Assembly: GCF_007827795.1 (NCBI RefSeq)
Contig: NZ_VITI01000005.1
Location: 62,001 to 126,000, forward strand
DNA: 64,000 nucleotides
Reading direction: 5' to 3'
Source: Azospirillum brasilense
Lineage (GTDB): Bacteria; Pseudomonadota; Alphaproteobacteria; Azospirillales; Azospirillaceae
The notes under the pieces are model-generated. The model saw nothing but the letters and a program-made list of their open reading frames with translations. It did not search any database and was not told where the DNA came from. Positions 1 to 64,000 of the stretch are shown here, piece by piece. A program made the translations under genes and the position numbers. Position 1 is the first letter of the stretch; each line of letters begins with the position of its first letter.

Positions 1-669
1 AGCTACTTCACCTGGCGCAACACCAAGGCGGAGCTGACCGAGTATCTGACGGAGCTGACCCAGGGCGAGTCCAAGGACTACATGCAGCCCAACTTCTTCG
101 CCAACACGCCGGACATCCTGCCGCCGATCCTGGTGCATGGCGGGCGGCCCGCCCACATGATGCGCGCCGTGCTGGCCGGCACCTTGTCGAGCGTCTACGG
201 CCTCTACGCCCCGTATTTCGTCTGCGAGGCCGACCCCTATCCGGGCAAGGAGGAGTACAACCATTCCGAAAAATACGAAATCCGGCACTGGGACTGGAGC
301 AAGCCCGGCAACATCGTCGATTACGTCACGCGGCTGAACAAGATCCGCGCGGAGAATCCGGCGCTCCACACATTCACGAACCTGAAGTTCTACAACGCCT
401 ACGACGACAACATCCTGCTCTACGGCAAGATGACCGACAGCAAGGACAACGTCATCCTGATCGCGGTGAACCTCGACCCGCACAACGGCCATGGCGGCAC
501 CATCGAGGTTCCGCTGTGGGAGTTGGGGCTGGACGACGGCGCCCATGTCCAGGTGGAGGATCTGTTCACCGGCCAGCGCTTCACCTGGATCGGCAAGTTC
601 CAGCATGTCTGGCTGGACCCGCAGCAGAACCCGGCGGCGATCTGGCGCATCCGTCCGCCGGGGCGGTGA
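1..669 (+). CDS. glgE: Alpha-1,4-glucan:maltose-1-phosphate maltosyltransferase, C-terminal part
   Basis: This frame is open from the first base, so the 5' end lies outside the window and only about 222 C-terminal residues are seen, against roughly 650-700 in the family. GlgE is a GH13-type enzyme that extends alpha-1,4-glucan with maltose-1-phosphate in the cytoplasm. The visible part matches the end of the GH13 barrel and the C-terminal beta domain: SYFTWRNTKAELTEYL at the very start, NTPDILPPIL, the GRPAHMMRAVLAGTLSS helix, the SEKYEIRHWDW segment, and a closing beta-sandwich with VNLDPHNG. It ends at TGA 667-669, followed by a palindromic repeat. The assignment rests on motif recognition of the C-terminus; another GH13 maltosyltransferase or trehalose synthase-like enzyme is less likely. 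Confidence 0.85.
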   Translation, partial: SYFTWRNTKAELTEYLTELTQGESKDYMQPNFFANTPDILPPILVHGGRPAHMMRAVLAGTLSSVYGLYAPYFVCEADPYPGKEEYNHSEKYEIRHWDWSKPGNIVDYVTRLNKIRAENPALHTFTNLKFYNAYDDNILLYGKMTDSKDNVILIAVNLDPHNGHGGTIEVPLWELGLDDGAHVQVEDLFTGQRFTWIGKFQHVWLDPQQNPAAIWRIRPPGR

Positions 670-685
670 GGGAAGGGGGCGCGTA

Positions 686-830
686 GGGCCCCCACCCAAC
701 CCCCCCCGCTTTGCAGGGGAGGGCTTTTCTCCTCCCCTACGCAGCACTCGCGCAAACCAAAGGTTTGCGCTGACGCGACAGGCGGACCGCCGGTCCGCCG
801 AGAGCGGGGGGAGGTTGGGTGGGGGGGCTC
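686..830. repeat. Intergenic palindromic repeat, copy A
   Basis: Long imperfect inverted repeat: the C-rich left arm (686-710) pairs with the G-rich right arm (803-830). Inside sit two perfect small hairpins with 3-nt loops, 750-770 (9-bp arms GCGCAAACC/GGTTTGCGC) and 781-799 (8-bp arms GGCGGACC/GGTCCGCC). The core GCTTTGCAGGGGAGGG (708-723) is nearly the same as the core of the repeat at 27050-27135, so both belong to one dispersed family. It lies just after glgE and could act as a transcript-end structure. Confidence 0.75.
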
Positions 831-906
831 GTAGCAACCACTCCCCCCGCCACCTCACCGAAACGCTGGCATTCCCGCCCAACCCAAGCTAGAACCCGGC
901 CGGTTC

Positions 907-1230
907 GTGACGGTTCTTCCTTGCGAGGGACGGGTGCAGTACCGACTCGACGACGAGGCGTCCCTGTGTTCGATCGACATCCTGGCTCAGGCGGTCGAGC
1001 GCATCTGCGTCAAAGGCGTGCTGGAACTGCGCATGCTGCGCAACGCGCTCCGCGAGGCGGCCACAAGCCCGACCCCCGACGCGGTGAAGTTTGCCTTTGC
1101 CATGTTCTCGCGGGTGGACCGCGACTACCGCCGCCTGATCGCGCATGAGGCGCTGACCCTCGCGACCGAGCAAAGGGGGCGTTACGCCGCGCCCCGGCCG
1201 CGAGCGGTGCGCCGCCCGCGGATGCTGTAG
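907..1230 (+). CDS. Hypothetical protein, about 107 aa
   Basis: A small frame with a GTG start at 907 and TAG at 1228-1230. No domain is recognised. The middle is amphipathic and helix-like (SIDILAQAVERICVKGVLELRMLRNALREAA), and the C-terminus is Arg/Pro-rich. A second in-frame GTG at 934 follows a purine-rich GAGGGA and may be the true start. It ends five bases before the stop codon of the convergent EAL gene, a packing typical of a real gene. The protein composition is balanced rather than the Arg/Gly/Pro mix of shadow frames here, so I think it is genuine, but no homology supports it. Confidence 0.5.
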   Translation: MTVLPCEGRVQYRLDDEASLCSIDILAQAVERICVKGVLELRMLRNALREAATSPTPDAVKFAFAMFSRVDRDYRRLIAHEALTLATEQRGRYAAPRPRAVRRPRML

Positions 1231-1235
1231 CCCGC

Positions 1236-2018
1236 TCAGGCCACCGCCGGTTCGAAATCCATGGCGGGCGACACCAGCCGTTCCACCGCCGGACGGGCGA
1301 ACAGATAGCCCTGCATCAGCGTGATCCCCAGATCGCGCAGCGCCTTCGCCTCGCCCGGCGTTTCGATGCCCTCCGCCACCGGGGTGATCCCCAGGTCGCG
1401 GCACACGGTGAGAATCGCGCCGACGATGCTGCGGCGGGCGCGGTCGGTGTCGATGGCGCGGGTCAATTCCATGTCCAGCTTGATGATGTCGGGCTGGAAT
1501 TCGGCGAGCAGGTTCAGGCCGGAATAGCCCGACCCGAAATCGTCGATGGCGGTGTGGAACCCCTGGCGCTTGTATTCGGTGAAGATGGCCTTCAGATGGG
1601 CGCCGTCGACGACCCGCTCGTTCTCCGTCACCTCGAAGATGATGCGCTCCGGCGGGAAGCCGGTGCGCCTGGCGGCGGCCAGCGTGGCGCGGATGCAGGC
1701 TTCGGGCTGGTAGACGGCGTTGGGCAGGAAATTGATCGACAGCCGGGTGTCGGCCTGCTGGCTCATCCCCAGCCAAGCTGCCAACTCGATGGCCTTGACC
1801 CGGCAGGCCTGATCGAAGGCGTAGCGGTTGGCCTCGGTCACCTGGCCCAGCACCCAGCCGGCCCCCTGTCCGTCGAGACCGCGCACCAGCGCCTCGTGCG
1901 CCCAGGGCCGCCCGCTCGCGACATCGACGATCGGCTGGAAGGCCATGGTGAAGTCGAACCCCAAACCCTCGGTGCACAACCCGCCGCACCCGCCGCCCTT
2001 GATCCGCTCCGCCGTCAT
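1236..2018 (-). CDS. EAL-domain cyclic-di-GMP phosphodiesterase
   Basis: A 260-residue cytoplasmic protein made of a short N-terminus with two cysteines (C11, C15) and one EAL domain that hydrolyses c-di-GMP to pGpG. The catalytic set appears intact: E42-A43-L44, N96 in INFLPNA, E129 in FEVTE, D159-D160 in DDFGSGYS, K180 in IKLD and E216 in VAEGIET. There is no attached sensor, GGDEF or membrane segment, so regulation must come from the N-terminus or from expression. The N-terminal Cys pair could bind a metal or sense redox; that is inference. The AT-richer stretch 2019-2163 upstream should hold its promoter. Confidence 0.93.
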   Translation of the reverse strand: MTAERIKGGGCGGLCTEGLGFDFTMAFQPIVDVASGRPWAHEALVRGLDGQGAGWVLGQVTEANRYAFDQACRVKAIELAAWLGMSQQADTRLSINFLPNAVYQPEACIRATLAAARRTGFPPERIIFEVTENERVVDGAHLKAIFTEYKRQGFHTAIDDFGSGYSGLNLLAEFQPDIIKLDMELTRAIDTDRARRSIVGAILTVCRDLGITPVAEGIETPGEAKALRDLGITLMQGYLFARPAVERLVSPAMDFEPAVA

Positions 2019-2163
2019 GCCCGTTTCTTTCGTGGGGTGATTCTATGTTTAACTCTTTATAGTGCGTATGTTGTCTCAAATTTATTCAAAGCAAGGTGTG
2101 ACATCGGGTCTGGAAATTGGGCCTATGACGTCACTACTCCGTTCTTCATCGTTTGTGTCCTGG

Positions 2164-4482
2164 TTACTCCGCGGCGGCTTTGCTGCGCGCCTGGATCGCC
2201 GTCCAAACGGAGAGCGGGGTCGCCGGCATGTCGATGTGCTCGATGCCGTAATCCGACAGCGCGTCCACCAGGGCGTTGATGACCGCGGGCGGCGCGCCGA
2301 TGGCCCCGGCCTCGCCGGCGCCCTTCATGCCCAGCGCGTTGGTGGTGCTCGGCACGCAGTTCAGCTTGATGCGGATGTCCGGCACGTCGACCGCGCGGGG
2401 CATCTGGTAGTCCATGAAGGACCCGCTGAGAAGCTGGCCGCTGTCCGGATCGAAGACCACCCGTTCCTGAAGCGCCTGCCCGATGCCCTGGGCGACGCCG
2501 CCATGGACCTGCCCCATAACCAGCAGCGGGTTCACCACCGTGCCGAAATCGTCCACGACGGTGTAGCCGACGACCTCGACCACCCCGGTGTCGGGATCGA
2601 CCTCCACCTCGGCCACGTGACAGCCGTTGGGGAAGGTGTTGGCCGGCGGGGTCCAGCGGGCCACCTCGGTGAAGGCGATGGAGCCTTGCGCGGCGGCTTT
2701 GGCGGCCACCTCCTTGAAGGAGACGCTGCGGTCGGTGCCGACGATGCTGAAGCGTCCCTCGACGAACTCCACGTCCACCGTGGCGGTCTCCAGGAGGTCG
2801 GCGGCGACCTCGGTCGCCTTGCTCACCACCCGCGCGGCACCCTCGGCCAGCGCCGCCCCGCCCACCGGGACGGAGCGGGAACCGCCGGTGCCGGCCCCCC
2901 AGGACACGCGGTCGGTGTCGCCCTGCACGACCTCGACATCCTCCGGCGGGACGCCCAGCCGGTCGGCGATGATCTGCTTGTAGGCGGTCTCGTGCCCCTG
3001 GCCGTTGGTCTGGGTGCCGATCATCAGGACGATGCGCCCGTCGCCGTTGACCTGCACCGTCGCCTGTTCCGCGCCGCCGCCCGCGCAGGCCTCGATGTAG
3101 GTGGCGATGCCAGCCCCGCGCAATTTCCCGCGCGCCTTGGCCGCCGCCTTGCGGGCGGGCAGGCCGGCATAATCGGACAGCTCCAGCCCGTCGCGCAGAT
3201 TCTGCTCGAACTCGCCGGTGTCGTAGGTCTGGCCCATCGGCGTGGCGTAGGGCATGGCGGCGGACGGGATGAAGTTGCGCCGCCGGATCTCCGCCGGGCC
3301 GAGGCCGGTGACGCGCCCGGCGTGGTCGATCAGCCGCTCCAGCAGATAGGCCGCCTCCGGCCGGCCGGCGCCGCGGTAGGCGTCCACCGGCTGGGTGTTG
3401 GTGAAGACGCCCTTCACCCGCACATAGACCGCCGGCGTGGTGTAGGAGCCGACGAGCATCGCCGAGCCGGCGTCGGTCGGGATGAAGGGGCCGTAGTTCG
3501 ACAGATAAGCCCCGAGATTGGCGACCGTGTCCACCCGCAACCCGAGGAAGCGCCCGTCGCCGTCCAGCGCGAGCCGGGCGCGGCTGACATGGTCGCGCCC
3601 GTGGTCGTCGCTGAGGAACCCCTCCGTCCGCTCGGCCGCCCATTTCACGGGCCGGTTCAGGCGGCGCGCGGCGAACAGGCAGACCATGTATTCCGGGTAG
3701 TTGAACAGCTTCATGCCGAAGCCGCCGCCGACGTCGGTGGTGACGACGCGGAATTTGGATTCCGGCAGGCCGAACAGCTGGGCGAACTGCTTGCGCAGCC
3801 CGTGCACGCCCTGGCTGGTGACGTAAATGACCAGCCGCCCGGTCTCCGCCTCCACCGCGGCGAGGCAGGCGCGGCCCTCCATCGGGTTGGCGACGACGCG
3901 GTTGTTGACGATCTCCAACTCCACCACGCGAGCGGCCTTGGCGAGCGCGGCGTCCACCGCCGCCTCCTCGCCCTGCTCCCAGTCGAAGCAGAGGTTGCCC
4001 GGCGCCTCGCCCCACACCTGCGGACGGTTCGGCTCCAGCGCCTCCGCCGTGCCGGTGACGGCGGGCCGGTCGTCGTAATCGACCATCACCAGCTCCGCCG
4101 CGTCGCGGGCGGCCTCCAGCGTCTCCGCCACCACCACGGCGACCGGATCGCCGACATGGCGCACCCGCCCCTTGGCCGGCGCCGGGCGGGGCGGGGCGAC
4201 GTAGGGGGAGCCGTCGCGCTGGGTCAGCGCCGCGGCGCAGGGGATCGGCTGGATGCCGTCCGCCTCCAGGTCGGCGACGGTGAAGACGCCGAGCACCCCC
4301 GGCTGCGCCGCCGCCTCCGCCGCGTCGATCCCGCGGATGTCGGCGTGCGCGTGGGGGGAGCGCACAAAGGCGGCGTAGGTCTGGCCGGGAAGCGACACGT
4401 CGTCCGTGTAGAGCCCGCCGCCGGTCAGCAGGCGTGCGTCTTCGGTGCGGGGGACCGGCTGGCCGATGCCGAACTTCATCAT
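2164..4482 (-). CDS. Xanthine dehydrogenase-family molybdopterin-binding subunit (form II CoxL-like)
   Basis: A 772-residue large subunit of a molybdenum hydroxylase (CO dehydrogenase/aldehyde oxidase family), which oxidises aldehydes, purines or N-heterocycles using Mo-cytosine dinucleotide. The start is the ATG pair at 4482/4479 (MMKFGIGQPVPRTEDARLL, the family's usual N-terminus); upstream in-frame codons look non-coding. Visible motifs are DVGGGFGMK for pterin binding, the active-site loop AYRGAGR at residues 368-374, and GAGEAGAIGAPP near the C-terminus carrying the catalytic Glu. AYRGAGR marks form II, not the AYxCSFR of true CO dehydrogenase. The FeS small subunit and FAD medium subunit are absent on both sides, so partners must be encoded elsewhere. 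The substrate is unknown. Confidence 0.92.
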   Translation of the reverse strand: MMKFGIGQPVPRTEDARLLTGGGLYTDDVSLPGQTYAAFVRSPHAHADIRGIDAAEAAAQPGVLGVFTVADLEADGIQPIPCAAALTQRDGSPYVAPPRPAPAKGRVRHVGDPVAVVVAETLEAARDAAELVMVDYDDRPAVTGTAEALEPNRPQVWGEAPGNLCFDWEQGEEAAVDAALAKAARVVELEIVNNRVVANPMEGRACLAAVEAETGRLVIYVTSQGVHGLRKQFAQLFGLPESKFRVVTTDVGGGFGMKLFNYPEYMVCLFAARRLNRPVKWAAERTEGFLSDDHGRDHVSRARLALDGDGRFLGLRVDTVANLGAYLSNYGPFIPTDAGSAMLVGSYTTPAVYVRVKGVFTNTQPVDAYRGAGRPEAAYLLERLIDHAGRVTGLGPAEIRRRNFIPSAAMPYATPMGQTYDTGEFEQNLRDGLELSDYAGLPARKAAAKARGKLRGAGIATYIEACAGGGAEQATVQVNGDGRIVLMIGTQTNGQGHETAYKQIIADRLGVPPEDVEVVQGDTDRVSWGAGTGGSRSVPVGGAALAEGAARVVSKATEVAADLLETATVDVEFVEGRFSIVGTDRSVSFKEVAAKAAAQGSIAFTEVARWTPPANTFPNGCHVAEVEVDPDTGVVEVVGYTVVDDFGTVVNPLLVMGQVHGGVAQGIGQALQERVVFDPDSGQLLSGSFMDYQMPRAVDVPDIRIKLNCVPSTTNALGMKGAGEAGAIGAPPAVINALVDALSDYGIEHIDMPATPLSVWTAIQARSKAAAE

Positions 4483-4610
4483 GGGGCGGGGCTTTCCTGT
4501 CGCGTGGAGAGACACCCGGAGAAGATAGGCGGAGCCTTGGCCGGCGAAAACCCTCGGTAGGGCATAAGCCGGCGGTGGCGTGGCGACGCCGGGCCGCCTA
4601 TTCTTAGGCC

Positions 4611-5321
4611 ATGTGCGGACGCATGATACTCGCCACGCCGGCCGCGGAGGTTCAGCGGCTGTTCGGCTTCCCCGAACTGCCGAACCTCCAGCCGCGCTGG
4701 AACGTGGCCCCCACCCAGCCGGTGCCCGCCGTGCGGCGGGAGGAGGATGGGCGCCATCTGGCGACCCTGCGCTGGGGCCTTGTTCCATTCTGGGCGGACG
4801 ACCCGTCCATCGGCGCGCGGCTGATCAACGCGCGCGGCGAGACGGTGGCCGAGAAGCCGTCCTTCCGGGATTCGTTCCGCAAGCGGCGCTGCCTGGTTCC
4901 CGTGGACGGATTCTATGAGTGGAAGGCCGAGGGCAAGCGCAAGCGGGGCTACGCCATCCGCCGCCGCGACCGCGCGCCCTTCGCCTTTGCCGGCCTGTGG
5001 GAGCGCTGGAACGGCCCGAAGGGTGGCCCGGCACTCCCAGAGCCCCTGGAGACGCTGACCATCGTCACCACGACGGCGAACGCCGTGCTGAAGCCGCTGC
5101 ACGAGCGCATGCCGGTGATCCTGGACGAGACGGACTGGGACCTGTGGCTGGACCCCGCCGCCCCGCTGCCGGTGCTGGAGGGGCTTCTGAAGCCGGCGCC
5201 CGACGCGCTGCTGGAGGCCTATGCGGTGGGACCGCGCGTCAACAACGTGCGCAACGACGATGACGCCTGCGCGGCTCCCTTGGACGATGCACCGCCCGAT
5301 GACGCGCCGACCCTGTTCTGA
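4611..5321 (+). CDS. yedK: SOS response-associated peptidase, SRAP/HMCES family
   Basis: A 236-residue SRAP protein. The family crosslinks through its N-terminal cysteine to abasic sites in single-stranded DNA and protects them. The expected residues are present: C2 (exposed after Met removal), N31 in RWNVAPTQ, E103 in DGFYEWK and H164 in PLHERMP. Length is normal. It is divergent from the CoxL-like gene across a 128-bp spacer, and its last codons overlap the start of the next nuclease gene, so the two may be co-transcribed. The tail after about residue 220 is acidic and Pro/Ala-rich. No LexA site was identified. Confidence 0.95.
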   Translation: MCGRMILATPAAEVQRLFGFPELPNLQPRWNVAPTQPVPAVRREEDGRHLATLRWGLVPFWADDPSIGARLINARGETVAEKPSFRDSFRKRRCLVPVDGFYEWKAEGKRKRGYAIRRRDRAPFAFAGLWERWNGPKGGPALPEPLETLTIVTTTANAVLKPLHERMPVILDETDWDLWLDPAAPLPVLEGLLKPAPDALLEAYAVGPRVNNVRNDDDACAAPLDDAPPDDAPTLF

Positions 5322-5850
5322 GTGGCTCGCTCCTTTGGTGGCAATTCTTCTCATTGGCTCAACCGCAACGGTGTATGCCCAGGGAGGGACGACCAAAGGC
5401 AAGGTCGCCAACACTCCCAATGAAACGTTAAAAGGACTGGGTGTCGCCATGGAGGGCGACCTGCTGTCCGTCAAGGGCGCGCCGGTTCGCCTCATGGGGA
5501 TCGACGCCCCCGACGTCGGGCAGAAATGCCGTAACCGTTACGGGCACGAGCTTGATTGCTTCCGCATCGCCACGGCGGTGCTGGCCAGCCTGATCAAGGA
5601 CCAGGAGGTGACCTGCACCATCGCCGAACGGGACCGCAACGGGCAACAGATGGGCGAATGCCGGGTGCTCGGCGTCGATCTGGGGGCGGCCATGGTGTCG
5701 CGCGGCTGGGCCTTCGCCTACCGCAGCCTGTCGCCGGCCTACGCCTCCAGCGAGGCCTTCGCGCAGAGCCGCCGGCTGGGCTTGTGGGCGGGTCGGGTGG
5801 AGAAGCCCTGGCAATGGCGGTCGCGCCAGCAACGGGAGCAGGCGCGGTAG
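5287..5850 (+). CDS. Secreted thermonuclease-family (SNase-like) protein
   Basis: About 187 residues. The N-terminus has a hydrophobic core (LAPLVAILLIGSTATVYA) ending in an AxA-type signal peptidase site before QGG, so export is expected. The rest is a staphylococcal-nuclease fold: VRLMGIDAPD, two cysteine pairs (QKCRNRYGHELDC), ERDRNGQQMGEC and VSRGWAFAYRS. It probably cleaves nucleic acid in the periplasm or outside the cell. The usual Glu after IDAP is Asp here, so activity is not certain. The start is ambiguous: ATG 5287 or ATG 5299, both inside the yedK 3' end, with no strong Shine-Dalgarno. The 35-bp overlap suggests coupling to yedK. Confidence 0.85.
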   Translation: MHRPMTRRPCSEWLAPLVAILLIGSTATVYAQGGTTKGKVANTPNETLKGLGVAMEGDLLSVKGAPVRLMGIDAPDVGQKCRNRYGHELDCFRIATAVLASLIKDQEVTCTIAERDRNGQQMGECRVLGVDLGAAMVSRGWAFAYRSLSPAYASSEAFAQSRRLGLWAGRVEKPWQWRSRQQREQAR

Positions 5851-5966
5851 GTCCGCCGGTCGGCATCGGCCATGCGGACTCTGCCAACGGAGGAAGGGGA
5901 ACTCTGCCTTTTTTTCGGTTCGCCCTCCTTGGGGGGCGTGGTAGTGTTTCAGAGTGTTAACAAGTT

Positions 5967-6824
5967 ATGAATCAAGCCGACCGGCCAGCGCCCCTCGGTG
6001 CCAAAGGCCGGACGGACCCACTCACCGGCGCGGAAGAACGGGTCATGCGAGTCTACGCACGCCAGCTCTACGATCATCTCCCCTATCTGCGCCGCTACGC
6101 GCGCGCTCTGACCGGAGCGACCGAACGCGGTGACGATCTCGTGACGCGCTGCGTCGAGGTCGCCGTGATGGCCCCGTCCCGCTTCGGGCTGGAAGCCGGG
6201 GCGCGGGTGCCGCTTTACGCCCTGCTGAATCTGCTGTTCGACGAGGATGCGGACGGGCGACCAACCCCGTCGCCGCATCCCATCGAACGGGCGCTGGCGT
6301 CCCTGCCGGAAGGCGAGCGGCGCATGTATCTGCTGATCACGCTGGAAGGGCTGACGGTTCCCGAAGCCGCCCAGGTGCTGCAGATCCCCGCGCCGGAGGG
6401 CCAGGACCGGCTGACCGTCGCCCGCGACAAGGTGCGCAACGCCCTGACCCAGCGGGTTCTGGTGGTCGAGGACAACCCGATCCTGGCGATGGAGATCGGC
6501 TCCCTGGTCACCGACATGGGCCATGTCGTCTGCGGCACCGCCAACAACGAGCAGGAGGCCCTGGAACTGCTGGAGGCCGAGAAGCCGACGCTGGCGCTGC
6601 TGGACGTCCGGCTGGCCGACGGCGGCAGCGGGGTCGAGGTCGCTCGCCGTCTGCGCCAGAAGCGCGCCATGCGGACCATTTTCGTCACCGCCTTCGACGG
6701 CGATCTGGAGGAGGCGGACGCCCGCCATCTCGGACAGATCGTCCGCAAGCCCTTCACCAACGAGACGATCCAGGCCGCGATCTCCCGCGCGGTCTTCATG
6801 CCGAGCCCGGTGGCCCTGGCGTAG
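5967..6824 (+). CDS. phyR: PhyR-type general stress response regulator (sigma-like domain plus receiver)
   Basis: A 285-residue protein with the PhyR architecture: an EcfG sigma-like domain (about residues 20-140, with LPYLRRYARALTG and the sigma-4-like ITLEGLTVPEAAQVL) fused to a C-terminal receiver (about 163-280). The receiver keeps E168/D169, phospho-acceptor D213 (ALLDVRLADGGSG) and K261 in RKPF. In alphaproteobacteria phosphorylated PhyR sequesters the anti-sigma factor NepR and frees EcfG to transcribe stress genes. nepR, ecfG and a cognate HWE kinase are not adjacent, which is unusual. A stress-membrane gene with an EcfG-like promoter lies convergently downstream. Confidence 0.9.
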   Translation: MNQADRPAPLGAKGRTDPLTGAEERVMRVYARQLYDHLPYLRRYARALTGATERGDDLVTRCVEVAVMAPSRFGLEAGARVPLYALLNLLFDEDADGRPTPSPHPIERALASLPEGERRMYLLITLEGLTVPEAAQVLQIPAPEGQDRLTVARDKVRNALTQRVLVVEDNPILAMEIGSLVTDMGHVVCGTANNEQEALELLEAEKPTLALLDVRLADGGSGVEVARRLRQKRAMRTIFVTAFDGDLEEADARHLGQIVRKPFTNETIQAAISRAVFMPSPVALA

Positions 6825-6860
6825 ATAGCGGTTCGTAGATCGAGGTTCGGCTTGAAAACG

Positions 6861-6888
6861 AAAGGGCGGCCCCGTCTGGCCGCCCTTT
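6861..6888. terminator. Bidirectional terminator between phyR and glsB
   Basis: Perfect 11-bp inverted repeat (arms AAAGGGCGGCC and GGCCGCCCTTT) with a 6-nt loop, flanked by A-rich and T-rich ends, placed between two convergent genes. It can serve both strands. Confidence 0.85.
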
Positions 6889-6916
6889 GCGTGTGCGCTG
6901 CCGTGTTACCGTCGGG

Positions 6917-7174
6917 TCACACGGTGGTCCGGCGCCCGGCGATCATGCGGTAGATGGCCAGGATGACGATGGCGCCGACGATGGCGCCGATGAAGCCGGC
7001 CCCTTCGCCCGCCCGGTACCAGCCCACGGCCTCGCCCAGATAGGTGGCGACGAAGGCACCTGCGATGCCGAGCAGCGTGGTGATGATGAAGCCGCCCGGA
7101 TCGCGGCCCGGCATCAGGAACTTAGCGACGATGCCGGCCAGGAAGCCGATGATGATCGTCCAGAGAATACCCAT
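6917..7174 (-). CDS. GlsB/YeaQ/YmgE-family stress-response membrane protein
   Basis: An 85-residue inner-membrane protein with three hydrophobic segments (GILWTIIIGFLAGIVAKFL, GFIITTLLGIAGAFVATYLG, GFIGAIVGAIVILAIYR) and the family's short cytoplasmic loop KFLMPGRDPGG. Members are small transglycosylase-associated or stress-induced proteins of unclear biochemical role. ATG 7174 is chosen because GGAGGGAGAG sits just upstream and homologues begin MGILWxII. An EcfG-type promoter candidate lies at 7221-7245, which would give a leader of about 40 nt. This fits its position beside phyR. Confidence 0.92.
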   Translation of the reverse strand: MGILWTIIIGFLAGIVAKFLMPGRDPGGFIITTLLGIAGAFVATYLGEAVGWYRAGEGAGFIGAIVGAIVILAIYRMIAGRRTTV

Positions 7175-7220
7175 AACCTCTCTCCCTCCAGTATCGATGT
7201 CCTCGATCCCACGCAGCCAT

Positions 7221-7245
7221 AACGCCCAAAACGGCGTTTGGTTCT
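7221..7245 (-). promoter_or_regulatory. EcfG-type promoter candidate for the GlsB-family gene
   Basis: On the minus strand: AGAAC (-35 like), 16-nt spacer, CGTT (-10 like). The alphaproteobacterial EcfG consensus is GGAAC-N16/17-CGTT, so there is one mismatch. Predicted transcription start is near 7214, 40 nt before ATG 7174. The same bases contain an AACGCC/GGCGTT inverted repeat that could instead be a repressor site. Confidence 0.55.
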
Positions 7246-7318
7246 GCCCGAAGGAGGACCCTCTTGCGGATAAACCCACCTGGAGCATGGCCGGGAGGAA
7301 GAGGGGTGGGGGCGGAGA

Positions 7319-7975
7319 TCAGCTCCGCAGCGCGCGGATGTTGGCGGCGTAGCGGTCCGGCCCGCCGGTGAAGGTGGCGGTTCCGGCGACCAGCACGTCG
7401 GCCCCCGCCTCGATGGCGATGCGGGCGGTCTCGCCGTTGATGCCGCCGTCCACCTGGAGGTCGATGGGCTTGCCCAGCGCGTCGATGCGGCGGCGCAGCT
7501 CATGGATCTTGGGAAGCTGGCTGGCGATGAAGCTCTGGCCGCCGAAGCCCGGGTTGACCGTCATGACCAGCACCAGATCGAGGTCTTCCAGCAGATAGTC
7601 GACGGCTTCCAGCGGGGTGGCCGGGTTCAGCGACAGGCCGGCCTTCTTGCCCAGCGACTTGATGAGCTGGATGGTGCGGTGGACGTGCGCGCCGGCTTCC
7701 GGATGGACGGTGATGATGTCGGCGCCGGCCTCGGCGAAGGCCGCGATGTAGGGGTCCACCGGGGAGATCATCAGATGAACGTCGAAGGGCTTCGCCGTGT
7801 GCGGGCGCAGCGCCTTGACCACCGCCGGGCCGATGGTGATGTTGGGGACGAAATGGCCGTCCATCACGTCGATGTGGATGTAGTCGGCGCCCGCCGCATC
7901 GACGGCGCGCACTTCCTCGCCCAGCCGGGCGAAATCGGCGGAGAGGATGGACGGAGCGATCTTGACCGGGCGCAT
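7319..7975 (-). CDS. rpe: Ribulose-phosphate 3-epimerase
   Basis: A 218-residue TIM-barrel enzyme that interconverts ribulose-5-phosphate and xylulose-5-phosphate in the pentose phosphate/Calvin pathways. Hallmarks are [10 protein letters not shown] at the N-terminus, [14 protein letters not shown] (metal and catalytic Asp/His), [12 protein letters not shown] and LQVDGGI. ATG 7975 gives [12 protein letters not shown], the family start; upstream in-frame sequence is unlike the family. It stands alone, with a 199-bp spacer upstream in which I see no strong promoter. Confidence 0.97.
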
Positions 7976-8174
7976 GGCGGAAATCCTTGGCGTGAACGGT
8001 GCGGGAAGGGCGGTGGAAAATCCGCCTTCCCATATCATGGCTCCCCCGCCGCCCCAACCCCTCTCGCCGCCCGTCTTCGCCGTCAGGCCGGTTTGCAGCC
8101 GGGCTTCAATCCCGGGTCGCCGGAAAATTGGGGCGGGAGACTGACCGTCCCCCGCCCAAAAGGCAAGGCGCGGA

Positions 8175-9188
8175 TCAGAAGCCGGCCAGCACGATCTTGC
8201 CCTTGGCCCGCCCGCTTTCGAGCAGGGCGTGGGCGCGCGTCAGGTTGGCGGCGTTGATGGTGCCGAACGTCTCGGCCAGCGTCGTGCGGACCGTGCCGGC
8301 GTCCACGAGGCGCGACAGCTCGCCGAGCAGAGCGTGCTGGGCGGCGATGTCGGCTGTGCCGAACAGCGGGCGGGTGAACATGAACTCCCAGTGCAGCGAC
8401 ACGCTCTTGCGCTTCAGCACCATGACGTCCAGCCCAGCCGGATCGTCGATCAAAGCGACGCGGCCCTGCGGAGCGATCAGGGCGGCGATCTCCGGCAGAT
8501 GGGCGCCGGTGTCGTTGGTCGAGAAGACGAAGGCCGGGGCGCCGATGCCCAACGCCTCGACCTGCGCGGCCAGCGGCTTGCGGTGATCGATGACGTGATG
8601 GGCGCCCAGGTCGCGGCACCAGGCCTGCGTCTCCTCGCGTGAGGCGGTGGCGATGACCGTCAGATCGGTCAGTTGCCGGGCGAGCTGGATGGCGATCGAG
8701 CCGACGCCGCCGGCCCCGCCGACGATCAGGATGGCGTTGGCCGCCCCCGGCACCGGGCGCCGGACGTCCAGCCGGACGAACATCGCCTCCCACGCGGTGA
8801 TGCTGGTCAGCGGCAGCGCGGCGGCCTGGGCGAAATCGAGGCTGGCCGGCTTCGGCCCGACGATGCGCTCGTCCACCAGATGGAACTCGGCGTTGGTGCC
8901 GTCGCGGTCGATGGCCCCGGCGTAGAAGACGGCGTCGCCCGGCTTGAACAGGGTGGCCTGCGGCCCGGCGGCGACCACGGTGCCGGCGGCGTCCCAGCCC
9001 AGCACCTTCATGGCACCCGGCGCCGGCGGCATGTTGCGGCGGACCTTGGTGTCCACGGGGTTGACCGAGACGGCCTCGATCGCGACCAGCAGATCGCGGC
9101 CCTGGGGCTCGGGGCGGGGACGCTCGACGTCGATCAGGGCGTCGGGGGCGTCGATGGGAAGGGATTGGCTGAAGGCGACGGCGCGCAT
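8175..9188 (-). CDS. Zinc-type alcohol dehydrogenase / quinone-oxidoreductase-like protein
   Basis: A 337-residue MDR-superfamily NADPH oxidoreductase. The N-terminal GroES-like domain has [24 protein letters not shown] and GDAVFYAG; the Rossmann part has [19 protein letters not shown]. The zinc-ligand cysteines of classical alcohol dehydrogenases are missing, so it is of the zinc-free quinone/enone reductase type despite the common family name. ATG 9188 starts [12 protein letters not shown]. It is transcribed divergently from an HxlR regulator 118 bp away, an arrangement known for quinone- or aldehyde-responsive reductase/regulator pairs (YodB, QorR type). The likely role is electrophile detoxification. 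Confidence 0.9.
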
Positions 9189-9237
9189 GGCCTCAAGTCC
9201 TTGTGCTGGTTGCGGCGTGTTGTGCTCTGCCGACAGA

Positions 9238-9265
9238 CTTGCGCCTTGCAGCACCAGGGCGCAAG
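9238..9265. promoter_or_regulatory. Candidate HxlR operator (perfect inverted repeat)
   Basis: CTTGCGCC - 12 nt - GGCGCAAG, with 8-bp perfect arms whose centres are 20 bp apart (two helical turns). It lies in the 118-bp divergent spacer between the reductase gene and the HxlR gene, where a dimeric winged-helix regulator would control both. Confidence 0.6.
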
Positions 9266-9306
9266 AATGCACATGAAACGCACATAGTGTCGAAAAGGAT
9301 ACCGTG

Positions 9307-9675
9307 ATGGCCCGCATCCCGCACGCCAACCTGGACTGCTCGCCGGGCTGCCCGGTGGAGGGTGTTCTCGCCCTCATCGGCGGGAAGTGGAAGGGGCTGA
9401 TCCTCTACCATCTGCTGGACGGCACGCTGCGCTTCAACGAGATCCGCCGCCGCGTGCCGAACGTTACACAGCGCATGCTGACCACCCAACTCCGCGAGCT
9501 GGAGGCGGACGGGCTGCTGGTCCGCACCGTCTATGCGGAGGTGCCGCCGCGCGTCGAATACAGCCTGTCGCCGCGCGGGCGGAGCCTGGAGCCGATCATC
9601 CTGGCGCTGAAGGCCTGGGGCGAGGAGCATCTGCGCCCCGCCGCCGCGACATCCGCCATGGCGGCCGCTGAGTAA
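9307..9675 (+). CDS. HxlR-family winged-helix transcriptional regulator
   Basis: A 122-residue winged helix-turn-helix protein: [45 protein letters not shown] is classic HxlR, with the wing at [16 protein letters not shown]. Two N-terminal cysteines (C11 and C15 in DCSPGCP) match the redox/electrophile-sensing Cys of HypR/YodB-like members, so thiol modification is a plausible trigger. ATG 9307 is preferred over GTG 9304. The divergent reductase gene is the expected target. nnrS begins 14 bp downstream on the same strand and may be read from the same promoter. Confidence 0.93.
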
Positions 9676-9689
9676 GGCGGGAATCGGTG

Positions 9690-10823
9690 ATGAAAGCCTT
9701 CGTCCCACCCCCTCCGCAGCGTCCCTGGGGGCACCGCCTGTTCTTTCCCGCCGCCGCCCTCTACGGGGCGCTCAGCGTGCCGTTGTGGGTGGCCGGCTAT
9801 TTCGGCTGGCTCGGCATCGGCTGGACCCCGGCGCTGCACGCGCACGAGATGCTGATGGGCTACGCGCTGGCAGTGGTCGGCGGCTTCCTGCTGACGCGGC
9901 CGTCCGGGGTGGCGCTGGCCGTCGCCTTCGCCGCGTGGCTGGCCGGGCGGCTGGCGGTGCTGGGCGGCCTTCCGCCGGAGGTCGCGGCTCCGGTGGCGCT
10001 GGCCTACCCGGTGGCGCTCTTCGTGGTGGCTGGCGTTCCCTTCCTGCGCGCCGCCAAGAGCGGCCACAACAGGCTGTTCGGCCCGGTGATCGGCGCCTTC
10101 GCGCTGGCCGAGGCGCTGGTCTGGTGGGGCGGCGACGGCGGACGGACGGGCGCGCTGTTCGCGCTTCATCTCGTCGGAATCCTGATGCTGGTGATGGGCG
10201 GGCGAATCATCCCGTCGGCCACGGCGGGGGAGGTCCGCAAGCAGGGCGGAACGCTGGTGGAGCGGGTGCAGCCGCGCCTGGAATGGGCGGGCGTCGCCGG
10301 GGCGGTGCTGGCCGCCCTCACCGTCGCCATCGGGGGGACGACCGGTGGGGGGACGACCGGTCCGCGGGCCTGGATCGGGGCGGCGGGCGCCGCACTGGCC
10401 GGGGTGACGGCCTTCGCGCGTCTGGCGCGTTGGCGGACCGGCGCCGTGCTGAAGCGTCCGGACCTGTGGAGCCTGCATCTGGGCTATGGCTGGCTCGGGC
10501 TCGGCTGGCTGTTCCTGGGGGTGGAGCGGCTGGCTCCGCTGACCGGCGGGGCGGGCTGGCACGTGATCGGGGCGGGGGCGCTGGGCACGCTGGCCGCCTC
10601 CATGATGGTCCGCGCGACCTTGCAGCGGGAGGCGATGCCGCCGGACTTCCCACGGCCCGCCACCGCCGCCATCGCTCTGGTCGGGCTGGCCGCCGCGCTG
10701 CGCGTCGCCGCGGCCAGCACGGCGCCGGACCTGCTGATGCCCGCGGCGGTGCTGGCCTGGATGGGCGCGCATCTGCTGGTGCTGTGGGTGCTGCTGCGCG
10801 TGCCGAAGCGGATACGGGCCTGA
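9690..10823 (+). CDS. nnrS: NnrS-family haem/copper membrane protein, first copy
   Basis: A 377-residue polytopic inner-membrane protein with about 12 hydrophobic segments. It has the NnrS signature HAHEMLMGY (residues 50-58) and MGGRIIPSATAG, a likely haem/metal ligand region. NnrS proteins protect cells from nitrosative stress during denitrification. ATG 9690 is used; a GTG sits one codon upstream. It follows the HxlR gene by 14 bp on the same strand. A repetitive GGTTGGGTTG-coding stretch occurs around residue 215 (GGTTGGGTTG). A second paralogue lies at 15602-16810. Confidence 0.9.
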   Translation: MKAFVPPPPQRPWGHRLFFPAAALYGALSVPLWVAGYFGWLGIGWTPALHAHEMLMGYALAVVGGFLLTRPSGVALAVAFAAWLAGRLAVLGGLPPEVAAPVALAYPVALFVVAGVPFLRAAKSGHNRLFGPVIGAFALAEALVWWGGDGGRTGALFALHLVGILMLVMGGRIIPSATAGEVRKQGGTLVERVQPRLEWAGVAGAVLAALTVAIGGTTGGGTTGPRAWIGAAGAALAGVTAFARLARWRTGAVLKRPDLWSLHLGYGWLGLGWLFLGVERLAPLTGGAGWHVIGAGALGTLAASMMVRATLQREAMPPDFPRPATAAIALVGLAAALRVAAASTAPDLLMPAAVLAWMGAHLLVLWVLLRVPKRIRA

Positions 10824-10924
10824 TTCATCCGCCGCTTGACGCTCCCCGCCGCGCCCCCGACACTCCGATCAACGGCCTCGGCAATGGGCCATGGAGAGAC
10901 GCAAGCGCGTCCGCAGGGGGGATC

Positions 10925-11791
10925 ATGAGCGACGCATTGGAACCGGCCCGCAGCGCGGGCGTCGTCGGGCTCGGCTCCATGGGCATGGGGGTGGCGCTGT
11001 CGCTGCTCCGCGCCGGCTTCCGGGTCGTCGGCTGCGACCTTGATGCTGCCAAATGCATGAGCCTCGTCACCCATGGCGGGGAAGCCGCGGGATCGCCCGC
11101 CGACGTCGGGCGCCGGGTGGACCGCGTCATCGTCCTGGTCGCCACGGCGGAGCAGGCGGAGGAGGTGCTGTTCGGCGCCGAGGGCGTGGCCGGCACCTTG
11201 GCGAAGGGCGGCGTGGTCGTTCTGTCCACCAGCGTCCCGCCGGACATGGCCGCCGCCGTCGGGCGCCGCCTCGCCGAGCGGGACCTGCTGATGCTGGACG
11301 CGCCGGTCGGCGGCGGCCCGGTGCGCGCGGCGGAAGGGCGCATGGTGGTGATGGCCTCCGGCCCCGAGGATGCCTTCGCGCGGGCGGCGGACCTGATCGC
11401 CGCCGCGTCGGGCACGCTCCACCGTGTCGGCACCGAGCATGGGCAGGGCTCCGCCGTAAAGGCTGTGGAGCAGATGCTGACCGGTATCCACGCCGCCGCG
11501 GTGGCGGAGGCCACGGCCTTCGGCGTCCGCGCCGGAGTCGATCCGCAACGGCTGGCCGAGATCCTCGCCGCCGGTCCCTTCCACATCCCGTCGCAACGGC
11601 CGCTGGGCATCGTCGGGACCGATCTGGGAAGCGTGATGGACGCGGCGCGGCGGCTGACCGTGCCGACCCCGCTGGCCGCCTCCGCCCTGCAACTCTTCAC
11701 CATGGCCGCGGCGGTGGGAATGGGGCGCGAGGGCGACGGCGCGCTCGTCCGGATCTTCGACCGGCTGGCCGGCAACCCCCAGGAGAGCTGA
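10925..11791 (+). CDS. NAD(P)-dependent beta-hydroxyacid dehydrogenase, L-threonate dehydrogenase-like
   Basis: A 288-residue member of the 3-hydroxyisobutyrate dehydrogenase superfamily. It has the dinucleotide fold GVVGLGSMGMGVALSLLRAGF (residues 12-32), substrate loop DAPVGGGPVRAAEG and catalytic K179 in GSAVKAVEQML. The family's usual Asn four residues after the Lys is Gln, as I recall for threonate dehydrogenase-type (LtnD) members, so a four-carbon hydroxyacid is a reasonable substrate class. It is the first gene of a tight operon with an SDR (6-bp gap) and a threonine/serine dehydratase (3-bp gap). GGGGGG just upstream gives the ribosome site. The substrate is unproven. Confidence 0.85.
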   Translation: MSDALEPARSAGVVGLGSMGMGVALSLLRAGFRVVGCDLDAAKCMSLVTHGGEAAGSPADVGRRVDRVIVLVATAEQAEEVLFGAEGVAGTLAKGGVVVLSTSVPPDMAAAVGRRLAERDLLMLDAPVGGGPVRAAEGRMVVMASGPEDAFARAADLIAAASGTLHRVGTEHGQGSAVKAVEQMLTGIHAAAVAEATAFGVRAGVDPQRLAEILAAGPFHIPSQRPLGIVGTDLGSVMDAARRLTVPTPLAASALQLFTMAAAVGMGREGDGALVRIFDRLAGNPQES

Positions 11792-11797
11792 GAAATC

Positions 11798-12553
11798 ATG
11801 TCATCGACACGGAAATCCCTGGTCGTCACCGGGGGCAGCCGGGGCATCGGGGCGGCGGTCGCCCGCATGGCGGCGCGGCGCGGCTACGCCGTCACCTTCT
11901 CCTACATCGGCAACGCCGAGGCGGCCGAGGCCACCCTGACGGCGATCCGCGACGCAGGCGGGCAGGCCCAGGCCGTGCAGGGCGACGCCGCGCGGGAAGA
12001 GGACATCCGCGCCCTGTTCGACGTGGCGGAGGACCGCTTCGGCCCCACCGCCGGGCTGGTCAACAACGCCGGCATCATCGGCCCCTACGGGCGGCTCGAC
12101 GAGGCCGCGCCGGACGACCTGCGCCGCATGCTGGACATCAACGTGACCGGCGCCGTCCTTTGCGCGCGGGAGGCGGTGCGCCGCATGTCCACCCGCCACG
12201 GCGGGAAAGGTGGAGCGATCGTCAACATCGGCTCCATCGCCGCCGTGCTGGGCTCGCCCAACGAGTATGTGGGCTACGCGGCCAGCAAGGGCGCGGTGGA
12301 CAGCCTGACCGTCGGCCTCGCCCGCGAGGTGGCGAAGGAGGGCATCCGCGTGAACTGCGTGCGGCCCGGCCTGATCGACACCGACATCCAGATCATCCCC
12401 GGCATCGGCAACCGGCTCGACAACCCCGCTTTGATCCCGCCCGCCGGGCGCGCCGGGACGGCGGACGAGGTGGCCGAGACCGTGCTGTGGCTGCTGTCCG
12501 ACGCCGCGTCCTACGTGACCGGTGCCCTTCTCAACGTCTCCGGAGGCCGCTGA
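11798..12553 (+). CDS. SDR-family oxidoreductase
   Basis: A 251-residue classical short-chain dehydrogenase: cofactor motif TGGSRGIG (residues 11-18), NNAG, catalytic Ser in NIGSIAAV and the YAASK Tyr/Lys pair, followed by VNCVRPGLIDTDI. It resembles the glucose dehydrogenase/FabG-like group (SDR family with a C-terminal SGG). It is the middle gene of the three-gene operon and probably oxidises or reduces a hydroxyl on the same metabolite handled by the flanking dehydrogenase and dehydratase. Cofactor preference cannot be told with confidence. Confidence 0.92.
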   Translation: MSSTRKSLVVTGGSRGIGAAVARMAARRGYAVTFSYIGNAEAAEATLTAIRDAGGQAQAVQGDAAREEDIRALFDVAEDRFGPTAGLVNNAGIIGPYGRLDEAAPDDLRRMLDINVTGAVLCAREAVRRMSTRHGGKGGAIVNIGSIAAVLGSPNEYVGYAASKGAVDSLTVGLAREVAKEGIRVNCVRPGLIDTDIQIIPGIGNRLDNPALIPPAGRAGTADEVAETVLWLLSDAASYVTGALLNVSGGR

Positions 12554-12556
12554 GCC

Positions 12557-13549
12557 ATGCCCGCTTCGACACCCTTCGCCATCGGCCATCAGGACATCGT
12601 GGAGGCCGCGGCGCGGCTGGACGGATTCGCCGTGCGCACGCCGCTGCTGGAAAACGCCCTGCTGAACGAGCGGGTCGGCGGGCGGGTGCTGCTGAAGCCG
12701 GAGGTTCTTCAGCGCAGCGGCTCCTTCAAGTTCCGCGGCGCCTTCAACCGCCTGTCCCAGCTGACTCCGGAGGAGCGCCGGGGCGGGGTGGTCGCCTGGT
12801 CGTCGGGCAACCACGCCCAGGGCGTGGCGGCGGCGGCGGCGCTGCTCGGCATGCCGGCGGTCATCGTCATGCCCAGCGATGCCCCGGCGCTGAAGATCGC
12901 CAACACCCGCGGCTACGGCGCCGAGGTGGTGCTCTATGACCGCTGGACCGAAAGCCGCGAAGCCATTGCCACGGCCATCGCGGAGGAGCGGGGTGCGGCC
13001 ACCGTACCACCCTACGACCACCCGCAGATCATGGCCGGGCAGGGCACGGTCGGGCTGGAGATCGCCGCACAGGCGCAGGCCATCGGCGCGGGTCTTGACG
13101 ACGTGATCGCGCCGTGCAGCGGCGGCGGGCTGATGTCCGGGGTCGCCACGGCGGTCCGCCATAGCTTTCCCGACGCCCGCCTGTGGGCGGCGGAGCCGGC
13201 GGGCTTCGACGACGTGGCGCGCTCGCTTGCCGCCGGGGAGCGGGTGGAGAACGCCGCCGGGCAACGTTCCATCTGTGACGCGCTGCTGACTCCGACGCCG
13301 GGCGCCCTGACCTTCCCGGTGATGAAGACCCTGCTGTCCGGCAGCCTCGCGGTTACCGACGCCGAGGTGAAGGCCGCCATGGCCTACGCCTTCACCGTGC
13401 TCAAACTGGTGGTCGAGCCGGGCGGGGCGGTCGGGCTGGCCGCCGTGCTGACGGGCAAGCTGCCGGCGGCGGGGCGCACCGTCGCGGTGGTGCTGAGCGG
13501 CGGCAACGTCGACGCGGCGACCTTCACGGACGCTTTGGCGTCGTCGTAG
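12557..13549 (+). CDS. PLP-dependent threonine/serine dehydratase
   Basis: A 330-residue fold-type II PLP enzyme without the C-terminal ACT regulatory domain, so catabolic rather than biosynthetic. PLP lysine K58 is in GSFKFRGA; the substrate loop SSGNHAQG, phosphate-binding SGGGLMSG and VEPGGAVGLAA are clear. Members deaminate threonine, serine, 3-hydroxyaspartate or related beta-hydroxy amino acids. In this operon it would deliver a 2-oxoacid from a hydroxy amino acid, linked with the two dehydrogenases. It ends overlapping the convergent methyltransferase gene by 26 bp. Confidence 0.93.
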   Translation: MPASTPFAIGHQDIVEAAARLDGFAVRTPLLENALLNERVGGRVLLKPEVLQRSGSFKFRGAFNRLSQLTPEERRGGVVAWSSGNHAQGVAAAAALLGMPAVIVMPSDAPALKIANTRGYGAEVVLYDRWTESREAIATAIAEERGAATVPPYDHPQIMAGQGTVGLEIAAQAQAIGAGLDDVIAPCSGGGLMSGVATAVRHSFPDARLWAAEPAGFDDVARSLAAGERVENAAGQRSICDALLTPTPGALTFPVMKTLLSGSLAVTDAEVKAAMAYAFTVLKLVVEPGGAVGLAAVLTGKLPAAGRTVAVVLSGGNVDAATFTDALASS

Positions 13550-14402
13550 CGGCGTTGCGCTCCAGCACGTAATAGACGGCGCCGGGGGCGAACTTCTTGC
13601 GGACCGAGTCGCGGTGGTAGGCGATGTTCCACCGCGTCAGCGTGCAGGCCGCCTCGTCCAGCCGCACCAGCAGCGGGTTGCCGTAGGGCAGGCGGACGCC
13701 CACCAGCGGCCCCAGCCGCTCGGTCAGCGGGAAGGAGCAGAAGCGGCGCTGCCGCACCGTGAAGCCCAGCCGGGCGAAGCGCTCCTCCAGCCACTGGACG
13801 GGGAAGCCGCGCTCGTTGGCGGTCAGGCCGCGGCGGGGGCGGCGCCAGTCGCCCATGGTGCTGATCGGTTCGCGCAGGACGAACAGCCCGCCGGGGGCGG
13901 TGACGCGGGCGAACTCGGCGAGCAGGGCGCCGGCGTTCGGGATGTGGTGCAGCGTGTGCAGGCAGACGGTCAGGTCGTTCGCCCCGTCCGCGCAGTCGAT
14001 GCGCCCACCCAGCGTGGGCCGGCGGTACTCCGCGGGGGTGCCGGCGATGTCGGTTTTCCAGAAACGCTCGATGGGCTCCACGGCCAGGAAGCGTTCCACC
14101 TGCCCGGCGATCGGCGCCACGTCGTCCCCCGCGGCGCAGCCGAAGGCCAGCGCCTGCCGGAAGCGCCGCCCGGCCAGGAAGCGGAAGGCGTGGCGGTGGT
14201 TCAGCGCGTGGTACTCGTAGCGGTAGCCGGGCCGCTCGGGGGCCGTACGCGCGAAGTCCTCCGCAGGGTCCTGCGCCTCGACTCCGTACCAGCCGGCGAT
14301 CCGGGCCGCGTCGAAGTCGTCGCCGTAGAGGGCGGCGCCGGAGAAATACTGGTCTTCGAAACTGGCGGACTCGAAGCTGGCGCTTTCAGAACTGGCGGTC
14401 AT
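13524..14402 (-). CDS. Class I SAM-dependent methyltransferase
   Basis: A 292-residue protein with a Rossmann-type methyltransferase core: ALAFGCAAGDDVAPIA (motif I), acidic loop VEPIERFW, LTVCLHTLHHIPNAGALLAEF (motif III-like) and FVLREPIS. The substrate is unknown; it resembles methyltransferases of surface polysaccharide or secondary metabolism more than RNA enzymes. The N-terminus is a short Ser/Glu/Phe repeat (SESASFESASFED) encoded by near-identical 15-nt units, a likely slippage-prone stretch. It overlaps the dehydratase gene tail-to-tail by 26 bp. The real start could be downstream of the repeat. Confidence 0.82.
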   Translation of the reverse strand: MTASSESASFESASFEDQYFSGAALYGDDFDAARIAGWYGVEAQDPAEDFARTAPERPGYRYEYHALNHRHAFRFLAGRRFRQALAFGCAAGDDVAPIAGQVERFLAVEPIERFWKTDIAGTPAEYRRPTLGGRIDCADGANDLTVCLHTLHHIPNAGALLAEFARVTAPGGLFVLREPISTMGDWRRPRRGLTANERGFPVQWLEERFARLGFTVRQRRFCSFPLTERLGPLVGVRLPYGNPLLVRLDEAACTLTRWNIAYHRDSVRKKFAPGAVYYVLERNAATTTPKRP

Positions 14403-14568
14403 GGGGGCTGAGGCTCCGCTGGATGGACCGCGCGACGATAGCGCGCCGATTCCGGCGGAAACATTCAGCTTGCCCGCCTAGGACTGAGAGGGAGTCCTAT
14501 GGCGGAGCGGGACCGCGGAGCGTGAAGGGAGCGCCTCCGGTTGGCGGGTCCCTATCCTTAAGGGGGTG

Positions 14569-14709
14569 CTACAGCCGGATGTCGCTCTGGAACAGGCCGA
14601 GGTCGAGATGCTCCATCGGCACGCGGCGGGCGCGACGGCGGTTGAAGCGCCGGACGGCGTGGCGGGCGCGACCGATCAGCGAGGCGTAGCTCTTCAACGT
14701 CTTGGGCAT
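14569..14709 (-). CDS. DUF1127-like small arginine-rich protein, 46 aa
   Basis: This gene is very short. Reading from ATG 14709, the protein begins MPKTLKSYASLIGRARHAVR, continues with an Arg-rich stretch (RRFNRRRARRVP) and ends MEHLDLGLFQSDIRL. Its length, basic helix and closing L-D-x-G-L-x-x-S-D-I-R/G-L pattern match DUF1127 (YjiS-like) proteins, in which that tail is usually LDDRLLxDIGL. Small alphaproteobacterial members of this family can bind RNA and affect carbon or phosphate metabolism. It is divergent from the HAD gene. The reading frame is clear, while the family call is by pattern only. Confidence 0.72.
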   Translation of the reverse strand: MPKTLKSYASLIGRARHAVRRFNRRRARRVPMEHLDLGLFQSDIRL

Positions 14710-14815
14710 GTCCGTTCTTCCCAACCTGTGTAAGGCCAACCTGTGCAAGGAGTGAACGGAACACAGCTATGACGGGTCCATGTGACAAATTCTATCGCAC
14801 CGCACACCATGCTGA

Positions 14816-14840
14816 GGAACGCCGTGCCGCGCCGCCTGTT
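14816..14840 (+). promoter_or_regulatory. EcfG-type promoter candidate upstream of HAD gene
   Basis: GGAAC, 16-nt spacer, TGTT (GTT at 14838-14840). It differs from GGAAC-N16/17-CGTT only at the least conserved base. Predicted start near 14847 gives a leader of about 45 nt to ATG 14892. Confidence 0.4.
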
Positions 14841-14891
14841 CGAGAAGGAATACCCCCAAAGACACGGGCAACCCATGGTGAGGAGGCGGCG

Positions 14892-15650
14892 ATGAGCGGC
14901 GTTCTGAAGGCCGTCATTTTCGACGTGGACGGCACATTGGTCGACTCGGTGGATCTGCACGCCCACGCCTGGGTGGAGGCGATCCGGCATTTCGGCTACC
15001 ACGCGGAGTTCGACGCGGTGCGTTCCCAGATCGGCAAGGGCGGCGACCAGCTGATGCCGGTCTTCGTGCCGGAGAAGGATCTGGACCGCATCGAGGACGA
15101 GCTGGACCATTTCCGGCACGAGCTGTTCGCCCGCAAGTACATGCCGAAGGTCCGCGGCTTCCGCCGGGTGCGCGGCCTGTTCCAGCATCTTCACGCCGAG
15201 GGGTTGCGCATCGCGCTCGCCTCATCCGCCAAGGGGGACGAACTGGAGCATTACAAGCGCGCGGCGGACATCGGCGATCTGGTGGACGTGGAGACCTCGT
15301 CCGACGACGCCGAGCGGTCGAAGCCGCATCCGGACATTTTCGAGGCGGCGTTGGAAAGGCTGGGCCTGCCGGCGGCGGAGGTGGTGGTGGTCGGCGACAG
15401 CCCCTGGGACGCCAAGGCCGCGGGGCGGGCCGGGCTGACCGTGGTGGGGGTTCTGTGCGGCGGCTTCGCGGAGCAGGATCTGCGCAAGGCCGGCTGCGCG
15501 GAGATCTTCCGTGATCCGGAAGACCTCCAGCGCCGCTTCGCCACCAGCCTCATCGGGAAACGCAGCCCACGCGCCATGGGCCTTCTTCAGCCCGGCGGAC
15601 CTCAGCCGGGGCGGCCGTCGGCCCGCGGGGCGAGCAGGATGGGCGCGTAG
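14892..15650 (+). CDS. HAD-superfamily (IA) phosphatase
   Basis: A 252-residue beta-phosphoglucomutase/phosphoglycolate-phosphatase-like enzyme: nucleophile motif VIFDVDGTLVDS, LASSAKGDELEHY (motif II Ser), K in SKPHPDIF and VVVVGDSPWDAKAA (motif IV). ATG 14892 is preceded by GAGGAGG. The substrate is a small phosphate ester that cannot be named. The last 17 codons (GPQPGRPSARG...) run 49 bp into the 3' end of the convergent nnrS gene, so the C-terminal tail is probably a late extension. An EcfG-like promoter candidate lies at 14816-14840. Confidence 0.9.
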   Translation: MSGVLKAVIFDVDGTLVDSVDLHAHAWVEAIRHFGYHAEFDAVRSQIGKGGDQLMPVFVPEKDLDRIEDELDHFRHELFARKYMPKVRGFRRVRGLFQHLHAEGLRIALASSAKGDELEHYKRAADIGDLVDVETSSDDAERSKPHPDIFEAALERLGLPAAEVVVVGDSPWDAKAAGRAGLTVVGVLCGGFAEQDLRKAGCAEIFRDPEDLQRRFATSLIGKRSPRAMGLLQPGGPQPGRPSARGASRMGA

Positions 15651-16810
15651 ACGTACAGATAGCAGGCGAAGGCCGCGATCCAGGCAGCACCGGCGCCCTC
15701 CAGGGCGGTCCAGTAGAGGCCGCCCGGCAGCTCGGGGGCCAGCACCCGCAGCAGTGCTGCGGCGGTCAGCAGGATGTAGCCGGCCACGGTCGGGCGGGTC
15801 ACCACCAGCATCCGCCCGGTGTGGCCGAGCGTGGCGCGCGTCATCACCGCCAGGATCATCGTGGCGAAGGCCCCCGCCGTCAGGGCATGGACCCAGGCGG
15901 AGCTTTCCACGCCCGCCCCCAGCAGATGCGCGGCCTTCAGCGCCAGCGCCGCCGGCACCCAGGCGTAGCCGAGATGCAGCACCCACAGAATCGGCTGGTC
16001 GAGCGTCTTCGCCGGCTGCCAACCGGCCAGCCGCATGGCGTGGGCGAGGGCCGCGACGAGCGCCAGCAGGCCGGCAATGGCGGTGCCCGGCAGAGCGAGG
16101 TCGGCGGGGATCATCAGCAGGGTCGAGACGAGCGTCACCTTCTCCACCCAGGGGCGGGAGACGACGGTGCCGTCCAGCCCGCGCAGCCGCAGGGCGTTGC
16201 GGGTGAAGGCCGGGACGATGCGCCCACCGATCACCGCGATCATCATCAGCACCACGCCGATGGCCAGCGTCTCGCCCAGCGCGGTGCCGGCGGGCAGCAC
16301 GCCCAGCCAGTCCAGATGGAACAGCAGGTTGGCCGCGGTCAGCAGGCCCAGCAGGGCGAGGAAGGCGGTGTTGCGGATCTTGCCCGCCGCCACCAGCGGT
16401 CCGGCCAGCGCGACGCCGAGCGCCGGCAGGAAGGCGAGGTCGAGGATGGCAGCGATCGGCAGCGGCACGCCGATAAAGGGCAGCAGCGCCACCCGCCCGG
16501 CCAGCCACAGCGCCGTCAGGCCGGCCAGCGGCCAGCCGGACAACGCCTTGGTGCCCGTCCAGCTCGGCACCGCGGTCAGCAGGAAGCCGGCCACGGCGGC
16601 GACCACGAAGGCGAACAGCATCTCGTGCGCGTGCCAGGAGGCCGCCGGGACAGCGCCGTCCGGCCAGGACCCGGTCGCCAGCACGGCGATCCAGGCGGCC
16701 AGCAGGACGGGCGCGGCAAGGCCGGACAGCAGGAAGAAGGGCCGGAACCCATAAGCGAAGATCAGGGGGGCCGGAGGGCGGTCCGGCTGGTCGGCAACGG
16801 AACTGGTCAT
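15602..16810 (-). CDS. nnrS: NnrS-family haem/copper membrane protein, second copy
   Basis: A 402-residue polytopic inner-membrane protein with the NnrS pattern: FAYGFRPFFLLSGLAAP at the N-terminus, SWHAHEMLFAF (about residues 59-69) and IGGRIVPAFTRNALR. It is related to but clearly diverged from the copy at 9690-10823; only this one starts with the canonical FRPFFL motif. A perfect-arm FNR/DNR-type box at 16877-16890 sits about 41.5 bp from a start site that would leave a 32-nt leader. This supports nitric-oxide- or anoxia-induced expression. The role is relief of nitrosative stress. Confidence 0.94.
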   Translation of the reverse strand: MTSSVADQPDRPPAPLIFAYGFRPFFLLSGLAAPVLLAAWIAVLATGSWPDGAVPAASWHAHEMLFAFVVAAVAGFLLTAVPSWTGTKALSGWPLAGLTALWLAGRVALLPFIGVPLPIAAILDLAFLPALGVALAGPLVAAGKIRNTAFLALLGLLTAANLLFHLDWLGVLPAGTALGETLAIGVVLMMIAVIGGRIVPAFTRNALRLRGLDGTVVSRPWVEKVTLVSTLLMIPADLALPGTAIAGLLALVAALAHAMRLAGWQPAKTLDQPILWVLHLGYAWVPAALALKAAHLLGAGVESSAWVHALTAGAFATMILAVMTRATLGHTGRMLVVTRPTVAGYILLTAAALLRVLAPELPGGLYWTALEGAGAAWIAAFACYLYVYAPILLAPRADGRPG

Positions 16811-16876
16811 GGCGTTCCCCGCGCGTTGGAGGCATCGGTCATGCCGTCACACTGCGCCGGGGGCGGTCACCCTTCT

Positions 16877-16890
16877 TTGACCACCGTCAA
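16877..16890 (-). promoter_or_regulatory. FNR/DNR (NnrR)-type box upstream of nnrS
   Basis: TTGACCACCGTCAA, a perfect TTGAC-N4-GTCAA palindrome. TTGAC/GTCAA half-sites are typical of NO-responsive DNR/NnrR regulators, TTGAT/ATCAA of FNR. The centre at 16883.5 would be -41.5 for a start near 16842, which is class II activation geometry. Confidence 0.75.
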
Positions 16891-16940
16891 ACAGAATCCC
16901 TCCAAACAAAAATCTGGCACGTTGGAGAAAATAGCCGCCG

Positions 16941-17507
16941 TCAGACCGTGATGCCGTTTTCGGCCATCAGACGTTTCAGCGCATCGCGGGCGGGCGCGTC
17001 CAGCACGGGAAGCCCGTCGCGGGCCGTCAGAACGAAGGCGCCGGGATCGGCCAGGGTGCGCAGGGCGAAACCGCCCACGCGCGGCGGGCCGCTGCTCAGC
17101 GGAGCGTCTTCATAGATCGGCGAGAAGGTGCAGCCCAGAAGCATGGCGCGGGCGATCAGCGTTTCGTCTGTCGAGCCGCCCGACGCCGGGCTGTTGATGC
17201 CGAACAGCAGCCGCTCGGCCTCGCCGTTGGTGACGAGACCGCGTTCCTGCAGGATGTCCACCATGGCGGAGGTGGTCATCACCGGGGCGGCGCGGCCTTT
17301 CCAGCAAAAGCGTCCGTCGTCCCACCCGATGTCCAGGCAGCGGTAGATCATGTGCGGATCGACGCCGCCGGGCGACCCGGCGACGATGTAGTTGACCCGA
17401 AGCAACCCGTTCCACGCCCCGGCCGGAGCGACGATGCAGGAAACACCGCGCCGGGTCAGGCGCAGATAGGTGTCGTTGATGCCCGAAGGCTCGAAATCGA
17501 ACAGCAT
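16941..17507 (-). CDS. Hypothetical protein, 188 aa
   Basis: No known domain recognised. ATG 17507 (MLFDFEPSGINDTYLRLTRR) is chosen because AAGGTGAG sits 7-8 nt upstream. The protein is soluble, with mixed alpha/beta composition, a W-rich middle (IGWDDGRFCWKG) and a conserved-looking GGVDPHMIYRCL segment. There is no signal peptide or membrane helix. It lies between nnrS and mogA on the same strand with its own spacer upstream, where GGAAC-N15-CGTT occurs. Confidence 0.75.
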   Translation of the reverse strand: MLFDFEPSGINDTYLRLTRRGVSCIVAPAGAWNGLLRVNYIVAGSPGGVDPHMIYRCLDIGWDDGRFCWKGRAAPVMTTSAMVDILQERGLVTNGEAERLLFGINSPASGGSTDETLIARAMLLGCTFSPIYEDAPLSSGPPRVGGFALRTLADPGAFVLTARDGLPVLDAPARDALKRLMAENGITV

Positions 17508-17544
17508 GGCTGGCTCACCTTGATCGGGGACCCCGCTCCCCTCG

Positions 17545-17568
17545 AACGAAAAGGTGAGCACGGGTTCC
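17545..17568 (-). promoter_or_regulatory. EcfG-like promoter candidate with short spacer
   Basis: Minus strand GGAAC, 15-nt spacer, CGTT. Both boxes are perfect but the spacer is one base shorter than the usual 16-17. It would give a leader of about 30 nt for the 188-residue gene. Confidence 0.3.
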
Positions 17569-17635
17569 CGCAAGGCAACATGGCCATGTGTATGGTATTC
17601 CTCTCCGCACGCGCAAAAAGGGTATAGGCAAAAGC

Positions 17636-18175
17636 TCAGGATTTCGGGCGGAATGCCTTGCAGACCAATGGGTCAGTGTCGATGCGCGCCGCTCCGATCA
17701 GATCGAGGCAATACGGAATTGCCGGGAAGACCGCCATCAGACAGTCGTGAATGGCCGAAGGCTTGCCCGGAAGGTTCACGATCAGGCTGCCGCCGCGGAT
17801 TCCCGCGGTCTGGCGCGACAGGATGGCGGTCGGCACCACGGTCAGGCTGACCGAGCGCATCAGCTCGCCGAAGCCGGGCATCATCTTTTCGCAGACCTGC
17901 TCCGTCGCCTCCGGCGTCACGTCGCGCGGGGCGGGGCCGGTGCCGCCGGTGGTGACGATCAGGTCGCAACGCTCCCGGTCGGCCAGCTCGATCAGGGTGG
18001 CGGCGATGCCCTCGCGGTCATCGGGGATGACGCGGGCCACCGGCTCCCAGGGGGAGGCGACGATGCGGTCCAGCTCCTCCCGGATGGCCGGGCCGCCCTT
18101 GTCCTCGTAGATGCCCCGGCTGGCCCGGTCGGACACGGTGACGATGCCGATGCGGGCGGGCTTTGCGGAGGTCAT
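17636..18175 (-). CDS. mogA: Molybdopterin adenylyltransferase
   Basis: A 179-residue MogA/MoaB-fold enzyme that adenylates molybdopterin before molybdate insertion. Motifs include IGIVTVSDRASRGIYEDKGG at the N-terminus, LIVTTGGTGPAPRDVTPEA (MPT-binding TTGGTG) and IVNLPGKPSAIHDCL. It begins 32 bp after ccoG ends, on the same strand, and is probably in the same transcript. This links molybdenum cofactor synthesis with microaerobic respiration genes. The CoxL-like subunit earlier in the window is one possible Moco user, needing the further CTP-derived form. Confidence 0.95.
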   Translation of the reverse strand: MTSAKPARIGIVTVSDRASRGIYEDKGGPAIREELDRIVASPWEPVARVIPDDREGIAATLIELADRERCDLIVTTGGTGPAPRDVTPEATEQVCEKMMPGFGELMRSVSLTVVPTAILSRQTAGIRGGSLIVNLPGKPSAIHDCLMAVFPAIPYCLDLIGAARIDTDPLVCKAFRPKS

Positions 18176-18207
18176 GGGCGGCGGTCCTTATGGAATGTCC
18201 GGCGGGC

Positions 18208-19671
18208 TTACTTGCTGCCCGGCGCGAGGAACACGCTCTTGTAGCTGTCCCGGTCGCCGTTGTTGGTGTCGGTCAGCTGGAAGGTGACCGGGGTGGAGGC
18301 GTCCGGCACGGATTCGCGCGGCACCGTGACGTAGACGCGGTAGGTCGCCACGCTGTCCGGGGAGGCGGAGATGTGGCTGACCGCGCTGCCGCTGTCCTCG
18401 TCGCGCTCGCCCACCACCTTCACCTCGGCACCGGCGATGCCGGCGGCGGCCAGCGTGTAGGAGCGGTCCTGGCGGGTCTTGTTGGAGACCTTGAAGGTGT
18501 AGGCGTTGCGGATGGTGCCGTCCTGGAGCGTGACGAACAGCGGCGCGCGGTCGCGCTGCACGGCGATGTCCAGCCGGGGGCGCAGCGCGTAGCTCCAGGC
18601 CATGGCGCCGGTGATCACCAGCATCAGCAGGCCGTAGACGATGGTGCGCGGGCGGATCAGCCGCCACTGGTAGGTCTTGCCCTGGGCGCGGGTGTCCTGG
18701 GCGGCCAGGCTGTCGAAGCGGATCAGCCCCTTCGGCAACTCCTGCGACACCATGATGTTGTCGCAGGCGTCGGCGCACAGGCCGCAATTGATGCAGTCCG
18801 CCTGCTCGCCGGTGCGGATGTCGACGCCGACCGGGCAGACCTGCACGCACTGGCCGCAGTCGATGCAGTCGCCGAAGCCCTTGGTCCGGCGCTCGTCCCA
18901 GCTCTGCGACTTGCGCTTCGGGCCGCGGGTGTCGCCGCGCAGCGTGTCGTAGGTGACGACGAGGCTGTGCTCGTCCAGCATGGCGGTCTGGATGCGCGGC
19001 CACGGGCACATGTAGTAGCACATCTGCTCGCGCGTCCAGCCGGCCATGACGTAGGTCATGCCCGCGAACAGCGCGAAGAAGCCCGCCGCCTCGTAGGTCG
19101 CGTTGAAGGTCAGCAGATCGACGGCGAGCCGCGGCGCGTCGGTGAAAAAGGCGACGAAGCCGAAGCCGGTGACCACGGAGAGGGCCAGCCAGCCGGCGTG
19201 CTTCCCGGCCTTGCGCAGGACCTTCCTGGCGGTCCAGGGCGCCTTGTCCAGGCGGATGCGCTCCGCCCGGTCGCCTTCGAAGGCGCGCTCGATCCAGACG
19301 AACAGGTCGGTCCACACCGTCTGCGGGCAGGTGAAGCCGCACCACACGCGCCCGGCCAGCGCCGTCGCCAGGAACAGCCCCAGCGCCGCCACGATCAGCA
19401 CGCCAGTGAGGTAGTAGATCTCCTGCGGCCAGATCTCGATCCAGAAGACGAAGAAGCGCGGCGTCGTCATGTCGAACAGGACCGCCTGGGCCGGCGCGTC
19501 CGGGCCGCGTTCCCAGCGAATCCAGGGGGCGATGAAGAAGGCCGCCAGAAGCACCCAGGTCAGGATGGTCTTCCAGCGCCGGTAGCGTCCGGAGACGGCC
19601 TTCGGGTGGATCTTCTTCTGGCTCTCGAAGAACTGGACTTTCGCCGGCGTGACAGCGCTTCCGTCTGGCAT
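18208..19671 (-). CDS. ccoG: Cytochrome c oxidase accessory protein CcoG (RdxA/FixG)
   Basis: A 487-residue membrane ferredoxin that assists copper delivery/assembly of cbb3 oxidase. It has several N-terminal membrane helices, RVWCGFTCPQTVW, two cysteine clusters of 4Fe-4S type (CIDCGQCVQVCPVG and CINCGLCADACD), a last helix at IVYGLLMLVITGAM and a C-terminal periplasmic Ig-like FixG domain. ATG 19671 is preferred to the in-frame TTG 19713 because it has AAGG upstream and fits the FNR box and -10 element (start near 19703). No ccoNOQP or ccoHIS genes are adjacent here. mogA follows. Confidence 0.96.
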   Translation of the reverse strand: MPDGSAVTPAKVQFFESQKKIHPKAVSGRYRRWKTILTWVLLAAFFIAPWIRWERGPDAPAQAVLFDMTTPRFFVFWIEIWPQEIYYLTGVLIVAALGLFLATALAGRVWCGFTCPQTVWTDLFVWIERAFEGDRAERIRLDKAPWTARKVLRKAGKHAGWLALSVVTGFGFVAFFTDAPRLAVDLLTFNATYEAAGFFALFAGMTYVMAGWTREQMCYYMCPWPRIQTAMLDEHSLVVTYDTLRGDTRGPKRKSQSWDERRTKGFGDCIDCGQCVQVCPVGVDIRTGEQADCINCGLCADACDNIMVSQELPKGLIRFDSLAAQDTRAQGKTYQWRLIRPRTIVYGLLMLVITGAMAWSYALRPRLDIAVQRDRAPLFVTLQDGTIRNAYTFKVSNKTRQDRSYTLAAAGIAGAEVKVVGERDEDSGSAVSHISASPDSVATYRVYVTVPRESVPDASTPVTFQLTDTNNGDRDSYKSVFLAPGSK

Positions 19672-19709
19672 ATCGTCTGCCTTGGCTCCGGATAGGGACG
19701 CAAGACCGG

Positions 19710-19751
19710 ACAATAGCGGACGGGACCCGAGCGCCTCTTGATCGGGATCAA
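19710..19751 (-). promoter_or_regulatory. FNR-dependent promoter of ccoG
   Basis: Perfect FNR box TTGATCGGGATCAA at 19738-19751 and a -10 element TATTGT (minus strand, 19715-19710). The box centre lies 41.5 bp from a start at about 19703, textbook class II FNR activation, leaving a leader of about 31 nt to ATG 19671. Confidence 0.85.
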
Positions 19752-19855
19752 GACGAGAACGGATTTGAAGAATCCCTATGGGTTATAAGGATTTTTCAGC
19801 GGCGCTGGTGACCGGCCGGGATTACGGGCTGTAATACGTCCATCGGCCGATCGGC

Positions 19856-20341
19856 TCAAGCTTCGTTTCGCAATGCGGAAACGTTTCCGCCATCCTCCGC
19901 CGCGTCCGACGCCGCATCCTCCGGTGCCGGGGGGGATGGGGTGGGACGGGTGACGATGTAGACGGCCACCGCCGCCATGCAGATCCCGGACAGGATGGGA
20001 ACCAGCGGGCGGCTGGCGGTCAGCGCCACGATCGCCCAGCTCACGCTCATGCCGACCAGCGCCGCCGCCTTGGCCTTGCGCGGGATCGCCCCTTCGGCCT
20101 GCCAGTCGCGCAGCAGCGGGCCGAAGCGCGGGTCACGGTACAGCCGGTCGCGCAGGACCGGGCTGCTCTTGGCGAAGGCCCCGGCGGCCAGCAGCAGGAA
20201 GGGGGTGGTCGGCAGGAGCGGCAGCACCGTCCCGGCGATGCCCAGCCCGACCGCGGCGTAACCCAACGCCAGCCACAGCCGGCGCCGCAGGGGGGAGGCG
20301 CAGACGTCTGCGTCCTCCGCAAGGGCGGTCTGGTTATCCAT
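19856..20341 (-). CDS. YbaN-family (DUF454) inner-membrane protein
   Basis: A 161-residue protein with a DUF454 core: LWLALGYAAVGLGIAGTVLPLLPTTPFLLLAAGAFAKSSP, then the conserved RDPRFGPLLRDWQAEGAIPRKAKAAA loop and two further hydrophobic helices. The C-terminal 30 residues are acidic and Pro/Ala-rich. The family is widespread and of unknown function, often near haem or respiratory genes. It starts 18 bp after the stop of the YqaA-like gene on the same strand, so the pair may form an operon. Confidence 0.9.
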   Translation of the reverse strand: MDNQTALAEDADVCASPLRRRLWLALGYAAVGLGIAGTVLPLLPTTPFLLLAAGAFAKSSPVLRDRLYRDPRFGPLLRDWQAEGAIPRKAKAAALVGMSVSWAIVALTASRPLVPILSGICMAAVAVYIVTRPTPSPPAPEDAASDAAEDGGNVSALRNEA

Positions 20342-20359
20342 GAGGTGAATGTAGGACGC

Positions 20360-20785
20360 TCACACGGCCAGGACCAGAACCGCGTAGCGGGCGGCCTTGC
20401 CCGCCGTGACCAGAAGCAGGAACAGCCGGATGTCCACCCGCAGGATGCCGGCCACCAGCGTCAGCGGATCGCCGATGAAGGGCATCCAGGCCAGCAGCAG
20501 AGACCAGACTCCGAAGCGCTGGTACCAGCGGGTGGCCCGCGCCACCATGGCGGCGGGAACCGGGAACCAGCGGCGGTCCCGGAAATGCATCAGGTAGCGC
20601 CCCAGCGCCCAGTTGACCACCGATCCCAGCACGTTGCCCGCCGTGGCGAACAGCAGCAGCGCCAGATGGTCGTAGTTGCCGGTGGCGTGCATGCCGACCA
20701 GCAGGATTTCCGATTGGGCCGGGAAGATGGTCGCGGCCAGGAACGCGGTCAGGAACAACCCGCCGTAGGCGGCAAACTCGGACAT
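20360..20785 (-). CDS. YqaA-family membrane protein (DedA-like), first copy
   Basis: A 141-residue polytopic membrane protein of the YqaA/SNARE-associated (DedA superfamily) type: GLFLTAFLAATIFPAQSEILL, the loop GNVLGSVVNWALGRYL, RFGVWSLLLAWMPFIGDPLTLVAG and a final amphipathic/hydrophobic helix pair. DedA-type proteins are lipid scramblases or transporters; the role of this short group is unknown. ATG 20785 is preceded by GGAAGGACC. It probably co-transcribes with the DUF454 gene. A second YqaA-like gene is at 27833. Confidence 0.9.
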   Translation of the reverse strand: MSEFAAYGGLFLTAFLAATIFPAQSEILLVGMHATGNYDHLALLLFATAGNVLGSVVNWALGRYLMHFRDRRWFPVPAAMVARATRWYQRFGVWSLLLAWMPFIGDPLTLVAGILRVDIRLFLLLVTAGKAARYAVLVLAV

Positions 20786-20889
20786 GCGGCGATCGGTCCT
20801 TCCGGGCCGGGGGGTGTGGAGGCTGGAACATGGGTGCGCATACAGGAATGCGGGAGGCGCGATGGTGCAGCTGCGATAATCTGGTGTAG

Positions 20890-20906
20890 ATTCATTTTGT
20901 ATGAAT
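20890..20906. promoter_or_regulatory. AT-rich inverted repeat upstream of the PAS histidine kinase
   Basis: ATTCAT-TTTGT-ATGAAT, 6-bp perfect arms with a 5-nt centre, in an AT-richer patch of a GC-rich intergenic region between divergent genes. It is a possible operator or promoter element; the function is unproven. Confidence 0.35.
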
Positions 20907-20986
20907 TCGCAGCGGATGGACTCGGGGCGCCCGACCCGTCTCATCCGGCGGGCGTTGTCTTGGGGAATGAAGAGGAGTGTTCGCGG

Positions 20987-23320
20987 ATGGCCGCTGCCGG
21001 CCTTGCCCGCTTCGATGCCGACGGGCGCCTGATCTGGGCCAACGCCGTGTTCCGGGCGTCGCTGGGCGGTTGTCCGGGGGATGATCTCGACGCCCTTCTG
21101 GCCGCGCTTCCGTCGTGCGGGGACGCTGCCGCGGCGGCTGACCGGCTGCGTGTCGGCCAGCCGGTGGCACTTGTGGTTCCGCCGGGTGATGGACGGCGGC
21201 TGTTGATCCCCGCGGAGGGCGAGGGCGGCGAGCTGGTGCTGACGCTCGCCGACGATGGCGGCGGCATGGCGGCCCCGTTGGAAGAGACCGGATTCATCGG
21301 CCTGGAGGATCTTCTGGGCGACCGGGCCGGCGAGGCGGAGCGGGCGATCATGCAGGCCATCGCCGTTCCCCTGGTGGTGACCCGGCTGTCCGACGGCTTG
21401 GTGATGGCGGTCAACCAGCCCGCCGGTCTGTTGTTCGGGGTGCCGCTCGACGATGTGGTGGGGCGCAGCTTCGCCAATGCCTACTACACCGATCCGGCGG
21501 AGCGGGCGCGGCTGCTCGCCGCCCTGCGCGACGGGGCGGGCGGCGTGGACGGGTTCGAGACCCGGCTGTGCCGGCCCGACGGCAGCGACCTGTGGGCGAT
21601 GGTTTCCGCCCGGCGGTTCCGCTTCCGGGGCGAGGAGGCCATGCTCGCCTGCATCAGCGACATCTCCGCCCGCAAGCGCACCGAACAGGCGCTTGAGGCT
21701 CAATGGGACCAGACCAGGGCCGTCCTGAACGGGTTGGGCCAGGGGGTGATGGCCTTCGATCGGGGGCTCCGCCTCGTCGCCTGGAACGGCCGGGCCGGGG
21801 AGCTTCTGGGGCTGGAGCCGGAGTTCCTGACCTATCACACGTCCTACGCCGCTATCGCCGGGCGGGTCGGGCAGGGGCTGGCCTTCGGGCCGGGGGGCGT
21901 GTGCCCCGATACCGTGCCGGGCGGTGGCCCGCCCGCGGCCCTGGGAGCACCGCTTCCCATCCGGCCTGCTCCGGACGAGCGGTCATGGGAATGCACCCGC
22001 TCCGACGGGCAGGTGTTGGAGTGCCTGATCCGGCCCCTGCCCGACGGCGGATTCGTCGTCACCTACACCGACGTGACCGAGCGGCGGAACGCCGAGCGGG
22101 AGATCATCGCCAGCCGGGAGCTGTTCGAGCTGGCGATCCGGGCGGCGCGCGAGGGGATCTGGCAATGGGACGTGCGCACGGGGGAGTTGTGGCTGTCGCC
22201 ATACTGGTGGGGAATGCTCGGCTACGGCGAGGACGAGATGGTCAACACCGCCGCCCGTTGGACCGAGCTGATCCTACCCGAGGATCGCGAGCTGTCGGCC
22301 CGGATGGCCCGCGACCTTATCAACGGCGCGATGGGCGAATGCCAGTTCATCCTGCGCTTCCGCCACAAGCGCGGCACCGTGGTCCATATGCTGAGCCGCG
22401 CCATCCGCGTTCTTGGTCCGGACGGCGAGCTGTTCCGCATCGTCGGCTCGCACACCGACGTGTCGGAACGGGTCCGCGCCGAGGAGCGCGCCCACGCCGC
22501 GCGGGAGGAGGCCGAGCGCGCCCTGCGCGACCTGAAGGAGGCGCAGGCCCATCTGATCCAGTCCGAGAAGATGGCGGCGCTGGGGTCCCTGGTGGCGGGG
22601 GTGGCGCATGAGATCAACACCCCCATCGGCATCGCCCTGACCGGCGCCTCGCTCATGGCGGAACGGACCCGCCTCATCCGGCGCGATTTCGAGGCGGGAA
22701 CGCTGCGCCGGCCCGACTTCGCCGACTTCCTCGACATGGCGGGGGAGGCGGCGCACCTGATGCTGCTGAACATCGACCGCGCCGCCCAGCTGATCCAGAG
22801 CTTCAAGCAGATCGCCGTGGATCAGGCCAGCGAGGAGCGCCGCGTCTTCGACCTGCGCGACTACATCGACGAGGTCCTGCGCAGCCTGGGCGTCCGCATC
22901 AAACGGGCGGCCCACGGCGTGGACGTGGATTGCCCGGCCGACCTGCTGATCGACGGCTATCCGGGCGCGCTCAGCCAGGTGCTGACCAACCTCGTGATGA
23001 ACTCGATCATCCACGGCTACGCGCCGGGGCAGCACGGTACCCTGCGCGTCGCCGTGCGCTCGGTGGGCGCCGACGAGGTGGAACTGGTCTACGCCGACGA
23101 CGGGCGCGGCATTCCGCCAGACCTGCACGGCAAGGTGTTCGAGCCTTTCTTCACCACCAGCCGCGGAACGGGCGGCAGCGGGTTGGGGCTGAACATCGTC
23201 TACAACATCGCCACCCGCAAGCTGAAGGGCCGCATCACGCTTGACAGCGCGCCGGGATGCGGCACCACCTTCACCCTGCGCTTTCCCCGCGTCGCTCCGG
23301 TGGAGCGTGCGCCGGCCTGA
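20987..23320 (+). CDS. Multi-PAS sensor histidine kinase
   Basis: A 777-residue cytoplasmic sensor kinase with no membrane helix. Order: N-terminal PAS-like (about 1-90), PAS (about 117-236, ending ISDISARKRTE), third PAS (about 242-365), PAS/PAC (about 380-490), coiled coil (about 492-525), HisKA with phospho-acceptor H541 in LVAGVAHEINTPIG, and HATPase with N-box NLVMNSIIHGY, G1 DDGRGIP and G2 GTGGSGLGLNIV. ATG 20987 has AGAGGAG about 9 nt upstream. No receiver or response regulator is adjacent, so it is an orphan. It ends 15 bp before the convergent pyk stop. Confidence 0.93.
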   Translation: MAAAGLARFDADGRLIWANAVFRASLGGCPGDDLDALLAALPSCGDAAAAADRLRVGQPVALVVPPGDGRRLLIPAEGEGGELVLTLADDGGGMAAPLEETGFIGLEDLLGDRAGEAERAIMQAIAVPLVVTRLSDGLVMAVNQPAGLLFGVPLDDVVGRSFANAYYTDPAERARLLAALRDGAGGVDGFETRLCRPDGSDLWAMVSARRFRFRGEEAMLACISDISARKRTEQALEAQWDQTRAVLNGLGQGVMAFDRGLRLVAWNGRAGELLGLEPEFLTYHTSYAAIAGRVGQGLAFGPGGVCPDTVPGGGPPAALGAPLPIRPAPDERSWECTRSDGQVLECLIRPLPDGGFVVTYTDVTERRNAEREIIASRELFELAIRAAREGIWQWDVRTGELWLSPYWWGMLGYGEDEMVNTAARWTELILPEDRELSARMARDLINGAMGECQFILRFRHKRGTVVHMLSRAIRVLGPDGELFRIVGSHTDVSERVRAEERAHAAREEAERALRDLKEAQAHLIQSEKMAALGSLVAGVAHEINTPIGIALTGASLMAERTRLIRRDFEAGTLRRPDFADFLDMAGEAAHLMLLNIDRAAQLIQSFKQIAVDQASEERRVFDLRDYIDEVLRSLGVRIKRAAHGVDVDCPADLLIDGYPGALSQVLTNLVMNSIIHGYAPGQHGTLRVAVRSVGADEVELVYADDGRGIPPDLHGKVFEPFFTTSRGTGGSGLGLNIVYNIATRKLKGRITLDSAPGCGTTFTLRFPRVAPVERAPA

Positions 23321-23335
23321 CGAGTTCTCGACTCC

Positions 23336-24778
23336 TTATTGGGCATCCACCCAGGCGATGCGCAGGATGTTGGTGTTGCCGGGGGTGCCGAAGGGCACGC
23401 CGGCGGTGATGACCAGCCGCTGTCCCTCCACCGCCAGCCCGTCCTCGTAGGCGCAGCGGGCGGCCTTCTGGACCATCTCGTTGAAGTCGGTCACGTCGGC
23501 GGAATGCACGCTGTGCACCCCGTAGGCGAGTTGGAGCCGCCGTGCTGTTTCCAGGCTGGAGGTCAGGCACATGATCGGCACCTCCGGCCGTTCGCGGGCG
23601 GCGCGCAGGGTGGTGGAGCCGCTGGTGGTGTAGGTGACGATGGCCGCGGCCTGGATGGTGTGGGCGACCTGCCGGGCCGCCGCGGTGACGGCGTCGGTGG
23701 AGGTCTGCTGCGGGTCGGGATGCTGGGCGTCGGTGATCGTGCGGTAGAGCGGGTCCTGCTCGACCCGGCGGGCGATGCGGTCCATCATCGACACCGCCTC
23801 GATGGGGTAGGTGCCCGCCGCGGTTTCCGCCGACAGCATCACCGCGTCCGCCCCGTCATAAACCGCGGTCGCCACGTCCGACGCCTCGGCGCGCGTGGGG
23901 GCAGGGGCGCTGATCATCGATTCGAGCATCTGGGTGGCGACGATCACCGGCTTTCCGGCCTTGCGCGATTCGCGGATGATGCGCTTCTGGATGCTCGGCA
24001 CGTCCTCCGCCGGCATCTCCACGCCGAGGTCGCCGCGGGCGACCATGACACCGTCCGACAGCTCGACGATGCGCTCCAGATGCTGGATGGCCTGCGGCTT
24101 CTCCATCTTGGACAGCAGGGCGGCCCGCCCGGCGACCAGCTTGCGCGCCTCGGCCACGTCCTCCGGCCGCTGCACGAAGGACAGCGCCACCCAGTCCACC
24201 CCCTGGTCGAGCGCGAAGGCCAGATCCTCGTGATCCTTCGGGGTCAGCGGCGAGAGCGGCAGGACGACGCCCGGCACGTTCACGCCCTTGCGGTCGGACA
24301 GGCGGCTTCCGGACAGCACGACGCAGTCGGCGTGGTCCGGGCTGCAATCGACGACGCGCAGGCGGACCTTGCCGTCGTCCACCAGCAGCTCCGCCTCCGG
24401 CTCCAGCGCGGCGAAGATCTCCGGGTGGGGCAGGCCGACGCGGGTTCCGTCGCCCGGCTCGGCGGAGAGGTCGAGTCGGATGCGGTGCCCCGGCTCGACG
24501 GTGACCGGGCCGTCGGCGAAGGTGCCCAGCCGCAGCTTCGGCCCCTGGAGGTCGGCCATCACCGCGATGGGGTGGTCGAGTTCCGCCTCCAGCGCGCGCA
24601 GCGTGGCGAGGCGCTGGCCATGGTCCTCATGCGTGCCGTGGCTGAAGTTCAGGCGGAAAACGTCCACGCCCGCCTCGAACAGCGCGCGGATCATCTCCGG
24701 CGTGGCGGTGGCCGGCCCCAGCGTGGCGACGATCTTGGTCAGGCGGAAGCGTCGGAAGGGGATGCCTTTGCGGGTCAT
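23336..24778 (-). CDS. pyk: Pyruvate kinase
   Basis: A 480-residue glycolytic enzyme making pyruvate and ATP from phosphoenolpyruvate. Motifs are TKIVATLGPAT, FRLNFSHG, MADLQGPKLR, catalytic K224 in LLSKMEKPQA, VMVARGDLGVE (245-254) and TQMLESM. The length is that of the standard bacterial enzyme with A, B and C domains and no C-terminal PEP-utiliser extension. It is divergent from the alpha ribosomal operon across a 320-bp region that holds the rpsM promoter and leader. Confidence 0.98.
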   Translation of the reverse strand: MTRKGIPFRRFRLTKIVATLGPATATPEMIRALFEAGVDVFRLNFSHGTHEDHGQRLATLRALEAELDHPIAVMADLQGPKLRLGTFADGPVTVEPGHRIRLDLSAEPGDGTRVGLPHPEIFAALEPEAELLVDDGKVRLRVVDCSPDHADCVVLSGSRLSDRKGVNVPGVVLPLSPLTPKDHEDLAFALDQGVDWVALSFVQRPEDVAEARKLVAGRAALLSKMEKPQAIQHLERIVELSDGVMVARGDLGVEMPAEDVPSIQKRIIRESRKAGKPVIVATQMLESMISAPAPTRAEASDVATAVYDGADAVMLSAETAAGTYPIEAVSMMDRIARRVEQDPLYRTITDAQHPDPQQTSTDAVTAAARQVAHTIQAAAIVTYTTSGSTTLRAARERPEVPIMCLTSSLETARRLQLAYGVHSVHSADVTDFNEMVQKAARCAYEDGLAVEGQRLVITAGVPFGTPGNTNILRIAWVDAQ

Positions 24779-24912
24779 GGGTCTGCCTTCTGATATGTGC
24801 CGTTCGGGGCGGGCCGTTCATCACAGGATCTGCCGTCCGGCTTGTCAACCGCGGTCCGCCTCCCCACAATGGTCGGGCGCCGGGAAAAGCACGGTAACGC
24901 CGCAGAACGGCC

Positions 24913-24940
24913 TTGACAGATTTCCGGCTTTTTCTATAGT
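24913..24940 (+). promoter_or_regulatory. Strong sigma-70 promoter of the alpha ribosomal operon
   Basis: TTGACA (24913-24918), 16-bp spacer, TATAGT (24935-24940), in an AT-richer patch. Predicted start is near 24947, giving a leader of about 150 nt before GTG 25099. In many alphaproteobacteria rpsM follows secY-adk; here pyk is upstream and divergent, so this promoter must drive the operon. Confidence 0.85.
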
Positions 24941-24946
24941 CGCACC

Positions 24947-25074
24947 CTCCCGCGGCCCAACCGGCCCGGCGGGAGACATTGTGCGTCCCGTATCCGTGTT
25001 TTGCCTTTTGGCTTTCGGGCCTCGGCGTCCGGATCGGGGATCAATCGGTGTGTAGGCGGCCCATGAGGGCTGCC
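24947..25074 (+). promoter_or_regulatory. Structured leader of the rpsM-rpsK-rpoA-rplQ mRNA
   Basis: Three stem-loops can be drawn after the predicted start: 24947-24975 (outer CTCCCGC/GCGGGAG), a bulged stem joining about 24988 and 25040 (CCCG-ATCCG/CGGAT-CGGG) and 25055-25074 (GGCGGCCC-ATGA-GGGCTGCC, one G-U pair). This could be an autoregulatory ribosomal-protein leader by analogy with other alpha-operon leaders. That function is inference. Confidence 0.45.
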
Positions 25075-25098
25075 GTTGAGATATCGAGGAGAGCAGGC

Positions 25099-25467
25099 GT
25101 GGCGCGTATCGCTGGCGTCAACATCCCCGCGCAGAAGCGCGTGGAGATTGCGTTGACCTACATTCATGGCATCGGCCCCTTCAAGGCCAAGGAAATCTGC
25201 ACGAAGCTGGCGATCCCGGCGGAGCGCCGTGTGAACCAGCTCACGGACGATGAGATCCTCAAGATCCGCGAGACCATCGACGCTGACTACCGCGTCGAAG
25301 GTGACCTCCGCCGTTCGGTCGCGATGAACATCAAGCGTCTGATGGACATGGCCTGCTACCGTGGCCTGCGTCACCGCAAGGGCCTGCCGGTCCGCGGTCA
25401 GCGCACCCACACGAACGCCCGCACCCGCAAGGGTCCGGCCAAGCCGATCGCCGGCAAGAAGAAGTAA
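25099..25467 (+). CDS. rpsM: Small ribosomal subunit protein uS13
   Basis: 122 residues, beginning with the family start ARIAGVNIP. The GTG at 25099 is chosen because it gives this start and has GAGGAGAGCAGG upstream; longer in-frame extensions do not resemble the family. The helix-two-turn-helix [12 protein letters not shown] and the basic tail [27 protein letters not shown] are intact. uS13 contacts the head of the 30S subunit and bridges to 50S. It is the first gene of the alpha operon, 15 bp ahead of rpsK. Confidence 0.99.
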
Positions 25468-25482
25468 GAGGACGCACGGACC

Positions 25483-25881
25483 ATGGCCAAGCCCTCAGCC
25501 GCTTCGCAGCGCCTTCGCCGTCGCGAGCGCAAGAACATCACCGCCGGCGTCGCTCACGTGAACGCCTCCTTCAACAACACGATGATCACCATCACCGACG
25601 CGCAGGGCAACACCATCGCCTGGTCGTCGTCGGGCACGATGGGCTTCAAGGGCTCGCGCAAGTCGACCCCCTACGCCGCCCAGGTCGCCGCCGAGGACGC
25701 GGGCCGCAAGGCCCAGGAGCACGGCATGAAGACCCTCGAGGTCGAGGTGAAGGGTCCGGGTTCGGGGCGTGAGTCGGCGCTGCGCGCCCTGCAGTCGATC
25801 GGCTTCCAGATCACTTCGATCCGTGACGTCACGCCGATCCCGCACAACGGCGTCCGTCCGCCGAAGAAGCGTCGCGTCTAA
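25483..25881 (+). CDS. rpsK: Small ribosomal subunit protein uS11
   Basis: 132 residues with the normal uS11 fold: an N-terminal basic tail, [61 protein letters not shown] and [18 protein letters not shown] at the C-terminus. It binds 16S rRNA on the platform of the 30S subunit. GAGGACGCACGGACC precedes the ATG. The 131-bp spacer after it is unusually long for this operon and holds a large stem-loop. Confidence 0.99.
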
Positions 25882-25901
25882 GAAGCATCGCTACTCCGCA
25901 C

Positions 25902-25978
25902 CCGCGGGGACCCGCCGTTCCGGGACAGGCGCCGCAGCCATCGCGGCGCCATCGGATGGGAACGGCCGGTCCCCGCGG
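25902..25978 (+). promoter_or_regulatory. Large three-tier stem-loop between rpsK and rpoA
   Basis: Perfect 11-bp outer arms (CCGCGGGGACC 25902-25912 with 25968-25978), one C-C mismatch, perfect 8-bp middle arms (GCCGTTCC 25914-25921 with GGAACGGC 25959-25966), an internal loop, then perfect 8-bp inner arms (GGCGCCGC 25928-25935 with GCGGCGCC 25943-25950) around a 7-nt loop. There is no U-tract, so it is not a simple terminator. It ends 34 nt before the rpoA GTG. A processing site, attenuator or translational control element is plausible. Confidence 0.75.
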
Positions 25979-26012
25979 ACGTGTGTCCATCCCGATGGCA
26001 TGAGGTAATACC

Positions 26013-27032
26013 GTGGCTCTTCAGAAGAACTGGCAGGAACTGATCAAGCCGAACAAGCTGGACATCCAGCCCGGTGACGACGCCGACCGCACGGCGACCG
26101 TCGTGGCCGAGCCGCTGGAGCGTGGCTTCGGTCTGACGCTCGGCAACGCGCTGCGCCGCGTGCTGCTCTCCTCGCTGCAGGGTGCGGCCGTCACGGCGAT
26201 CCACATCGACGGCGTGCTGCACGAGTTCTCGTCGATCCCCGGCGTGCGCGAGGACGTGACCGACATCGTCCTCAACATCAAGTCGATGGGTCTGCGCATG
26301 GGCGGTGACGGCCCGAAGCGCATGCGCCTGCGCGCCGAAGGCCCCGGCGAGGTGAAGGCCGGCATGATCGAGACCGGCGCGGACATCCAGGTGATGGACC
26401 CGGACCTCGTGATCTGCACGCTGGACAACGGCGCCCGCCTGAACATGGAACTGACGGTCGAGACCGGCAAGGGCTACGTCCCGGCCAGCCAGAACCGTCC
26501 GGAAGACGCCCCGATCGGCCTGATCCCGGTCGACGCGCTGTTCTCGCCGGTCCGCAAGATCTCCTACAAGGTCGACAACGCCCGCGTCGGGCAGGTCACC
26601 GACTATGACCGCCTTTCGATGGTCGTCGAGACCAACGGCGCCGTGAAGCCGGACGACGCGGTGGCCCTCGCCGCCCGCATCCTCCAGGACCAGCTTCAGC
26701 TGTTCATCAACTTCGAGGAGCCGACCCACGCGGTCGCCGAGGAGAAGCACGAGGAGGTTCCGTTCAACAAGAACCTGCTCCGCAAGGTGGACGAGCTGGA
26801 ACTGTCGGTCCGTTCGGCCAACTGCCTCAAGAACGACAACATCGTCTACATCGGCGATCTGGTGCAGAAGACCGAGGCGGAGATGCTCCGCACCCCGAAC
26901 TTCGGCCGCAAGTCGCTGAACGAGATCAAGGAAGTGCTGGCCCAGATGGGTCTGCACCTCGGTATGGAAATCCCGAACTGGCCGCCCGAGAACATCGAAG
27001 AGCTGGCCAAGCGTCTGGAAGAGCCGTACTAA
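26013..27032 (+). CDS. rpoA: DNA-directed RNA polymerase subunit alpha
   Basis: 339 residues. The N-terminal domain for dimerisation and assembly is seen in [40 protein letters not shown]. The flexible linker near residue 240 leads to a C-terminal domain with [43 protein letters not shown], which contacts UP elements and activators. The GTG start at 26013 gives [16 protein letters not shown], typical of alphaproteobacteria, with GAGGT upstream. It is separated from rplQ by 216 bp containing a palindromic repeat. Confidence 0.99.
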
Positions 27033-27049
27033 GTCTCGCAGGTTCCATT

Positions 27050-27135
27050 GCCCCCTCCCTGACCCTCCCCCGCTTCGCAGGGGAGGGGATAATCTCCCTC
27101 CCTTGCCGAAGGCGGGGGAGGGCCGGGGTGGGGGC
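27050..27135. repeat. Intergenic palindromic repeat, copy B
   Basis: Imperfect inverted repeat of about 24-bp arms (27050-27073 with 27111-27135), with an inner hairpin CCCTCCCC (27063-27070)/GGGGAGGG around CGCTTCGCA. The core GCTTCGCAGGGGAGGG differs by one base from copy A at 708-723. It sits inside the alpha operon between rpoA and rplQ, so it must be tolerated within, or process, an essential transcript. Confidence 0.75.
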
Positions 27136-27248
27136 AAATGTTCCCAGGGCCACCAACCGGCCCGCCCCGCGCCGTACCAGCCGAAAACTGGGCGGTCGGG
27201 TTCACCACCGGCTCCCCGAGGGGGGCCACGCCATGAAGGAGGACCGTC

Positions 27249-27671
27249 ATGCGTCACGGCGTTTCCGGACGTAAGTTCAGCAAGACCACCAGCCACCGCA
27301 AGGCCATGTTCTCGAACATGGCGAACGCCCTGATCAAGCACGAGCAGATCAAGACCACCCTGCCGAAGGCCAAGGATCTGCGCCCGATCGTCGAGCGTCT
27401 GATCACGCTCGGCAAGAAGGGTGGCCTCGCCAACCGCCGTCTCGCCTTCGCGCAGCTGCGCGACGACGCGATGGTGACCAAGCTGTTCACCGTTCTGGCC
27501 GACCGCTACAAGGACCGCCAGGGTGGCTACAGCCGCGTCCTGAAGGCCGGCTTCCGCTACGGCGACGCCGCCGCCATGGGCGTGATTGAGCTGGTCGACC
27601 GCGACGCCGCCGCCAAGGGCCAGGATTCCGGCCCGGTGGAGATCAAGGACGAGGTCGAGGCCGAGGGCTGA
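27249..27671 (+). CDS. rplQ: Large ribosomal subunit protein bL17
   Basis: 140 residues. The conserved N-terminus [20 protein letters not shown] is followed by [36 protein letters not shown], and the core ends at the IELVDRD strand. A C-terminal tail of about 20 residues is acidic ([10 protein letters not shown]), an alphaproteobacterial style extension. AAGGAGGACC gives a strong ribosome site. It is the last gene of the alpha operon, followed by a 13-bp stem-loop at 27752-27783. Confidence 0.99.
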
Positions 27672-27751
27672 GCCTTCGGTTGAGCTTTCGTGAAATCGTG
27701 TCGCCGCCGTTGCCCATCGGGTTTCGGACGACGATATAGGTGACCGACCGG

Positions 27752-27783
27752 CCCTCCCTTCGGGTTCATCCCCGGAGGGAGGG
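27752..27783 (+). terminator. Stem-loop after rplQ, probable end of the alpha operon
   Basis: 13-bp stem with one G-U pair (CCCTCCCTTCGGG with CCCGGAGGGAGGG) and 6-nt loop TTCATC. It is followed only by a short GGGTTT, so termination may be partial or Rho-assisted. Confidence 0.6.
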
Positions 27784-27832
27784 TTTCCGGTTTCCGGGTT
27801 CCGACACTTCGGGAGGGCGCCGCGCGCGCGGT

Positions 27833-28411
27833 ATGCTGAAACCTCTCTACAACCGGATTCTCAAGCTCTCCGCCCGCAAGGACGCCGTCTGGTGGATGTC
27901 CGCCGTCTCCTTCGCGGAAAGCTCCTTCTTCCCTCTGCCGCCCGACGTCATGCTGGTGCCGATGTGTCTGGCGGAGCCCAAGAAGCTCTGGCGCTACACC
28001 AACATCTGCGCACTGGCCTCGCTGATCGGCGGGCTGTTCGGCTACGCGGTCGGGTTCTACCTGTTCGAGAGCATCGGACGGCTGATCATCGACCTCTACA
28101 ACGCGCAGGAGTCGTTCCAGCGCTTCCAGGACATGTTCGCCGAATTCGGCCCCTGGTTCCTGATCCTCAAGGGCATCACGCCCATACCGTACAAATTGCT
28201 GACGATCACCGCGGGATTCGCGCACCTCGACCTGACGGTGTTCATCCTGTGCTCGATCGTCGCACGATTCTCGCGATTCTACATGATCGCGATCCTGCTG
28301 CACTTCTACGGGCCGCAGGTGCGCGACATCATCGAGAAGCGGCTGATGCTGGTGACGACCGTTCTGCTGGTCATCATCATCGGCGGACTGCTCAGCTTCA
28401 AATTCGTGTGA
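27833..28411 (+). CDS. YqaA-family membrane protein (DedA-like), second copy
   Basis: A 192-residue polytopic membrane protein of the DedA superfamily: AVSFAESSFFPLPPDVMLVPM (membrane re-entry with the family's F-P-PPD pattern), LIGGLFGYAVGFYLFESIG, FGPWFLILKGITPIPYKLLTITAG and SIVARFSRFYMIAILLHFYG with conserved Arg/Pro, then a final hydrophobic helix. It is probably involved in lipid transport or envelope maintenance, inferred from the superfamily. ATG 27833 was chosen as homologues start MLKPLYN; the GGGAGG upstream is distant (about 16 nt). It is separated from rplQ by the terminator. Confidence 0.9.
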   Translation: MLKPLYNRILKLSARKDAVWWMSAVSFAESSFFPLPPDVMLVPMCLAEPKKLWRYTNICALASLIGGLFGYAVGFYLFESIGRLIIDLYNAQESFQRFQDMFAEFGPWFLILKGITPIPYKLLTITAGFAHLDLTVFILCSIVARFSRFYMIAILLHFYGPQVRDIIEKRLMLVTTVLLVIIIGGLLSFKFV

Positions 28412-28414
28412 GCG

Positions 28415-28435
28415 GCGCGGGGCTCGGCCCCGCGC
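28415..28435. terminator. GC hairpin between convergent genes
   Basis: Perfect 9-bp arms (GCGCGGGGC/GCCCCGCGC) with a TCG loop, three bases after the YqaA-like stop. There is no T-tract. It may slow polymerase from either side. Confidence 0.45.
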
Positions 28436-28472
28436 GTCACCCGCATTTGACCCACATTCAGCCCGGCCGGAA

Positions 28473-28736
28473 TCAATCCGGCATGCCGCGGTCCTGGCGG
28501 TTGCGCTCCGACGGGGGCAGGGCGTTGCGCTCGCGGCGGTCGCGCATGACCATCACGCCGATGGCCAGCGCCATGCCGATGCCGGCCAGCAGCGGCAGGA
28601 CGACCTCGCCGGCGCTGACGGTGGGCATGGCGAGCATGCGCACGACGAGCAGCAGCAGGCCGCCGATCAGCAGCGCCACGAAGACGGTGGTCGATGTCCG
28701 GCGGCGCGGAGGCGGGCCGGGATTGTTGGGACTCAT
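28473..28736 (-). CDS. Hypothetical membrane protein, 87 aa
   Basis: Two transmembrane helices (TVFVALLIGGLLLLVVRML and GEVVLPLLAGIGMALAIGVMVM) between a Pro/Arg-rich N-terminus (MSPNNPGPPPRRRT) and a charged C-terminus (RDRRERNALPPSERNRQDRG). ATG 28736 is chosen because AAGGG lies at a workable distance; ATG 28745 is too close to it. No family is recognised. It is divergent from the small lipoprotein gene. Confidence 0.75.
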   Translation of the reverse strand: MSPNNPGPPPRRRTSTTVFVALLIGGLLLLVVRMLAMPTVSAGEVVLPLLAGIGMALAIGVMVMRDRRERNALPPSERNRQDRGMPD

Positions 28737-28860
28737 TTGAGGCATTCCCTTATCGCTTGCGTTCCCGGCATAGTGGGCGCCGAGCCCGCGGCATGGTCCA
28801 TGCGGGGGACCATCCGCCAACGTCCGGGGTCACGCAAGAACAATGGGAGTCAAAGCCGAG

Positions 28861-29253
28861 ATGTTCCGTCCGAAACTCATTCTGGGGCCGGTGCTGGCCC
28901 TCGCCCTGGTTGCGCTCGCCGCCTGCGCGGACGCGCCGGGGCGTTCGTCCGGCGCCGCCGTGGGCGGTGCTCCGGCGGCCTCCACTACAGCCCCCACCAC
29001 GGCTCCGGCAGCTTCGCGCCCGGCCCGCGGGGTCGAGGACCCGTCGCTCCGCCTGGACGGCGGTGTCGGCAGCGACGATTCCTGCCGCGCCCAGTGCGAG
29101 CGCAGCAACAACTCCTGCATGGACTCGGTGGCCGCGCGCACGCAGAGCGGGCTCGACCGTCCGGACCGCGGCGGCATCTTCTCGCCGAGCGACAACTGCC
29201 AGCATTCGCTGCGCATGTGCTACCAGCGCTGCGGCGCGCCCACAAACCAGTGA
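28861..29253 (+). CDS. Small cysteine-rich lipoprotein
   Basis: About 130 residues. The signal peptide has a lipobox LVALAAC (residues 15-21), so lipidation and outer- or inner-membrane anchoring are expected. Then comes a Thr/Ala/Pro linker (STTAPTTAPAASRPA) and a compact C-terminal domain with six cysteines: DSCRAQCERSNNSC and NCQHSLRMCYQRC. The paired spacing suggests disulfides in the periplasm. ATG 28861 is preferred over 28843 because GGGAG precedes it. No family is recognised. rarA starts 28 bp downstream and may be co-transcribed. Confidence 0.8.
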   Translation: MFRPKLILGPVLALALVALAACADAPGRSSGAAVGGAPAASTTAPTTAPAASRPARGVEDPSLRLDGGVGSDDSCRAQCERSNNSCMDSVAARTQSGLDRPDRGGIFSPSDNCQHSLRMCYQRCGAPTNQ

Positions 29254-29281
29254 CTGGTCCGGTGCGATCGGTGGATCGGCG

Positions 29282-30619
29282 ATGAGCAAGCGCGGCGACT
29301 CCGGAGCCACCGGCGGCCTTTTCGAGGCGGGCGCGCCCCGCCCGCTGGCCGACCGGCTGCGCCCGCGCAGCCTGGGCGAGGTCGTCGGGCAGGAGCATCT
29401 GCTGAAGCCCGACGGGCCGCTGGGCCGCATGGTCGCCGCGCGCCGGCTGGCCTCGATGATCCTGTGGGGTCCACCCGGCTGCGGCAAGACGACCATCGCG
29501 CGGCTGCTGGCGCTGTCCACCGACCTGCATTTCGAGCCGCTGTCGGCCGTCTTCTCCGGCGTGGCCGACCTGCGCAAGGTGTTCGACGCTGCCCGGGCGC
29601 GGCGCGCGGCCGGGCAGGGCACGCTGCTGTTCATCGACGAGATCCACCGTTTCAACCGCTCCCAGCAGGACGGCTTCCTGCCCTATGTGGAAGACGGCAC
29701 CGTCACTCTGGTCGGCGCCACCACCGAGAATCCGTCCTTCGAACTGAACGCGGCGCTGCTGTCGCGCGCCCAGGTCTTCGTGCTGAACCGGCTGGACGAC
29801 GCGGCGCTGGAAAAGCTGCTGTCGCGGGCCGAGGCGGAGATGGGCCGTCCGCTGCCGCTGACGCCGGACGCACGGGCCGCGCTGAAGGCGATGGCCGACG
29901 GCGACGGGCGCTTCTGCCTGAACCTCTGCGAGGAGCTGTTCGCCCTGCCGGTGCCGGAGGACGGGGCGCTTCTCGACAACAACGCGCTCGCCACCGCCAT
30001 CCAGCGCCGCGCCCCGCTCTACGACAAGGCGCAGGAGGGGCACTACAACCTCATCAGCGCGCTGCACAAGTCGCTGCGCGGGTCGGACACCGACGCGGCG
30101 CTCTACTGGTACGCCCGCATGCTGGAGGGTGGGGAGGACCCGCGCTACATCGCCCGCCGGCTGACCCGCTTCGCGGTGGAGGACATCGGCATGGCCGATC
30201 CCAACGCGCTCGCCCAGGCCACCGCCGCCTGGGAGGCCTACGAGCGGCTGGGCAGCCCGGAGGGCGAACTCGCCATCGCCCAACTGGTCATCTATCTGGG
30301 CACGGCGCCCAAGTCGAACGCCGGCTACACCGCCTACAAGAGCGCGGTGCGTGCCGCCAAGGAAACCGGCAGCCTGATGCCGCCCAAGCACATCCTGAAC
30401 GCCCCGACCAAGCTGATGAAGCAGATCGGCTACGGCAAGGGTTACGAGTACGACCACGACACGGCGGACGGCTTTTCCGGCCAGAACTACTTTCCGGACG
30501 GCATGGCGCGGCGCGCCTTCTACCAGCCGGTCGAAAGAGGCTTCGAGCGCGAGATCAAGAAGCGCCAGGACTACTGGGCGCGCCTGCGCGAGCGCAAAGC
30601 CGCGGACGGGGAGGAGTAG
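29282..30619 (+). CDS. rarA: Replication-associated recombination protein A (RarA/MgsA)
   Basis: A 445-residue AAA+ ATPase of the clamp-loader group that acts at stalled replication forks, homologous to eukaryotic WRNIP1. Walker A is GPPGCGKT (63-70), Walker B LLFIDE (115-120), sensor 1 GATTENPSFELN, then the C-terminal tetramerisation region HYNLISALHKSLRGSDTDAALYW and the long conserved MARRAFYQPVERGFEREIKKR tail. Length is normal. It follows the lipoprotein gene closely. Confidence 0.97.
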   Translation: MSKRGDSGATGGLFEAGAPRPLADRLRPRSLGEVVGQEHLLKPDGPLGRMVAARRLASMILWGPPGCGKTTIARLLALSTDLHFEPLSAVFSGVADLRKVFDAARARRAAGQGTLLFIDEIHRFNRSQQDGFLPYVEDGTVTLVGATTENPSFELNAALLSRAQVFVLNRLDDAALEKLLSRAEAEMGRPLPLTPDARAALKAMADGDGRFCLNLCEELFALPVPEDGALLDNNALATAIQRRAPLYDKAQEGHYNLISALHKSLRGSDTDAALYWYARMLEGGEDPRYIARRLTRFAVEDIGMADPNALAQATAAWEAYERLGSPEGELAIAQLVIYLGTAPKSNAGYTAYKSAVRAAKETGSLMPPKHILNAPTKLMKQIGYGKGYEYDHDTADGFSGQNYFPDGMARRAFYQPVERGFEREIKKRQDYWARLRERKAADGEE

Positions 30620-30626
30620 GCGCGTT

Positions 30627-31103
30627 TCACGGCTTCGGGTAGGCGACCCCGAGAATCCAGGCCGGGGCGTCCGGCGGGCCGGACCATTCGAACACGTAGG
30701 TCACCGTCGCGCTGGTGAAGGGGGTGGCGTCGATGCAGCGGCCCTTGTCGTCCGCTTTCTCGCACCAGAGCGCGGGGACCTTCACGTTCAGCGTCTTGCC
30801 GAACTGGGTGCCACCCAGCTCATCGCCGCACAGGAGTTCGCCCGGATAGCCGGACACCGCGCTCCATGCGGCATGCCAGGCCCAGAGGTCGGCGAACAGG
30901 GGCTGGCCGACGTCCTGCGTGGCGTTCGGCGGCGGCGGCGCGCCGAAGATGTGCCGGGTGAGACGCCCGCCCTGCGCCATGTTGAACGCCGGGTCGGCGG
31001 AGCGCAGGACGCTGGGCATGTCCAGGCACGGATCGCTCCGGGCCGGGGCGGCGGTGAAGGCCATGAGAGCGGCGAACAGACCGGGGATTGAGCGAAAAAT
31101 CAT
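30627..31103 (-). CDS. Hypothetical secreted protein, 158 aa
   Basis: ATG 31103 gives a clean signal peptide, MIFRSIPGLFAALMAFTAAPARS, with cleavage near ARS-DPC. The mature part has five cysteines (DPCLDM, LLCGDEL, LWCEKA, GRCIDA), so periplasmic disulfides are likely, plus Trp-rich segments (FADLWAWHAAWSAVSGYPG, FEWSGPPDAPAWILGV). No family recognised. It is divergent from the DUF429-type gene and convergent with rarA, whose stop is 7 bp away. Confidence 0.8.
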   Translation of the reverse strand: MIFRSIPGLFAALMAFTAAPARSDPCLDMPSVLRSADPAFNMAQGGRLTRHIFGAPPPPNATQDVGQPLFADLWAWHAAWSAVSGYPGELLCGDELGGTQFGKTLNVKVPALWCEKADDKGRCIDATPFTSATVTYVFEWSGPPDAPAWILGVAYPKP

Positions 31104-31186
31104 CGAGACGGCCCGAATGCAATTCCTGCGTGTTGAATCCTGGACGCTCTCGGTCGGGAATCGTGAAATGAGGATGGGGTGTGCGC

Positions 31187-32107
31187 ATGACGCCGGGTGA
31201 TGCGGTTCCGGCTTTCTCACGCTTCATCGCCATCGACTGGTCGGGCGCCGCGGGCAAGCGCTACGCCGGCGTCGCCGTCGCCGAATGCGGCGCGGAGGGG
31301 CCGCCGCGGATCGTCGCGCCCACCGATCGGCTGTGGTCGCGTTCCGCCGTGTTCGATTGGCTGCTGGATGGGCTGGAGCGCGGACCGGCGCTGGTCGGGA
31401 TCGACTGCGCCTTCTCGCTGCCCTTCGCGGTGGCCGGACGCTACTTCCCAGACCCCGACGCGGCGACGGTGTTCGACCTGTGGGACCGGGTGGAGGCGGT
31501 GGCCGGGGCGGAACCGGACTTCGCCGGGGGCGGCTTCGCGGCGCATCCCGACTATGGCGCGGATTTCTGGCGCGCCGGGACGCAGCCGGACTGGTACCGC
31601 GACCCGCACCGGCTGACCGAGCGGGTGTGCCGGGCCGATGGCTGCGGAAGCCCGCAGAGCCCCTACAAGCTGATCGGCGCCAAGCAGGTGGGGAAGGGCG
31701 GGCTGGCCGGAATGCGGATGCTGCGCGCCCTGAAACGGGCGGCGCCGGACCGGGTGGCGGTCTGGCCCTTCGACCCGCCGGGGCCGGGGCGCACCGTCTT
31801 CTGCGAGATCTACCCGCGCCTGTTCCTGATCCGCGCCGGCTTCGGCCTGCGCAAGATCCGCGACGGGGGCGGGGTGGACGGGGCTTTGGACGCCCTCGGC
31901 GCGCCGCCCGCCGGCTTGTCCGGGGCGGTGACCGACCACGACGCGGATGCGCTGGTTTCCGCGGCCGGGCTGCGCTGGCTGGCCGGGCGGGCGGCGGTGT
32001 GGAGCCCGCCGGCCATGGACGCGCGGGCGCGGCGGCAGGAGGGCTGGATCTTCGGCGTGGGCGACCGGGTCAGCCCGGAGTACGCAGCACCGCCGCCGTG
32101 TCCATGA
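31187..32107 (+). CDS. DUF429-type RNase H-fold protein
   Basis: A 306-residue soluble protein. It opens with FIAIDWSGAAGKRYAGVAVA, a RNase H-like first strand with acidic residue, followed by VGIDCAFSLPF and, near the C-terminus, TDHDADALVSAAGLRWLAG, matching the D-x-x-DA-x-AA pattern of DUF429-like predicted nucleases. The biochemical role of this family is not known. Its last 38 bp overlap the convergent isochorismatase remnant. ATG 31187 has GAGGATGGGG upstream. Confidence 0.75.
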   Translation: MTPGDAVPAFSRFIAIDWSGAAGKRYAGVAVAECGAEGPPRIVAPTDRLWSRSAVFDWLLDGLERGPALVGIDCAFSLPFAVAGRYFPDPDAATVFDLWDRVEAVAGAEPDFAGGGFAAHPDYGADFWRAGTQPDWYRDPHRLTERVCRADGCGSPQSPYKLIGAKQVGKGGLAGMRMLRALKRAAPDRVAVWPFDPPGPGRTVFCEIYPRLFLIRAGFGLRKIRDGGGVDGALDALGAPPAGLSGAVTDHDADALVSAAGLRWLAGRAAVWSPPAMDARARRQEGWIFGVGDRVSPEYAAPPPCP

Positions 32108-32369
32108 TGACGGCGTATTCGCCCGACAGGTTGGCGTGGCTCATGTCGTGGACTTCCTGAGCGCTGCGCAGATGGCCGGACCAGTCGCGTCGGGCGAAGG
32201 TGAACACGGCGTCCGTCGAATCGTGGCGGACGTGGATCACGGGGCGTCCCGTGCGGTGCCAGGCGGCCAGCAGCGTCGCGGCGTTGGCGGGCAGAACCAT
32301 CGGCGGATCAACGGAAGGCGGGGCGGCCGACACATGCGTGGGCGACAAATGCGTGGGCGCGGCGGTCAT
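32070..32369 (-). pseudogene. Isochorismatase-family hydrolase, internally deleted remnant
   Basis: A 99-codon frame whose two halves match different ends of a cysteine-hydrolase (isochorismatase-like) protein of about 180-210 residues. NAATLLAAWHRTGRPVIHVRHDS is the family's second-strand region. It runs directly into FTFARRDWSG and SAQEVHDMSHANLSGEYAVI, the family's C-terminal helix. The catalytic Asp strand (ALLVIDVQ), the Lys region and the nucleophile Cys loop are all missing, so about 90 internal codons were lost in frame and the N-terminus is atypical. It is probably inactive; a retained small protein is possible. A short direct repeat (ATGCGTGGGCG) occurs in the 5' codons. Confidence 0.7.
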
Positions 32370-32476
32370 TGCGGCTCTTCTGCCAGCCTTCGCCGCGCCG
32401 GGCACGTGACAAGTCGTCGTATTTCTGGCTCTAATCCGGGCGGGATGCCCGTCGTCCCGCCCGTTCCGGAGGTTCC

Positions 32477-32671
32477 GTGATCGCATCACCGTCCGCGCTG
32501 GAGTGGTCGCCCTCGCCGGAGCCGCACGCGCTGCCATTGGTCGGGTTGCCGGTGGAGCGAAACGCCCGGCCGGCGGCGACGGGGTGCATCCTGGCCGCGA
32601 TGGTGCTGACCATCGCGGGTTTCTTTGCCGGCCTCGCGGTCGTGCGTTCTCTTGTTTCGGTGCCCGTTTGA
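32477..32671 (+). CDS. Hypothetical single-pass membrane protein, 64 aa
   Basis: GTG start at 32477 with GGAGG 5 nt upstream. The N-terminal half is Pro/Ser-rich, the C-terminal half is one hydrophobic helix (GCILAAMVLTIAGFFAGLAVV). Its TGA overlaps the rluC ATG (ATGA), a translational-coupling arrangement that supports it as real. No family is recognised; function unknown. Confidence 0.65.
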   Translation: MIASPSALEWSPSPEPHALPLVGLPVERNARPAATGCILAAMVLTIAGFFAGLAVVRSLVSVPV

Positions 32672-33690
32672 TGAGTGAGAACAAAGCCCCCAGCGTGGAA
32701 ACCCGGACCGTGTCGTCCGACGAGGCCGATGTCCGCCTCGACCGCTGGTTCAAGCGCCATTTCCCCGACGTGGGGCACGGCTATCTGCAGAAGCTGCTGC
32801 GCACCGGCCAGATCCGCGTGGACGGCAAGCGGGCGGAGACCTCGACGCGGCTCGCCGCCGGCCAGTCCATCCGCATCCCGCCGCTGGCCGACTGGGCCAA
32901 GCCGGACGGCGCCGCCCCGGCCCCCGCGCCGAAGAAGCCGGCCATGTCGGACAAGGAGATCGCGGCGCTCCAGGCGCTGGTCCTCTTCAAGGACGGCGAC
33001 GTCATCGCCCTGAACAAGCCGGCCGGGCTGGCCGTGCAGGGCGGCACCAACACCACCAAGCATCTCGACGCCATGCTGGACGCCCTGCGCTTCGACGCGA
33101 AGGAGCGGCCCAAGCTGGTGCACCGGCTGGACAAGGACACCTCGGGCGTTCTGCTGCTGGCGCGCAACACCTTCGCGGCGTCCAAGCTGACGGAGCAGTT
33201 CCGGGGCCGCGACGTGCGCAAGATCTACTGGGCGGCCACGGTCGGCGTGCCGAAGCCCTACCAGGGCAAGATCGACCTCGCGCTGGCCAAGGAAGGTGGG
33301 CCGCAGGGCGAGCGGGTGGCCGGCGACGAGGACGACGGTAAGCGCGCCGTCACCTACTACACGGTGCTGGAAAACCTGGGCAAGCAGGCGGCCTTCGTCG
33401 CCATGTGGCCGCGCACGGGGCGCACGCACCAGCTCCGCGTCCACATGAACGCCATCGGCACGCCGATCCTGGGCGACGGCAAGTACGCCGGGCAGGGGGC
33501 CTATCTTCCGGGGGCCGAGGTCCAGAAGAAGCTGCACCTGCACGCCCGCCGCCTGATCCTGCCGCACCCGCGCGGCGGCAACCGGATGATCGACGTGACG
33601 GCGCCGCTGCCGGACCACATGCTGACGACCTGGAAGTATCTGGGCTTCAGCGCCAGCCTGAAGGACGATCCGTTCGAGGGGGTCGAGTAG
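32671..33690 (+). CDS. rluC: 23S rRNA pseudouridine synthase, RluC/RluD type
   Basis: A 339-residue RluA-family enzyme. It has an N-terminal S4 RNA-binding domain (about 18-80, LDRWFKRHFPDVGHGYLQKLLRTGQIRVDGK), an Ala/Pro/Lys linker and a catalytic domain with D154 in HRLDKDTSGVLLLAR, then RTGRTHQLRVHM. It converts selected 23S rRNA uridines to pseudouridine. The ATG overlaps the preceding small gene. In relatives the order rluC-HAD-atp12 is common; here a GntR/BenE pair intervenes. Confidence 0.95.
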   Translation: MSENKAPSVETRTVSSDEADVRLDRWFKRHFPDVGHGYLQKLLRTGQIRVDGKRAETSTRLAAGQSIRIPPLADWAKPDGAAPAPAPKKPAMSDKEIAALQALVLFKDGDVIALNKPAGLAVQGGTNTTKHLDAMLDALRFDAKERPKLVHRLDKDTSGVLLLARNTFAASKLTEQFRGRDVRKIYWAATVGVPKPYQGKIDLALAKEGGPQGERVAGDEDDGKRAVTYYTVLENLGKQAAFVAMWPRTGRTHQLRVHMNAIGTPILGDGKYAGQGAYLPGAEVQKKLHLHARRLILPHPRGGNRMIDVTAPLPDHMLTTWKYLGFSASLKDDPFEGVE

Positions 33691-33700
33691 AAGCGGGGGT

Positions 33701-34390
33701 TTACCCCGCCTCGCGCCCCTCCAGAAACGCCGTAAGCTGCTCCGCCGCCTGCCCGACATGCTCGGTCACCAGCCGGCACGCTTCGTCAGCGTCCCCCGCC
33801 CTGCAGGCGGCCAGCAGCGCGCGGTGCTCGTCCTGCGACCGCGGACGATAGCCCAGTGCCGCGAACTGGAAACGCAGATAGCGGTCGGCGGCGAGCAGAT
33901 GCTGTTCCGTCAGCGCCAGCAGCCGGGGCCGCCCGGCGCGCGCGTAAAGCGTCATGTGGAAGCGCCGGTTCAGCTCCCCCATGCGGCCCGGATCGGCCTC
34001 CCCGTCCATCTCTGCGATCAGTTCCTCCGCCTGATCAAGGTCCGCCGCCGTCAGGGCGGGCAGCGACAGGCGCAGCGCCATCGGTTCCAGCGCCATGCGG
34101 ATCGCCCCGATGTCGGCGCCATCCGCCGCCGAGATCTCCGCGACGACGGCGCCGCGGTGCGGGTGGAACTCGGCCAGCGCCCGCGCCTCCAACTGGCGTA
34201 GCGCCTCGCGCACCGGCATGCGGCTGACCCCGAAGGTCTCTGCCAGATCCTCCTGCCGCAACGGCGTGCCCGGCGCGATGACCCCGGTCAGGATCGCTTC
34301 GCGCAGCGTCGCCTCCACGAACTCCGCGGTGGTGCGGTGGCGCGGCTGCGCCCGCGCCACGAGGCGCGACAGCCCTTCGTTGACCGCCAT
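33701..34390 (-). CDS. GntR-family (FadR/FCD subfamily) transcriptional regulator
   Basis: A 229-residue regulator with an N-terminal winged HTH (about 18-80: ATLREAILTGVIAPGTPLRQEDLAETFGVSRMPVREALRQLEARALAEFHPHRGAVV) and a C-terminal FCD ligand domain whose metal His are seen in RRFHMTLY and EHRALLAA. ATG 34390 has GGAGATC upstream. It is divergent from benE, with an ATTGGATACAAT palindrome between them, so it most likely regulates the transporter in response to an aromatic or organic acid. The ligand is not known. Confidence 0.94.
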   Translation of the reverse strand: MAVNEGLSRLVARAQPRHRTTAEFVEATLREAILTGVIAPGTPLRQEDLAETFGVSRMPVREALRQLEARALAEFHPHRGAVVAEISAADGADIGAIRMALEPMALRLSLPALTAADLDQAEELIAEMDGEADPGRMGELNRRFHMTLYARAGRPRLLALTEQHLLAADRYLRFQFAALGYRPRSQDEHRALLAACRAGDADEACRLVTEHVGQAAEQLTAFLEGREAG

Positions 34391-34413
34391 GCGTGATCTC
34401 CGCTTGCCAGGAT

Positions 34414-34425
34414 ATTGGATACAAT
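34414..34425. promoter_or_regulatory. Candidate GntR/FCD operator
   Basis: ATTGGATACAAT, inverted ATTG/CAAT arms around GATA, close to the TTGTATACAA-type sites of FCD regulators. It sits in the 83-bp spacer between the divergent regulator and benE, in an AT-rich patch that also holds promoter-like sequence. Confidence 0.6.
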
Positions 34426-34473
34426 TTATCACCCTTCTCATCGTCCCGCACCCCTGACGGAGGGTTCCGCGCC

Positions 34474-35685
34474 ATGTCTTCTTCCGACACCGTTCCGGCG
34501 ACGGGCCTTCCGACGGGGCTTTCCCTGCGCGCGGTGGGGGCGGGACTGCTGGCGGCATTGGTCGGCTACGCCAGTTCGGTGGCGGTGGTCATCCACGGTT
34601 TGACCGCCGTTGGCGCCAGCACGGAACAGGTGGTGTCGGGCCTCGTCCTGGTGGGCTTCGCCATGGGGCTGACGGCGATGGGGCTGAGCCTCTATCGGCG
34701 CAAGCCGATCAGCATCGCCTGGACCACGCCGGGCATGGCCCTGCTGGCCGCCACCGGCGCGTTGGAGGGCGGGTTCGCCGCCGCGGTGGGGGCCTTCGTG
34801 GTGACCGGCGTGCTGATCGTCCTGGCCGGGCTGTGGTCGCCGCTGGGCCGCTGGATCGCCGCCATCCCAAAGCCGCTGGCCAACGGCATGCTGGCGGGCA
34901 TCCTGCTGAAGCTGTGCCTCGCCCCCTTCCTGGCGGTGTCGCAGGCGCCCGGCGTGGCGCTGCTGGTGCTGGCGACCTGGGCTGTGGTGGGGCGGGTGGC
35001 GCGGCTCTACGCCGTGCCGGCCGCGGTGGCCGTGGCGCTGGGGGCGATGGCGCTCGATTCCTCCGGCGGTGCGGCGCTGTCCGGTGCGCTCTGGCCGGGC
35101 GTGACCTTCGTCCAGCCGGTCTTCACCTGGGAGGCGATGGTCGGCATCGCGCTGCCGCTGTTCGTCGTCACCATGGCCTCGCAGAACATCCCCGGCCTTG
35201 CCGTTCTGGCGACCTACAACTACACGCCGCCGACCCGCCCGATTTTCCTGGTGACGGGGGCGGCCTCCGCCCTGACGGCGCTGGGCGGCGCGCCGACCGT
35301 GAACCTCGCGGCGATCACCGCGGCGCTCTGCGCCAGCCCGGACGCCGACCCGAACCCGGCGCGACGCTGGCAGGCCGCCTTCGTCGGCGGCATCGGCTAC
35401 ATCCTGTTCGCCGGCTTGGCCGGGGTGACGGCGGTGATGGTCACCCGCTCCCCGCCGATCCTAATCGAGGCGGTGGCCGGGCTGGCCCTGGTCGGAGCCT
35501 TCGGCTCCGCCCTGATGGGCGCCGTGCAGGTGGAGGCGAACCGGACGGCCGCCCTGGTCACCATGCTGGTCACCGCCTCCGGCCTGTCCTTCGCCGGGGT
35601 GGGGTCGGCCTTCTGGGGACTGCTGCTGGGCGGGGCGGTCCATCTGCTCCATTGGCGCCCTTCGGTGTCGCAGCCGGCGAAGTGA
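34474..35685 (+). CDS. benE: BenE-family benzoate/H+ symporter-like transporter
   Basis: A 403-residue inner-membrane protein with about 12 hydrophobic helices. Family features are VGYASSVAVVIHGLTAVGAS, KPISIAWTTPGMALLAATG, PLANGMLAGILLKLCLAPF, VVTMASQNIPGLAVLATYNY and GGAPTVNLAAITAALCASPDA. BenE members import benzoate or related compounds with protons, although many family members are untested. ATG 34474 has GGAGGG upstream. No aromatic degradation genes are nearby, so the substrate is open. Confidence 0.93.
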   Translation: MSSSDTVPATGLPTGLSLRAVGAGLLAALVGYASSVAVVIHGLTAVGASTEQVVSGLVLVGFAMGLTAMGLSLYRRKPISIAWTTPGMALLAATGALEGGFAAAVGAFVVTGVLIVLAGLWSPLGRWIAAIPKPLANGMLAGILLKLCLAPFLAVSQAPGVALLVLATWAVVGRVARLYAVPAAVAVALGAMALDSSGGAALSGALWPGVTFVQPVFTWEAMVGIALPLFVVTMASQNIPGLAVLATYNYTPPTRPIFLVTGAASALTALGGAPTVNLAAITAALCASPDADPNPARRWQAAFVGGIGYILFAGLAGVTAVMVTRSPPILIEAVAGLALVGAFGSALMGAVQVEANRTAALVTMLVTASGLSFAGVGSAFWGLLLGGAVHLLHWRPSVSQPAK

Positions 35686-35742
35686 GTTGCGCTTTCCCAA
35701 TGCGAGCCGCATAAGTCCGGTACGACCCGCGTCCCGGAGGCG

Positions 35743-36438
35743 ATGCCCGTGAGCAACTCAGAGAATGCCCGTCCCCTGCGGCTGGCCCTGTTCGATTGCG
35801 ACGGCACGCTGGTGGACAGCCAGTTCGCCATCATCGACGCCATGACCACCGCCTGGGCCGCCCACGGTCTGGGCGAGCCGGACCCGCTGGAGGTGCGCCG
35901 CATGGTCGGGCTGCCGCTGGTGCAGGCGGTGTCGCAGTTGCTGCCCGATCTGGACACCGACCGCCATGTGGCCGTCGCGGAGAGCTACAAGGACGCCTTC
36001 GCGGCGCTGCGCCACCGGGGCGACCTGCACGAGCCGCTGTTCCCCGGCCTGCGCGACACGCTGGACGCTCTGGAGGCCGAGGGCGTGCTGCTGGGCGTGG
36101 CGACCGGCAAGTCGCGGCGCGGGCTGGACGCCGTGCTGGCCCATCACGGGCTGACGGGCCGCTTCGTCACGCTGCAGACCAGCGACATCGGCCCCGGCAA
36201 GCCGCATCCCGACATGGTCTACCGCGCGCTGGCCGAAACCGGAGTGGACGCGGCGGGAACGGTTGTGATCGGCGACACCACCTACGACATGCAGATGGCC
36301 CGCAACGCGCGGGTCGCGTCGGTCGGCGTCTCCTGGGGCTATCACGTCGTGGCCGAATTGGAGGCCGCCGGGGCCGACCGCATCGTCCATCGCGGGCGCG
36401 AGGTGGCCGGCGCCGTGCTGGACCTGTTGCACCGATAA
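35743..36438 (+). CDS. HAD-superfamily (IA) phosphatase
   Basis: A 231-residue phosphoglycolate-phosphatase-like enzyme: LALFDCDGTLVDSQ (nucleophile Asp), GVATGKSRRGLD, K in GPGKPHPDMVY and VVIGDTTYDMQMARNA. An alternative GTG start at 35749 has better spacing from GGAGG. It is followed 21 bp later by atp12, a conserved pairing in alphaproteobacteria. The cellular substrate is not established. Confidence 0.93.
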   Translation: MPVSNSENARPLRLALFDCDGTLVDSQFAIIDAMTTAWAAHGLGEPDPLEVRRMVGLPLVQAVSQLLPDLDTDRHVAVAESYKDAFAALRHRGDLHEPLFPGLRDTLDALEAEGVLLGVATGKSRRGLDAVLAHHGLTGRFVTLQTSDIGPGKPHPDMVYRALAETGVDAAGTVVIGDTTYDMQMARNARVASVGVSWGYHVVAELEAAGADRIVHRGREVAGAVLDLLHR

Positions 36439-36459
36439 GAGAGCATTCGAAGGACTCTG

Positions 36460-37158
36460 ATGAAGCGCTTCTACAAGACCGCCTCCGTCGACGAGGCCGC
36501 CGGCGGCGGCTTCGAGGTGCGCCTGGACAACCGCCCGATCCGCAGCCCGGCCAAGGCGCCGCTGGTCTTCGCGAGCTGGCCGCTGGCCCAGGCCGTCGCC
36601 GCCGAATGGGACGCGCAGCCCGAGGACATCGCCCCGGACAGCATGCCGCTGATGCAGCTCGCCAGCACGGCGGTGGACCTGATCGGCAAGGGCCGGGCCG
36701 CCATCGTGGACGGCGTGGCCGCCTATGCCGAGACGGATCTGCTCTGCTACCGCGCGGAGCATCCCCGGAACCTGGTGGAGTTGCAGGCGCAACGCTGGCA
36801 GCCGCTGCTGGATTGGGCGACGCTGCGCTACGACGCGCCGCTGCACGTCAATGCCGGGCTGATGCCCAAGCCGCAGCCGCCCGAGGCGTTGCGCGCCCTG
36901 CGCAACGCGGTGGAGGCCTACGACGACTGGGCGCTGTCGGCGCTCCAGACCGCCACCGGCTCCTGCGGCTCGCTGATCGTGGCGCTGGCTCTGGTCGAAG
37001 GGCGCATCGACGCCGAGGAGGCGTTCGCGGTGTCGCAGCTCGACGAGACCTTCCAGATCGAAGCTTGGGGCGAGGACCCGGAGGCGACCAAGCGCCGCGC
37101 CGCCCTGCGGATGGACATCGCCGCCTGCCGCCGCTTCGTCGATCTTTTGCGGGCTTGA
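36460..37158 (+). CDS. atp12: ATP12-family F1-ATPase assembly chaperone
   Basis: A 232-residue cytoplasmic chaperone that binds the F1 alpha subunit during ATP synthase assembly, found in alphaproteobacteria and mitochondria. Motifs are RFYKTASVDEAAGGGFEVRLDNRPIRSPAK at the N-terminus, VAAEWDAQPEDIAPDSMPL, DLLCYRAEHP and SCGSLIVALALVEGRIDAEEAF. Length is normal. It is probably transcribed with the HAD gene 21 bp upstream. Confidence 0.96.
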   Translation: MKRFYKTASVDEAAGGGFEVRLDNRPIRSPAKAPLVFASWPLAQAVAAEWDAQPEDIAPDSMPLMQLASTAVDLIGKGRAAIVDGVAAYAETDLLCYRAEHPRNLVELQAQRWQPLLDWATLRYDAPLHVNAGLMPKPQPPEALRALRNAVEAYDDWALSALQTATGSCGSLIVALALVEGRIDAEEAFAVSQLDETFQIEAWGEDPEATKRRAALRMDIAACRRFVDLLRA

Positions 37159-37258
37159 TCATCCATCGGGTGAGGACGGAATAAAGCGCCACGGTGGGCG
37201 TCCTGTCAGTGAGGGCCGGGTCGATTATCCGCCCCATCACGACAGGGAGGTTCCGTCC

Positions 37259-37657
37259 ATGCACCGCTTCATCCGTTTCACCGCCGCCGTGGCGACCGTG
37301 CTGGCGCTTGGCCTTGCGGCACCGTCCGCCTTCGCGCAGGGCGCCATGCCCGCCAAGACCGGCCAGTCGGCCGGCGGCCCCGTGCTGACCGACAGCAAGG
37401 GCATGACGCTCTACGTCTTCGACCGCGATTCGGGCGGCAAGTCCGCCTGCAACGGGCAGTGCGCCACCAATTGGCCGCCGTTGATGGCCCCGGCGGGCGC
37501 GAAGGCGATGGGCGACTATTCGGTCGTCACCCGCGACGACGGCTCCATGCAGTGGGCCTACAAGGGCAAGCCGCTCTATGGCTGGGCCAAGGACGGCAAG
37601 CCGGGCGACACCACCGGTGACGGCGTGAACAACGTCTGGCACGTCGCGCGCCCGTAA
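37259..37657 (+). CDS. Secreted protein with Yx(F/W)xxD repeats
   Basis: 132 residues with a signal peptide (FTAAVATVLALGLAAPSAFAQG). The mature part belongs to the COG4315-like group: VLTDSKGMTLYVFDRDSGGKSACNGQCATNWPPLMAP followed by GKPLYGWAKDGKPGDTTGDGVNNVWHV. Two LYxFxxD/LYxWxxD repeats and a CNGQC pair are visible. The role is unknown but often linked to stress or metal/redox at the envelope. GGGAGG precedes ATG 37259. A strong terminator follows. Confidence 0.9.
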   Translation: MHRFIRFTAAVATVLALGLAAPSAFAQGAMPAKTGQSAGGPVLTDSKGMTLYVFDRDSGGKSACNGQCATNWPPLMAPAGAKAMGDYSVVTRDDGSMQWAYKGKPLYGWAKDGKPGDTTGDGVNNVWHVARP

Positions 37658-37675
37658 ACGCGGTTCCGAACAGGG

Positions 37676-37710
37676 AAAAGCCCCCGCGGCGCTGGGCCGC
37701 GGGGGCTTTT
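37676..37710. terminator. Strong intrinsic terminator
   Basis: 15-bp perfect stem (AAAAGCCCCCGCGGC with GCCGCGGGGGCTTTT), 5-nt loop GCTGG. It separates two convergent genes and works for both. Confidence 0.95.
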
Positions 37711-37741
37711 CGTAACGGTAACGTCGGCGATTGCCCAGCTG

Positions 37742-38347
37742 TTACTGGCCGGTGCCCGACGGAGCGGCCGGCGGGGTGCCGGTGGCACCGCCCGGAGCGG
37801 TCATGGTGCCGGAGGTGCCGGTGGAGGAGCGGCTCGCCGCGCCGTTCACCGTGTCACCAGCCTTGTCCTTGTTGCGGTTCAGCGAGGTGGTGGTGTCGGA
37901 GTACTCGAACTCCGGCATCTCCTTCACCTGATCGCGGGTCATGCCCGAAAGCTGGACGCGCTCCTGCTGGGCGTCCCAGTTGGCTTTGCCGATGTCCACG
38001 GCGATCTGCTTCTCGCCGATGCCGAGGAATCCGCCCGAGGAGATCACGAGCTGCTGGGCCTGGCCGTTGCCGTCGAGGATGATGTCCTCGACCTCGCCGA
38101 CCTTTTCGTTGTCGGTGCCGTAGACGTTCTTGCCCATCATGTTCTCGGCGCTGGCCATCTGGCCGCCGGTCAGGCCGGAGGCGCTGCCGGTCGCGGCGCT
38201 GCCCGGGGCGTTGCCGCTTTTGTTCATTTCGGTCGCGGTCGGGGCGCCGGTGGTGGGGCTGCCGGTGGTCGGCGACGTGGTCTGCGCCATCGCCGTGCCG
38301 GTCATCAGCGCCAGGACGGACGCAGCCGCGATGATTTCCCTACGCAT
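37742..38347 (-). CDS. Exported PRC-barrel domain protein
   Basis: 201 residues. Signal peptide MRREIIAAASVLALMTGTAMA, a Thr/Ser/Gly/Pro-rich linker, one PRC-barrel (about 68-130, MMGKNVYGTDNEKVGEVEDIILDGNGQAQQLVISSGGFLGIGEKQIAVD) and a low-complexity tail (TGTSGTMTAPGGATGTPPAAPS). PRC-barrel proteins of this type are common envelope or stress proteins in rhizobia and Azospirillum; the ligand is unknown. No EcfG box was found in its 159-bp upstream region. Confidence 0.9.
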   Translation of the reverse strand: MRREIIAAASVLALMTGTAMAQTTSPTTGSPTTGAPTATEMNKSGNAPGSAATGSASGLTGGQMASAENMMGKNVYGTDNEKVGEVEDIILDGNGQAQQLVISSGGFLGIGEKQIAVDIGKANWDAQQERVQLSGMTRDQVKEMPEFEYSDTTTSLNRNKDKAGDTVNGAASRSSTGTSGTMTAPGGATGTPPAAPSGTGQ

Positions 38348-38506
38348 AACTCACTCCTCTCCGTGTTTCGGCGTGTCGTCGAGTGCCTTGGTTTGTCTCG
38401 GTAAGGCAATTCGACAACAGGGTCTCGGCAGGAATGGTCACGCGGAAAATCGAAAAAATCTTTCGGCTAGTCCGTGCAAGGTTCGGGAATAAAAGTGACG
38501 AAGAAC

Positions 38507-39412
38507 TCAAAAGCTTGCCCAGACTGGCTTTGCCGGCGTGACTGTGGCCTCTCCGGCTGTCAAGACCAATCCGTCTTGCCCCGCACGGGTGAGGTCTTCC
38601 AGCCGCAGCAACGCCAGGGCGAAGGAGCCATGGCCGCTGCGGATCTCGCCGACCTCCTTGCCGTCGAGCGTCACCGGCGTGCCGGGGGCGGGCAGGGGGC
38701 CGTCCAGCGCCACCGGGAACAGCTTCTTCTTGATCAGCGCGCGGTATTTGGTGCGGGCGGTCAACTCCTGCCCCATGTAGCAGCCCTTGTCCCAGGAAAT
38801 GGCGTTGAGGTCGTCCAGGTCGTTTTCCAGGGGCAGCGCCTTGTCGGGCGTGAGGTCGCGGCTGCCTTCCGGAACACCGAGCGCGAGGCGCAGCCGGTCG
38901 TAGCCCTCGGCACTGCGCGGAACGAAGCCTGCCGCTTCCAGCGCCGCTGCGGCGCCATCGCGCGGCAGGAAGGCACGGGCGCCCAGCGCCGGCAGGCGTG
39001 GGTCGGTGAAGGCGACGCCGCCCGCGAAGGGCACCGCGGCGCCGGCCTCCTCCGGCAGGCCCAGCCGGGCGAGGGCGTCGCCGCCGAACAGGGCGACCGC
39101 CACCAGGGCGCCGGCGCGGTCCTCCAGCGTGATCTTGGAGCGCAGCTTGTACATCTTCAGGCGGCGCAGGAATTCCTCCCGCCGCTCCGTCTCGGGGTCG
39201 AGCAGAAGGGCGCCGTCCGATTCGGCGATGCGGAAGTCGTGCAGGAACTTGCCCTGCGGGGTGAGGAACAGCGCGTAGATGGCGCGGTCCGCTGCGACGC
39301 GGCGCACGTCGTTGGACACCAGCCCCTGCAGGAAGGCCGCCCGGTCCTCGCCCGCGACCGCGATGACGCCCCGATCCTCCAGGATCGCGTAGCCCGCCTG
39401 TTCCGCCGTCAT
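38507..39412 (-). CDS. ygfZ: Folate-binding YgfZ/IBA57-type iron-sulfur assembly protein
   Basis: A 302-residue protein with a GcvT-like fold. It carries the diagnostic KGCYMGQE (209-216) with the essential Cys, and the N-terminal region DRGVIAVAGEDRAAFLQGLVSNDV. YgfZ acts with tetrahydrofolate in maturation or repair of certain 4Fe-4S proteins. ATG 39412 is chosen since the upstream in-frame part is Pro/Arg-rich and unlike homologues. It stands alone, followed by the PRC-barrel gene after 159 bp. Confidence 0.94.
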   Translation of the reverse strand: MTAEQAGYAILEDRGVIAVAGEDRAAFLQGLVSNDVRRVAADRAIYALFLTPQGKFLHDFRIAESDGALLLDPETERREEFLRRLKMYKLRSKITLEDRAGALVAVALFGGDALARLGLPEEAGAAVPFAGGVAFTDPRLPALGARAFLPRDGAAAALEAAGFVPRSAEGYDRLRLALGVPEGSRDLTPDKALPLENDLDDLNAISWDKGCYMGQELTARTKYRALIKKKLFPVALDGPLPAPGTPVTLDGKEVGEIRSGHGSFALALLRLEDLTRAGQDGLVLTAGEATVTPAKPVWASF

Positions 39413-39559
39413 GCCCTTGCTCCGAATGTCCCGTTCAAGTCCCCGATAGTTGGGCGAAGGGGGCAGGGGAGGCAAGGGTGGCGAAGGCTGGGCCCTTGCA
39501 TGGCGCGTCCGCCTTTTCCGCGGACGCGCCACGGTGCAAGCCGTGGTCGATGGACCGTC

Positions 39560-39967
39560 TTAACCGGCCGGGGGATCGATCCGCAGGACCTGCACCGACT
39601 TGGTGCGGCCGTCGAGCGTGCCGTAGGCGATGGATTGCCCCTCGGACAGGCCGAGCAGGGCGGCGCCCACCGGTGTCAGGATCGAGATGCCGTCCTGGCG
39701 CCGGGCCGCTTCGTCCGGTGTGATGAGTGTGGCGGTGTGCCGCGTGCCGCGGTCGTCCGCGAAGGTGACCCGACTGCCGAGCCGGACGAAGGGCGTGCCG
39801 CCGCCATCGGGGGAATCCGCGACATCGGCGCGGTCGACCTCGCGCTGGAGAAAGTCGATGACGCCGGCGGGCCGGCTGAGATGGGCGAGAAGGACGTCGA
39901 GACGCCCGAGATCCTGGGGGGTGATTCGGATCGGTGGCGGATCGCCGAGCATCGACTTGCGGTTCAT
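39560..39967 (-). CDS. rnk: Rnk-type nucleoside diphosphate kinase regulator (GreA/B C-terminal fold)
   Basis: A 135-residue protein with a short N-terminal helical part (ITPQDLGRLDVLLAHL...VIDFLQREVDRADVAD) and a GreA/GreB-like FKBP-fold C-terminus (FVRLGSRVTFADDRGTRHTATLITPDEAARRQDGISILTPVGAALLGLSEGQSI). It lacks the long GreA coiled coil that reaches the RNA polymerase active site, so it binds polymerase without cleavage-factor activity, as known for Rnk. A terminator-like hairpin lies 19 nt upstream of ATG 39967 in its 5' leader. Confidence 0.9.
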   Translation of the reverse strand: MNRKSMLGDPPPIRITPQDLGRLDVLLAHLSRPAGVIDFLQREVDRADVADSPDGGGTPFVRLGSRVTFADDRGTRHTATLITPDEAARRQDGISILTPVGAALLGLSEGQSIAYGTLDGRTKSVQVLRIDPPAG

Positions 39968-39985
39968 TCCAAAAGCTCCATAAGC

Positions 39986-40012
39986 AAAGGCCGCCGGAAG
40001 TGGCGGCCCTTT
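39986..40012 (-). terminator. Terminator-like hairpin in the rnk leader
   Basis: AAAGGCCGCC - GGAAGT - GGCGGCCCTTT: 10-bp stem with one bulge, A/T-rich ends. It lies upstream of rnk on the rnk strand, so it would act as an attenuator for rnk. No other gene needs a stop there, which makes it notable. Confidence 0.55.
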
Positions 40013-40090
40013 CCATAGCTGATGACGACGGCGGCCTCTTGTCAACCGTGCGGCGGCGTGGCATCTGTCCGTGTGCGAAGCAACTGCTGA

Positions 40091-40119
40091 TTTGTTGGGT
40101 CATCTGCCGCTTTGTTGGG
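40091..40119 (+). repeat. Direct repeat TTTGTTGGG, 20-bp period, upstream of ABC importer
   Basis: TTTGTTGGG at 40091-40099 and again at 40111-40119, exactly two helical turns apart, in the 318-bp gap between rnk and the importer ATPase. It could be a tandem operator. The rest of the gap (39968-40285) shows only the rnk-leader hairpin. Confidence 0.45.
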
Positions 40120-40285
40120 CTGCGACGGGCGCCTGAAACGGGGCGAATGACCGCAGGCTGGGCAACCGCTTCCCCTGTTGACGGCGAACAGCCTTGACGG
40201 GCAAGACTCTCCGAAAGTGGCATGGCTTTGGCAATGCCCTGCCGACTTCACCCCTACCCGGTCCGCCTCCTTGGATTCCCCATCC

Positions 40286-41821
40286 GTGTCATTCCCTCCG
40301 CACCGGCTCGAACTGCGCGGCATCACCAAGCGCTTTCCGGGCTGTCTGGCGAACGATCAGGTCGATCTCGTCCTCCGGCCGGGCGAGATCCACGCGCTGC
40401 TGGGCGAAAACGGCGCCGGCAAATCGACGCTGGTGAAGATCATCTACGGCGTGCTGCACGCCGACGCCGGCCAGATCCGGTGGAACGGGCATGACACCCA
40501 CATTCCCGACCCGGCGGGCGCGCGCCGGCTGGGCATCGGCATGGTGTTCCAGCATTTCTCCCTGTTCGACACGCTGACGGTCGCCGAGAACATCTCGCTC
40601 GGCCTGGACCAGCCCGGTCCGATGGACCCGCTGTCGGCGCGCATCGCCGAGGTGTCGGAGCGCTACGGCCTGTCGCTGGACCCGCGCCGCCACGTCCACA
40701 CCCTGTCGGTCGGCGAGCGGCAGCGGGTGGAGATCGTGCGCTGCCTGCTCCAGGACCCGAAGCTGCTGATCATGGACGAGCCGACCTCGGTCCTGACGCC
40801 GCAGGAGGCGACCCGCCTGTTCGAGACGTTGCGCCGTCTGGCGGCGGAGGGCTGCACGATCCTCTACATCAGCCACAAGCTGGAGGAGATCCGCGCGCTC
40901 TGCGACACCGCAACGGTGCTGCGCGGCGGGCGCGTCGTGGGGAGCTGCGACCCGCGCAAGGAGACGGCGCGCAGCCTCGCCGAGATGATGATCGGAACCG
41001 AGCTGTCCACCCCGGAACGGCTGCCGCAGGGTGAGGCCGGGGCGCCGAAGCTTCAGGTGCGGCATCTTTCCACCACCTCCGACAACCCATTCTCCACCAA
41101 CCTGAAGGACGTGTCCTTCGAGGTGCGGGCCGGCGAGATCCTGGGCATCGCGGGTGTGGCCGGCAACGGCCAGGCGGAGCTGATGGCCGCGCTGAGCGGC
41201 GAGGCTCTGGTGCCCGACCCGGCCTCGGTCGCCATCGAGGGGCGGCCCGCCGGCCATCTCGGCCCGCGCGAGCGGCGCCTGCTCGGCCTCGCCTTCGTGC
41301 CGGAGGAGCGGCTGGGCCGCGGCGCCGTGCCGGAACTGAGCCTGTCGGAGAACGCGCTGCTCTCCGGCTACGCCCGCGAGCCGCTGGTGCGCAGCGGGTT
41401 GGTGCATTTCGGGCGCGCGCGCTCCTACGCCGAGCGGATCATCGGCGCCTTCAACGTGGTCACCCACGGCCACCGGGCGGAGGCGCGGTCGCTGTCGGGC
41501 GGCAACCTCCAGAAATTCATCATCGGCCGCGAGATCCTGCAGAAGCCGCGCCTGCTGGTGGTCGGCCAGCCGACCTGGGGCGTGGACGCGGGCGCCGCGG
41601 CGGCGATCCACCGGGCGCTGATCGATCTGGCGCGCTCGGGTGCCGCCGTCCTGGTGATCAGCCAGGACCTGGACGAGCTGTTCGTGCTGAGCGACCGCAT
41701 CGCCGTGCTGTTCCACGGCCGTTTGTCGGAGAGCCGCCCCACCCACCACACCAGCGTGGAGGAGATCGGCCTGCTGATGGGCGGCCTGTTCAACCACCCG
41801 CCCGACGAGGATGAGGAGTGA
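40286..41821 (+). CDS. BMP-type ABC transporter, ATP-binding protein (nucleoside/sugar-like)
   Basis: About 511 residues with two ABC domains in one chain, as in YufO/NupO and RbsA. Domain 1 has Walker A GENGAGKST (40-48), LSVGERQRVEI signature and LLIMDEPTSVL. Domain 2 has a degenerate Walker A (GVAGNGQAELM), signature LSGGNLQKFIIGRE and LLVVGQPTWGVD, where the usual D/E after the hydrophobic strand is Gln, as in the family. It energises import by the two permeases downstream. The start is uncertain: GTG 40286 fits homologues but lacks a good ribosome site, and TTG 40271 is possible. Confidence 0.93.
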   Translation: MSFPPHRLELRGITKRFPGCLANDQVDLVLRPGEIHALLGENGAGKSTLVKIIYGVLHADAGQIRWNGHDTHIPDPAGARRLGIGMVFQHFSLFDTLTVAENISLGLDQPGPMDPLSARIAEVSERYGLSLDPRRHVHTLSVGERQRVEIVRCLLQDPKLLIMDEPTSVLTPQEATRLFETLRRLAAEGCTILYISHKLEEIRALCDTATVLRGGRVVGSCDPRKETARSLAEMMIGTELSTPERLPQGEAGAPKLQVRHLSTTSDNPFSTNLKDVSFEVRAGEILGIAGVAGNGQAELMAALSGEALVPDPASVAIEGRPAGHLGPRERRLLGLAFVPEERLGRGAVPELSLSENALLSGYAREPLVRSGLVHFGRARSYAERIIGAFNVVTHGHRAEARSLSGGNLQKFIIGREILQKPRLLVVGQPTWGVDAGAAAAIHRALIDLARSGAAVLVISQDLDELFVLSDRIAVLFHGRLSESRPTHHTSVEEIGLLMGGLFNHPPDEDEE

Positions 41822-41842
41822 TGGGACCGACGCTTCATACCC

Positions 41843-41960
41843 TCTCCCCTCTGGCCCTCTCCCCTCTGGGGAGAGGGGAGGGTGAGGGGGATGCCCTTTT
41901 GCCGAACGCCGCGCCACGCGTAAACCCTTCACCCCGTCCCTCTCCCCGTGGGGGAGAGGA
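41843..41960. repeat. Paired CCTCTCCCC hairpins inside the importer operon
   Basis: Two perfect hairpins with identical 9-bp arms, CCTCTCCCC-TCT-GGGGAGAGG (41856-41876) and CCTCTCCCC-GTG-GGGGAGAGG (41939-41959), lie within a larger C-rich/G-rich palindromic region. It fills the 163-bp gap between the ATPase and first permease gene. It resembles the repeats at 686 and 27050 in style (C-rich, then G-rich, GGGGAGxGG) but has a different core. It may be a REP-like element affecting relative expression. Confidence 0.75.
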
Positions 41961-41984
41961 GGCAATCCTCGGTAAGGCACGGGC

Positions 41985-43076
41985 ATGACCCTCCTCCGTC
42001 TCGAAGCCCGCGGCGAAGCGTCGCGCGCGATGGTCTACGCGACGCCGCTGCTGGCGGTCGCGCTCACGCTCGCCAGCGGCTTCCTGCTGTTCTGGGCCAT
42101 GGGCTTCGACCCGGTGAAGGCGCTGCACGCCTTCTTCATCGCGCCGCTGATGTCACTGCGCGGTCTGGGCGAGCTGGCGGTCAAGGCGACCCCGCTGGTG
42201 CTCTGCGCCATCGGGCTGGCCATCGGCTTCCGCGCCAACGTGTGGAACATCGGGGCCGAGGGGCAGCTCACGCTCGGCGCCATCACCGGCGGCGGTCTGG
42301 CGCTGGCCTTCTACGGCGAGGGCGGCTGGTGGCTGCTGCCGCTGATGATCGTCGCGGGCATGGCCGGTGGCGCGCTGTGGGCGGCGATCCCCGCCTTCCT
42401 GCGGGTGCGCTTCAACGCCAGCGAGATCCTGACCAGCCTGATGCTGAACTACGTGGCGCTGCACCTGCTGAACTACCTGATGCACGGCCCCTACCGCGAC
42501 CCGGACGGCTTCGCCTTCCCGGAATCCCGCCTGTTCGAGGCCGACGCGGTGCTGCCGCTGCTGGTCGCCGGGACGCGCGTGCATCTGGGCTCGCTGTTCG
42601 CCCTGCTGGCGGTGGCGGCGGGCTGGTTCCTGATGGCGCGGACCTTCATCGGCTTCCAGATCAAGGTCATCGGCCTGACCCCAACGGCGGCGGGCTACGC
42701 CGGTTTCAATCAGAAGAAGATCATCTGGATGACGCTGCTGCTCTCCGGCGCGCTGGCCGGTCTGGCCGGTCTGGGCGAGGTCGCCGGGCCGATCGGCCAG
42801 ATGAATCCGACCATCTCCCCCGGCTACGGCTACACCGCCATCATCGTCGCCTTTCTGGGGCGCCTGCACCCGGTGGGCATCCTGCTGGCCGGCTTCCTGA
42901 TGGCGCTGTCCTTCATCGGCGGCGAGGCGGCGCAGATCGCGCTGGGCCTGCCGAAGGCCATCACCGGCGTGTTCCAGGGCATGCTGCTGTTCTTCCTGCT
43001 GGCGACCGACGTGCTGATCCGATACCGCCTGCGCTTCGGCGCGAAGCGGGCCGTTGTGGGGAGGGCTGCGGCATGA
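41985..43076 (+). CDS. BMP-type ABC transporter, permease 1
   Basis: A 363-residue inner-membrane permease of the BPD_transp_2 (RbsC/NupP-like) family with about ten helices. The conserved FRANVWNIGAEGQLTLGAI and LTSLMLNYVALHLLNYLM segments are clear, as is the ISPGYGYTAIIVAFLGRLHPVGI region. It forms the channel with permease 2. Its TGA overlaps the next ATG (ATGA), indicating coupled translation. Confidence 0.95.
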   Translation: MTLLRLEARGEASRAMVYATPLLAVALTLASGFLLFWAMGFDPVKALHAFFIAPLMSLRGLGELAVKATPLVLCAIGLAIGFRANVWNIGAEGQLTLGAITGGGLALAFYGEGGWWLLPLMIVAGMAGGALWAAIPAFLRVRFNASEILTSLMLNYVALHLLNYLMHGPYRDPDGFAFPESRLFEADAVLPLLVAGTRVHLGSLFALLAVAAGWFLMARTFIGFQIKVIGLTPTAAGYAGFNQKKIIWMTLLLSGALAGLAGLGEVAGPIGQMNPTISPGYGYTAIIVAFLGRLHPVGILLAGFLMALSFIGGEAAQIALGLPKAITGVFQGMLLFFLLATDVLIRYRLRFGAKRAVVGRAAA

Positions 43077-44005
43077 GCGCCGAACTGGCCCTTCTCGGCC
43101 CGATCCTCGCGGCCATGCTGGCCGCCGCCACGCCGCTGCTGTTCGCCGCGCTGGGCGAACTGGTGGTGGAGAAGTCCGGCGTCCTGAACCTCGGCGTCGA
43201 AGGCATGATGCTGGTGGGTGCCGTCTGCGGCTTCGCCGTTGCGGTCCAGACCGGCAGCTCCACCGCTGGATTCGTCGCAGGGGCCGCGGCGGGTGCGGGC
43301 ATGGCGGCGCTGTTCGGCGTGCTGACCCTGCTCCTGCTCGCCAACCAAGTGGCGACCGGCCTTGCGCTGACGCTGTTCGGCGTCGGCCTGTCGGCGCTGA
43401 TCGGGCAGGGTTTCGTCGGCATCCCCATCGCCGACGTGCCGGAGCTCTACATCCCCGGCCTGACCGACCTGCCGGTGATCGGCAAGGCGCTGTTCGGGCA
43501 GGACGCGCTGGTCTATCTGGCGCTGGCGGCGGTGCCGGCCGTGCACTGGTTCCTCTACGCCACGCGCAAGGGGCTGATCCTGCGCGCGGTGGGCGAGAAC
43601 CACGCGGCGGCCCACGCGCTCGGCTACAAGGTCATCCGCATCCGCTTCCTCGCCGTGCTGTTCGGCGGCGCCATGAGCGGCATGGGCGGGGCCTTTCTGT
43701 CGCTCGACTACACGCCGATGTGGGCGGAGGGCATCTCCTCCGGGCGCGGCTGGATCGCGCTGGCGCTGGTGGTCTTCGCGACCTGGAAGCCGGGCCGCGT
43801 GCTGCTCGGTGCCTGGCTGTTCGGCGGGGTGACCATCGCGCAGCTCCACGTCCAGGGGCTGGGAATCGACATTCCGTCACAACTCTTGTCGATGCTGCCT
43901 TATCTGGCTACCGTCATCGTCCTGGTGGTGATTTCACGCGATGTCGCCCGAATCCGGCTGAACGCGCCGGCCAGCCTCGGGAAGGTTTTCCATCCCGATG
44001 CTTGA
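43073..44005 (+). CDS. BMP-type ABC transporter, permease 2
   Basis: A 310-residue inner-membrane permease (NupQ/YufQ-like): TPLLFAALGELVVEKSGVLNLGVEGMMLVGAV is the diagnostic N-terminal segment, followed by NQVATGLALTLFGVGLSALIG and SLDYTPMWAEGISSGRGWIALALVVFATWKP. It pairs with permease 1, which it overlaps by 4 bp. The substrate class for such systems is nucleosides or purine-like compounds. Confidence 0.95.
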   Translation: MSAELALLGPILAAMLAAATPLLFAALGELVVEKSGVLNLGVEGMMLVGAVCGFAVAVQTGSSTAGFVAGAAAGAGMAALFGVLTLLLLANQVATGLALTLFGVGLSALIGQGFVGIPIADVPELYIPGLTDLPVIGKALFGQDALVYLALAAVPAVHWFLYATRKGLILRAVGENHAAAHALGYKVIRIRFLAVLFGGAMSGMGGAFLSLDYTPMWAEGISSGRGWIALALVVFATWKPGRVLLGAWLFGGVTIAQLHVQGLGIDIPSQLLSMLPYLATVIVLVVISRDVARIRLNAPASLGKVFHPDA

Positions 44006-44084
44006 TAGGCCGATGCCTGACAGGTCTCGGGATGTCTGCAAGTCTTACGTTCGTGCTCAATCAATTGGATCAGGGAGCAAACAC

Positions 44085-45176
44085 GTGAACAGAAGGACCA
44101 TGGGCAAGGCCCTTATGGGTCTGGCCACCGGCGCCGCCATGCTGGCGCTGGGCGTCGGCGCGGCCGACGCGCAGGAGAAGATGAAGGTCGGCTTCGTCTA
44201 TGTCGGTCCGATCAGCGACCACGGCTACAGCTACCAGCACGACCAGGGCCGTCTGGCCGTGGAGAAGGAGTTGGGCGACAAGGTCACCACCACCTTCGTC
44301 GAGAACGTGCCCGAGGGCGCCGACGCCGAGCGCGTGATCGAGCAACTCGCCTCCTCCGGCCACAAGCTGATCTTCACGACCTCCTTCGGCTTCATGAACC
44401 CGACGCTGAAGGTCGCGCAGCGCCATCCCGACGTGAAGTTCGAGCACGCCACCGGCTACAAGCGCTCGGCCAACGTCGCCACCTATTCCGCGCGCTTCTA
44501 CGAGGCCCGCACGGTCATCGGCCAGATCGCCGGCAAGATGACCAAGTCGAACATCATCGGCTACATCGGGTCCTTCCCGATTCCCGAGGTCATCAGCGGC
44601 ATCAACGCCTTCACCATCGCCATGCGCGAGGTGAACCCCAAGGCCGAGGTGCGCGTGGTCTGGGTGAACAGCTGGTACGACCCTGGCAAGGAAGCCGAGG
44701 CCGCCAAGGCCCTGATCGACCAGGGCGCCGACGTGATCTCGCTGCACACCGACAGCCCGGCGGCCATCCAGGTCGCGCAGGAGCGCGGCCTGTGGGTGTT
44801 CGGCCAGTCCTCCGACATGACCCGCTTCGGCCCGAAGGCGCATCTGACCGCCATCGTCGACGACTGGCGCGAGTATTATGTCGGCCGCGTCAAGGCGGCG
44901 CTGGACGGTTCCTGGAAGTCGCAGGACACCTGGGGCGGTTTCAAGGACCACATGCTGTTCCTGGCCCCCTACAACCCGGCGCTCCCGGCGGACGTCGTCG
45001 CGGCGGCGGAAAAGGCCCGCACCGACATCATGGAAGGCAAGCGCCACTCCTTCCAGGGCCCGGTGAAGGACCAGTCCGGCAAGGTCGTGATCGCCGAGGG
45101 CAAGCATGCCACCGACGAGCAGATCCTGAAGATGGACTGGTACGTCGAGGGCGTGCAGGGCAAGGTTCCGAAGTAA
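44085..45176 (+). CDS. BMP-family substrate-binding protein of the ABC importer
   Basis: A 363-residue periplasmic binding protein. The GTG start at 44085 has CAGGGAGC upstream. The signal region NRRTMGKALMGLATGAAMLALGVGAADAQ carries a twin-arginine-like RR but also fits Sec export. The mature protein matches BMP/PnrA-like proteins: KVGFVYVGPISDHGYSYQHDQGR, FTTSFGFMNPTLKVA, HATGYKRSANVATYSARFYEARTVIGQIAG and GQSSDMTRFGPKAHL. This group binds nucleosides or purine derivatives. It is the last gene of the importer operon, closed by a strong terminator. Confidence 0.95.
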   Translation: MNRRTMGKALMGLATGAAMLALGVGAADAQEKMKVGFVYVGPISDHGYSYQHDQGRLAVEKELGDKVTTTFVENVPEGADAERVIEQLASSGHKLIFTTSFGFMNPTLKVAQRHPDVKFEHATGYKRSANVATYSARFYEARTVIGQIAGKMTKSNIIGYIGSFPIPEVISGINAFTIAMREVNPKAEVRVVWVNSWYDPGKEAEAAKALIDQGADVISLHTDSPAAIQVAQERGLWVFGQSSDMTRFGPKAHLTAIVDDWREYYVGRVKAALDGSWKSQDTWGGFKDHMLFLAPYNPALPADVVAAAEKARTDIMEGKRHSFQGPVKDQSGKVVIAEGKHATDEQILKMDWYVEGVQGKVPK

Positions 45177-45198
45177 GCGGAGCCGGTCGCCGAATGAG

Positions 45199-45227
45199 AA
45201 AAGGGGAGGCTTCGGCCTCCCTTTTTT
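45199..45227 (+). terminator. Intrinsic terminator of the ABC importer operon
   Basis: Stem of 12 pairs with one G-U (AAAAGGGGAGGC with GCCTCCCTTTTT), TTCG tetraloop, then six T. Classic Rho-independent terminator 23 nt after the stop codon. Confidence 0.97.
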
Positions 45228-45255
45228 GTTGTCCGCTTCCTTTGTCGGCCGTTCT

Positions 45256-45666
45256 TCAGCCCGGCTGGCGTCCCAGCGCAGCCCATCCGGCGGGGGCGAG
45301 GCGCATCACCTCCGGGCCGCTGCCGGCGGGGTTGGGCTCCATCGTCACCAGCTCCCGGTTCTCGAACCAGACCCAGCGGGGAACCTCCGCCGCGGTGGGG
45401 ACCCAGCCTTCGGCCATCCTTTCCAGCACCGCCAGATCGGCGGCGGCGATCGGGAATTTCGGCTTCGCCGGGGCGCGGCCGAGTGAGGCGGGGGCGGGCG
45501 CGGGCGCTGCCGGGGCATCCTGCCCGGCGCGGGCGTGTATCCAGGCCGATTGAAAAGCGGTCAGAGCTTGGTTCAGTTCGCCGCGCAGTGGCTCGGACGG
45601 GCAGCGCAGGTAGCGGTCGAGCAGGGCGTGCAGGGATTCGGCGGAGGGGGGCGGGGTCTCGGGCAT
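45256..45666 (-). CDS. Hypothetical protein, 136 aa
   Basis: A soluble protein: an N-terminal helical part (SAESLHALLDRYLRCPSEPLRGELNQALTAFQSAWIHAR), an Ala/Pro linker (APAAPAPAPAS) and a C-terminal part rich in Trp/Pro (VPTAAEVPRWVWFENRELVTMEPN...MRLAPAGWAALG). No family recognised. ATG 45666 lacks a strong ribosome site. The 279-bp region upstream (45667-45945) holds a tandem repeat, an 11-bp hairpin and a palindrome, but no gene. Confidence 0.65.
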   Translation of the reverse strand: MPETPPPSAESLHALLDRYLRCPSEPLRGELNQALTAFQSAWIHARAGQDAPAAPAPAPASLGRAPAKPKFPIAAADLAVLERMAEGWVPTAAEVPRWVWFENRELVTMEPNPAGSGPEVMRLAPAGWAALGRQPG

Positions 45667-45713
45667 GGGGCGGTTCCGTGGTCGGCGTGGTCCGGCACCG
45701 CAGCCATAAACGC

Positions 45714-45746
45714 AAGGGGCAGGAAAAGACAAGGGGCAGGAAAAGA
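45714..45746. repeat. Tandem 16-bp direct repeat
   Basis: AAGGGGCAGGAAAAGA occurs at 45714-45729 and 45731-45746, separated by one base (17-bp unit). It directly precedes an 11-bp hairpin. Confidence 0.8.
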
Positions 45747-45748
45747 AA

Positions 45749-45780
45749 GGCTCCGCCGCTTCAGGGAGCGCGGCGGAGCC
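45749..45780 (-). terminator. Hairpin with minus-strand T-rich tail
   Basis: Perfect 11-bp arms (GGCTCCGCCGC with GCGGCGGAGCC) and 10-nt loop. On the minus strand the stem is followed by TTTCTTTTCC, the complement of the tandem repeat, so it looks like a terminator reading toward the 45256-45666 gene. No gene ends there on that strand, so it may be a leader attenuator. Confidence 0.5.
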
Positions 45781-45890
45781 TGTCGAGGAGGCACAATCCC
45801 CTGTGCTGCCTGACTTCAAACACGCCCGCCGGGCCGCCGGTTCCACCCTCCCTTCCGGGGTGACCCGCAAGGCTGCGGTCCGAAAGCCGG

Positions 45891-45904
45891 GACAATGCGT
45901 TGTC
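45891..45904. promoter_or_regulatory. Palindrome GACAA-N4-TTGTC
   Basis: Perfect 5-bp arms around TGCG, 42 bp before GTG 45946. The arm length and spacing are those of dimeric HTH operators, but the orientation is inverted relative to an FNR site. It is an operator candidate only. Confidence 0.3.
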
Positions 45905-45945
45905 AGGCGCAGGGCAGGCACTCGCGTCGGAAAGGGAAACGCATC

Positions 45946-46425
45946 GTGGGGAACGGATTCCGGAAAGCGTCGCAGGTCATCTATTTGCTGGCGACCGGCG
46001 TGTTGATGCTGTTCGCCCTGGTGTTCATCGGCGTGGCCGCCTATGCGGTGTTTCACAGCCTTCTGCTCCTCGACATCGAGGCGACGACGCACGGACTGCT
46101 GGACGGGGTGGGCATGATCGTGCTGGCCATCGCCGTCTTCGAGATCGCCAAGTATCTCTATGAAGAGGAGCTGGAGCACGACCGCGAGTTGCGCCACGCC
46201 GACGAGGCGCGGCGCACCCTGACCAAGTTCCTGACCACCATCATCATCGCGGCCAGTCTGGAAGGGCTGGTGCTGGTGTTCGAGGCTCGGACCTCGGAGA
46301 TGAGCGACATGGTGTATCCGGCCATCCTCCTGATGGTCATCGTCTTCATGGTGCTGGGCCTTGGGCTCTACCAGCTGATCAGCCGACGGGCGGAGACCAT
46401 CGACCCGAAGGAGGGGGATTCCTGA
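45946..46425 (+). CDS. Hypothetical four-helix membrane protein, 159 aa
   Basis: GTG 45946 follows AAAGGGA at good spacing. Four predicted membrane helices: VIYLLATGVLMLFALVFIGV, VGMIVLAIAVFEIAKYL, FLTTIIIAASLEGLVLVFEA and AILLMVIVFMVLGLGLYQLI. A charged cytoplasmic loop rich in Glu/Arg (YEEELEHDRELRHADEARR) separates helices 2 and 3. This layout occurs in a conserved proteobacterial membrane family of unknown function; I cannot name it. Confidence 0.8.
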   Translation: MGNGFRKASQVIYLLATGVLMLFALVFIGVAAYAVFHSLLLLDIEATTHGLLDGVGMIVLAIAVFEIAKYLYEEELEHDRELRHADEARRTLTKFLTTIIIAASLEGLVLVFEARTSEMSDMVYPAILLMVIVFMVLGLGLYQLISRRAETIDPKEGDS

Positions 46426-46493
46426 CCGCCCCTCGCGTTCCAACATTGCTGGGAGGAGTTGTCCATCCCTCTCAGCCAGAGCGGAGCGCCCCC

Positions 46494-47090
46494 ATGTTCG
46501 ACCCCGCCCAGATCGGCCGCATCTCTCCCGTGGAGCAGGCCGACGCCCTGCGCACCCTGATCGCCGTCTTCGCCACCGCGGTGGTGCGGCCCGGCGAGAA
46601 GGCGCCGCGCAACGCCGTCAGCGCCGAGATCGTCGACATCCTCGACGAGGTGCCGGCGGAGCGGGTGGAGGCGGTGGCCCAGCTCTTCACCATGATGGCG
46701 CTGCGCCTGCGGCGGAAGGGTCGGCCGCGCCGCACCGCCTTCCGCCTGACCCTGGAGACGGCGCTGCTCGCCCGCTCCTACGTCGGGGAGCCGGCGCCGC
46801 AGAACGAAACCAGCTACCTGTCGTCCGACCGGCCCGGCCTGGGGACGATCGACCACGCCTGCAACGAGATGTTGGAGCGCATGGCCGGCGTGCCGGACGC
46901 CGACCAGCGGGCGTGGCTGACCGCGCAGGTGATCGCCACCGGCCTGATCGACGCCGACCGCCGCCACCGGCTGGGCGGCCCCGACCGCGACCTGGGCGAC
47001 ATGGCGGTGGCGGAGTTCCTGCTGCGCACGGCGGCCCAGTATCTCGCCGCCACCGCCGTCCGCACCCCGCCGGGCGAGAGCAAGGGCTGA
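46494..47090 (+). CDS. Hypothetical protein, 198 aa
   Basis: A soluble, largely helical protein: IGRISPVEQADALRTLIAVFATAVVRPG, then VSAEIVDILDEVPAERVEAVAQLFTMMALRLRRKG and a C-terminal helical half ending DMAVAEFLLRTAAQYLA. No signal peptide, no membrane helix and no known motif are visible. ATG 46494 has AGCGGAGC upstream. It starts 68 bp after the four-helix membrane gene and may be co-transcribed. Confidence 0.7.
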   Translation: MFDPAQIGRISPVEQADALRTLIAVFATAVVRPGEKAPRNAVSAEIVDILDEVPAERVEAVAQLFTMMALRLRRKGRPRRTAFRLTLETALLARSYVGEPAPQNETSYLSSDRPGLGTIDHACNEMLERMAGVPDADQRAWLTAQVIATGLIDADRRHRLGGPDRDLGDMAVAEFLLRTAAQYLAATAVRTPPGESKG

Positions 47091-47106
47091 GGTTACCGGG
47101 ACGGAC

Positions 47107-47658
47107 TCATTGCAGGGCGATGATCGCGGCCATGGTCGCGTAGCGCTCGATCGACTGGGAGGAGGGGGAGCGCATCGCCTGCCGGGTGATGGCGAGCTGG
47201 TTCTCGTGCGACACCGGCTGCCGCACGCCGAGATGCGCGACCACCTTGGCGAGCGGCACGATGTGAGCCGAGGACAGTTCCCAATTCACGATGGCGCCGC
47301 CCGCCGGGCGTCCGGGAGTGACGGCGGATGGCGCGACCCGCAGATTGATCGAGGAGGCCAGCGACTCCAGCCCGGTCACCGGGACGAAATACAGCGTGAA
47401 GCTTCGTGAGGTGGGGCGCCAGGGTTCCGCCGTACGGCCGTCGGGGAAGGCAAGTCCGGTCTGTTCGTGGAACAGGCGCTGGAGCGCCGCGAGGGGGCTG
47501 GTGACGCTCTCGTAGCCGCCGCCGGGAACCGCCCATTGGCCTGCGGCGTCAACGACCCGCGGCTCCGCCGGGCCGCGGCCCCACCAGGTGCTGACCTCGC
47601 GCCGCCGGACGATCAGGACCTTGGTCCCCTCCAGAAACGCCACATGGACATGGCGCAT
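47107..47658 (-). CDS. NUDIX-fold protein with degenerate Nudix box
   Basis: 183 residues. The strand-loop-helix is recognisable (GQWAVPGGGYESVTSPLAALQRLFHEQTGLAF), but against G-x5-E-x7-REUxEExGU the first Glu is Thr, RE is RL and EE is EQ. Only one Glu of the metal-binding set remains, so pyrophosphohydrolase activity is doubtful and a binding or regulatory role is more likely. The C-terminal half (VPLAKVVAHLGVRQPVSHENQLAITRQAMRS) is not typical of the family. It is convergent with the 198-residue gene. Confidence 0.75.
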   Translation of the reverse strand: MRHVHVAFLEGTKVLIVRRREVSTWWGRGPAEPRVVDAAGQWAVPGGGYESVTSPLAALQRLFHEQTGLAFPDGRTAEPWRPTSRSFTLYFVPVTGLESLASSINLRVAPSAVTPGRPAGGAIVNWELSSAHIVPLAKVVAHLGVRQPVSHENQLAITRQAMRSPSSQSIERYATMAAIIALQ

Positions 47659-47726
47659 CGCCTCTCCCCCCGCATCCCGTTGGCTTCGCTGCGGGAGACG
47701 GGTGGGCGAGGCGTGATGTGAACGGT

Positions 47727-48626
47727 CTAAGGAGCGGGGACCACGCGATTGCGCCCTTCGGCCTTCGCCCGATAGAGCGCGGCGTCGGCCACCCGGAGCG
47801 CCTCGTCGATGCCGCCGGGCGCCTCCGGCATCACGGCGGCGACGCCGAAGCTGGCGGTCATGCGGAAGGAATCGCTGTTCGGCCCCATTTCCTGCGCGGC
47901 GACGCGCTGGCGCAAGCGCTCCGCCACGGCCGACGCGTCCGCCAACGCGGTGTTGGGGAGCAGGACCACGAACTCCTCCCCGCCGTACCGCCCGATCAGG
48001 TCGCCGGGGCGCAGGGCGCCGTCCAACGTCTTGACGAAACGCTGCAGGGCCTCGTCGCCGGCGGCGTGGCCGCGGCTGTCGTTGATGCGCTTGAAATGGT
48101 CGATGTCGGCGATCAGCAGGGACAGGGGCTGCCGCGACCGCAGCGCCCGCCGGATCTCCTCGCCCGCACGCTCCAGAAGGGCGCGCCGGTTGGCGACTCC
48201 GGTCAGCGGGTCGGTCTGCGCCTGCGCGACCAGCAGCCGGTGCATTTCGGTGATCCGGCCGCCCGCCTTCAGCCGCGCCTTCAGGTGGGCGCGGTTGACC
48301 GGCTTGTGGATGAAGTCGTCCGCCCCGGCGTCCAGCGCCTCCATTTCGTAGAAAGGTTCGTCATGGGACGTCATCAGGATGAGGTAGCTGTAGGCGGTGC
48401 GCGGATCGGCTTTCAGATGCCAGCACACTTCCAGCCCCGACAGCCACGGCATCTCCCAGTCGATGATGGCGATGTCGAAGGGTTCGGCCTGGGCGCGCTC
48501 CAGCGCTTCCCGGCCATCCTTGGCCAGGATCACATCATGCCCGTAGGACGCCACCTGCTCCGAAAGCATGGTGCGCATCAGGACCGTATCGTCGGCGATA
48601 AGCACGCGCATGGCGGGAAACTGCAT
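47727..48626 (-). CDS. PleD-like response regulator diguanylate cyclase (REC-GGDEF)
   Basis: 299 residues. The receiver (about 6-120) has D12/D13, phospho-acceptor D56 in IIDWEMPW and K108 in HKPV. The GGDEF domain (about 138-297) has DPLTGVANRRAL, active-site GGEEF (215-219) and inhibitory I-site RPGD (206-209), so it should make c-di-GMP with product feedback. ATG 48626 is chosen for spacing from AAAGGG; 48629 and 48611 are alternatives. The partner kinase is not adjacent. It is divergent from the PRPP-synthetase-like gene. Confidence 0.94.
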   Translation of the reverse strand: MQFPAMRVLIADDTVLMRTMLSEQVASYGHDVILAKDGREALERAQAEPFDIAIIDWEMPWLSGLEVCWHLKADPRTAYSYLILMTSHDEPFYEMEALDAGADDFIHKPVNRAHLKARLKAGGRITEMHRLLVAQAQTDPLTGVANRRALLERAGEEIRRALRSRQPLSLLIADIDHFKRINDSRGHAAGDEALQRFVKTLDGALRPGDLIGRYGGEEFVVLLPNTALADASAVAERLRQRVAAQEMGPNSDSFRMTASFGVAAVMPEAPGGIDEALRVADAALYRAKAEGRNRVVPAP

Positions 48627-48816
48627 CATCCCTTTGTCTGCGGTCAATGAGCAGCGGACGTCCGCGGCGTCATTTCCAAGCGTCTGTTCCTGCCGTCCTA
48701 TCGCCTTCTCGGTAACGTTGCGCCAAAGGTCGTGGTCGCCCCGATGCGACCCTTGCGGCATAGTATGGGCCGAACGGGGCGCCCTTGTCCGGGCGCGCAA
48801 CGCAAGAGGGAACAGC

Positions 48817-49710
48817 ATGGCCCGCTATACGGGCGTCTACGGATTTCCGGAATCGGCCGCCGGCGCGCGGCGTCTGGCCGAGGCTCTGAACGTTCCCTGC
48901 CACATCGCCGAACTGCACCGCTTCCCCGACGGGGAAAGCCTCGTCCGTCTGCCGGAACCGGTGGAGCGGGCCGTGGTCTACCGCTCGCTCGACCGTCCGA
49001 ACGACAAGCTGGTGGAACTGACGCTGGCCGCCTCCGTCCTGCGCCGCCAGGGCGCCACGGAGCTGTGCCTCGTCGCCCCCTACATGGCCTACATGCGCCA
49101 GGACGCGGTGTTCCGCCCCGGCGAGCCGGTCAGCCAGACGGTGGTCGGGGATTGGCTTGCCCGGCTGTTCGATCGCTTCGTCTGCGTGGAGCCGCATCTG
49201 CACCGCACCCACACGCTGGACGAGGTGTTCGTCGGGCGCCCCTCCGTCTGCCTCAGCGGCGCCGGGGCCATCGCCGAGCGGCTGCGCCGTGATGGGGTCG
49301 CGCCCGACACCGTGATCGTCGGCCCGGACGAGGAGGCCGCCCCGCTGGTCGAGGCGGTGGCCGGACCGCTCGGCCTCACCGCCCTGGTCGGGCGGAAGGA
49401 GCGGCGCGGCGACCGCGACGTGACGGTGACGCTGCCCGACGGCGCGCCGCTGGCCGGGCGGCCCGTGGTGATCGTCGACGATGTCATCAGCTCCGGCGAG
49501 ACCATTTTCTCCTGCGCGCGGGCGGCGCGGGCCGCCGGGGCGGCGTCGGTCCGGGTGTTCGGAGTCCACGCCCTGTTCGATGCCGCGGTGGCTGCCCGCT
49601 TCGAGGCGGAAGGGCTCGGCACGCCGCTGTCCTGCGACGGGGTTCCCCACCCCAGCAACGCCCTGCCGCTCGCCCGGCTGATCGCCGACGCGCTGCTGGC
49701 ACCCTGTTGA
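48817..49710 (+). CDS. Ribose-phosphate pyrophosphokinase-like protein
   Basis: A 297-residue protein of the PRPP synthetase/phosphoribosyltransferase fold: FPDGES for ATP/ribose-5-P binding, YMAYMRQD (89-96), HLHR (127-130), a Lys-Glu-Arg loop KERRGDRDV with K194, and the PRPP loop VVIVDDVISSGETI (217-230). It is divergent from housekeeping Prs and about 15 residues shorter. It is followed 77 bp later by a beta-CASP RNA nuclease, which suggests a role in recycling ribose phosphate from RNA. AAGAGGG precedes ATG 48817. Confidence 0.88.
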   Translation: MARYTGVYGFPESAAGARRLAEALNVPCHIAELHRFPDGESLVRLPEPVERAVVYRSLDRPNDKLVELTLAASVLRRQGATELCLVAPYMAYMRQDAVFRPGEPVSQTVVGDWLARLFDRFVCVEPHLHRTHTLDEVFVGRPSVCLSGAGAIAERLRRDGVAPDTVIVGPDEEAAPLVEAVAGPLGLTALVGRKERRGDRDVTVTLPDGAPLAGRPVVIVDDVISSGETIFSCARAARAAGAASVRVFGVHALFDAAVAARFEAEGLGTPLSCDGVPHPSNALPLARLIADALLAPC

Positions 49711-49787
49711 CGGCATCCTGTTGACGGGCCGGTAACCCTTCGTCAGGCAGGATGGAGGGACAGGGCACAACAAGGCGGGGTTTCGCC

Positions 49788-51395
49788 ATGACACTGTCCC
49801 TCACCTTCCACGGCGCCGTCGGCACGGTCACCGGCTCCTGCTTCCGCATCCGCACCGGCGACGGCGACCTGCTGATCGACTGCGGCCTGTTCCAGGGCAC
49901 CAAGACGGTCAAGGAGCTGAACTACCGGCCCTTTCCCTTCAAGCCCTCCGCCGTGAAGGCGGTGCTGCTGACCCACGCGCACATCGACCATTCCGGCCTG
50001 CTGCCGAAGCTGGTCCGCCAGGGCTTCAAGGGGCGGGTGCACGCGACCGCCGGCACCGCCGACCTGCTGGCCTACATGCTGCCCGACAGCGGCTACATCC
50101 AGGAGACGGAGGTGGAGCGGTTGAACCGCCGCAACCGCCAGCGCGGGCGCCCGGCGGTGGAGCCGATCTACACCCAGGCCGACGCCCAGGCGGCCATCCG
50201 CCGCCTGCACGCGGTCGATTACGGGGAGTGGGTGAAGGTGCTGCCCGGCATCCGCGCCCGCTTCTGGCAGGCCGGGCACATCCTCGGCTCGGCGTCGGTG
50301 GAGTTGGAGGTGACGCGCGGCGGGACGGCGGAGACCATCCTGTTCTCCGGCGACCTCGGGCCGGGCGGCAAGTCCTTCCACGCCGACGCGGAGGGGCCGC
50401 CGCGGCCCGACTGGATGGTGCTGGAGACCACCTACGGCAACCGCGAGCGGGTCGAGATGGGCGAGGCCGAGCGGCAGGCCCTGCTGCGCGACGAGGTGCG
50501 GGCGGCGCTCGCCGCAGGCGGCACGCTGCTGATCCCGGCCTTCGCGGTGGAGCGCACGCAGGAGCTTCTCTACGACCTGCACCGGCTGTTCGACCGCGGC
50601 GAGATCCCCATGGTCGACGTCTTCCTCGACTCGCCGCTGGCCGACGCGGTCACCGGTGTGTTCCGCCGTCACCTGGGCGATCTCGGCACCGACGGCGACC
50701 CCTTCGCCCGGACCAACCTGCACCGTGTGCGCTCCGTCGCGGAAAGCCAGAAGCTGAATGCGCTGAAGGGCGGCGCCATCATCATGGCGGCCAGCGGCAT
50801 GTGCGACGCCGGGCGCATCCGCCACCACCTGAAGAACCATCTGTGGCGCCCGGAGGACACGGTCCTGCTGGTCGGTTACCAGGCGCCGGGCACGCTGGGC
50901 CATCTGTTGCAGCAGGGGGCGGCGAACGTCCGCATCCATGGCGAGGAGATCGCCGTGCGCGCCCGCATCCGGTCGCTGGACGTCTATTCCGGCCACGCCG
51001 ACCGCAGCAGCCTGCTGGCCTGGGTGGCGGCGCGGCAGGGCGTGCGGCGCGGCCTGTTTCTGGTGCATGGCGAGGAGGAAGCCCGCGCCGGCCTGCGCGA
51101 CGCCCTGGTCCGCCGCGGCTGGGACCCGGCGCTGATCCGCCTGCCCGAACTGGATGAGGTCGCCGACCTGACCGCCGCCACCCCGGCGCGCACGCCGGCG
51201 ATGGCCCAGGACGGTCCGCCGCGGCTGGAGCCGGAGGCCGTGGCCGCCGGGCGGGACTGGCACAACCGCTACGCCGCCTTCCTGCTGGACCTGCACCGGG
51301 CGCTGGACGCGGCACCCGACGACGCGGCGCGCGAGGCGCTGCTCCGTGGGATGGGCGACCGCCTGCCGCAGGCCGAGGGGCCGCCGGTGGGCTGA
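49788..51395 (+). CDS. Beta-CASP metallo-beta-lactamase-fold RNA nuclease
   Basis: A 535-residue protein with the CPSF73/YSH1-like layout. It has an MBL core with H-x-H-x-D-H (HAHIDH, 63-68), GHILGSAS and SGDLGPGG, the beta-CASP insert (IPAFAVERTQELLYDL, DSPLADAVTGVFRRH), motif ASGMCDAGRIRHHLKNHL, and the RNA-specificity segment VYSGHADRSSLLAW with LVHGEEEA. Such enzymes cut or trim RNA in the cytoplasm. ATG 49788 follows AAGGCGGGG. A C-terminal helical extension of about 80 residues is unusual. It may form an operon with the PRPP-synthetase-like gene. Confidence 0.94.
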   Translation: MTLSLTFHGAVGTVTGSCFRIRTGDGDLLIDCGLFQGTKTVKELNYRPFPFKPSAVKAVLLTHAHIDHSGLLPKLVRQGFKGRVHATAGTADLLAYMLPDSGYIQETEVERLNRRNRQRGRPAVEPIYTQADAQAAIRRLHAVDYGEWVKVLPGIRARFWQAGHILGSASVELEVTRGGTAETILFSGDLGPGGKSFHADAEGPPRPDWMVLETTYGNRERVEMGEAERQALLRDEVRAALAAGGTLLIPAFAVERTQELLYDLHRLFDRGEIPMVDVFLDSPLADAVTGVFRRHLGDLGTDGDPFARTNLHRVRSVAESQKLNALKGGAIIMAASGMCDAGRIRHHLKNHLWRPEDTVLLVGYQAPGTLGHLLQQGAANVRIHGEEIAVRARIRSLDVYSGHADRSSLLAWVAARQGVRRGLFLVHGEEEARAGLRDALVRRGWDPALIRLPELDEVADLTAATPARTPAMAQDGPPRLEPEAVAAGRDWHNRYAAFLLDLHRALDAAPDDAAREALLRGMGDRLPQAEGPPVG

Positions 51396-51481
51396 TCGGC
51401 CTGCCCTCGGACGGGTGGCGCATGCTATAGATCGGCGATGGCAGATCGGTGACGGCCGCGCAACAAAGGGATGGCGGGACG

Positions 51482-51988
51482 ATGGGGAAGGTGGCGAACA
51501 TCGTGGTCCAGATGGCGCGGAAGCTGACCGACGACAACGCCCGGCTGGGCCGTGTTCGCAACGCCGGCAAGCCCAAGACCTTTCCCCATTTCCGGGAGAT
51601 CCGGAACGCGTATCTGGACATCCAGGGGCTGGTCTTTTCGATCCAGGAACGCTTGCAGGAAGCGGGGAACGAACTGCCGTCCAACTTTCCGCAATGGGTG
51701 ATCCGGCAGAAGCTGACCGCCATCGCCCATTTCACCGACATCAGTTACGCCTTCGTCAGCGATCCGCCCTTGGCGCTGACCAGCTCGCTCGGCGCCTTCG
51801 ACGTCCTTCAGGCGGAGCAGAAGGCCTTTTCGGAAACGCTGAACGCCTTCGACATGATGCTGATGGAAGCGGGCATCGACGACAAGACCGCCGACGAACT
51901 GGACGCCACCCGCACGAAGATCGAGCAGATCCTGGGCATGATCGAGACGCTTCTGGAAAACAGCCCCAAGGTTCTGCAGGAGTTTTGA
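51482..51988 (+). CDS. Hypothetical protein, 168 aa
   Basis: A soluble helical protein (VANIVVQMARKLTDDNARLGRV, FREIRNAYLDIQGLVFSIQERLQEAGNEL, LDATRTKIEQILGMIETLLENSPKVL). No family recognised. It starts 86 bp after the beta-CASP gene on the same strand and could be its last operon partner. GTG 51449 upstream is a less likely start. Confidence 0.75.
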   Translation: MGKVANIVVQMARKLTDDNARLGRVRNAGKPKTFPHFREIRNAYLDIQGLVFSIQERLQEAGNELPSNFPQWVIRQKLTAIAHFTDISYAFVSDPPLALTSSLGAFDVLQAEQKAFSETLNAFDMMLMEAGIDDKTADELDATRTKIEQILGMIETLLENSPKVLQEF

Positions 51989-52165
51989 ACAACCCCGCAC
52001 GCCAAGGGCGATTGCGGAAATATTTATACGCTTTTCGCACGGCCGCATTCTGGTTAAGGTCTACCGACGCGCGTCGTTTCCTCCGGCGGGTTCCGGGTGG
52101 TCGGCGGACGGCAGGGGCGCCCCGGAAAGGCGCCGCAGCGGCGTGACAGGCAGCTCGGTACGGCC

Positions 52166-54952
52166 ATGCAGAGGTCTTCAAGCCCCGATCCGATCGACCT
52201 CGCGCCCAGCGGGTCCGCCGCGGATTCGATGGCTGTTCCGAAGCGCCTTCCCCTGCTGGCCCTGCTGGCCGCGCTTCTGCTGACCGCCTTGGCTTGGCAC
52301 GACACCCGGCAGCGCGTCGCCGCGGACGCCGAAAGCCGCTTCGCCCTGCGGGTGGAGGAATTGCACCGCCGGTTCGAGAACCAGATCCAGGTCTATGTTC
52401 AGGTGACGCGCTCCGCCGCCGCCCTGTTCACCGCCTATCCGGAGGTGAAACGCGCGGAATGGAACCGCTTCGTGGACGGGTTGCACCTTGGGGAGCGCTT
52501 CCCGGGCATCACCGCCGTCGCGTTCGCGCGGGTCGCCGATCAATGGACGGGACCGGAGATGGTGACGGAAGCCCGGATGGACGGGCTGCGAAACTTCCGG
52601 ATCTGGCCGGAGGCGACCGGCCCGGTCCGGCTCGTCACCCTCTACGCCGCCCCGGTCAACGAACGCACCCTGCGCACGCTCGGCTACGACCTGCTGTCGG
52701 AGCCAACCCGCCGCGCCGCCGCGGAGCAGGCGCGGGACAGCGGCGAGCCGGCGGTCACCCGCGCCGTCGCCCTGCGGCTCGACGAGGGTGAATCCTCGCC
52801 GCCCGCCTTCATCGTGTTCCAGGCCGTCTACCTCGACGGGCTGAGCCCCGCCACGCAAGAGCAGCGGCGGGCCACCCTCGCCGGGGTGGTGATGACCCCG
52901 ATCCACGTCGCTCCGCTGGCCGAATCCGTGTTCGGACGGATGAACGACATCGCCGCGACGGTGTTCGAAGGCCGCGGAGAGTTTCCGCTCTACCGCAGCC
53001 GCCCGGAGCCGTCGGAGCAGCCATTGCTGACCGCGAGCCGGGACGTCGCCCTGGGCAGCCGCGTCTGGTCGGTCCAGTACGAAAGCCGTTTGAGCTTCGA
53101 GGATGGGGTGGACAGCTGGAAGCCGACGCTGGTCCTGGCGACGGGGCTGTCGCTCAGCGTTCTGCTGTCCACCCTGTTGTGGGCGCTGGCCGCGACGCGC
53201 GACCGGGCGCTGGTGATCGCCCGGCGCATCACCGCCTCGCTGCGCCGTCGCGAGACGGAGCTGGACCTGCTGTTCAACCAAGCGCCGCTGGGCATCGCCC
53301 TCATCGGGCCGGATGCCAAGATCACCGACTGCAACCCCGCCTTCGCCCGTGCGGTCGGGGTGGGGCGCGACGGGCTGATCGGAGTCGACACGAGGCTGCG
53401 CGCCCAGGACCCGGCGGTGATCGCCGCCATCGACTCCGCCATCGCCGGGGAGAGCGTGCGGCTGGAGGTCGAACGGCTGCTTCTGGCCGGCGGCCGGCAC
53501 AGCCATTTCTCCCTCCACCTCCAGCCGGTGTCCACCCCCGGCGATCCGCCCTTCGTCATGGCCTTCGTGGAGGATATCGGCGACAAGCGGCGGGCCGAGC
53601 AGCACATCCACTATCTGGCCCATTACGATCCGCTGACCGGCCTGCCCAACCGCGTCCTGCTGTTCGACCGCATCGCCCTGGCCACGCGGGAGGCGCGACG
53701 TAACGGCGGCAAGGTCGCCGTTCTGTTCATCGATCTGGATCACTTCAAGGTCATCAACGACAGCCTGGGCCACTCCTTCGGCGACGAGGTGCTGCGGTCG
53801 GTGGCGCGGCGGCTGCACGGCGGGATGCGGCCGACGGACACGGTGGGCCGGCTGGGTGGCGACGAGTTCCTGATCGTCATTCCGACCATCCGGAAGGCCG
53901 CGGAGGCCGCCGCGGTGGCGGACAAGGTGCTGGCGCAGCTGGCCGCGCCCTTCGCCATCGGCGGGCGGAACTTCGTGGTGTCGCCGAGCATCGGCATCAG
54001 CCTGTTTCCCGACGACGCGGAGGATGCCGAGGGGCTGATCCGCTGCGCCGACATCGCGATGTACAACGCCAAGGACGCCGGGCGGAACGCCTACCGCTTC
54101 GTCACGCGCGAGATGGGCGCGCGGTCCCGTGAACGTCTGGATCTGGAGGCGGCGCTGCGGCGGGCTCTGCAAAACGGGGAACTGTTCCTGGTCTACCAGC
54201 CGCAGCTGCGCATTTCCGACGACCTCGTGGTCGGGGTGGAGGCGCTGCTGCGCTGGCGCCACCCGGAAGCCGGCCTCATCATGCCCAACCGCTTCCTGCC
54301 GGTGGCCGAGGAAACCGGCCTGATCCAGGCCATCGGCGACTGGGTGCTGGACGAGGTGTGCGCCCAGGTCCGCCGCTGGCGCGACCAGATCGGCCTGACG
54401 GTGCCGATCGCCGTCAACGTCTCCGCCCAGCAGTTCCGCGACGGGCAGCTTCCTGCTAAGGTGGCCGCGGCGCTCGACCGCAATGGCCTCCAGGGGTGGG
54501 AGCTGGAAATCGAGGTGACCGAGGGCACCCTGATCGACGACGTTCCCTCGGCCATCGCGACGCTGCGCGCGCTGAAGCAGCGCGGGTGCCTGATCGCGCT
54601 GGACGATTTTGGCACCGGCTACTCCTCGCTCAACTACCTGCACCGCTTCCCGATCGACAAACTGAAGATCGACCGCTCCTTCATCCACGATCTCGAGCAG
54701 GACGGGGCCGGCGACTCCATCCCGCGGGCCATCGTCGGGCTGGGCCGCAGCCTCGGCCTGTCGGTGGTCGCCGAGGGGGTGGAGACGGAGGCGCAGCTCC
54801 AGCTCCTGCGCAGCCTGAAATGCGAGAGCTTCCAGGGCTACTTGTTCAGCCGCCCGGTCCTGGCGGAGGAGCTGGAGCCAATCCTGGCGCTGCGTGCCGC
54901 CCGTGGCCATCAAGCCTCGACAGCGGAGCCGATGGCGAGGGAGCCGGTGTAG
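52166..54952 (+). CDS. CHASE-PAS-GGDEF-EAL cyclic-di-GMP signalling protein
   Basis: About 928 residues. TM1 is near residues 27-44 (LPLLALLAALLLTALAW), a periplasmic CHASE sensor at about 70-270 (FPGITAVAFARV, LGYDLLSEPTRRAAAEQARDSGEPAVT), TM2 near 320-342, PAS at about 365-480, GGDEF with GGDEF at 564-568 and an I-site RPTD just before it, then EAL with E692-A693-L694, VNVSAQQF, EVTEGTL, DDFGTGYSSL, KLKIDRSF and VAEGVET. Both catalytic domains look intact, so net direction is set by signals. ATG 52229 is an alternative start. Confidence 0.95.
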   Translation: MQRSSSPDPIDLAPSGSAADSMAVPKRLPLLALLAALLLTALAWHDTRQRVAADAESRFALRVEELHRRFENQIQVYVQVTRSAAALFTAYPEVKRAEWNRFVDGLHLGERFPGITAVAFARVADQWTGPEMVTEARMDGLRNFRIWPEATGPVRLVTLYAAPVNERTLRTLGYDLLSEPTRRAAAEQARDSGEPAVTRAVALRLDEGESSPPAFIVFQAVYLDGLSPATQEQRRATLAGVVMTPIHVAPLAESVFGRMNDIAATVFEGRGEFPLYRSRPEPSEQPLLTASRDVALGSRVWSVQYESRLSFEDGVDSWKPTLVLATGLSLSVLLSTLLWALAATRDRALVIARRITASLRRRETELDLLFNQAPLGIALIGPDAKITDCNPAFARAVGVGRDGLIGVDTRLRAQDPAVIAAIDSAIAGESVRLEVERLLLAGGRHSHFSLHLQPVSTPGDPPFVMAFVEDIGDKRRAEQHIHYLAHYDPLTGLPNRVLLFDRIALATREARRNGGKVAVLFIDLDHFKVINDSLGHSFGDEVLRSVARRLHGGMRPTDTVGRLGGDEFLIVIPTIRKAAEAAAVADKVLAQLAAPFAIGGRNFVVSPSIGISLFPDDAEDAEGLIRCADIAMYNAKDAGRNAYRFVTREMGARSRERLDLEAALRRALQNGELFLVYQPQLRISDDLVVGVEALLRWRHPEAGLIMPNRFLPVAEETGLIQAIGDWVLDEVCAQVRRWRDQIGLTVPIAVNVSAQQFRDGQLPAKVAAALDRNGLQGWELEIEVTEGTLIDDVPSAIATLRALKQRGCLIALDDFGTGYSSLNYLHRFPIDKLKIDRSFIHDLEQDGAGDSIPRAIVGLGRSLGLSVVAEGVETEAQLQLLRSLKCESFQGYLFSRPVLAEELEPILALRAARGHQASTAEPMAREPV

Positions 54953-54958
54953 CGGCGG

Positions 54959-56140
54959 TCAGCGCGGGAAGGTCACCACCCCCTCTTCCGCGGCCTGCCA
55001 CGCCGGCTTGGCGTTGTGGCCGATGGTGCGCCGCTCCTCGTCCATCCGGTCCTGTTGCCGGCGCATCGAGAGGCGGTGGCGGTTCAGCCCGGACGCTTCG
55101 TCGCTACCGTACCCGCCATCGTACCCGCCGTCGTCCCGCACCCAGCCGCGCGCCACCGCCGCCCCGGCCAGCACGCCGAAACCGGCGACCACCGCGGCGG
55201 TGATCCAGGGGTGCATCCGGGCCTCGGTGTAGAGGCTGGTTTCGCGCACGAAGCGGTGCCGGCCGGCGCGCTCCCGCCCGTCGTCGCCGTGGCTGTGCAG
55301 GGCGTCGTTGCGCGGGCGGAGCGGCCCGCCGGAACGGATGACGCGCGGCAGGGTCCGTTCCATGATCCGGTCGGTGAGCCGCGGCGCGAAGGTTTCCGCC
55401 AGCGCGAACAGCTTGGCGCCGCCGCCGACATAGAGATCGCGCATCGGGCGGCGGGCGCAATGCAGGATGGCCTTCGCCACGACTTCCGGCGCGTAGACCG
55501 GGGGCGGGTTGCTCGGCTCCACCTCCATCAGGTTCAGGGCGTGGTCCTCGTACAGGCTGTCGACGGCCGCCGGCTTGATCAGGCTGACCGAGATGGGCAG
55601 GCCCTCCGCCTCCAGCTCCATGCGCAGCGCGTCGGTGAAGCCCTTCACGGCGTGCTTGGTGGCGACATAGGCGCCCTGGAGCGGAATGGCGCGGTCGGAC
55701 AGCACGCTGCCGATGTTGATCAGCGCCCCGCCGTTCCGCCGCAGGTGCGGGATGGCCGCCAGCGAGCCGTTGACCACGCCCCAGTAGTTCGTCTCGAACA
55801 GGCGGCGGTGGTCGTCCGGAGCGGTGTCCAGGAGCTTGCCGATGATCGCCACGCCGGCGTTGTTCACCCAGGTATCGATTCGGCCGTAGCTGCGGACCGC
55901 CGCGTCGGCTACCCGCCGCAGGGCGTCGGGGTCGGCCACGTCGGCGACGCAGTGGATCGCGTCCCCGCCCGCGGCGCGGATGTCCTCCGCCGCCTGGGCG
56001 AGCGCGTCGCGGTCGCGGGCGACCAGAACGATCTTGGCGCCCTGCCGGGCGGCCATGCGGGCGGTGACCAGCCCGATGCCGCTCGACGCGCCGGTGATGA
56101 CGATCACCTGCTCGTCTATGGGTTTGAGCCGCGGTTGCAT
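54959..56140 (-). CDS. SDR-family oxidoreductase with C-terminal membrane anchor
   Basis: 393 residues. The N-terminal 260 are a classical SDR: VIVITGASSGIG, NNAG, NIGSVLSDRAIP, the YVATK Tyr/Lys pair and VSLIKPAAVDS. The next part (YVGGGAKLFALAETFAPRLTDRIMERTL) is common in DltE/YqjQ-like SDRs. One membrane helix (WITAAVVAGFGVLAGAAVARGW) and a charged Gly/Arg/Asp tail follow, so the enzyme is probably membrane-tethered. AAGGAGACCC gives a perfect ribosome site. It is divergent from egtB, 180 bp away; substrate unknown, perhaps lipid. Confidence 0.92.
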   Translation of the reverse strand: MQPRLKPIDEQVIVITGASSGIGLVTARMAARQGAKIVLVARDRDALAQAAEDIRAAGGDAIHCVADVADPDALRRVADAAVRSYGRIDTWVNNAGVAIIGKLLDTAPDDHRRLFETNYWGVVNGSLAAIPHLRRNGGALINIGSVLSDRAIPLQGAYVATKHAVKGFTDALRMELEAEGLPISVSLIKPAAVDSLYEDHALNLMEVEPSNPPPVYAPEVVAKAILHCARRPMRDLYVGGGAKLFALAETFAPRLTDRIMERTLPRVIRSGGPLRPRNDALHSHGDDGRERAGRHRFVRETSLYTEARMHPWITAAVVAGFGVLAGAAVARGWVRDDGGYDGGYGSDEASGLNRHRLSMRRQQDRMDEERRTIGHNAKPAWQAAEEGVVTFPR

Positions 56141-56320
56141 GGGTCTCCTTCCTCCATCGTTCGATTGTCGGAATCGGGGCGTCATCCGCTGTGAACAGGC
56201 GGTTCGGCGGAGCGTTGCCGCCGGGCGGTGCGTCCGGGCCACTCCGAAAGGAGGGTTGGCGGCCCGATGAAGCGGCACAGCTTTACCGGGACCTGTCAGG
56301 CGGGGGAGGAAACATCGCCC

Positions 56321-57577
56321 ATGCTCAAAACAGCCGCCAAAGCCGGCGGACTCGCCGACCGTTTCCGCCGGGTGCGCGCCACCTCGGCGGAACTGGCCCG
56401 CGGGTTGTCGCCGGAGGATCAGGTGGTGCAGTCCATGCCGGACGCCAGCCCGGTCAAATGGCATCTGGCCCACACGACGTGGTTCTTTGAAACCTTTCTG
56501 CTGATCCCGAATCTGCCGGGCTACCGGCCCTTCGATCCGGCCTTCGGCTACCTCTTCAACTCCTATTACGAGGCCATCGGCGCCCGCCATCCGCGGCCCC
56601 GGCGCGGCCTGTTGACACGGCCTGGCGTGGCCGAGGTGGCGGCCTACCGCGACCATGTCGACGCTGCCATGCTGACCCTGCTGGAGCGAGCCGACGCCGA
56701 GCGGCTGGCCCCGCTGGCGACGCTCGGCCTCTCCCATGAGGAGCAGCATCAGGAGCTGATCCTGATGGACCTGCTGCACCTGTTCTCCTGCAACCCGGTC
56801 GCGCCGGCCTACCGGCCCTATCGCCCGGCCTTGCGCGGCCCCGCCCATGAGGGGCGCTGGATCGCGGTGGACGGCGGGATCGTCGCGGTCGGCCACGGCG
56901 GCGAGGGCTTCGCCTTCGACAACGAGGGGCCGCGGCACGAGGTACTGCTGCGCCCCTTCCGGCTGTTCTCCCGCGCGGTGACCAATGGGGAGTGGCGGGC
57001 CTTCATCGAGGACGGCGGCTACCGCAACCCGGCGCTCTGGCTGTCCGACGGCTGGGCCACGGTCAACGCCGAGGGGTGGGAGGCGCCGGCCTATTGGCGG
57101 CGCGGCGAGGACGGCGGCTGGCGGGAGTTCACCTTGTTGGGCGAGCATCCGCTGGACGAGGACGCCCCGGTCTGCCACGTCGGCTTCTACGAGGCCGACG
57201 CCTTCGCCCGCTGGGCCGGCAAGCGCCTGCCGACGGAGGCCGAATGGGAAACCGCCGCCGCCGGGCTTTCACCCACCGGCAACACGCTGGGCAGCGGCCT
57301 GCTGCGCCCGGTGGCCGCCGGGGAGGGCGAGGGGCTTGTCCAGATGTTCGGGGATGTCTGGGAATGGACGGCCAGCGCCTACAGCGGCTATCCCGGCTTC
57401 CGTCCCGCCGTCGGGGCGGTCGGCGAATACAACGGCAAGTTCATGGCCAACCAGTATGTGTTGCGCGGCGGATGCTGCGCCACGCCGGACGGCCACGCCC
57501 GCGCCACCTACCGGAATTTCTTCTATCCGCACCAACGCTGGATGTTCAGCGGCGTGCGCCTCGCGGAGGACGCCTGA
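56321..57577 (+). CDS. egtB: Ergothioneine biosynthesis sulfoxide synthase EgtB
   Basis: A 418-residue non-haem iron enzyme that joins hercynine with a thiol (gamma-glutamylcysteine or cysteine) to a sulfoxide. The DinB-like domain supplies the three-His iron site: H51 (WHLAHTTWF) and H139/H143 (LSHEEQHQEL). The C-terminal FGE-sulfatase-like domain has RLFSRAVTNGEWRAFIEDGGY, GKRLPTEAEWE, GDVWEWTASAYSGYPGF and GGCCATPDGHARATYRNFFYP. Start 56321 (GGGGGAGGA at 10 nt) is chosen over ATG 56267 (AAGGAGG at 12 nt). Its stop overlaps egtD (ATGA). Confidence 0.96.
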   Translation: MLKTAAKAGGLADRFRRVRATSAELARGLSPEDQVVQSMPDASPVKWHLAHTTWFFETFLLIPNLPGYRPFDPAFGYLFNSYYEAIGARHPRPRRGLLTRPGVAEVAAYRDHVDAAMLTLLERADAERLAPLATLGLSHEEQHQELILMDLLHLFSCNPVAPAYRPYRPALRGPAHEGRWIAVDGGIVAVGHGGEGFAFDNEGPRHEVLLRPFRLFSRAVTNGEWRAFIEDGGYRNPALWLSDGWATVNAEGWEAPAYWRRGEDGGWREFTLLGEHPLDEDAPVCHVGFYEADAFARWAGKRLPTEAEWETAAAGLSPTGNTLGSGLLRPVAAGEGEGLVQMFGDVWEWTASAYSGYPGFRPAVGAVGEYNGKFMANQYVLRGGCCATPDGHARATYRNFFYPHQRWMFSGVRLAEDA

Positions 57578-58563
57578 TGACCGCAATTTCCGCCGCCCGC
57601 GCCCATCCCGCGCAGGGCCCGGCACAGGACCCGGTACAGGACGAGGTGTTCCTGGCCGACGTGCTGGAGGGGCTGTCCCGTCCGGACAAGAGCCTGCCCT
57701 GCAAGTATTTCTACGACGCCGAGGGCTCGGCTCTGTTCGACGTCATCTGCACGCTCGACGAATATTACCCGACGCGGACCGAGACCGCGCTGCTGCACAA
57801 CCGAGCCGATGAGATTGCCGCTCTTGCCGGGCGCGGCGCCACCCTGGTGGAGCTGGGCAGCGGGTCGAGCGTCAAGGTGCGTATCCTGCTCGACGCGCTG
57901 GACGCGCCGGCCATGTATGTGCCGGTGGACATCAGCCGCGACCATCTGATCGCCGCCGCCGCCCGGCTGGCCGGAGACTACCCGGCGGTGACGGTGGTGC
58001 CGGTGGCCGCCGATTATGTGCGGGGCTTCGCCCTGCCGCGGGGCGTCGCGCCGGAGCGGACGATGGCCTTCTTCCCCGGCAGCACCATCGGCAATTTCCG
58101 GCCCGCCGAGGCGATGACCTTCCTGAACGGTCTCGGGCGGCGGCTGGGGTCCGGGGCGCGGCTGCTGATCGGGGTGGACCTGCGCAAGGACCCGGCGGTG
58201 CTGGAGGCCGCCTACGATGACGCCCGCGGGGTGACCGCCGCCTTCAACATGAACCTGCTCGCCCGCATCAACCGCGAATTGGACGGCACCTTCGACCTGG
58301 ACCGCTTCGCCCATGTCGCCCGCTACGACACCGCGCGCGGGCGGATCGAGATGCATCTGCGCAGCCTGGACGACCAGACCGTCCGCATCGCCGGCCACGC
58401 CATCCGCTTCGCCCGCGGCGAGACGATCCACACCGAGAATTCCTACAAATACTCGGTACCCGGCTTCCGCCGCCTCGCCGCCCGCGCCGGTTGGCGCACG
58501 GAGCGGAGTTGGACCGACGAGGACCGACTGTTCAGCCTGCACTGGATGGTTCGGCATGGCTGA
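57577..58563 (+). CDS. egtD: L-histidine N(alpha)-methyltransferase EgtD
   Basis: A 328-residue SAM enzyme making hercynine from histidine. Motifs are LPCKYFYDAEGSALFDVICTLDEYYPTRTE at the N-terminus (histidine pocket), SAM loop LVELGSGSSVK (90-100), PVDISRDHL, FFPGSTIGNF and ENSYKYS. ATG overlaps the egtB stop by one base pair of codons (ATGA), so the two genes are coupled. egtA/C/E-type genes are absent, consistent with the two-gene proteobacterial arrangement. Ergothioneine protects against oxidative stress. Confidence 0.97.
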   Translation: MTAISAARAHPAQGPAQDPVQDEVFLADVLEGLSRPDKSLPCKYFYDAEGSALFDVICTLDEYYPTRTETALLHNRADEIAALAGRGATLVELGSGSSVKVRILLDALDAPAMYVPVDISRDHLIAAAARLAGDYPAVTVVPVAADYVRGFALPRGVAPERTMAFFPGSTIGNFRPAEAMTFLNGLGRRLGSGARLLIGVDLRKDPAVLEAAYDDARGVTAAFNMNLLARINRELDGTFDLDRFAHVARYDTARGRIEMHLRSLDDQTVRIAGHAIRFARGETIHTENSYKYSVPGFRRLAARAGWRTERSWTDEDRLFSLHWMVRHG

Positions 58564-58578
58564 CCCCGTTTGGTACCG

Positions 58579-58604
58579 GGAACACCGGGATCGGGGTCAG
58601 GGTT
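58579..58604 (+). promoter_or_regulatory. EcfG-type promoter candidate for the hemerythrin gene
   Basis: GGAAC (58579-58583), 17-nt spacer, GGTT (58601-58604), a close match to GGAAC-N16/17-CGTT. Predicted start about 58611, leaving a 32-nt leader to ATG 58643. It is the best EcfG-like match in the window. Confidence 0.65.
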
Positions 58605-58642
58605 GAGTCTCGTCGAGACATCGCAACAACGGGACAGGACCG

Positions 58643-59101
58643 ATGACCAGCATCTTCGACCGGATCAAGCAGGACCATGACACCATCCGCCGCCTGCTCG
58701 ACGCGGCCGAGAAGGCGGATGGCGACGGGCGCGCCGCCTATGAGGATCTGCAGCGCGAGCTGTGGGCGCACGGCAAGATCGAGGAGGCCGTCTTCTACCA
58801 ATCGCTGTCCAAGGCCAAGAACACCAGGCAGGAGACCACCGAGGGCCTGAACGAGCACCACATCATCAACGGCTTCCTCGACGAGCTGAACGCCATGCCC
58901 GCCGACAGCACCGCCTGGAAGGCCAAGCTCCAGGTGCTGGGCGAGGTCACCCGCCACCACCTCGACGAGGAGGAGGAGGAGCTGTTCGAGGAGGCCAAGA
59001 AGGCGCTCGACGACAAGCGCGCCGAGGAACTCGGCAGCATCTACGGGGAGCGCAAGAAGCAGATGCTGGCCGCCCTGGCCCCGCTGCCCAAGAGCGCATG
59101 A
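58643..59101 (+). CDS. Hemerythrin-domain protein
   Basis: A 152-residue cytoplasmic four-helix protein with hemerythrin HHE ligands: KQDHDTIRR, HGKIEEAVFY, NEHHIINGFLDEL and RHHLDEEEEELF. These supply the His and carboxylates for a di-iron site that binds O2 or senses redox or NO. Length fits single-domain bacterial hemerythrins. An EcfG-type promoter candidate sits 39-64 bp upstream, so general stress control is likely. It follows the ergothioneine pair but has its own promoter signal. Confidence 0.93.
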   Translation: MTSIFDRIKQDHDTIRRLLDAAEKADGDGRAAYEDLQRELWAHGKIEEAVFYQSLSKAKNTRQETTEGLNEHHIINGFLDELNAMPADSTAWKAKLQVLGEVTRHHLDEEEEELFEEAKKALDDKRAEELGSIYGERKKQMLAALAPLPKSA

Positions 59102-59220
59102 CAAGCGCGTAACGCCAAACGCGATGGCTTTCCGGTGAAACGGTGGACCGCAGTCTCTTGCGCCGGGGCTTCCCGCCGTGACAGGCTGCGGTCTTCCGTT
59201 CCGCTGCACGAACCGCCGCC

Positions 59221-60366
59221 ATGCCCCCTATCGCCAAGCCCGCCCCGAAGTCAGCCGCCGGCTCGCTCGCCTCCTTCGCACCGTGGGCGGGGGAGGGCGG
59301 TGTCCGCGTCTATCTGAGGCCGGTCGGGCTGCTGCCCATCGCCGCCTGGAGCGCCGGGGCGGCGGTGCCACTGGCCGGCGGGCGCTTCGCCTTCACCACC
59401 GCCCAGTTGATCGTCCGGCAGGGGGCGAGGATCGAACGGGCCTTCGCGCCGCTGACCGAGGTCATGGCCTGGGGGTGGGAGCGGGGAACCGCCGTCGCGC
59501 AGAGCCTGGACAAGCGGCTGGGTGCGCTGACCCGTGGGCGGGCGCCGTTCGCCGGGCTGGACCTCGGGCGCCCCCGCATCATGGCCATCGTCAATGTGAC
59601 GCCGGACAGCTTTTCCGACGGCGGCGACTTCTTCGACTCCGCGGCGGCCATCGCCCATGGCGAGGCGATGCTGGAGGCCGGCGCCGACCTGCTGGACGTC
59701 GGCGGCGAGTCCACCCGTCCCGGCTCCGCCCCCGTGTCGCCCGAGGAGGAGGAGGCCCGCGTCCTGCCGGTCGTCCGTCACTTCGCGGCCAAGGGCGCCG
59801 TGGTGTCGGTGGACACGCGGCACGCGCGGGTGATGCGCGCGGCGCTCGACGCCGGGGCGGCGCTGATCAACGACGTGGCCGGGCTGCGCGATCCCGGTGC
59901 GCTGCCGCTGGTCGCGGAGAAGGCGGCCCCGGTGGTCGTCATGCACATGCGGGGCGAACCCGGCACCATGCAGCAGAACCCGGTCTATGAGGATGCGGCG
60001 CTCGACGTCTTCGACTGGCTGGAGGAGCGGGTCGAGGCCTGCCTCGCCGCCGGAGTGCCGCTGGAGCGCATCGCCGTCGATCCCGGCATCGGCTTCGGCA
60101 AGACGGTGGAGCACAACCTCGACATCCTGCGCCACACCGCTCTCTATCACGGATTGGGCTGCGCCATTCTGATCGGGCTGTCGCGCAAGACCCTGATCGG
60201 CAAACTGTCGCGAAGCGAGCCGCCGAAGGAGCGGCTGCCCGGTTCGCTGGCCGGGGGGCTGGAAACGCTGAACCAGGGCGCGCAGATCCTGCGTGTCCAT
60301 GACGTGCCCCAAACGGTCCAGGCGCGCGCCGTCTGGGAGGGGCTCCATCCCGCAAGGATGCCGTGA
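59221..60366 (+). CDS. folP: Dihydropteroate synthase with N-terminal extension
   Basis: 381 residues. The TIM-barrel DHPS core starts at about 119: MAIVNVTPDSFSDGG, DVGGESTRPG, NDVAGL, VVMHMRGEPGTMQ, DPGIGFGKT and GLSRKTLIG. It condenses dihydropterin pyrophosphate with p-aminobenzoate in folate synthesis. The first 118 residues, an extra domain absent from E. coli FolP, are typical of Rhodospirillales-type proteins. ATG 59221 has no clear ribosome site, so translation may depend on context. glmM follows 129 bp later, as in many bacteria (folP-glmM). Confidence 0.95.
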   Translation: MPPIAKPAPKSAAGSLASFAPWAGEGGVRVYLRPVGLLPIAAWSAGAAVPLAGGRFAFTTAQLIVRQGARIERAFAPLTEVMAWGWERGTAVAQSLDKRLGALTRGRAPFAGLDLGRPRIMAIVNVTPDSFSDGGDFFDSAAAIAHGEAMLEAGADLLDVGGESTRPGSAPVSPEEEEARVLPVVRHFAAKGAVVSVDTRHARVMRAALDAGAALINDVAGLRDPGALPLVAEKAAPVVVMHMRGEPGTMQQNPVYEDAALDVFDWLEERVEACLAAGVPLERIAVDPGIGFGKTVEHNLDILRHTALYHGLGCAILIGLSRKTLIGKLSRSEPPKERLPGSLAGGLETLNQGAQILRVHDVPQTVQARAVWEGLHPARMP

Positions 60367-60495
60367 TCGCGGCGCGCGTGTAACCCTTTGGCGTCTGCGC
60401 GGAAGGGTGCTTGACCCCGCCCCCCGCGGCAAGCGATGACATTTTCACACATCCGCACTTGCGGTACAGTGACTGGGCCATTCCCGAGGATATTC

Positions 60496-61863
60496 ATGAC
60501 GCGACACCTGTTCGGCACCGACGGCATCCGAGGCACCGCAAACATCGATCCGATGACGGCGGAAACCGCCCTGCGCGTCGCGATGGCGTCCGCTTTGCAG
60601 TTCCGCCGGGGCGACCACCGGCACCGCGTGGTGATCGGCAAGGACACCCGTCTGTCGGGTTATCTTCTGGAGCCGGCGCTGACCGCGGGCTTCATCTCCA
60701 TGGGCATGGACGTCGTGCTGCTCGGCCCGCTGCCGACCCCCGCCGTCGCCATGCTGACGCGCTCGCTTCGCGCCGACCTCGGCGTGATGATCTCCGCCTC
60801 GCACAACCCGTTCCAGGACAACGGAATCAAGCTATTCGGACCGGACGGCTACAAGCTGTCGGACGCCGTGGAGATCGCCATCGAGACGCGCATGGGCCAG
60901 CCCTTCGCGCCGGACCTCGCCGGCTCCGCCGATCTCGGCCGCGCCTCCCGCCTGGAGGATTCGACGGGCCGCTACATCGAATATGTGAAGAACACCTTCC
61001 CGCGCGGCCTGCGGCTGGACGGGTTGAAGATCGTCGTGGATTGCGCCAACGGCGCCGCCTACCGCGTCGCCCCGAAGGTGCTGTACGAGCTGGGGGCCGA
61101 CGTGATCCCGGTCGGGGTCAGCCCGGACGGCCTGAACATCAACAAGGATTGCGGCGCCACCGCCACCCGGACCCTGCAGGAGCAGGTGGTGGCCCATGGC
61201 GCCCATCTGGGCATCGCGCTGGACGGCGACGCCGACCGCCTGATCATGGTGGACGAGGCCGGGCGCGTCGTCGACGGCGACCAGGTGATGGCGCTGATCG
61301 CCTCCTCCTGGGCGCAGGCGCAGACGCTGAAGGGCGGCGGCGTGGTCGCTACGGTGATGTCCAACCTGGGCATGGAGCGCCATCTTCAGGGGCTGGGCAT
61401 CGCGCTGGTCCGCACGCCGGTCGGCGACCGCTATGTGGTGGAACATATGCGCGAGCACGGCTACAACGTCGGTGGGGAGCAGTCGGGGCACGTCGTGCTG
61501 TCCGACTATTCCACGACCGGCGACGGGCTGATCGCCGCACTCCAGGTTCTGGCGGTGCTGATCCAGTCCGGCGGCCGGGCGGCCAGCGAGGTCTGCCAGG
61601 TGTTCGCCCCGGTGCCGCAGAAGCTGACCAACGTCCGCTTCGCCGCCGGTTCGAAGCCGCTGGAGATCGCCTCCGTCCAGGCGGCGATCCGCGACGGCGA
61701 GGCGCGGCTGAACGGGTCGGGACGCATCCTGATCCGCAAGTCGGGGACCGAGCCGGTGATCCGCGTCATGGCGGAGGGCGACGACGAAGGGCTGGTGCAC
61801 ACGGTGGTGGCCGACATTGCCGGCGCCATCATGGACGCCGCCCGGCTGGAGACCGCATCCTAG
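60496..61863 (+). CDS. glmM: Phosphoglucosamine mutase
   Basis: 455 residues; converts glucosamine-6-phosphate to glucosamine-1-phosphate for peptidoglycan and LPS. Motifs are [14 protein letters not shown], phosphoserine loop [15 protein letters not shown] with S102, metal loop [18 protein letters not shown] and phosphate-binding [15 protein letters not shown] 60496 follows GAGGA by 5 nt. Length and domain order are normal. It is followed 40 bp later by thiD. Confidence 0.98.
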
Positions 61864-61903
61864 GCGCAACATCCAACCAGACGACCAGACGGAAGCAATC
61901 CCG

Positions 61904-62719
61904 ATGCAGGCCCACCCGATCAACGGCCGTGTTCTCATCGTCGCCGGGTCCGATTCCGGCGGCGGTGCCGGCATCCAGGCGGACATCAAGGCGGTCAGCG
62001 CGCTGAACGCCTTCGCCATGACCGCCATCGCGGCGCTGACCGCGCAGAACACGACGGGGGTCTATGGTGTGCTGCCCGTGGACCCGGCCTTCGTCGCCCT
62101 GCAGATGAAGGTGGTGCTGGAGGACCTGGGGGCCGACAGCATCAAGATCGGCATGCTCGCCAACGCCGCCGTCATCGAGGCGGTGGCCGGCGAGTATGAA
62201 GCGCGGGCGATCAACGTTCCGCTGGTTGTCGATCCGGTGATGGTCTCGAAGAGCGGCCATTTCCTGCTGGAGCCGGACGCCGTGCAGACACTGCGCAAGC
62301 GCCTGCTGCCCCATGCGGAACTGGTCACCCCCAACCTGCCGGAGGCGGAGGCGCTGACCGACATCCCGGTGCGCAACCTGGACGACATGCGCCGCGCCGC
62401 CGAGATGATCCGCACCTTCGGGCCGAAGGCCGTCCTGCTCAAGGGCGGCCATCTGGAGGACGAGCGGCTGTGCGACCTGCTGCTCACCGAAGACGGCGAG
62501 GAGGTGTTCGAGGGGCGGCGCATCCACACCCCGCACACCCACGGCACCGGCTGCACCCTGGCCTCGGCCATCGCCGCCGGCATTGCCCAGGGGTTGGGCG
62601 TGCGCGATTCGGTGGCCCGCGCCCGCGCCTATGTGGACGAGGCCATCCGCTCCGCCCCCGGCTTCGGCCACGGCCACGGCCCGCTGAACCACCTGCACAC
62701 TGTCAGGCCGTTCCCGTAA
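61904..62719 (+). CDS. thiD: Hydroxymethylpyrimidine (phosphate) kinase
   Basis: A 271-residue ribokinase-family enzyme for thiamine synthesis: VLIVAGSDSGGGAGIQADIKAVSAL, MTAIAALTAQNTTGV, VDPVMVSKSG, LVTPNLPEAEAL and the anion hole HTHGTGCTLASAIAAGIAQG. The start ATG 61904 has GGAAGC upstream. No TPP riboswitch fits in the 40-bp gap after glmM, so it is probably co-transcribed with glmM. It is convergent with the MocR-type gene. Confidence 0.96.
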   Translation: MQAHPINGRVLIVAGSDSGGGAGIQADIKAVSALNAFAMTAIAALTAQNTTGVYGVLPVDPAFVALQMKVVLEDLGADSIKIGMLANAAVIEAVAGEYEARAINVPLVVDPVMVSKSGHFLLEPDAVQTLRKRLLPHAELVTPNLPEAEALTDIPVRNLDDMRRAAEMIRTFGPKAVLLKGGHLEDERLCDLLLTEDGEEVFEGRRIHTPHTHGTGCTLASAIAAGIAQGLGVRDSVARARAYVDEAIRSAPGFGHGHGPLNHLHTVRPFP

Positions 62720-62746
62720 GGGCGCGGCCTTCCCGTCTTTTCCCGA

Positions 62747-64000
62747 TCACACGATCGACAGCATCGCCGTCTGCGGATTCTCCAGCAGATCGGCCAGCGT
62801 GCGCAGGCCGCGCGCCAGCTCGTCCCGGCTGTGCGGATGACAGAGGCCCAGCCGCACGGCGTGCGGGGCGCTGGCCCGGCCCACGGCGAACACGTCGCCG
62901 CCCGTCACCTTCACGCCTCGGCGCAGCGCCTCTGCGATGAAGTCGTCGCGCCGCCAGGGCTCGGGCAGGACCAGCCAGAGATGCTGCGCCGACGCGTGGC
63001 CGCAGACGGCGCTGGCGGGAAGGATGGAGCGGGCGATCCGCTGGCGCGCCGTGGCTTCCCCGCGCTGGGCCTCGGCGATGCGGTCGGCGCTGCCGTCGGT
63101 GATCCAGCGCGTCGCGACCTCCGGCGGCAGGGGCGGGGAGGAATATTGCAGGGCGCGGATGACCGCCTCGACCCGCGGCACCAGGGCCGGCGGAGCGACG
63201 ACGTAGCCGACGCGCAGCCCGGCGGACACGCTCTTGGACAGGCTGTTGACATAGACCGTGACGTCCGGGGCGATGGCCTGGATGGGCTTCGCGTCATGGA
63301 CCAGGAAACCGAACACGTCGTCCTCGACCAGCACCACCCCGTAGCGGCGGGCGATGGCCGCGATCTCGACGCGCCGGGCCTGCGGCATGACGGAGGCCGT
63401 GGGGTTGTGCAGGGTCGGCACCAGATACAACGCCTTGGGCGCCAGACGGCGGCAGGCGCTGTCGAAGCTGTCCGGGACCACGCCATGCTCGTCGATGGCG
63501 ATGCCCTCCAGGTGGTAGCCCTCGACCGCGCTCAGCGTCTTCATGCCGTAATTGGTCAGCCGCTCCGTCAGCACCACGTCGCCGGGACGGGCCACCGCGG
63601 CCATCGCCACCGCCATGGCGTTCTGCGCGCCGGTGGTCAGCAGGACCGTGTCGGGGGAGGCCGCCGCCCGGTGCTGCCGCGTCAGCCATTGCGCCCCGGC
63701 GGCGCGGTGAGCGGGCAGGCCGGCGTGCGGCGCGTATTCCAGCAGCGTTCCCAGGTTCGGCGAGGCGCCGATGGCGGCCAGGGTGGCGCCCATCATCGGC
63801 ACCGACATCGGGTGCTCCGGCGTCACGACCGTCATGTTGATGACCGACGGTTCGGGCCGGGGCGTCCAGGTGAAGGGGTCGGATGGGGGCATGTGGCGCT
63901 GCCCCTGCACGAAAGTGCCGCGCCCGACCTCGCCGCCGATCAGGCCGCGCTTCTCAGCCTCCGTGTAGGCGCGGGTGATGGTGCCGACGGTGACGCCGAG
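62747..64000 (-). CDS. MocR-type PLP-dependent regulator (GntR-HTH plus aminotransferase domain), partial
   Basis: The 5' end lies beyond the window. Visible from the window edge inward are the second half of a GntR winged HTH (LGVTVGTITRAYTEAEKRGL, then GGEVGRGTFVQGQRH) and an aminotransferase class I domain with TTGAQNAMAVAMAAVARPGD, LVPTLHNPTASVMP, VLVEDDVFGFL, Schiff-base Lys in NSLSKSVSAGLRVGY and a C-terminal domain ending SIV. MocR members regulate vitamin B6, amino acid or rhizopine pathways. The target is unknown; the usual divergent partner would be outside the window. Confidence 0.93.
   Translation of the reverse strand, partial: LGVTVGTITRAYTEAEKRGLIGGEVGRGTFVQGQRHMPPSDPFTWTPRPEPSVINMTVVTPEHPMSVPMMGATLAAIGASPNLGTLLEYAPHAGLPAHRAAGAQWLTRQHRAAASPDTVLLTTGAQNAMAVAMAAVARPGDVVLTERLTNYGMKTLSAVEGYHLEGIAIDEHGVVPDSFDSACRRLAPKALYLVPTLHNPTASVMPQARRVEIAAIARRYGVVLVEDDVFGFLVHDAKPIQAIAPDVTVYVNSLSKSVSAGLRVGYVVAPPALVPRVEAVIRALQYSSPPLPPEVATRWITDGSADRIAEAQRGEATARQRIARSILPASAVCGHASAQHLWLVLPEPWRRDDFIAEALRRGVKVTGGDVFAVGRASAPHAVRLGLCHPHSRDELARGLRTLADLLENPQTAMLSIV

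Follow-up and report, generated by a model that had tools for sequence, protein, structure and literature searches.

The window analysed here is a stretch of 64,000 nucleotides from Azospirillum brasilense. On its + strand, the genes rpsM, rpsK, rpoA and rplQ follow one another, with a spacer of 131 nt between rpsK and rpoA and one of 216 nt between rpoA and rplQ (Table 1). These four genes seem to form a separate operon here. Upstream of rpsM, and divergent from pyk, lies a strong sigma-70-like promoter (TTGACA-16-TATAGT, 24913-24940, 11 of 12 matches). The rpoA-rplQ spacer carries a G+C-rich palindrome at 27048-27137, which is a dispersed REP-like element found in at least about 40 places of the genome with 75-94% identity. 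It is inserted 5' of a structured rplQ leader (about 27155-27248), which Azospirillum conserves and which can be recognised in other Rhodospirillales. No Rfam family scores on this leader when 25800-27300 is searched at E-values up to 10, and it is probably the L17 r-leader that Eckert and Weinberg predicted (PMC7247131).

Table 1. Genes and RNA features around the rpsK-rpoA spacer, in window coordinates
Feature	Position	Strand	Basis
rpsK (ribosomal protein S11), upstream cistron	25483-25881	+	ORF and translation; tblastn anchor for relatives
Three-tier hairpin P1-P2-P3 (11, 8 and 8 bp) in the rpsK-rpoA spacer	25902-25978	+	folding, inverted repeat, compensatory changes
P1, 11 bp	25902-25912/25968-25978	+	sequence
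P2, 8 bp	25914-25921/25959-25966	+	sequence
Internal loop, 5' strand GGGACA	25922-25927	+	nearly invariant in the family alignment; mostly kept in the Inquilinus order
P3, 8 bp	25928-25935/25943-25950	+	sequence
Apical loop AGCCAUC, 7 nt	25936-25942	+	sequence
Apical-loop pseudoknot strand GCCAUC	25937-25942	+	in 68 distinct family spacers; in the Inquilinus order, swapped jointly with the partner strand
Internal loop, 3' strand; here AUCGGAUG, in relatives usually AGCAUG	25951-25958	+	alignment
Pre-SD pseudoknot strand GAUGGC	25994-25999	+	loop complement in every motif-bearing family spacer; swap and shuffle controls
rpoA Shine-Dalgarno (SD) GAGGT, 6 nt 5' of GTG	26002-26006	+	sequence
rpoA (RNA polymerase alpha), GTG start, presumed controlled cistron	26013-27032	+	ORF; orthologues in relatives

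The rpsK-rpoA spacer is dominated by a large hairpin. The three stems that a first-pass annotation had described for this spacer are exact in their lengths, and they are separated by a single mismatch between P1 and P2 (C25913.C25967) and one internal loop. Its placement of the hairpin end 34 nt 5' of the rpoA GTG is likewise correct, and the absence of a U-tract, which it also claimed, was confirmed by the sequence itself and by a terminator scan. The + strand of the spacer showed neither a promoter-like nor a terminator-like site. In an inverted-repeat search, the 20-nt arms of the hairpin showed 95% complementarity. Folding of 25880-26020 resulted in a minimum free energy of -78.3 kcal/mol, compared to -59.5 ± 4.2 kcal/mol for dinucleotide shuffles (z -4.52), and none of 200 shuffles was as stable as the native sequence, which agrees with the earlier claim of a structure beyond chance.

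The conservation of the hairpin was examined in spacers of relatives, which were located via rpsK and rpoA (tblastn with rpsK as anchor) and then extracted. All Azospirillum spacers fetched carry the same hairpin at the same position, with differing arm sequences. In the genome of Azospirillum cavernae (L039), P1 reads CCGCAGGAAU/AUUCCUGCGG compared to CCGCGGGGACC/GGUCCCCGCGG. RNAalifold on 40 aligned sequences returned 21 pairs, 18 of which are compensated on both sides. When pairs were counted over the structure named in Table 1, including the pseudoknot described below, 93.9% of the cells were paired, whereas sliding the partners reduced this to 36-48%. Changes on both sides were observed at 22 of the 32 pairs, in 135 cells. 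The covariation score was 0.335, compared to 0.137 for column shuffles and 0.05-0.12 for a slid partner. Since G-U cells outnumber A-C cells in the alignment (31 versus 15), the mRNA strand is favoured as the functional strand. The first-pass annotation had proposed a functional RNA structure in this operon spacer and named covariation among related spacers as its check; compensatory changes in the relatives are indeed abundant, both by RNAalifold and by pair counts.

Azospirillum was sampled with 45 genomes, and a covariance model gave an rpoA-linked match in every one of them; among the 12 other genera belonging to the family Azospirillaceae, 9 had such a match as well. Across these genera and the Inquilinus order, the element always lies in the rpsK-rpoA spacer. 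The conserved, compensated structure and the consistent place 5' of the same gene are what characterises a structured cis-regulatory element. In the family genera g27, g31 and g32, inspection of the spacers and the covariance model both indicated that the element is absent, apparently by loss. Their motif-free rpsK-rpoA spacers (loci L065-L069, L071 and L072) measure 141-326 nt, and RpoA of g27 is nearer to that of Azospirillum than is RpoA of some genera that keep the motif. Because three genera of the family do without it, the element must be dispensable. Among 385 alphaproteobacterial genomes scanned with the covariance model, strong matches occurred in the family only, with marginal ones elsewhere whose positions were not individually checked. 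In the other Rhodospirillales spacers examined, no descriptor match had convincing loop/SD pairing. Failure to find the element elsewhere should be given less weight than it seems to deserve, since the model misses the homologues of the Inquilinus order, which were first spotted by eye. Some spacers hold further structures. In some genera (loci L059-L064, L076, L079-L082, L085 and L090-L092), the main hairpin is followed by an inserted stable hairpin of variable sequence ahead of the pre-SD strand, and the loop/SD complementarity is retained in these genomes. In another group of Rhodospirillales (L169, L181 and L185), a common small hairpin, GAGCGAUUGRAUGGCUGC..., lies shortly 5' of the rpoA SD and is possibly an independent element.

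A second feature of the spacer, which the first-pass annotation missed, is a pairing between the apical loop and the bases ahead of the SD. In this genome, the loop sequence GCCATCG forms a perfect 7-nt complement to CGATGGC (25993-25999) directly 5' of the SD, and the GAUGGC strand ends 2 nt from the SD. The same 7-nt match was found in a close relative. All motif-bearing Azospirillaceae spacers (68 distinct ones) combine the loop GCCAUC with GAUGGC directly 5' of the SD, and GAUGGC ends 9-17 nt ahead of the start codon. Because both strands are invariant within the family, the pairing is indistinguishable there from two independently conserved words. Several spacers of the Inquilinus order keep the succession of P2, GGGACA internal loop and P3 with different loops, and their pre-SD bases are altered accordingly; several others show no such structure. 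The loop/pre-SD sets of this order are UGCCAC/GUGGCA, CUGCCAC/GUGGCAG, GCCAC/GUGGC, UCGCCA/UGGCGA, CGCCAA/UUGGCG, GCCAA/UUGGC, CCACGG/UCGUGG and UCGCC/GGCGA. Where the loop has GCCA, the next base is U, C or A, paired with A, G or U, respectively.

Controls for this pairing were made by swapping mates and by shuffling. Swapping mates among eight types gave 40,320 permutations, of which 146 reached the total pairing observed. Shuffling the 16 nt 5' of the SD gave P values of 0.001-0.13 for single types, which combined to about 1e-11 for all types and about 1e-5 for the types outside the Azospirillaceae; in these statistics, sequences within one order are not independent, and some of the Inquilinus-order hairpins were picked by a descriptor scan, the best match of which was then tested. 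The pairing strand ends 0-6 nt 5' of the SD core (AGG) in all types examined. The covariation comes from a handful of types in one other order, and some of the pairings comprise only 4-5 bp. As in other pseudoknots proximal to the SD, the loop pairs beside the SD, and it does so with covariation. At the level of sequence, this supports a pseudoknot between the apical loop and the pre-SD bases.

The comparison of these genomes, as a comparison of sequences, shows a hairpin, its internal loop, the loop/pre-SD pairing, the place beside the SD and the attachment of a single-copy element to rpoA. On this anatomy, it seems likely that the spacer is a cis-acting mRNA element that controls the initiation of rpoA translation. 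The three-tier hairpin would present its apical loop to the roughly 6 nt directly 5' of the rpoA SD, and pairing of the loop would form a pseudoknot that abuts the landing site of the 30S subunit. With the pseudoknot formed, or held by a ligand, the 30S subunit would be blocked or trapped and less alpha would be synthesised. With the pseudoknot open, rpoA would be translated. In E. coli, stabilised pseudoknots of the S4 (PMC10931766) and S15 systems repress or trap initiation. A stabilised pseudoknot should do so here because the paired strand occupies the site for the upstream mRNA, and control may run in the direction of repression rather than activation. Since rplQ has a conserved leader of its own, the simplest target would be rpoA alone, so that the level of alpha could be adjusted separately from S13 and S11, which are encoded on the same mRNA.

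Candidate ligands are proteins encoded in the operon, such as S13, S11 and alpha, or a different RNA-binding protein. It is rather doubtful that alpha, or an assembly intermediate containing alpha, is what binds the pseudoknot and represses its own translation. If true, an RNA polymerase subunit would directly and autogenously control its own synthesis on a ribosomal-protein mRNA, apart from the r-protein cistrons. Predicted folds were examined for 12 genomes; in 9 of them, the linker from the foot of the stem to the pre-SD strand measures only 1-12 nt, and the 5' strand of the stem is at least 37 nt long. With so short a linker and so long a stem, contact of the loop with the SD should require a bend in the stem or at least a partial opening of P1. 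On this geometric argument, the GGGACA/AGCAUG internal loop is probably a hinge or a protein site.

A ligand might also be dispensed with altogether. Most predicted folds leave the SD itself unpaired, and no ligand site was recognised in the element: a scan with the core motif found, at motif level, no convincing mimic in the 16S and 23S rRNA of E. coli or in the 23S rRNA of the own genome (E. coli rRNA stood in for the 16S gene, for which the draft genome gave no match). These observations would suit a constitutive architecture that keeps the rpoA start open or poised, or insulates it from rpsK translation, with a fixed output. We consider this unlikely, as the size of the element and its conserved internal loop exceed the needs of an insulator. 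The length and great stability of this intercistronic hairpin, in a spacer that has neither terminator nor promoter, would also be in keeping with an RNase III (or RNase E-flanking) site. Cleavage there would split the rpsM-rpsK mRNA from that of rpoA-rplQ and protect the 3' end of rpsK, and the ratio of the cistrons would follow from different half-lives. Such a site, however, requires no covariation of the apical loop and no constant location beside the rpoA SD, and the stems are interrupted by the conserved internal loop; we regard processing as quite unlikely to account for the element.

Attenuation had been suggested by the first-pass annotation as well. A stable G+C-rich hairpin between two cistrons could in principle act as a transcription attenuator or pause site inside the operon, but no U-run follows the stem as it would in an intrinsic terminator, the + strand of the spacer offers no terminator-like site, and the loop pairs at the SD and not at a terminator. 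The suggestion is unsupported, and we judge it very improbable. That a dispersed REP-like palindrome came to lie in the spacer by chance, as one does in the next spacer, has next to no probability and was rejected, since the DNA search and the covariance model agree that the own genome has a single significant copy and the hairpin keeps the same site across genera. A second match of the model in the own genome (G000:C2:249286-249401) is weak, lies apparently in a coding region and was taken as chance. Of the three mechanisms originally named for the hairpin (RNase processing, attenuation and binding of a ribosomal protein), the one that best suits the anatomy, as far as sequence can tell, is translational control by a bound protein.

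Translational control by a pseudoknot at the ribosome-binding site has parallels in E. coli. In the rpsO leader (S15), a hairpin-loop pseudoknot beside the SD is thought to keep the 30S subunit on the folded mRNA. The Azospirillum element shares this SD-adjacent hairpin-loop pseudoknot, whereas the gene and the protein differ and the hairpin is much larger, with three tiers and a conserved internal loop. The leader of the E. coli alpha operon (S4, RF00140 Alpha_RBS) is likewise an mRNA pseudoknot at a ribosome-binding site, and it belongs to the same r-protein/rpoA operon, but it precedes rpsM and not rpoA. Alpha_RBS had no match in the window at gathering score, nor in 25800-27300 at E-values up to 10. 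The resemblance to the S4 and S15 pseudoknots is one of logic, and we claim relatedness for neither. In the alpha operon of E. coli, repression by S4 reaches the r-protein cistrons and not rpoA, alpha being regulated independently, and in alphaproteobacteria rpsD (S4) lies outside this operon, elsewhere in the genome (PMC10931766). Structured S4 r-leaders have also been predicted in Bacteroidia, Flavobacteria, Clostridia and Fusobacteriales, for operons that include rpoA (PMC7247131). These precede rpsD or rpsM in other phyla, whereas the Azospirillum element precedes rpoA. The L17 r-leader, predicted 5' of rplQ in Actino- and Proteobacteria (PMC7247131), belongs to the same operon and the adjoining spacer, where it is probably the structure at about 27155-27240, and by inspection alone this structure differs from the rpoA element in sequence and shape.

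No Rfam family scored at gathering score anywhere in the window, and the relaxed matches in 25800-27300 fell on the neighbouring palindrome or inside rpoA, none of them over the spacer. The leader table of PMC7247131 lists none before rpoA in Alphaproteobacteria, and the main text of the sRNA catalogue of A. brasilense Sp245 (PMC7685610) mentions neither rpoA nor rpsK. No report of the element was found in the literature searched, which left most subscription papers and supplementary files outside. Because there is no Rfam match and no report was found, the element would represent a new structural class among the mRNA leaders of operons for the translation and transcription machinery, and it is probably an undescribed switch for the amount of the alpha subunit. 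The reason for the regulatory diversity of the alpha operon has been called an open question (PMC10931766). With an element of this kind at the rpoA start, the balance between alpha and the ribosomal proteins becomes directly testable in Azospirillum.
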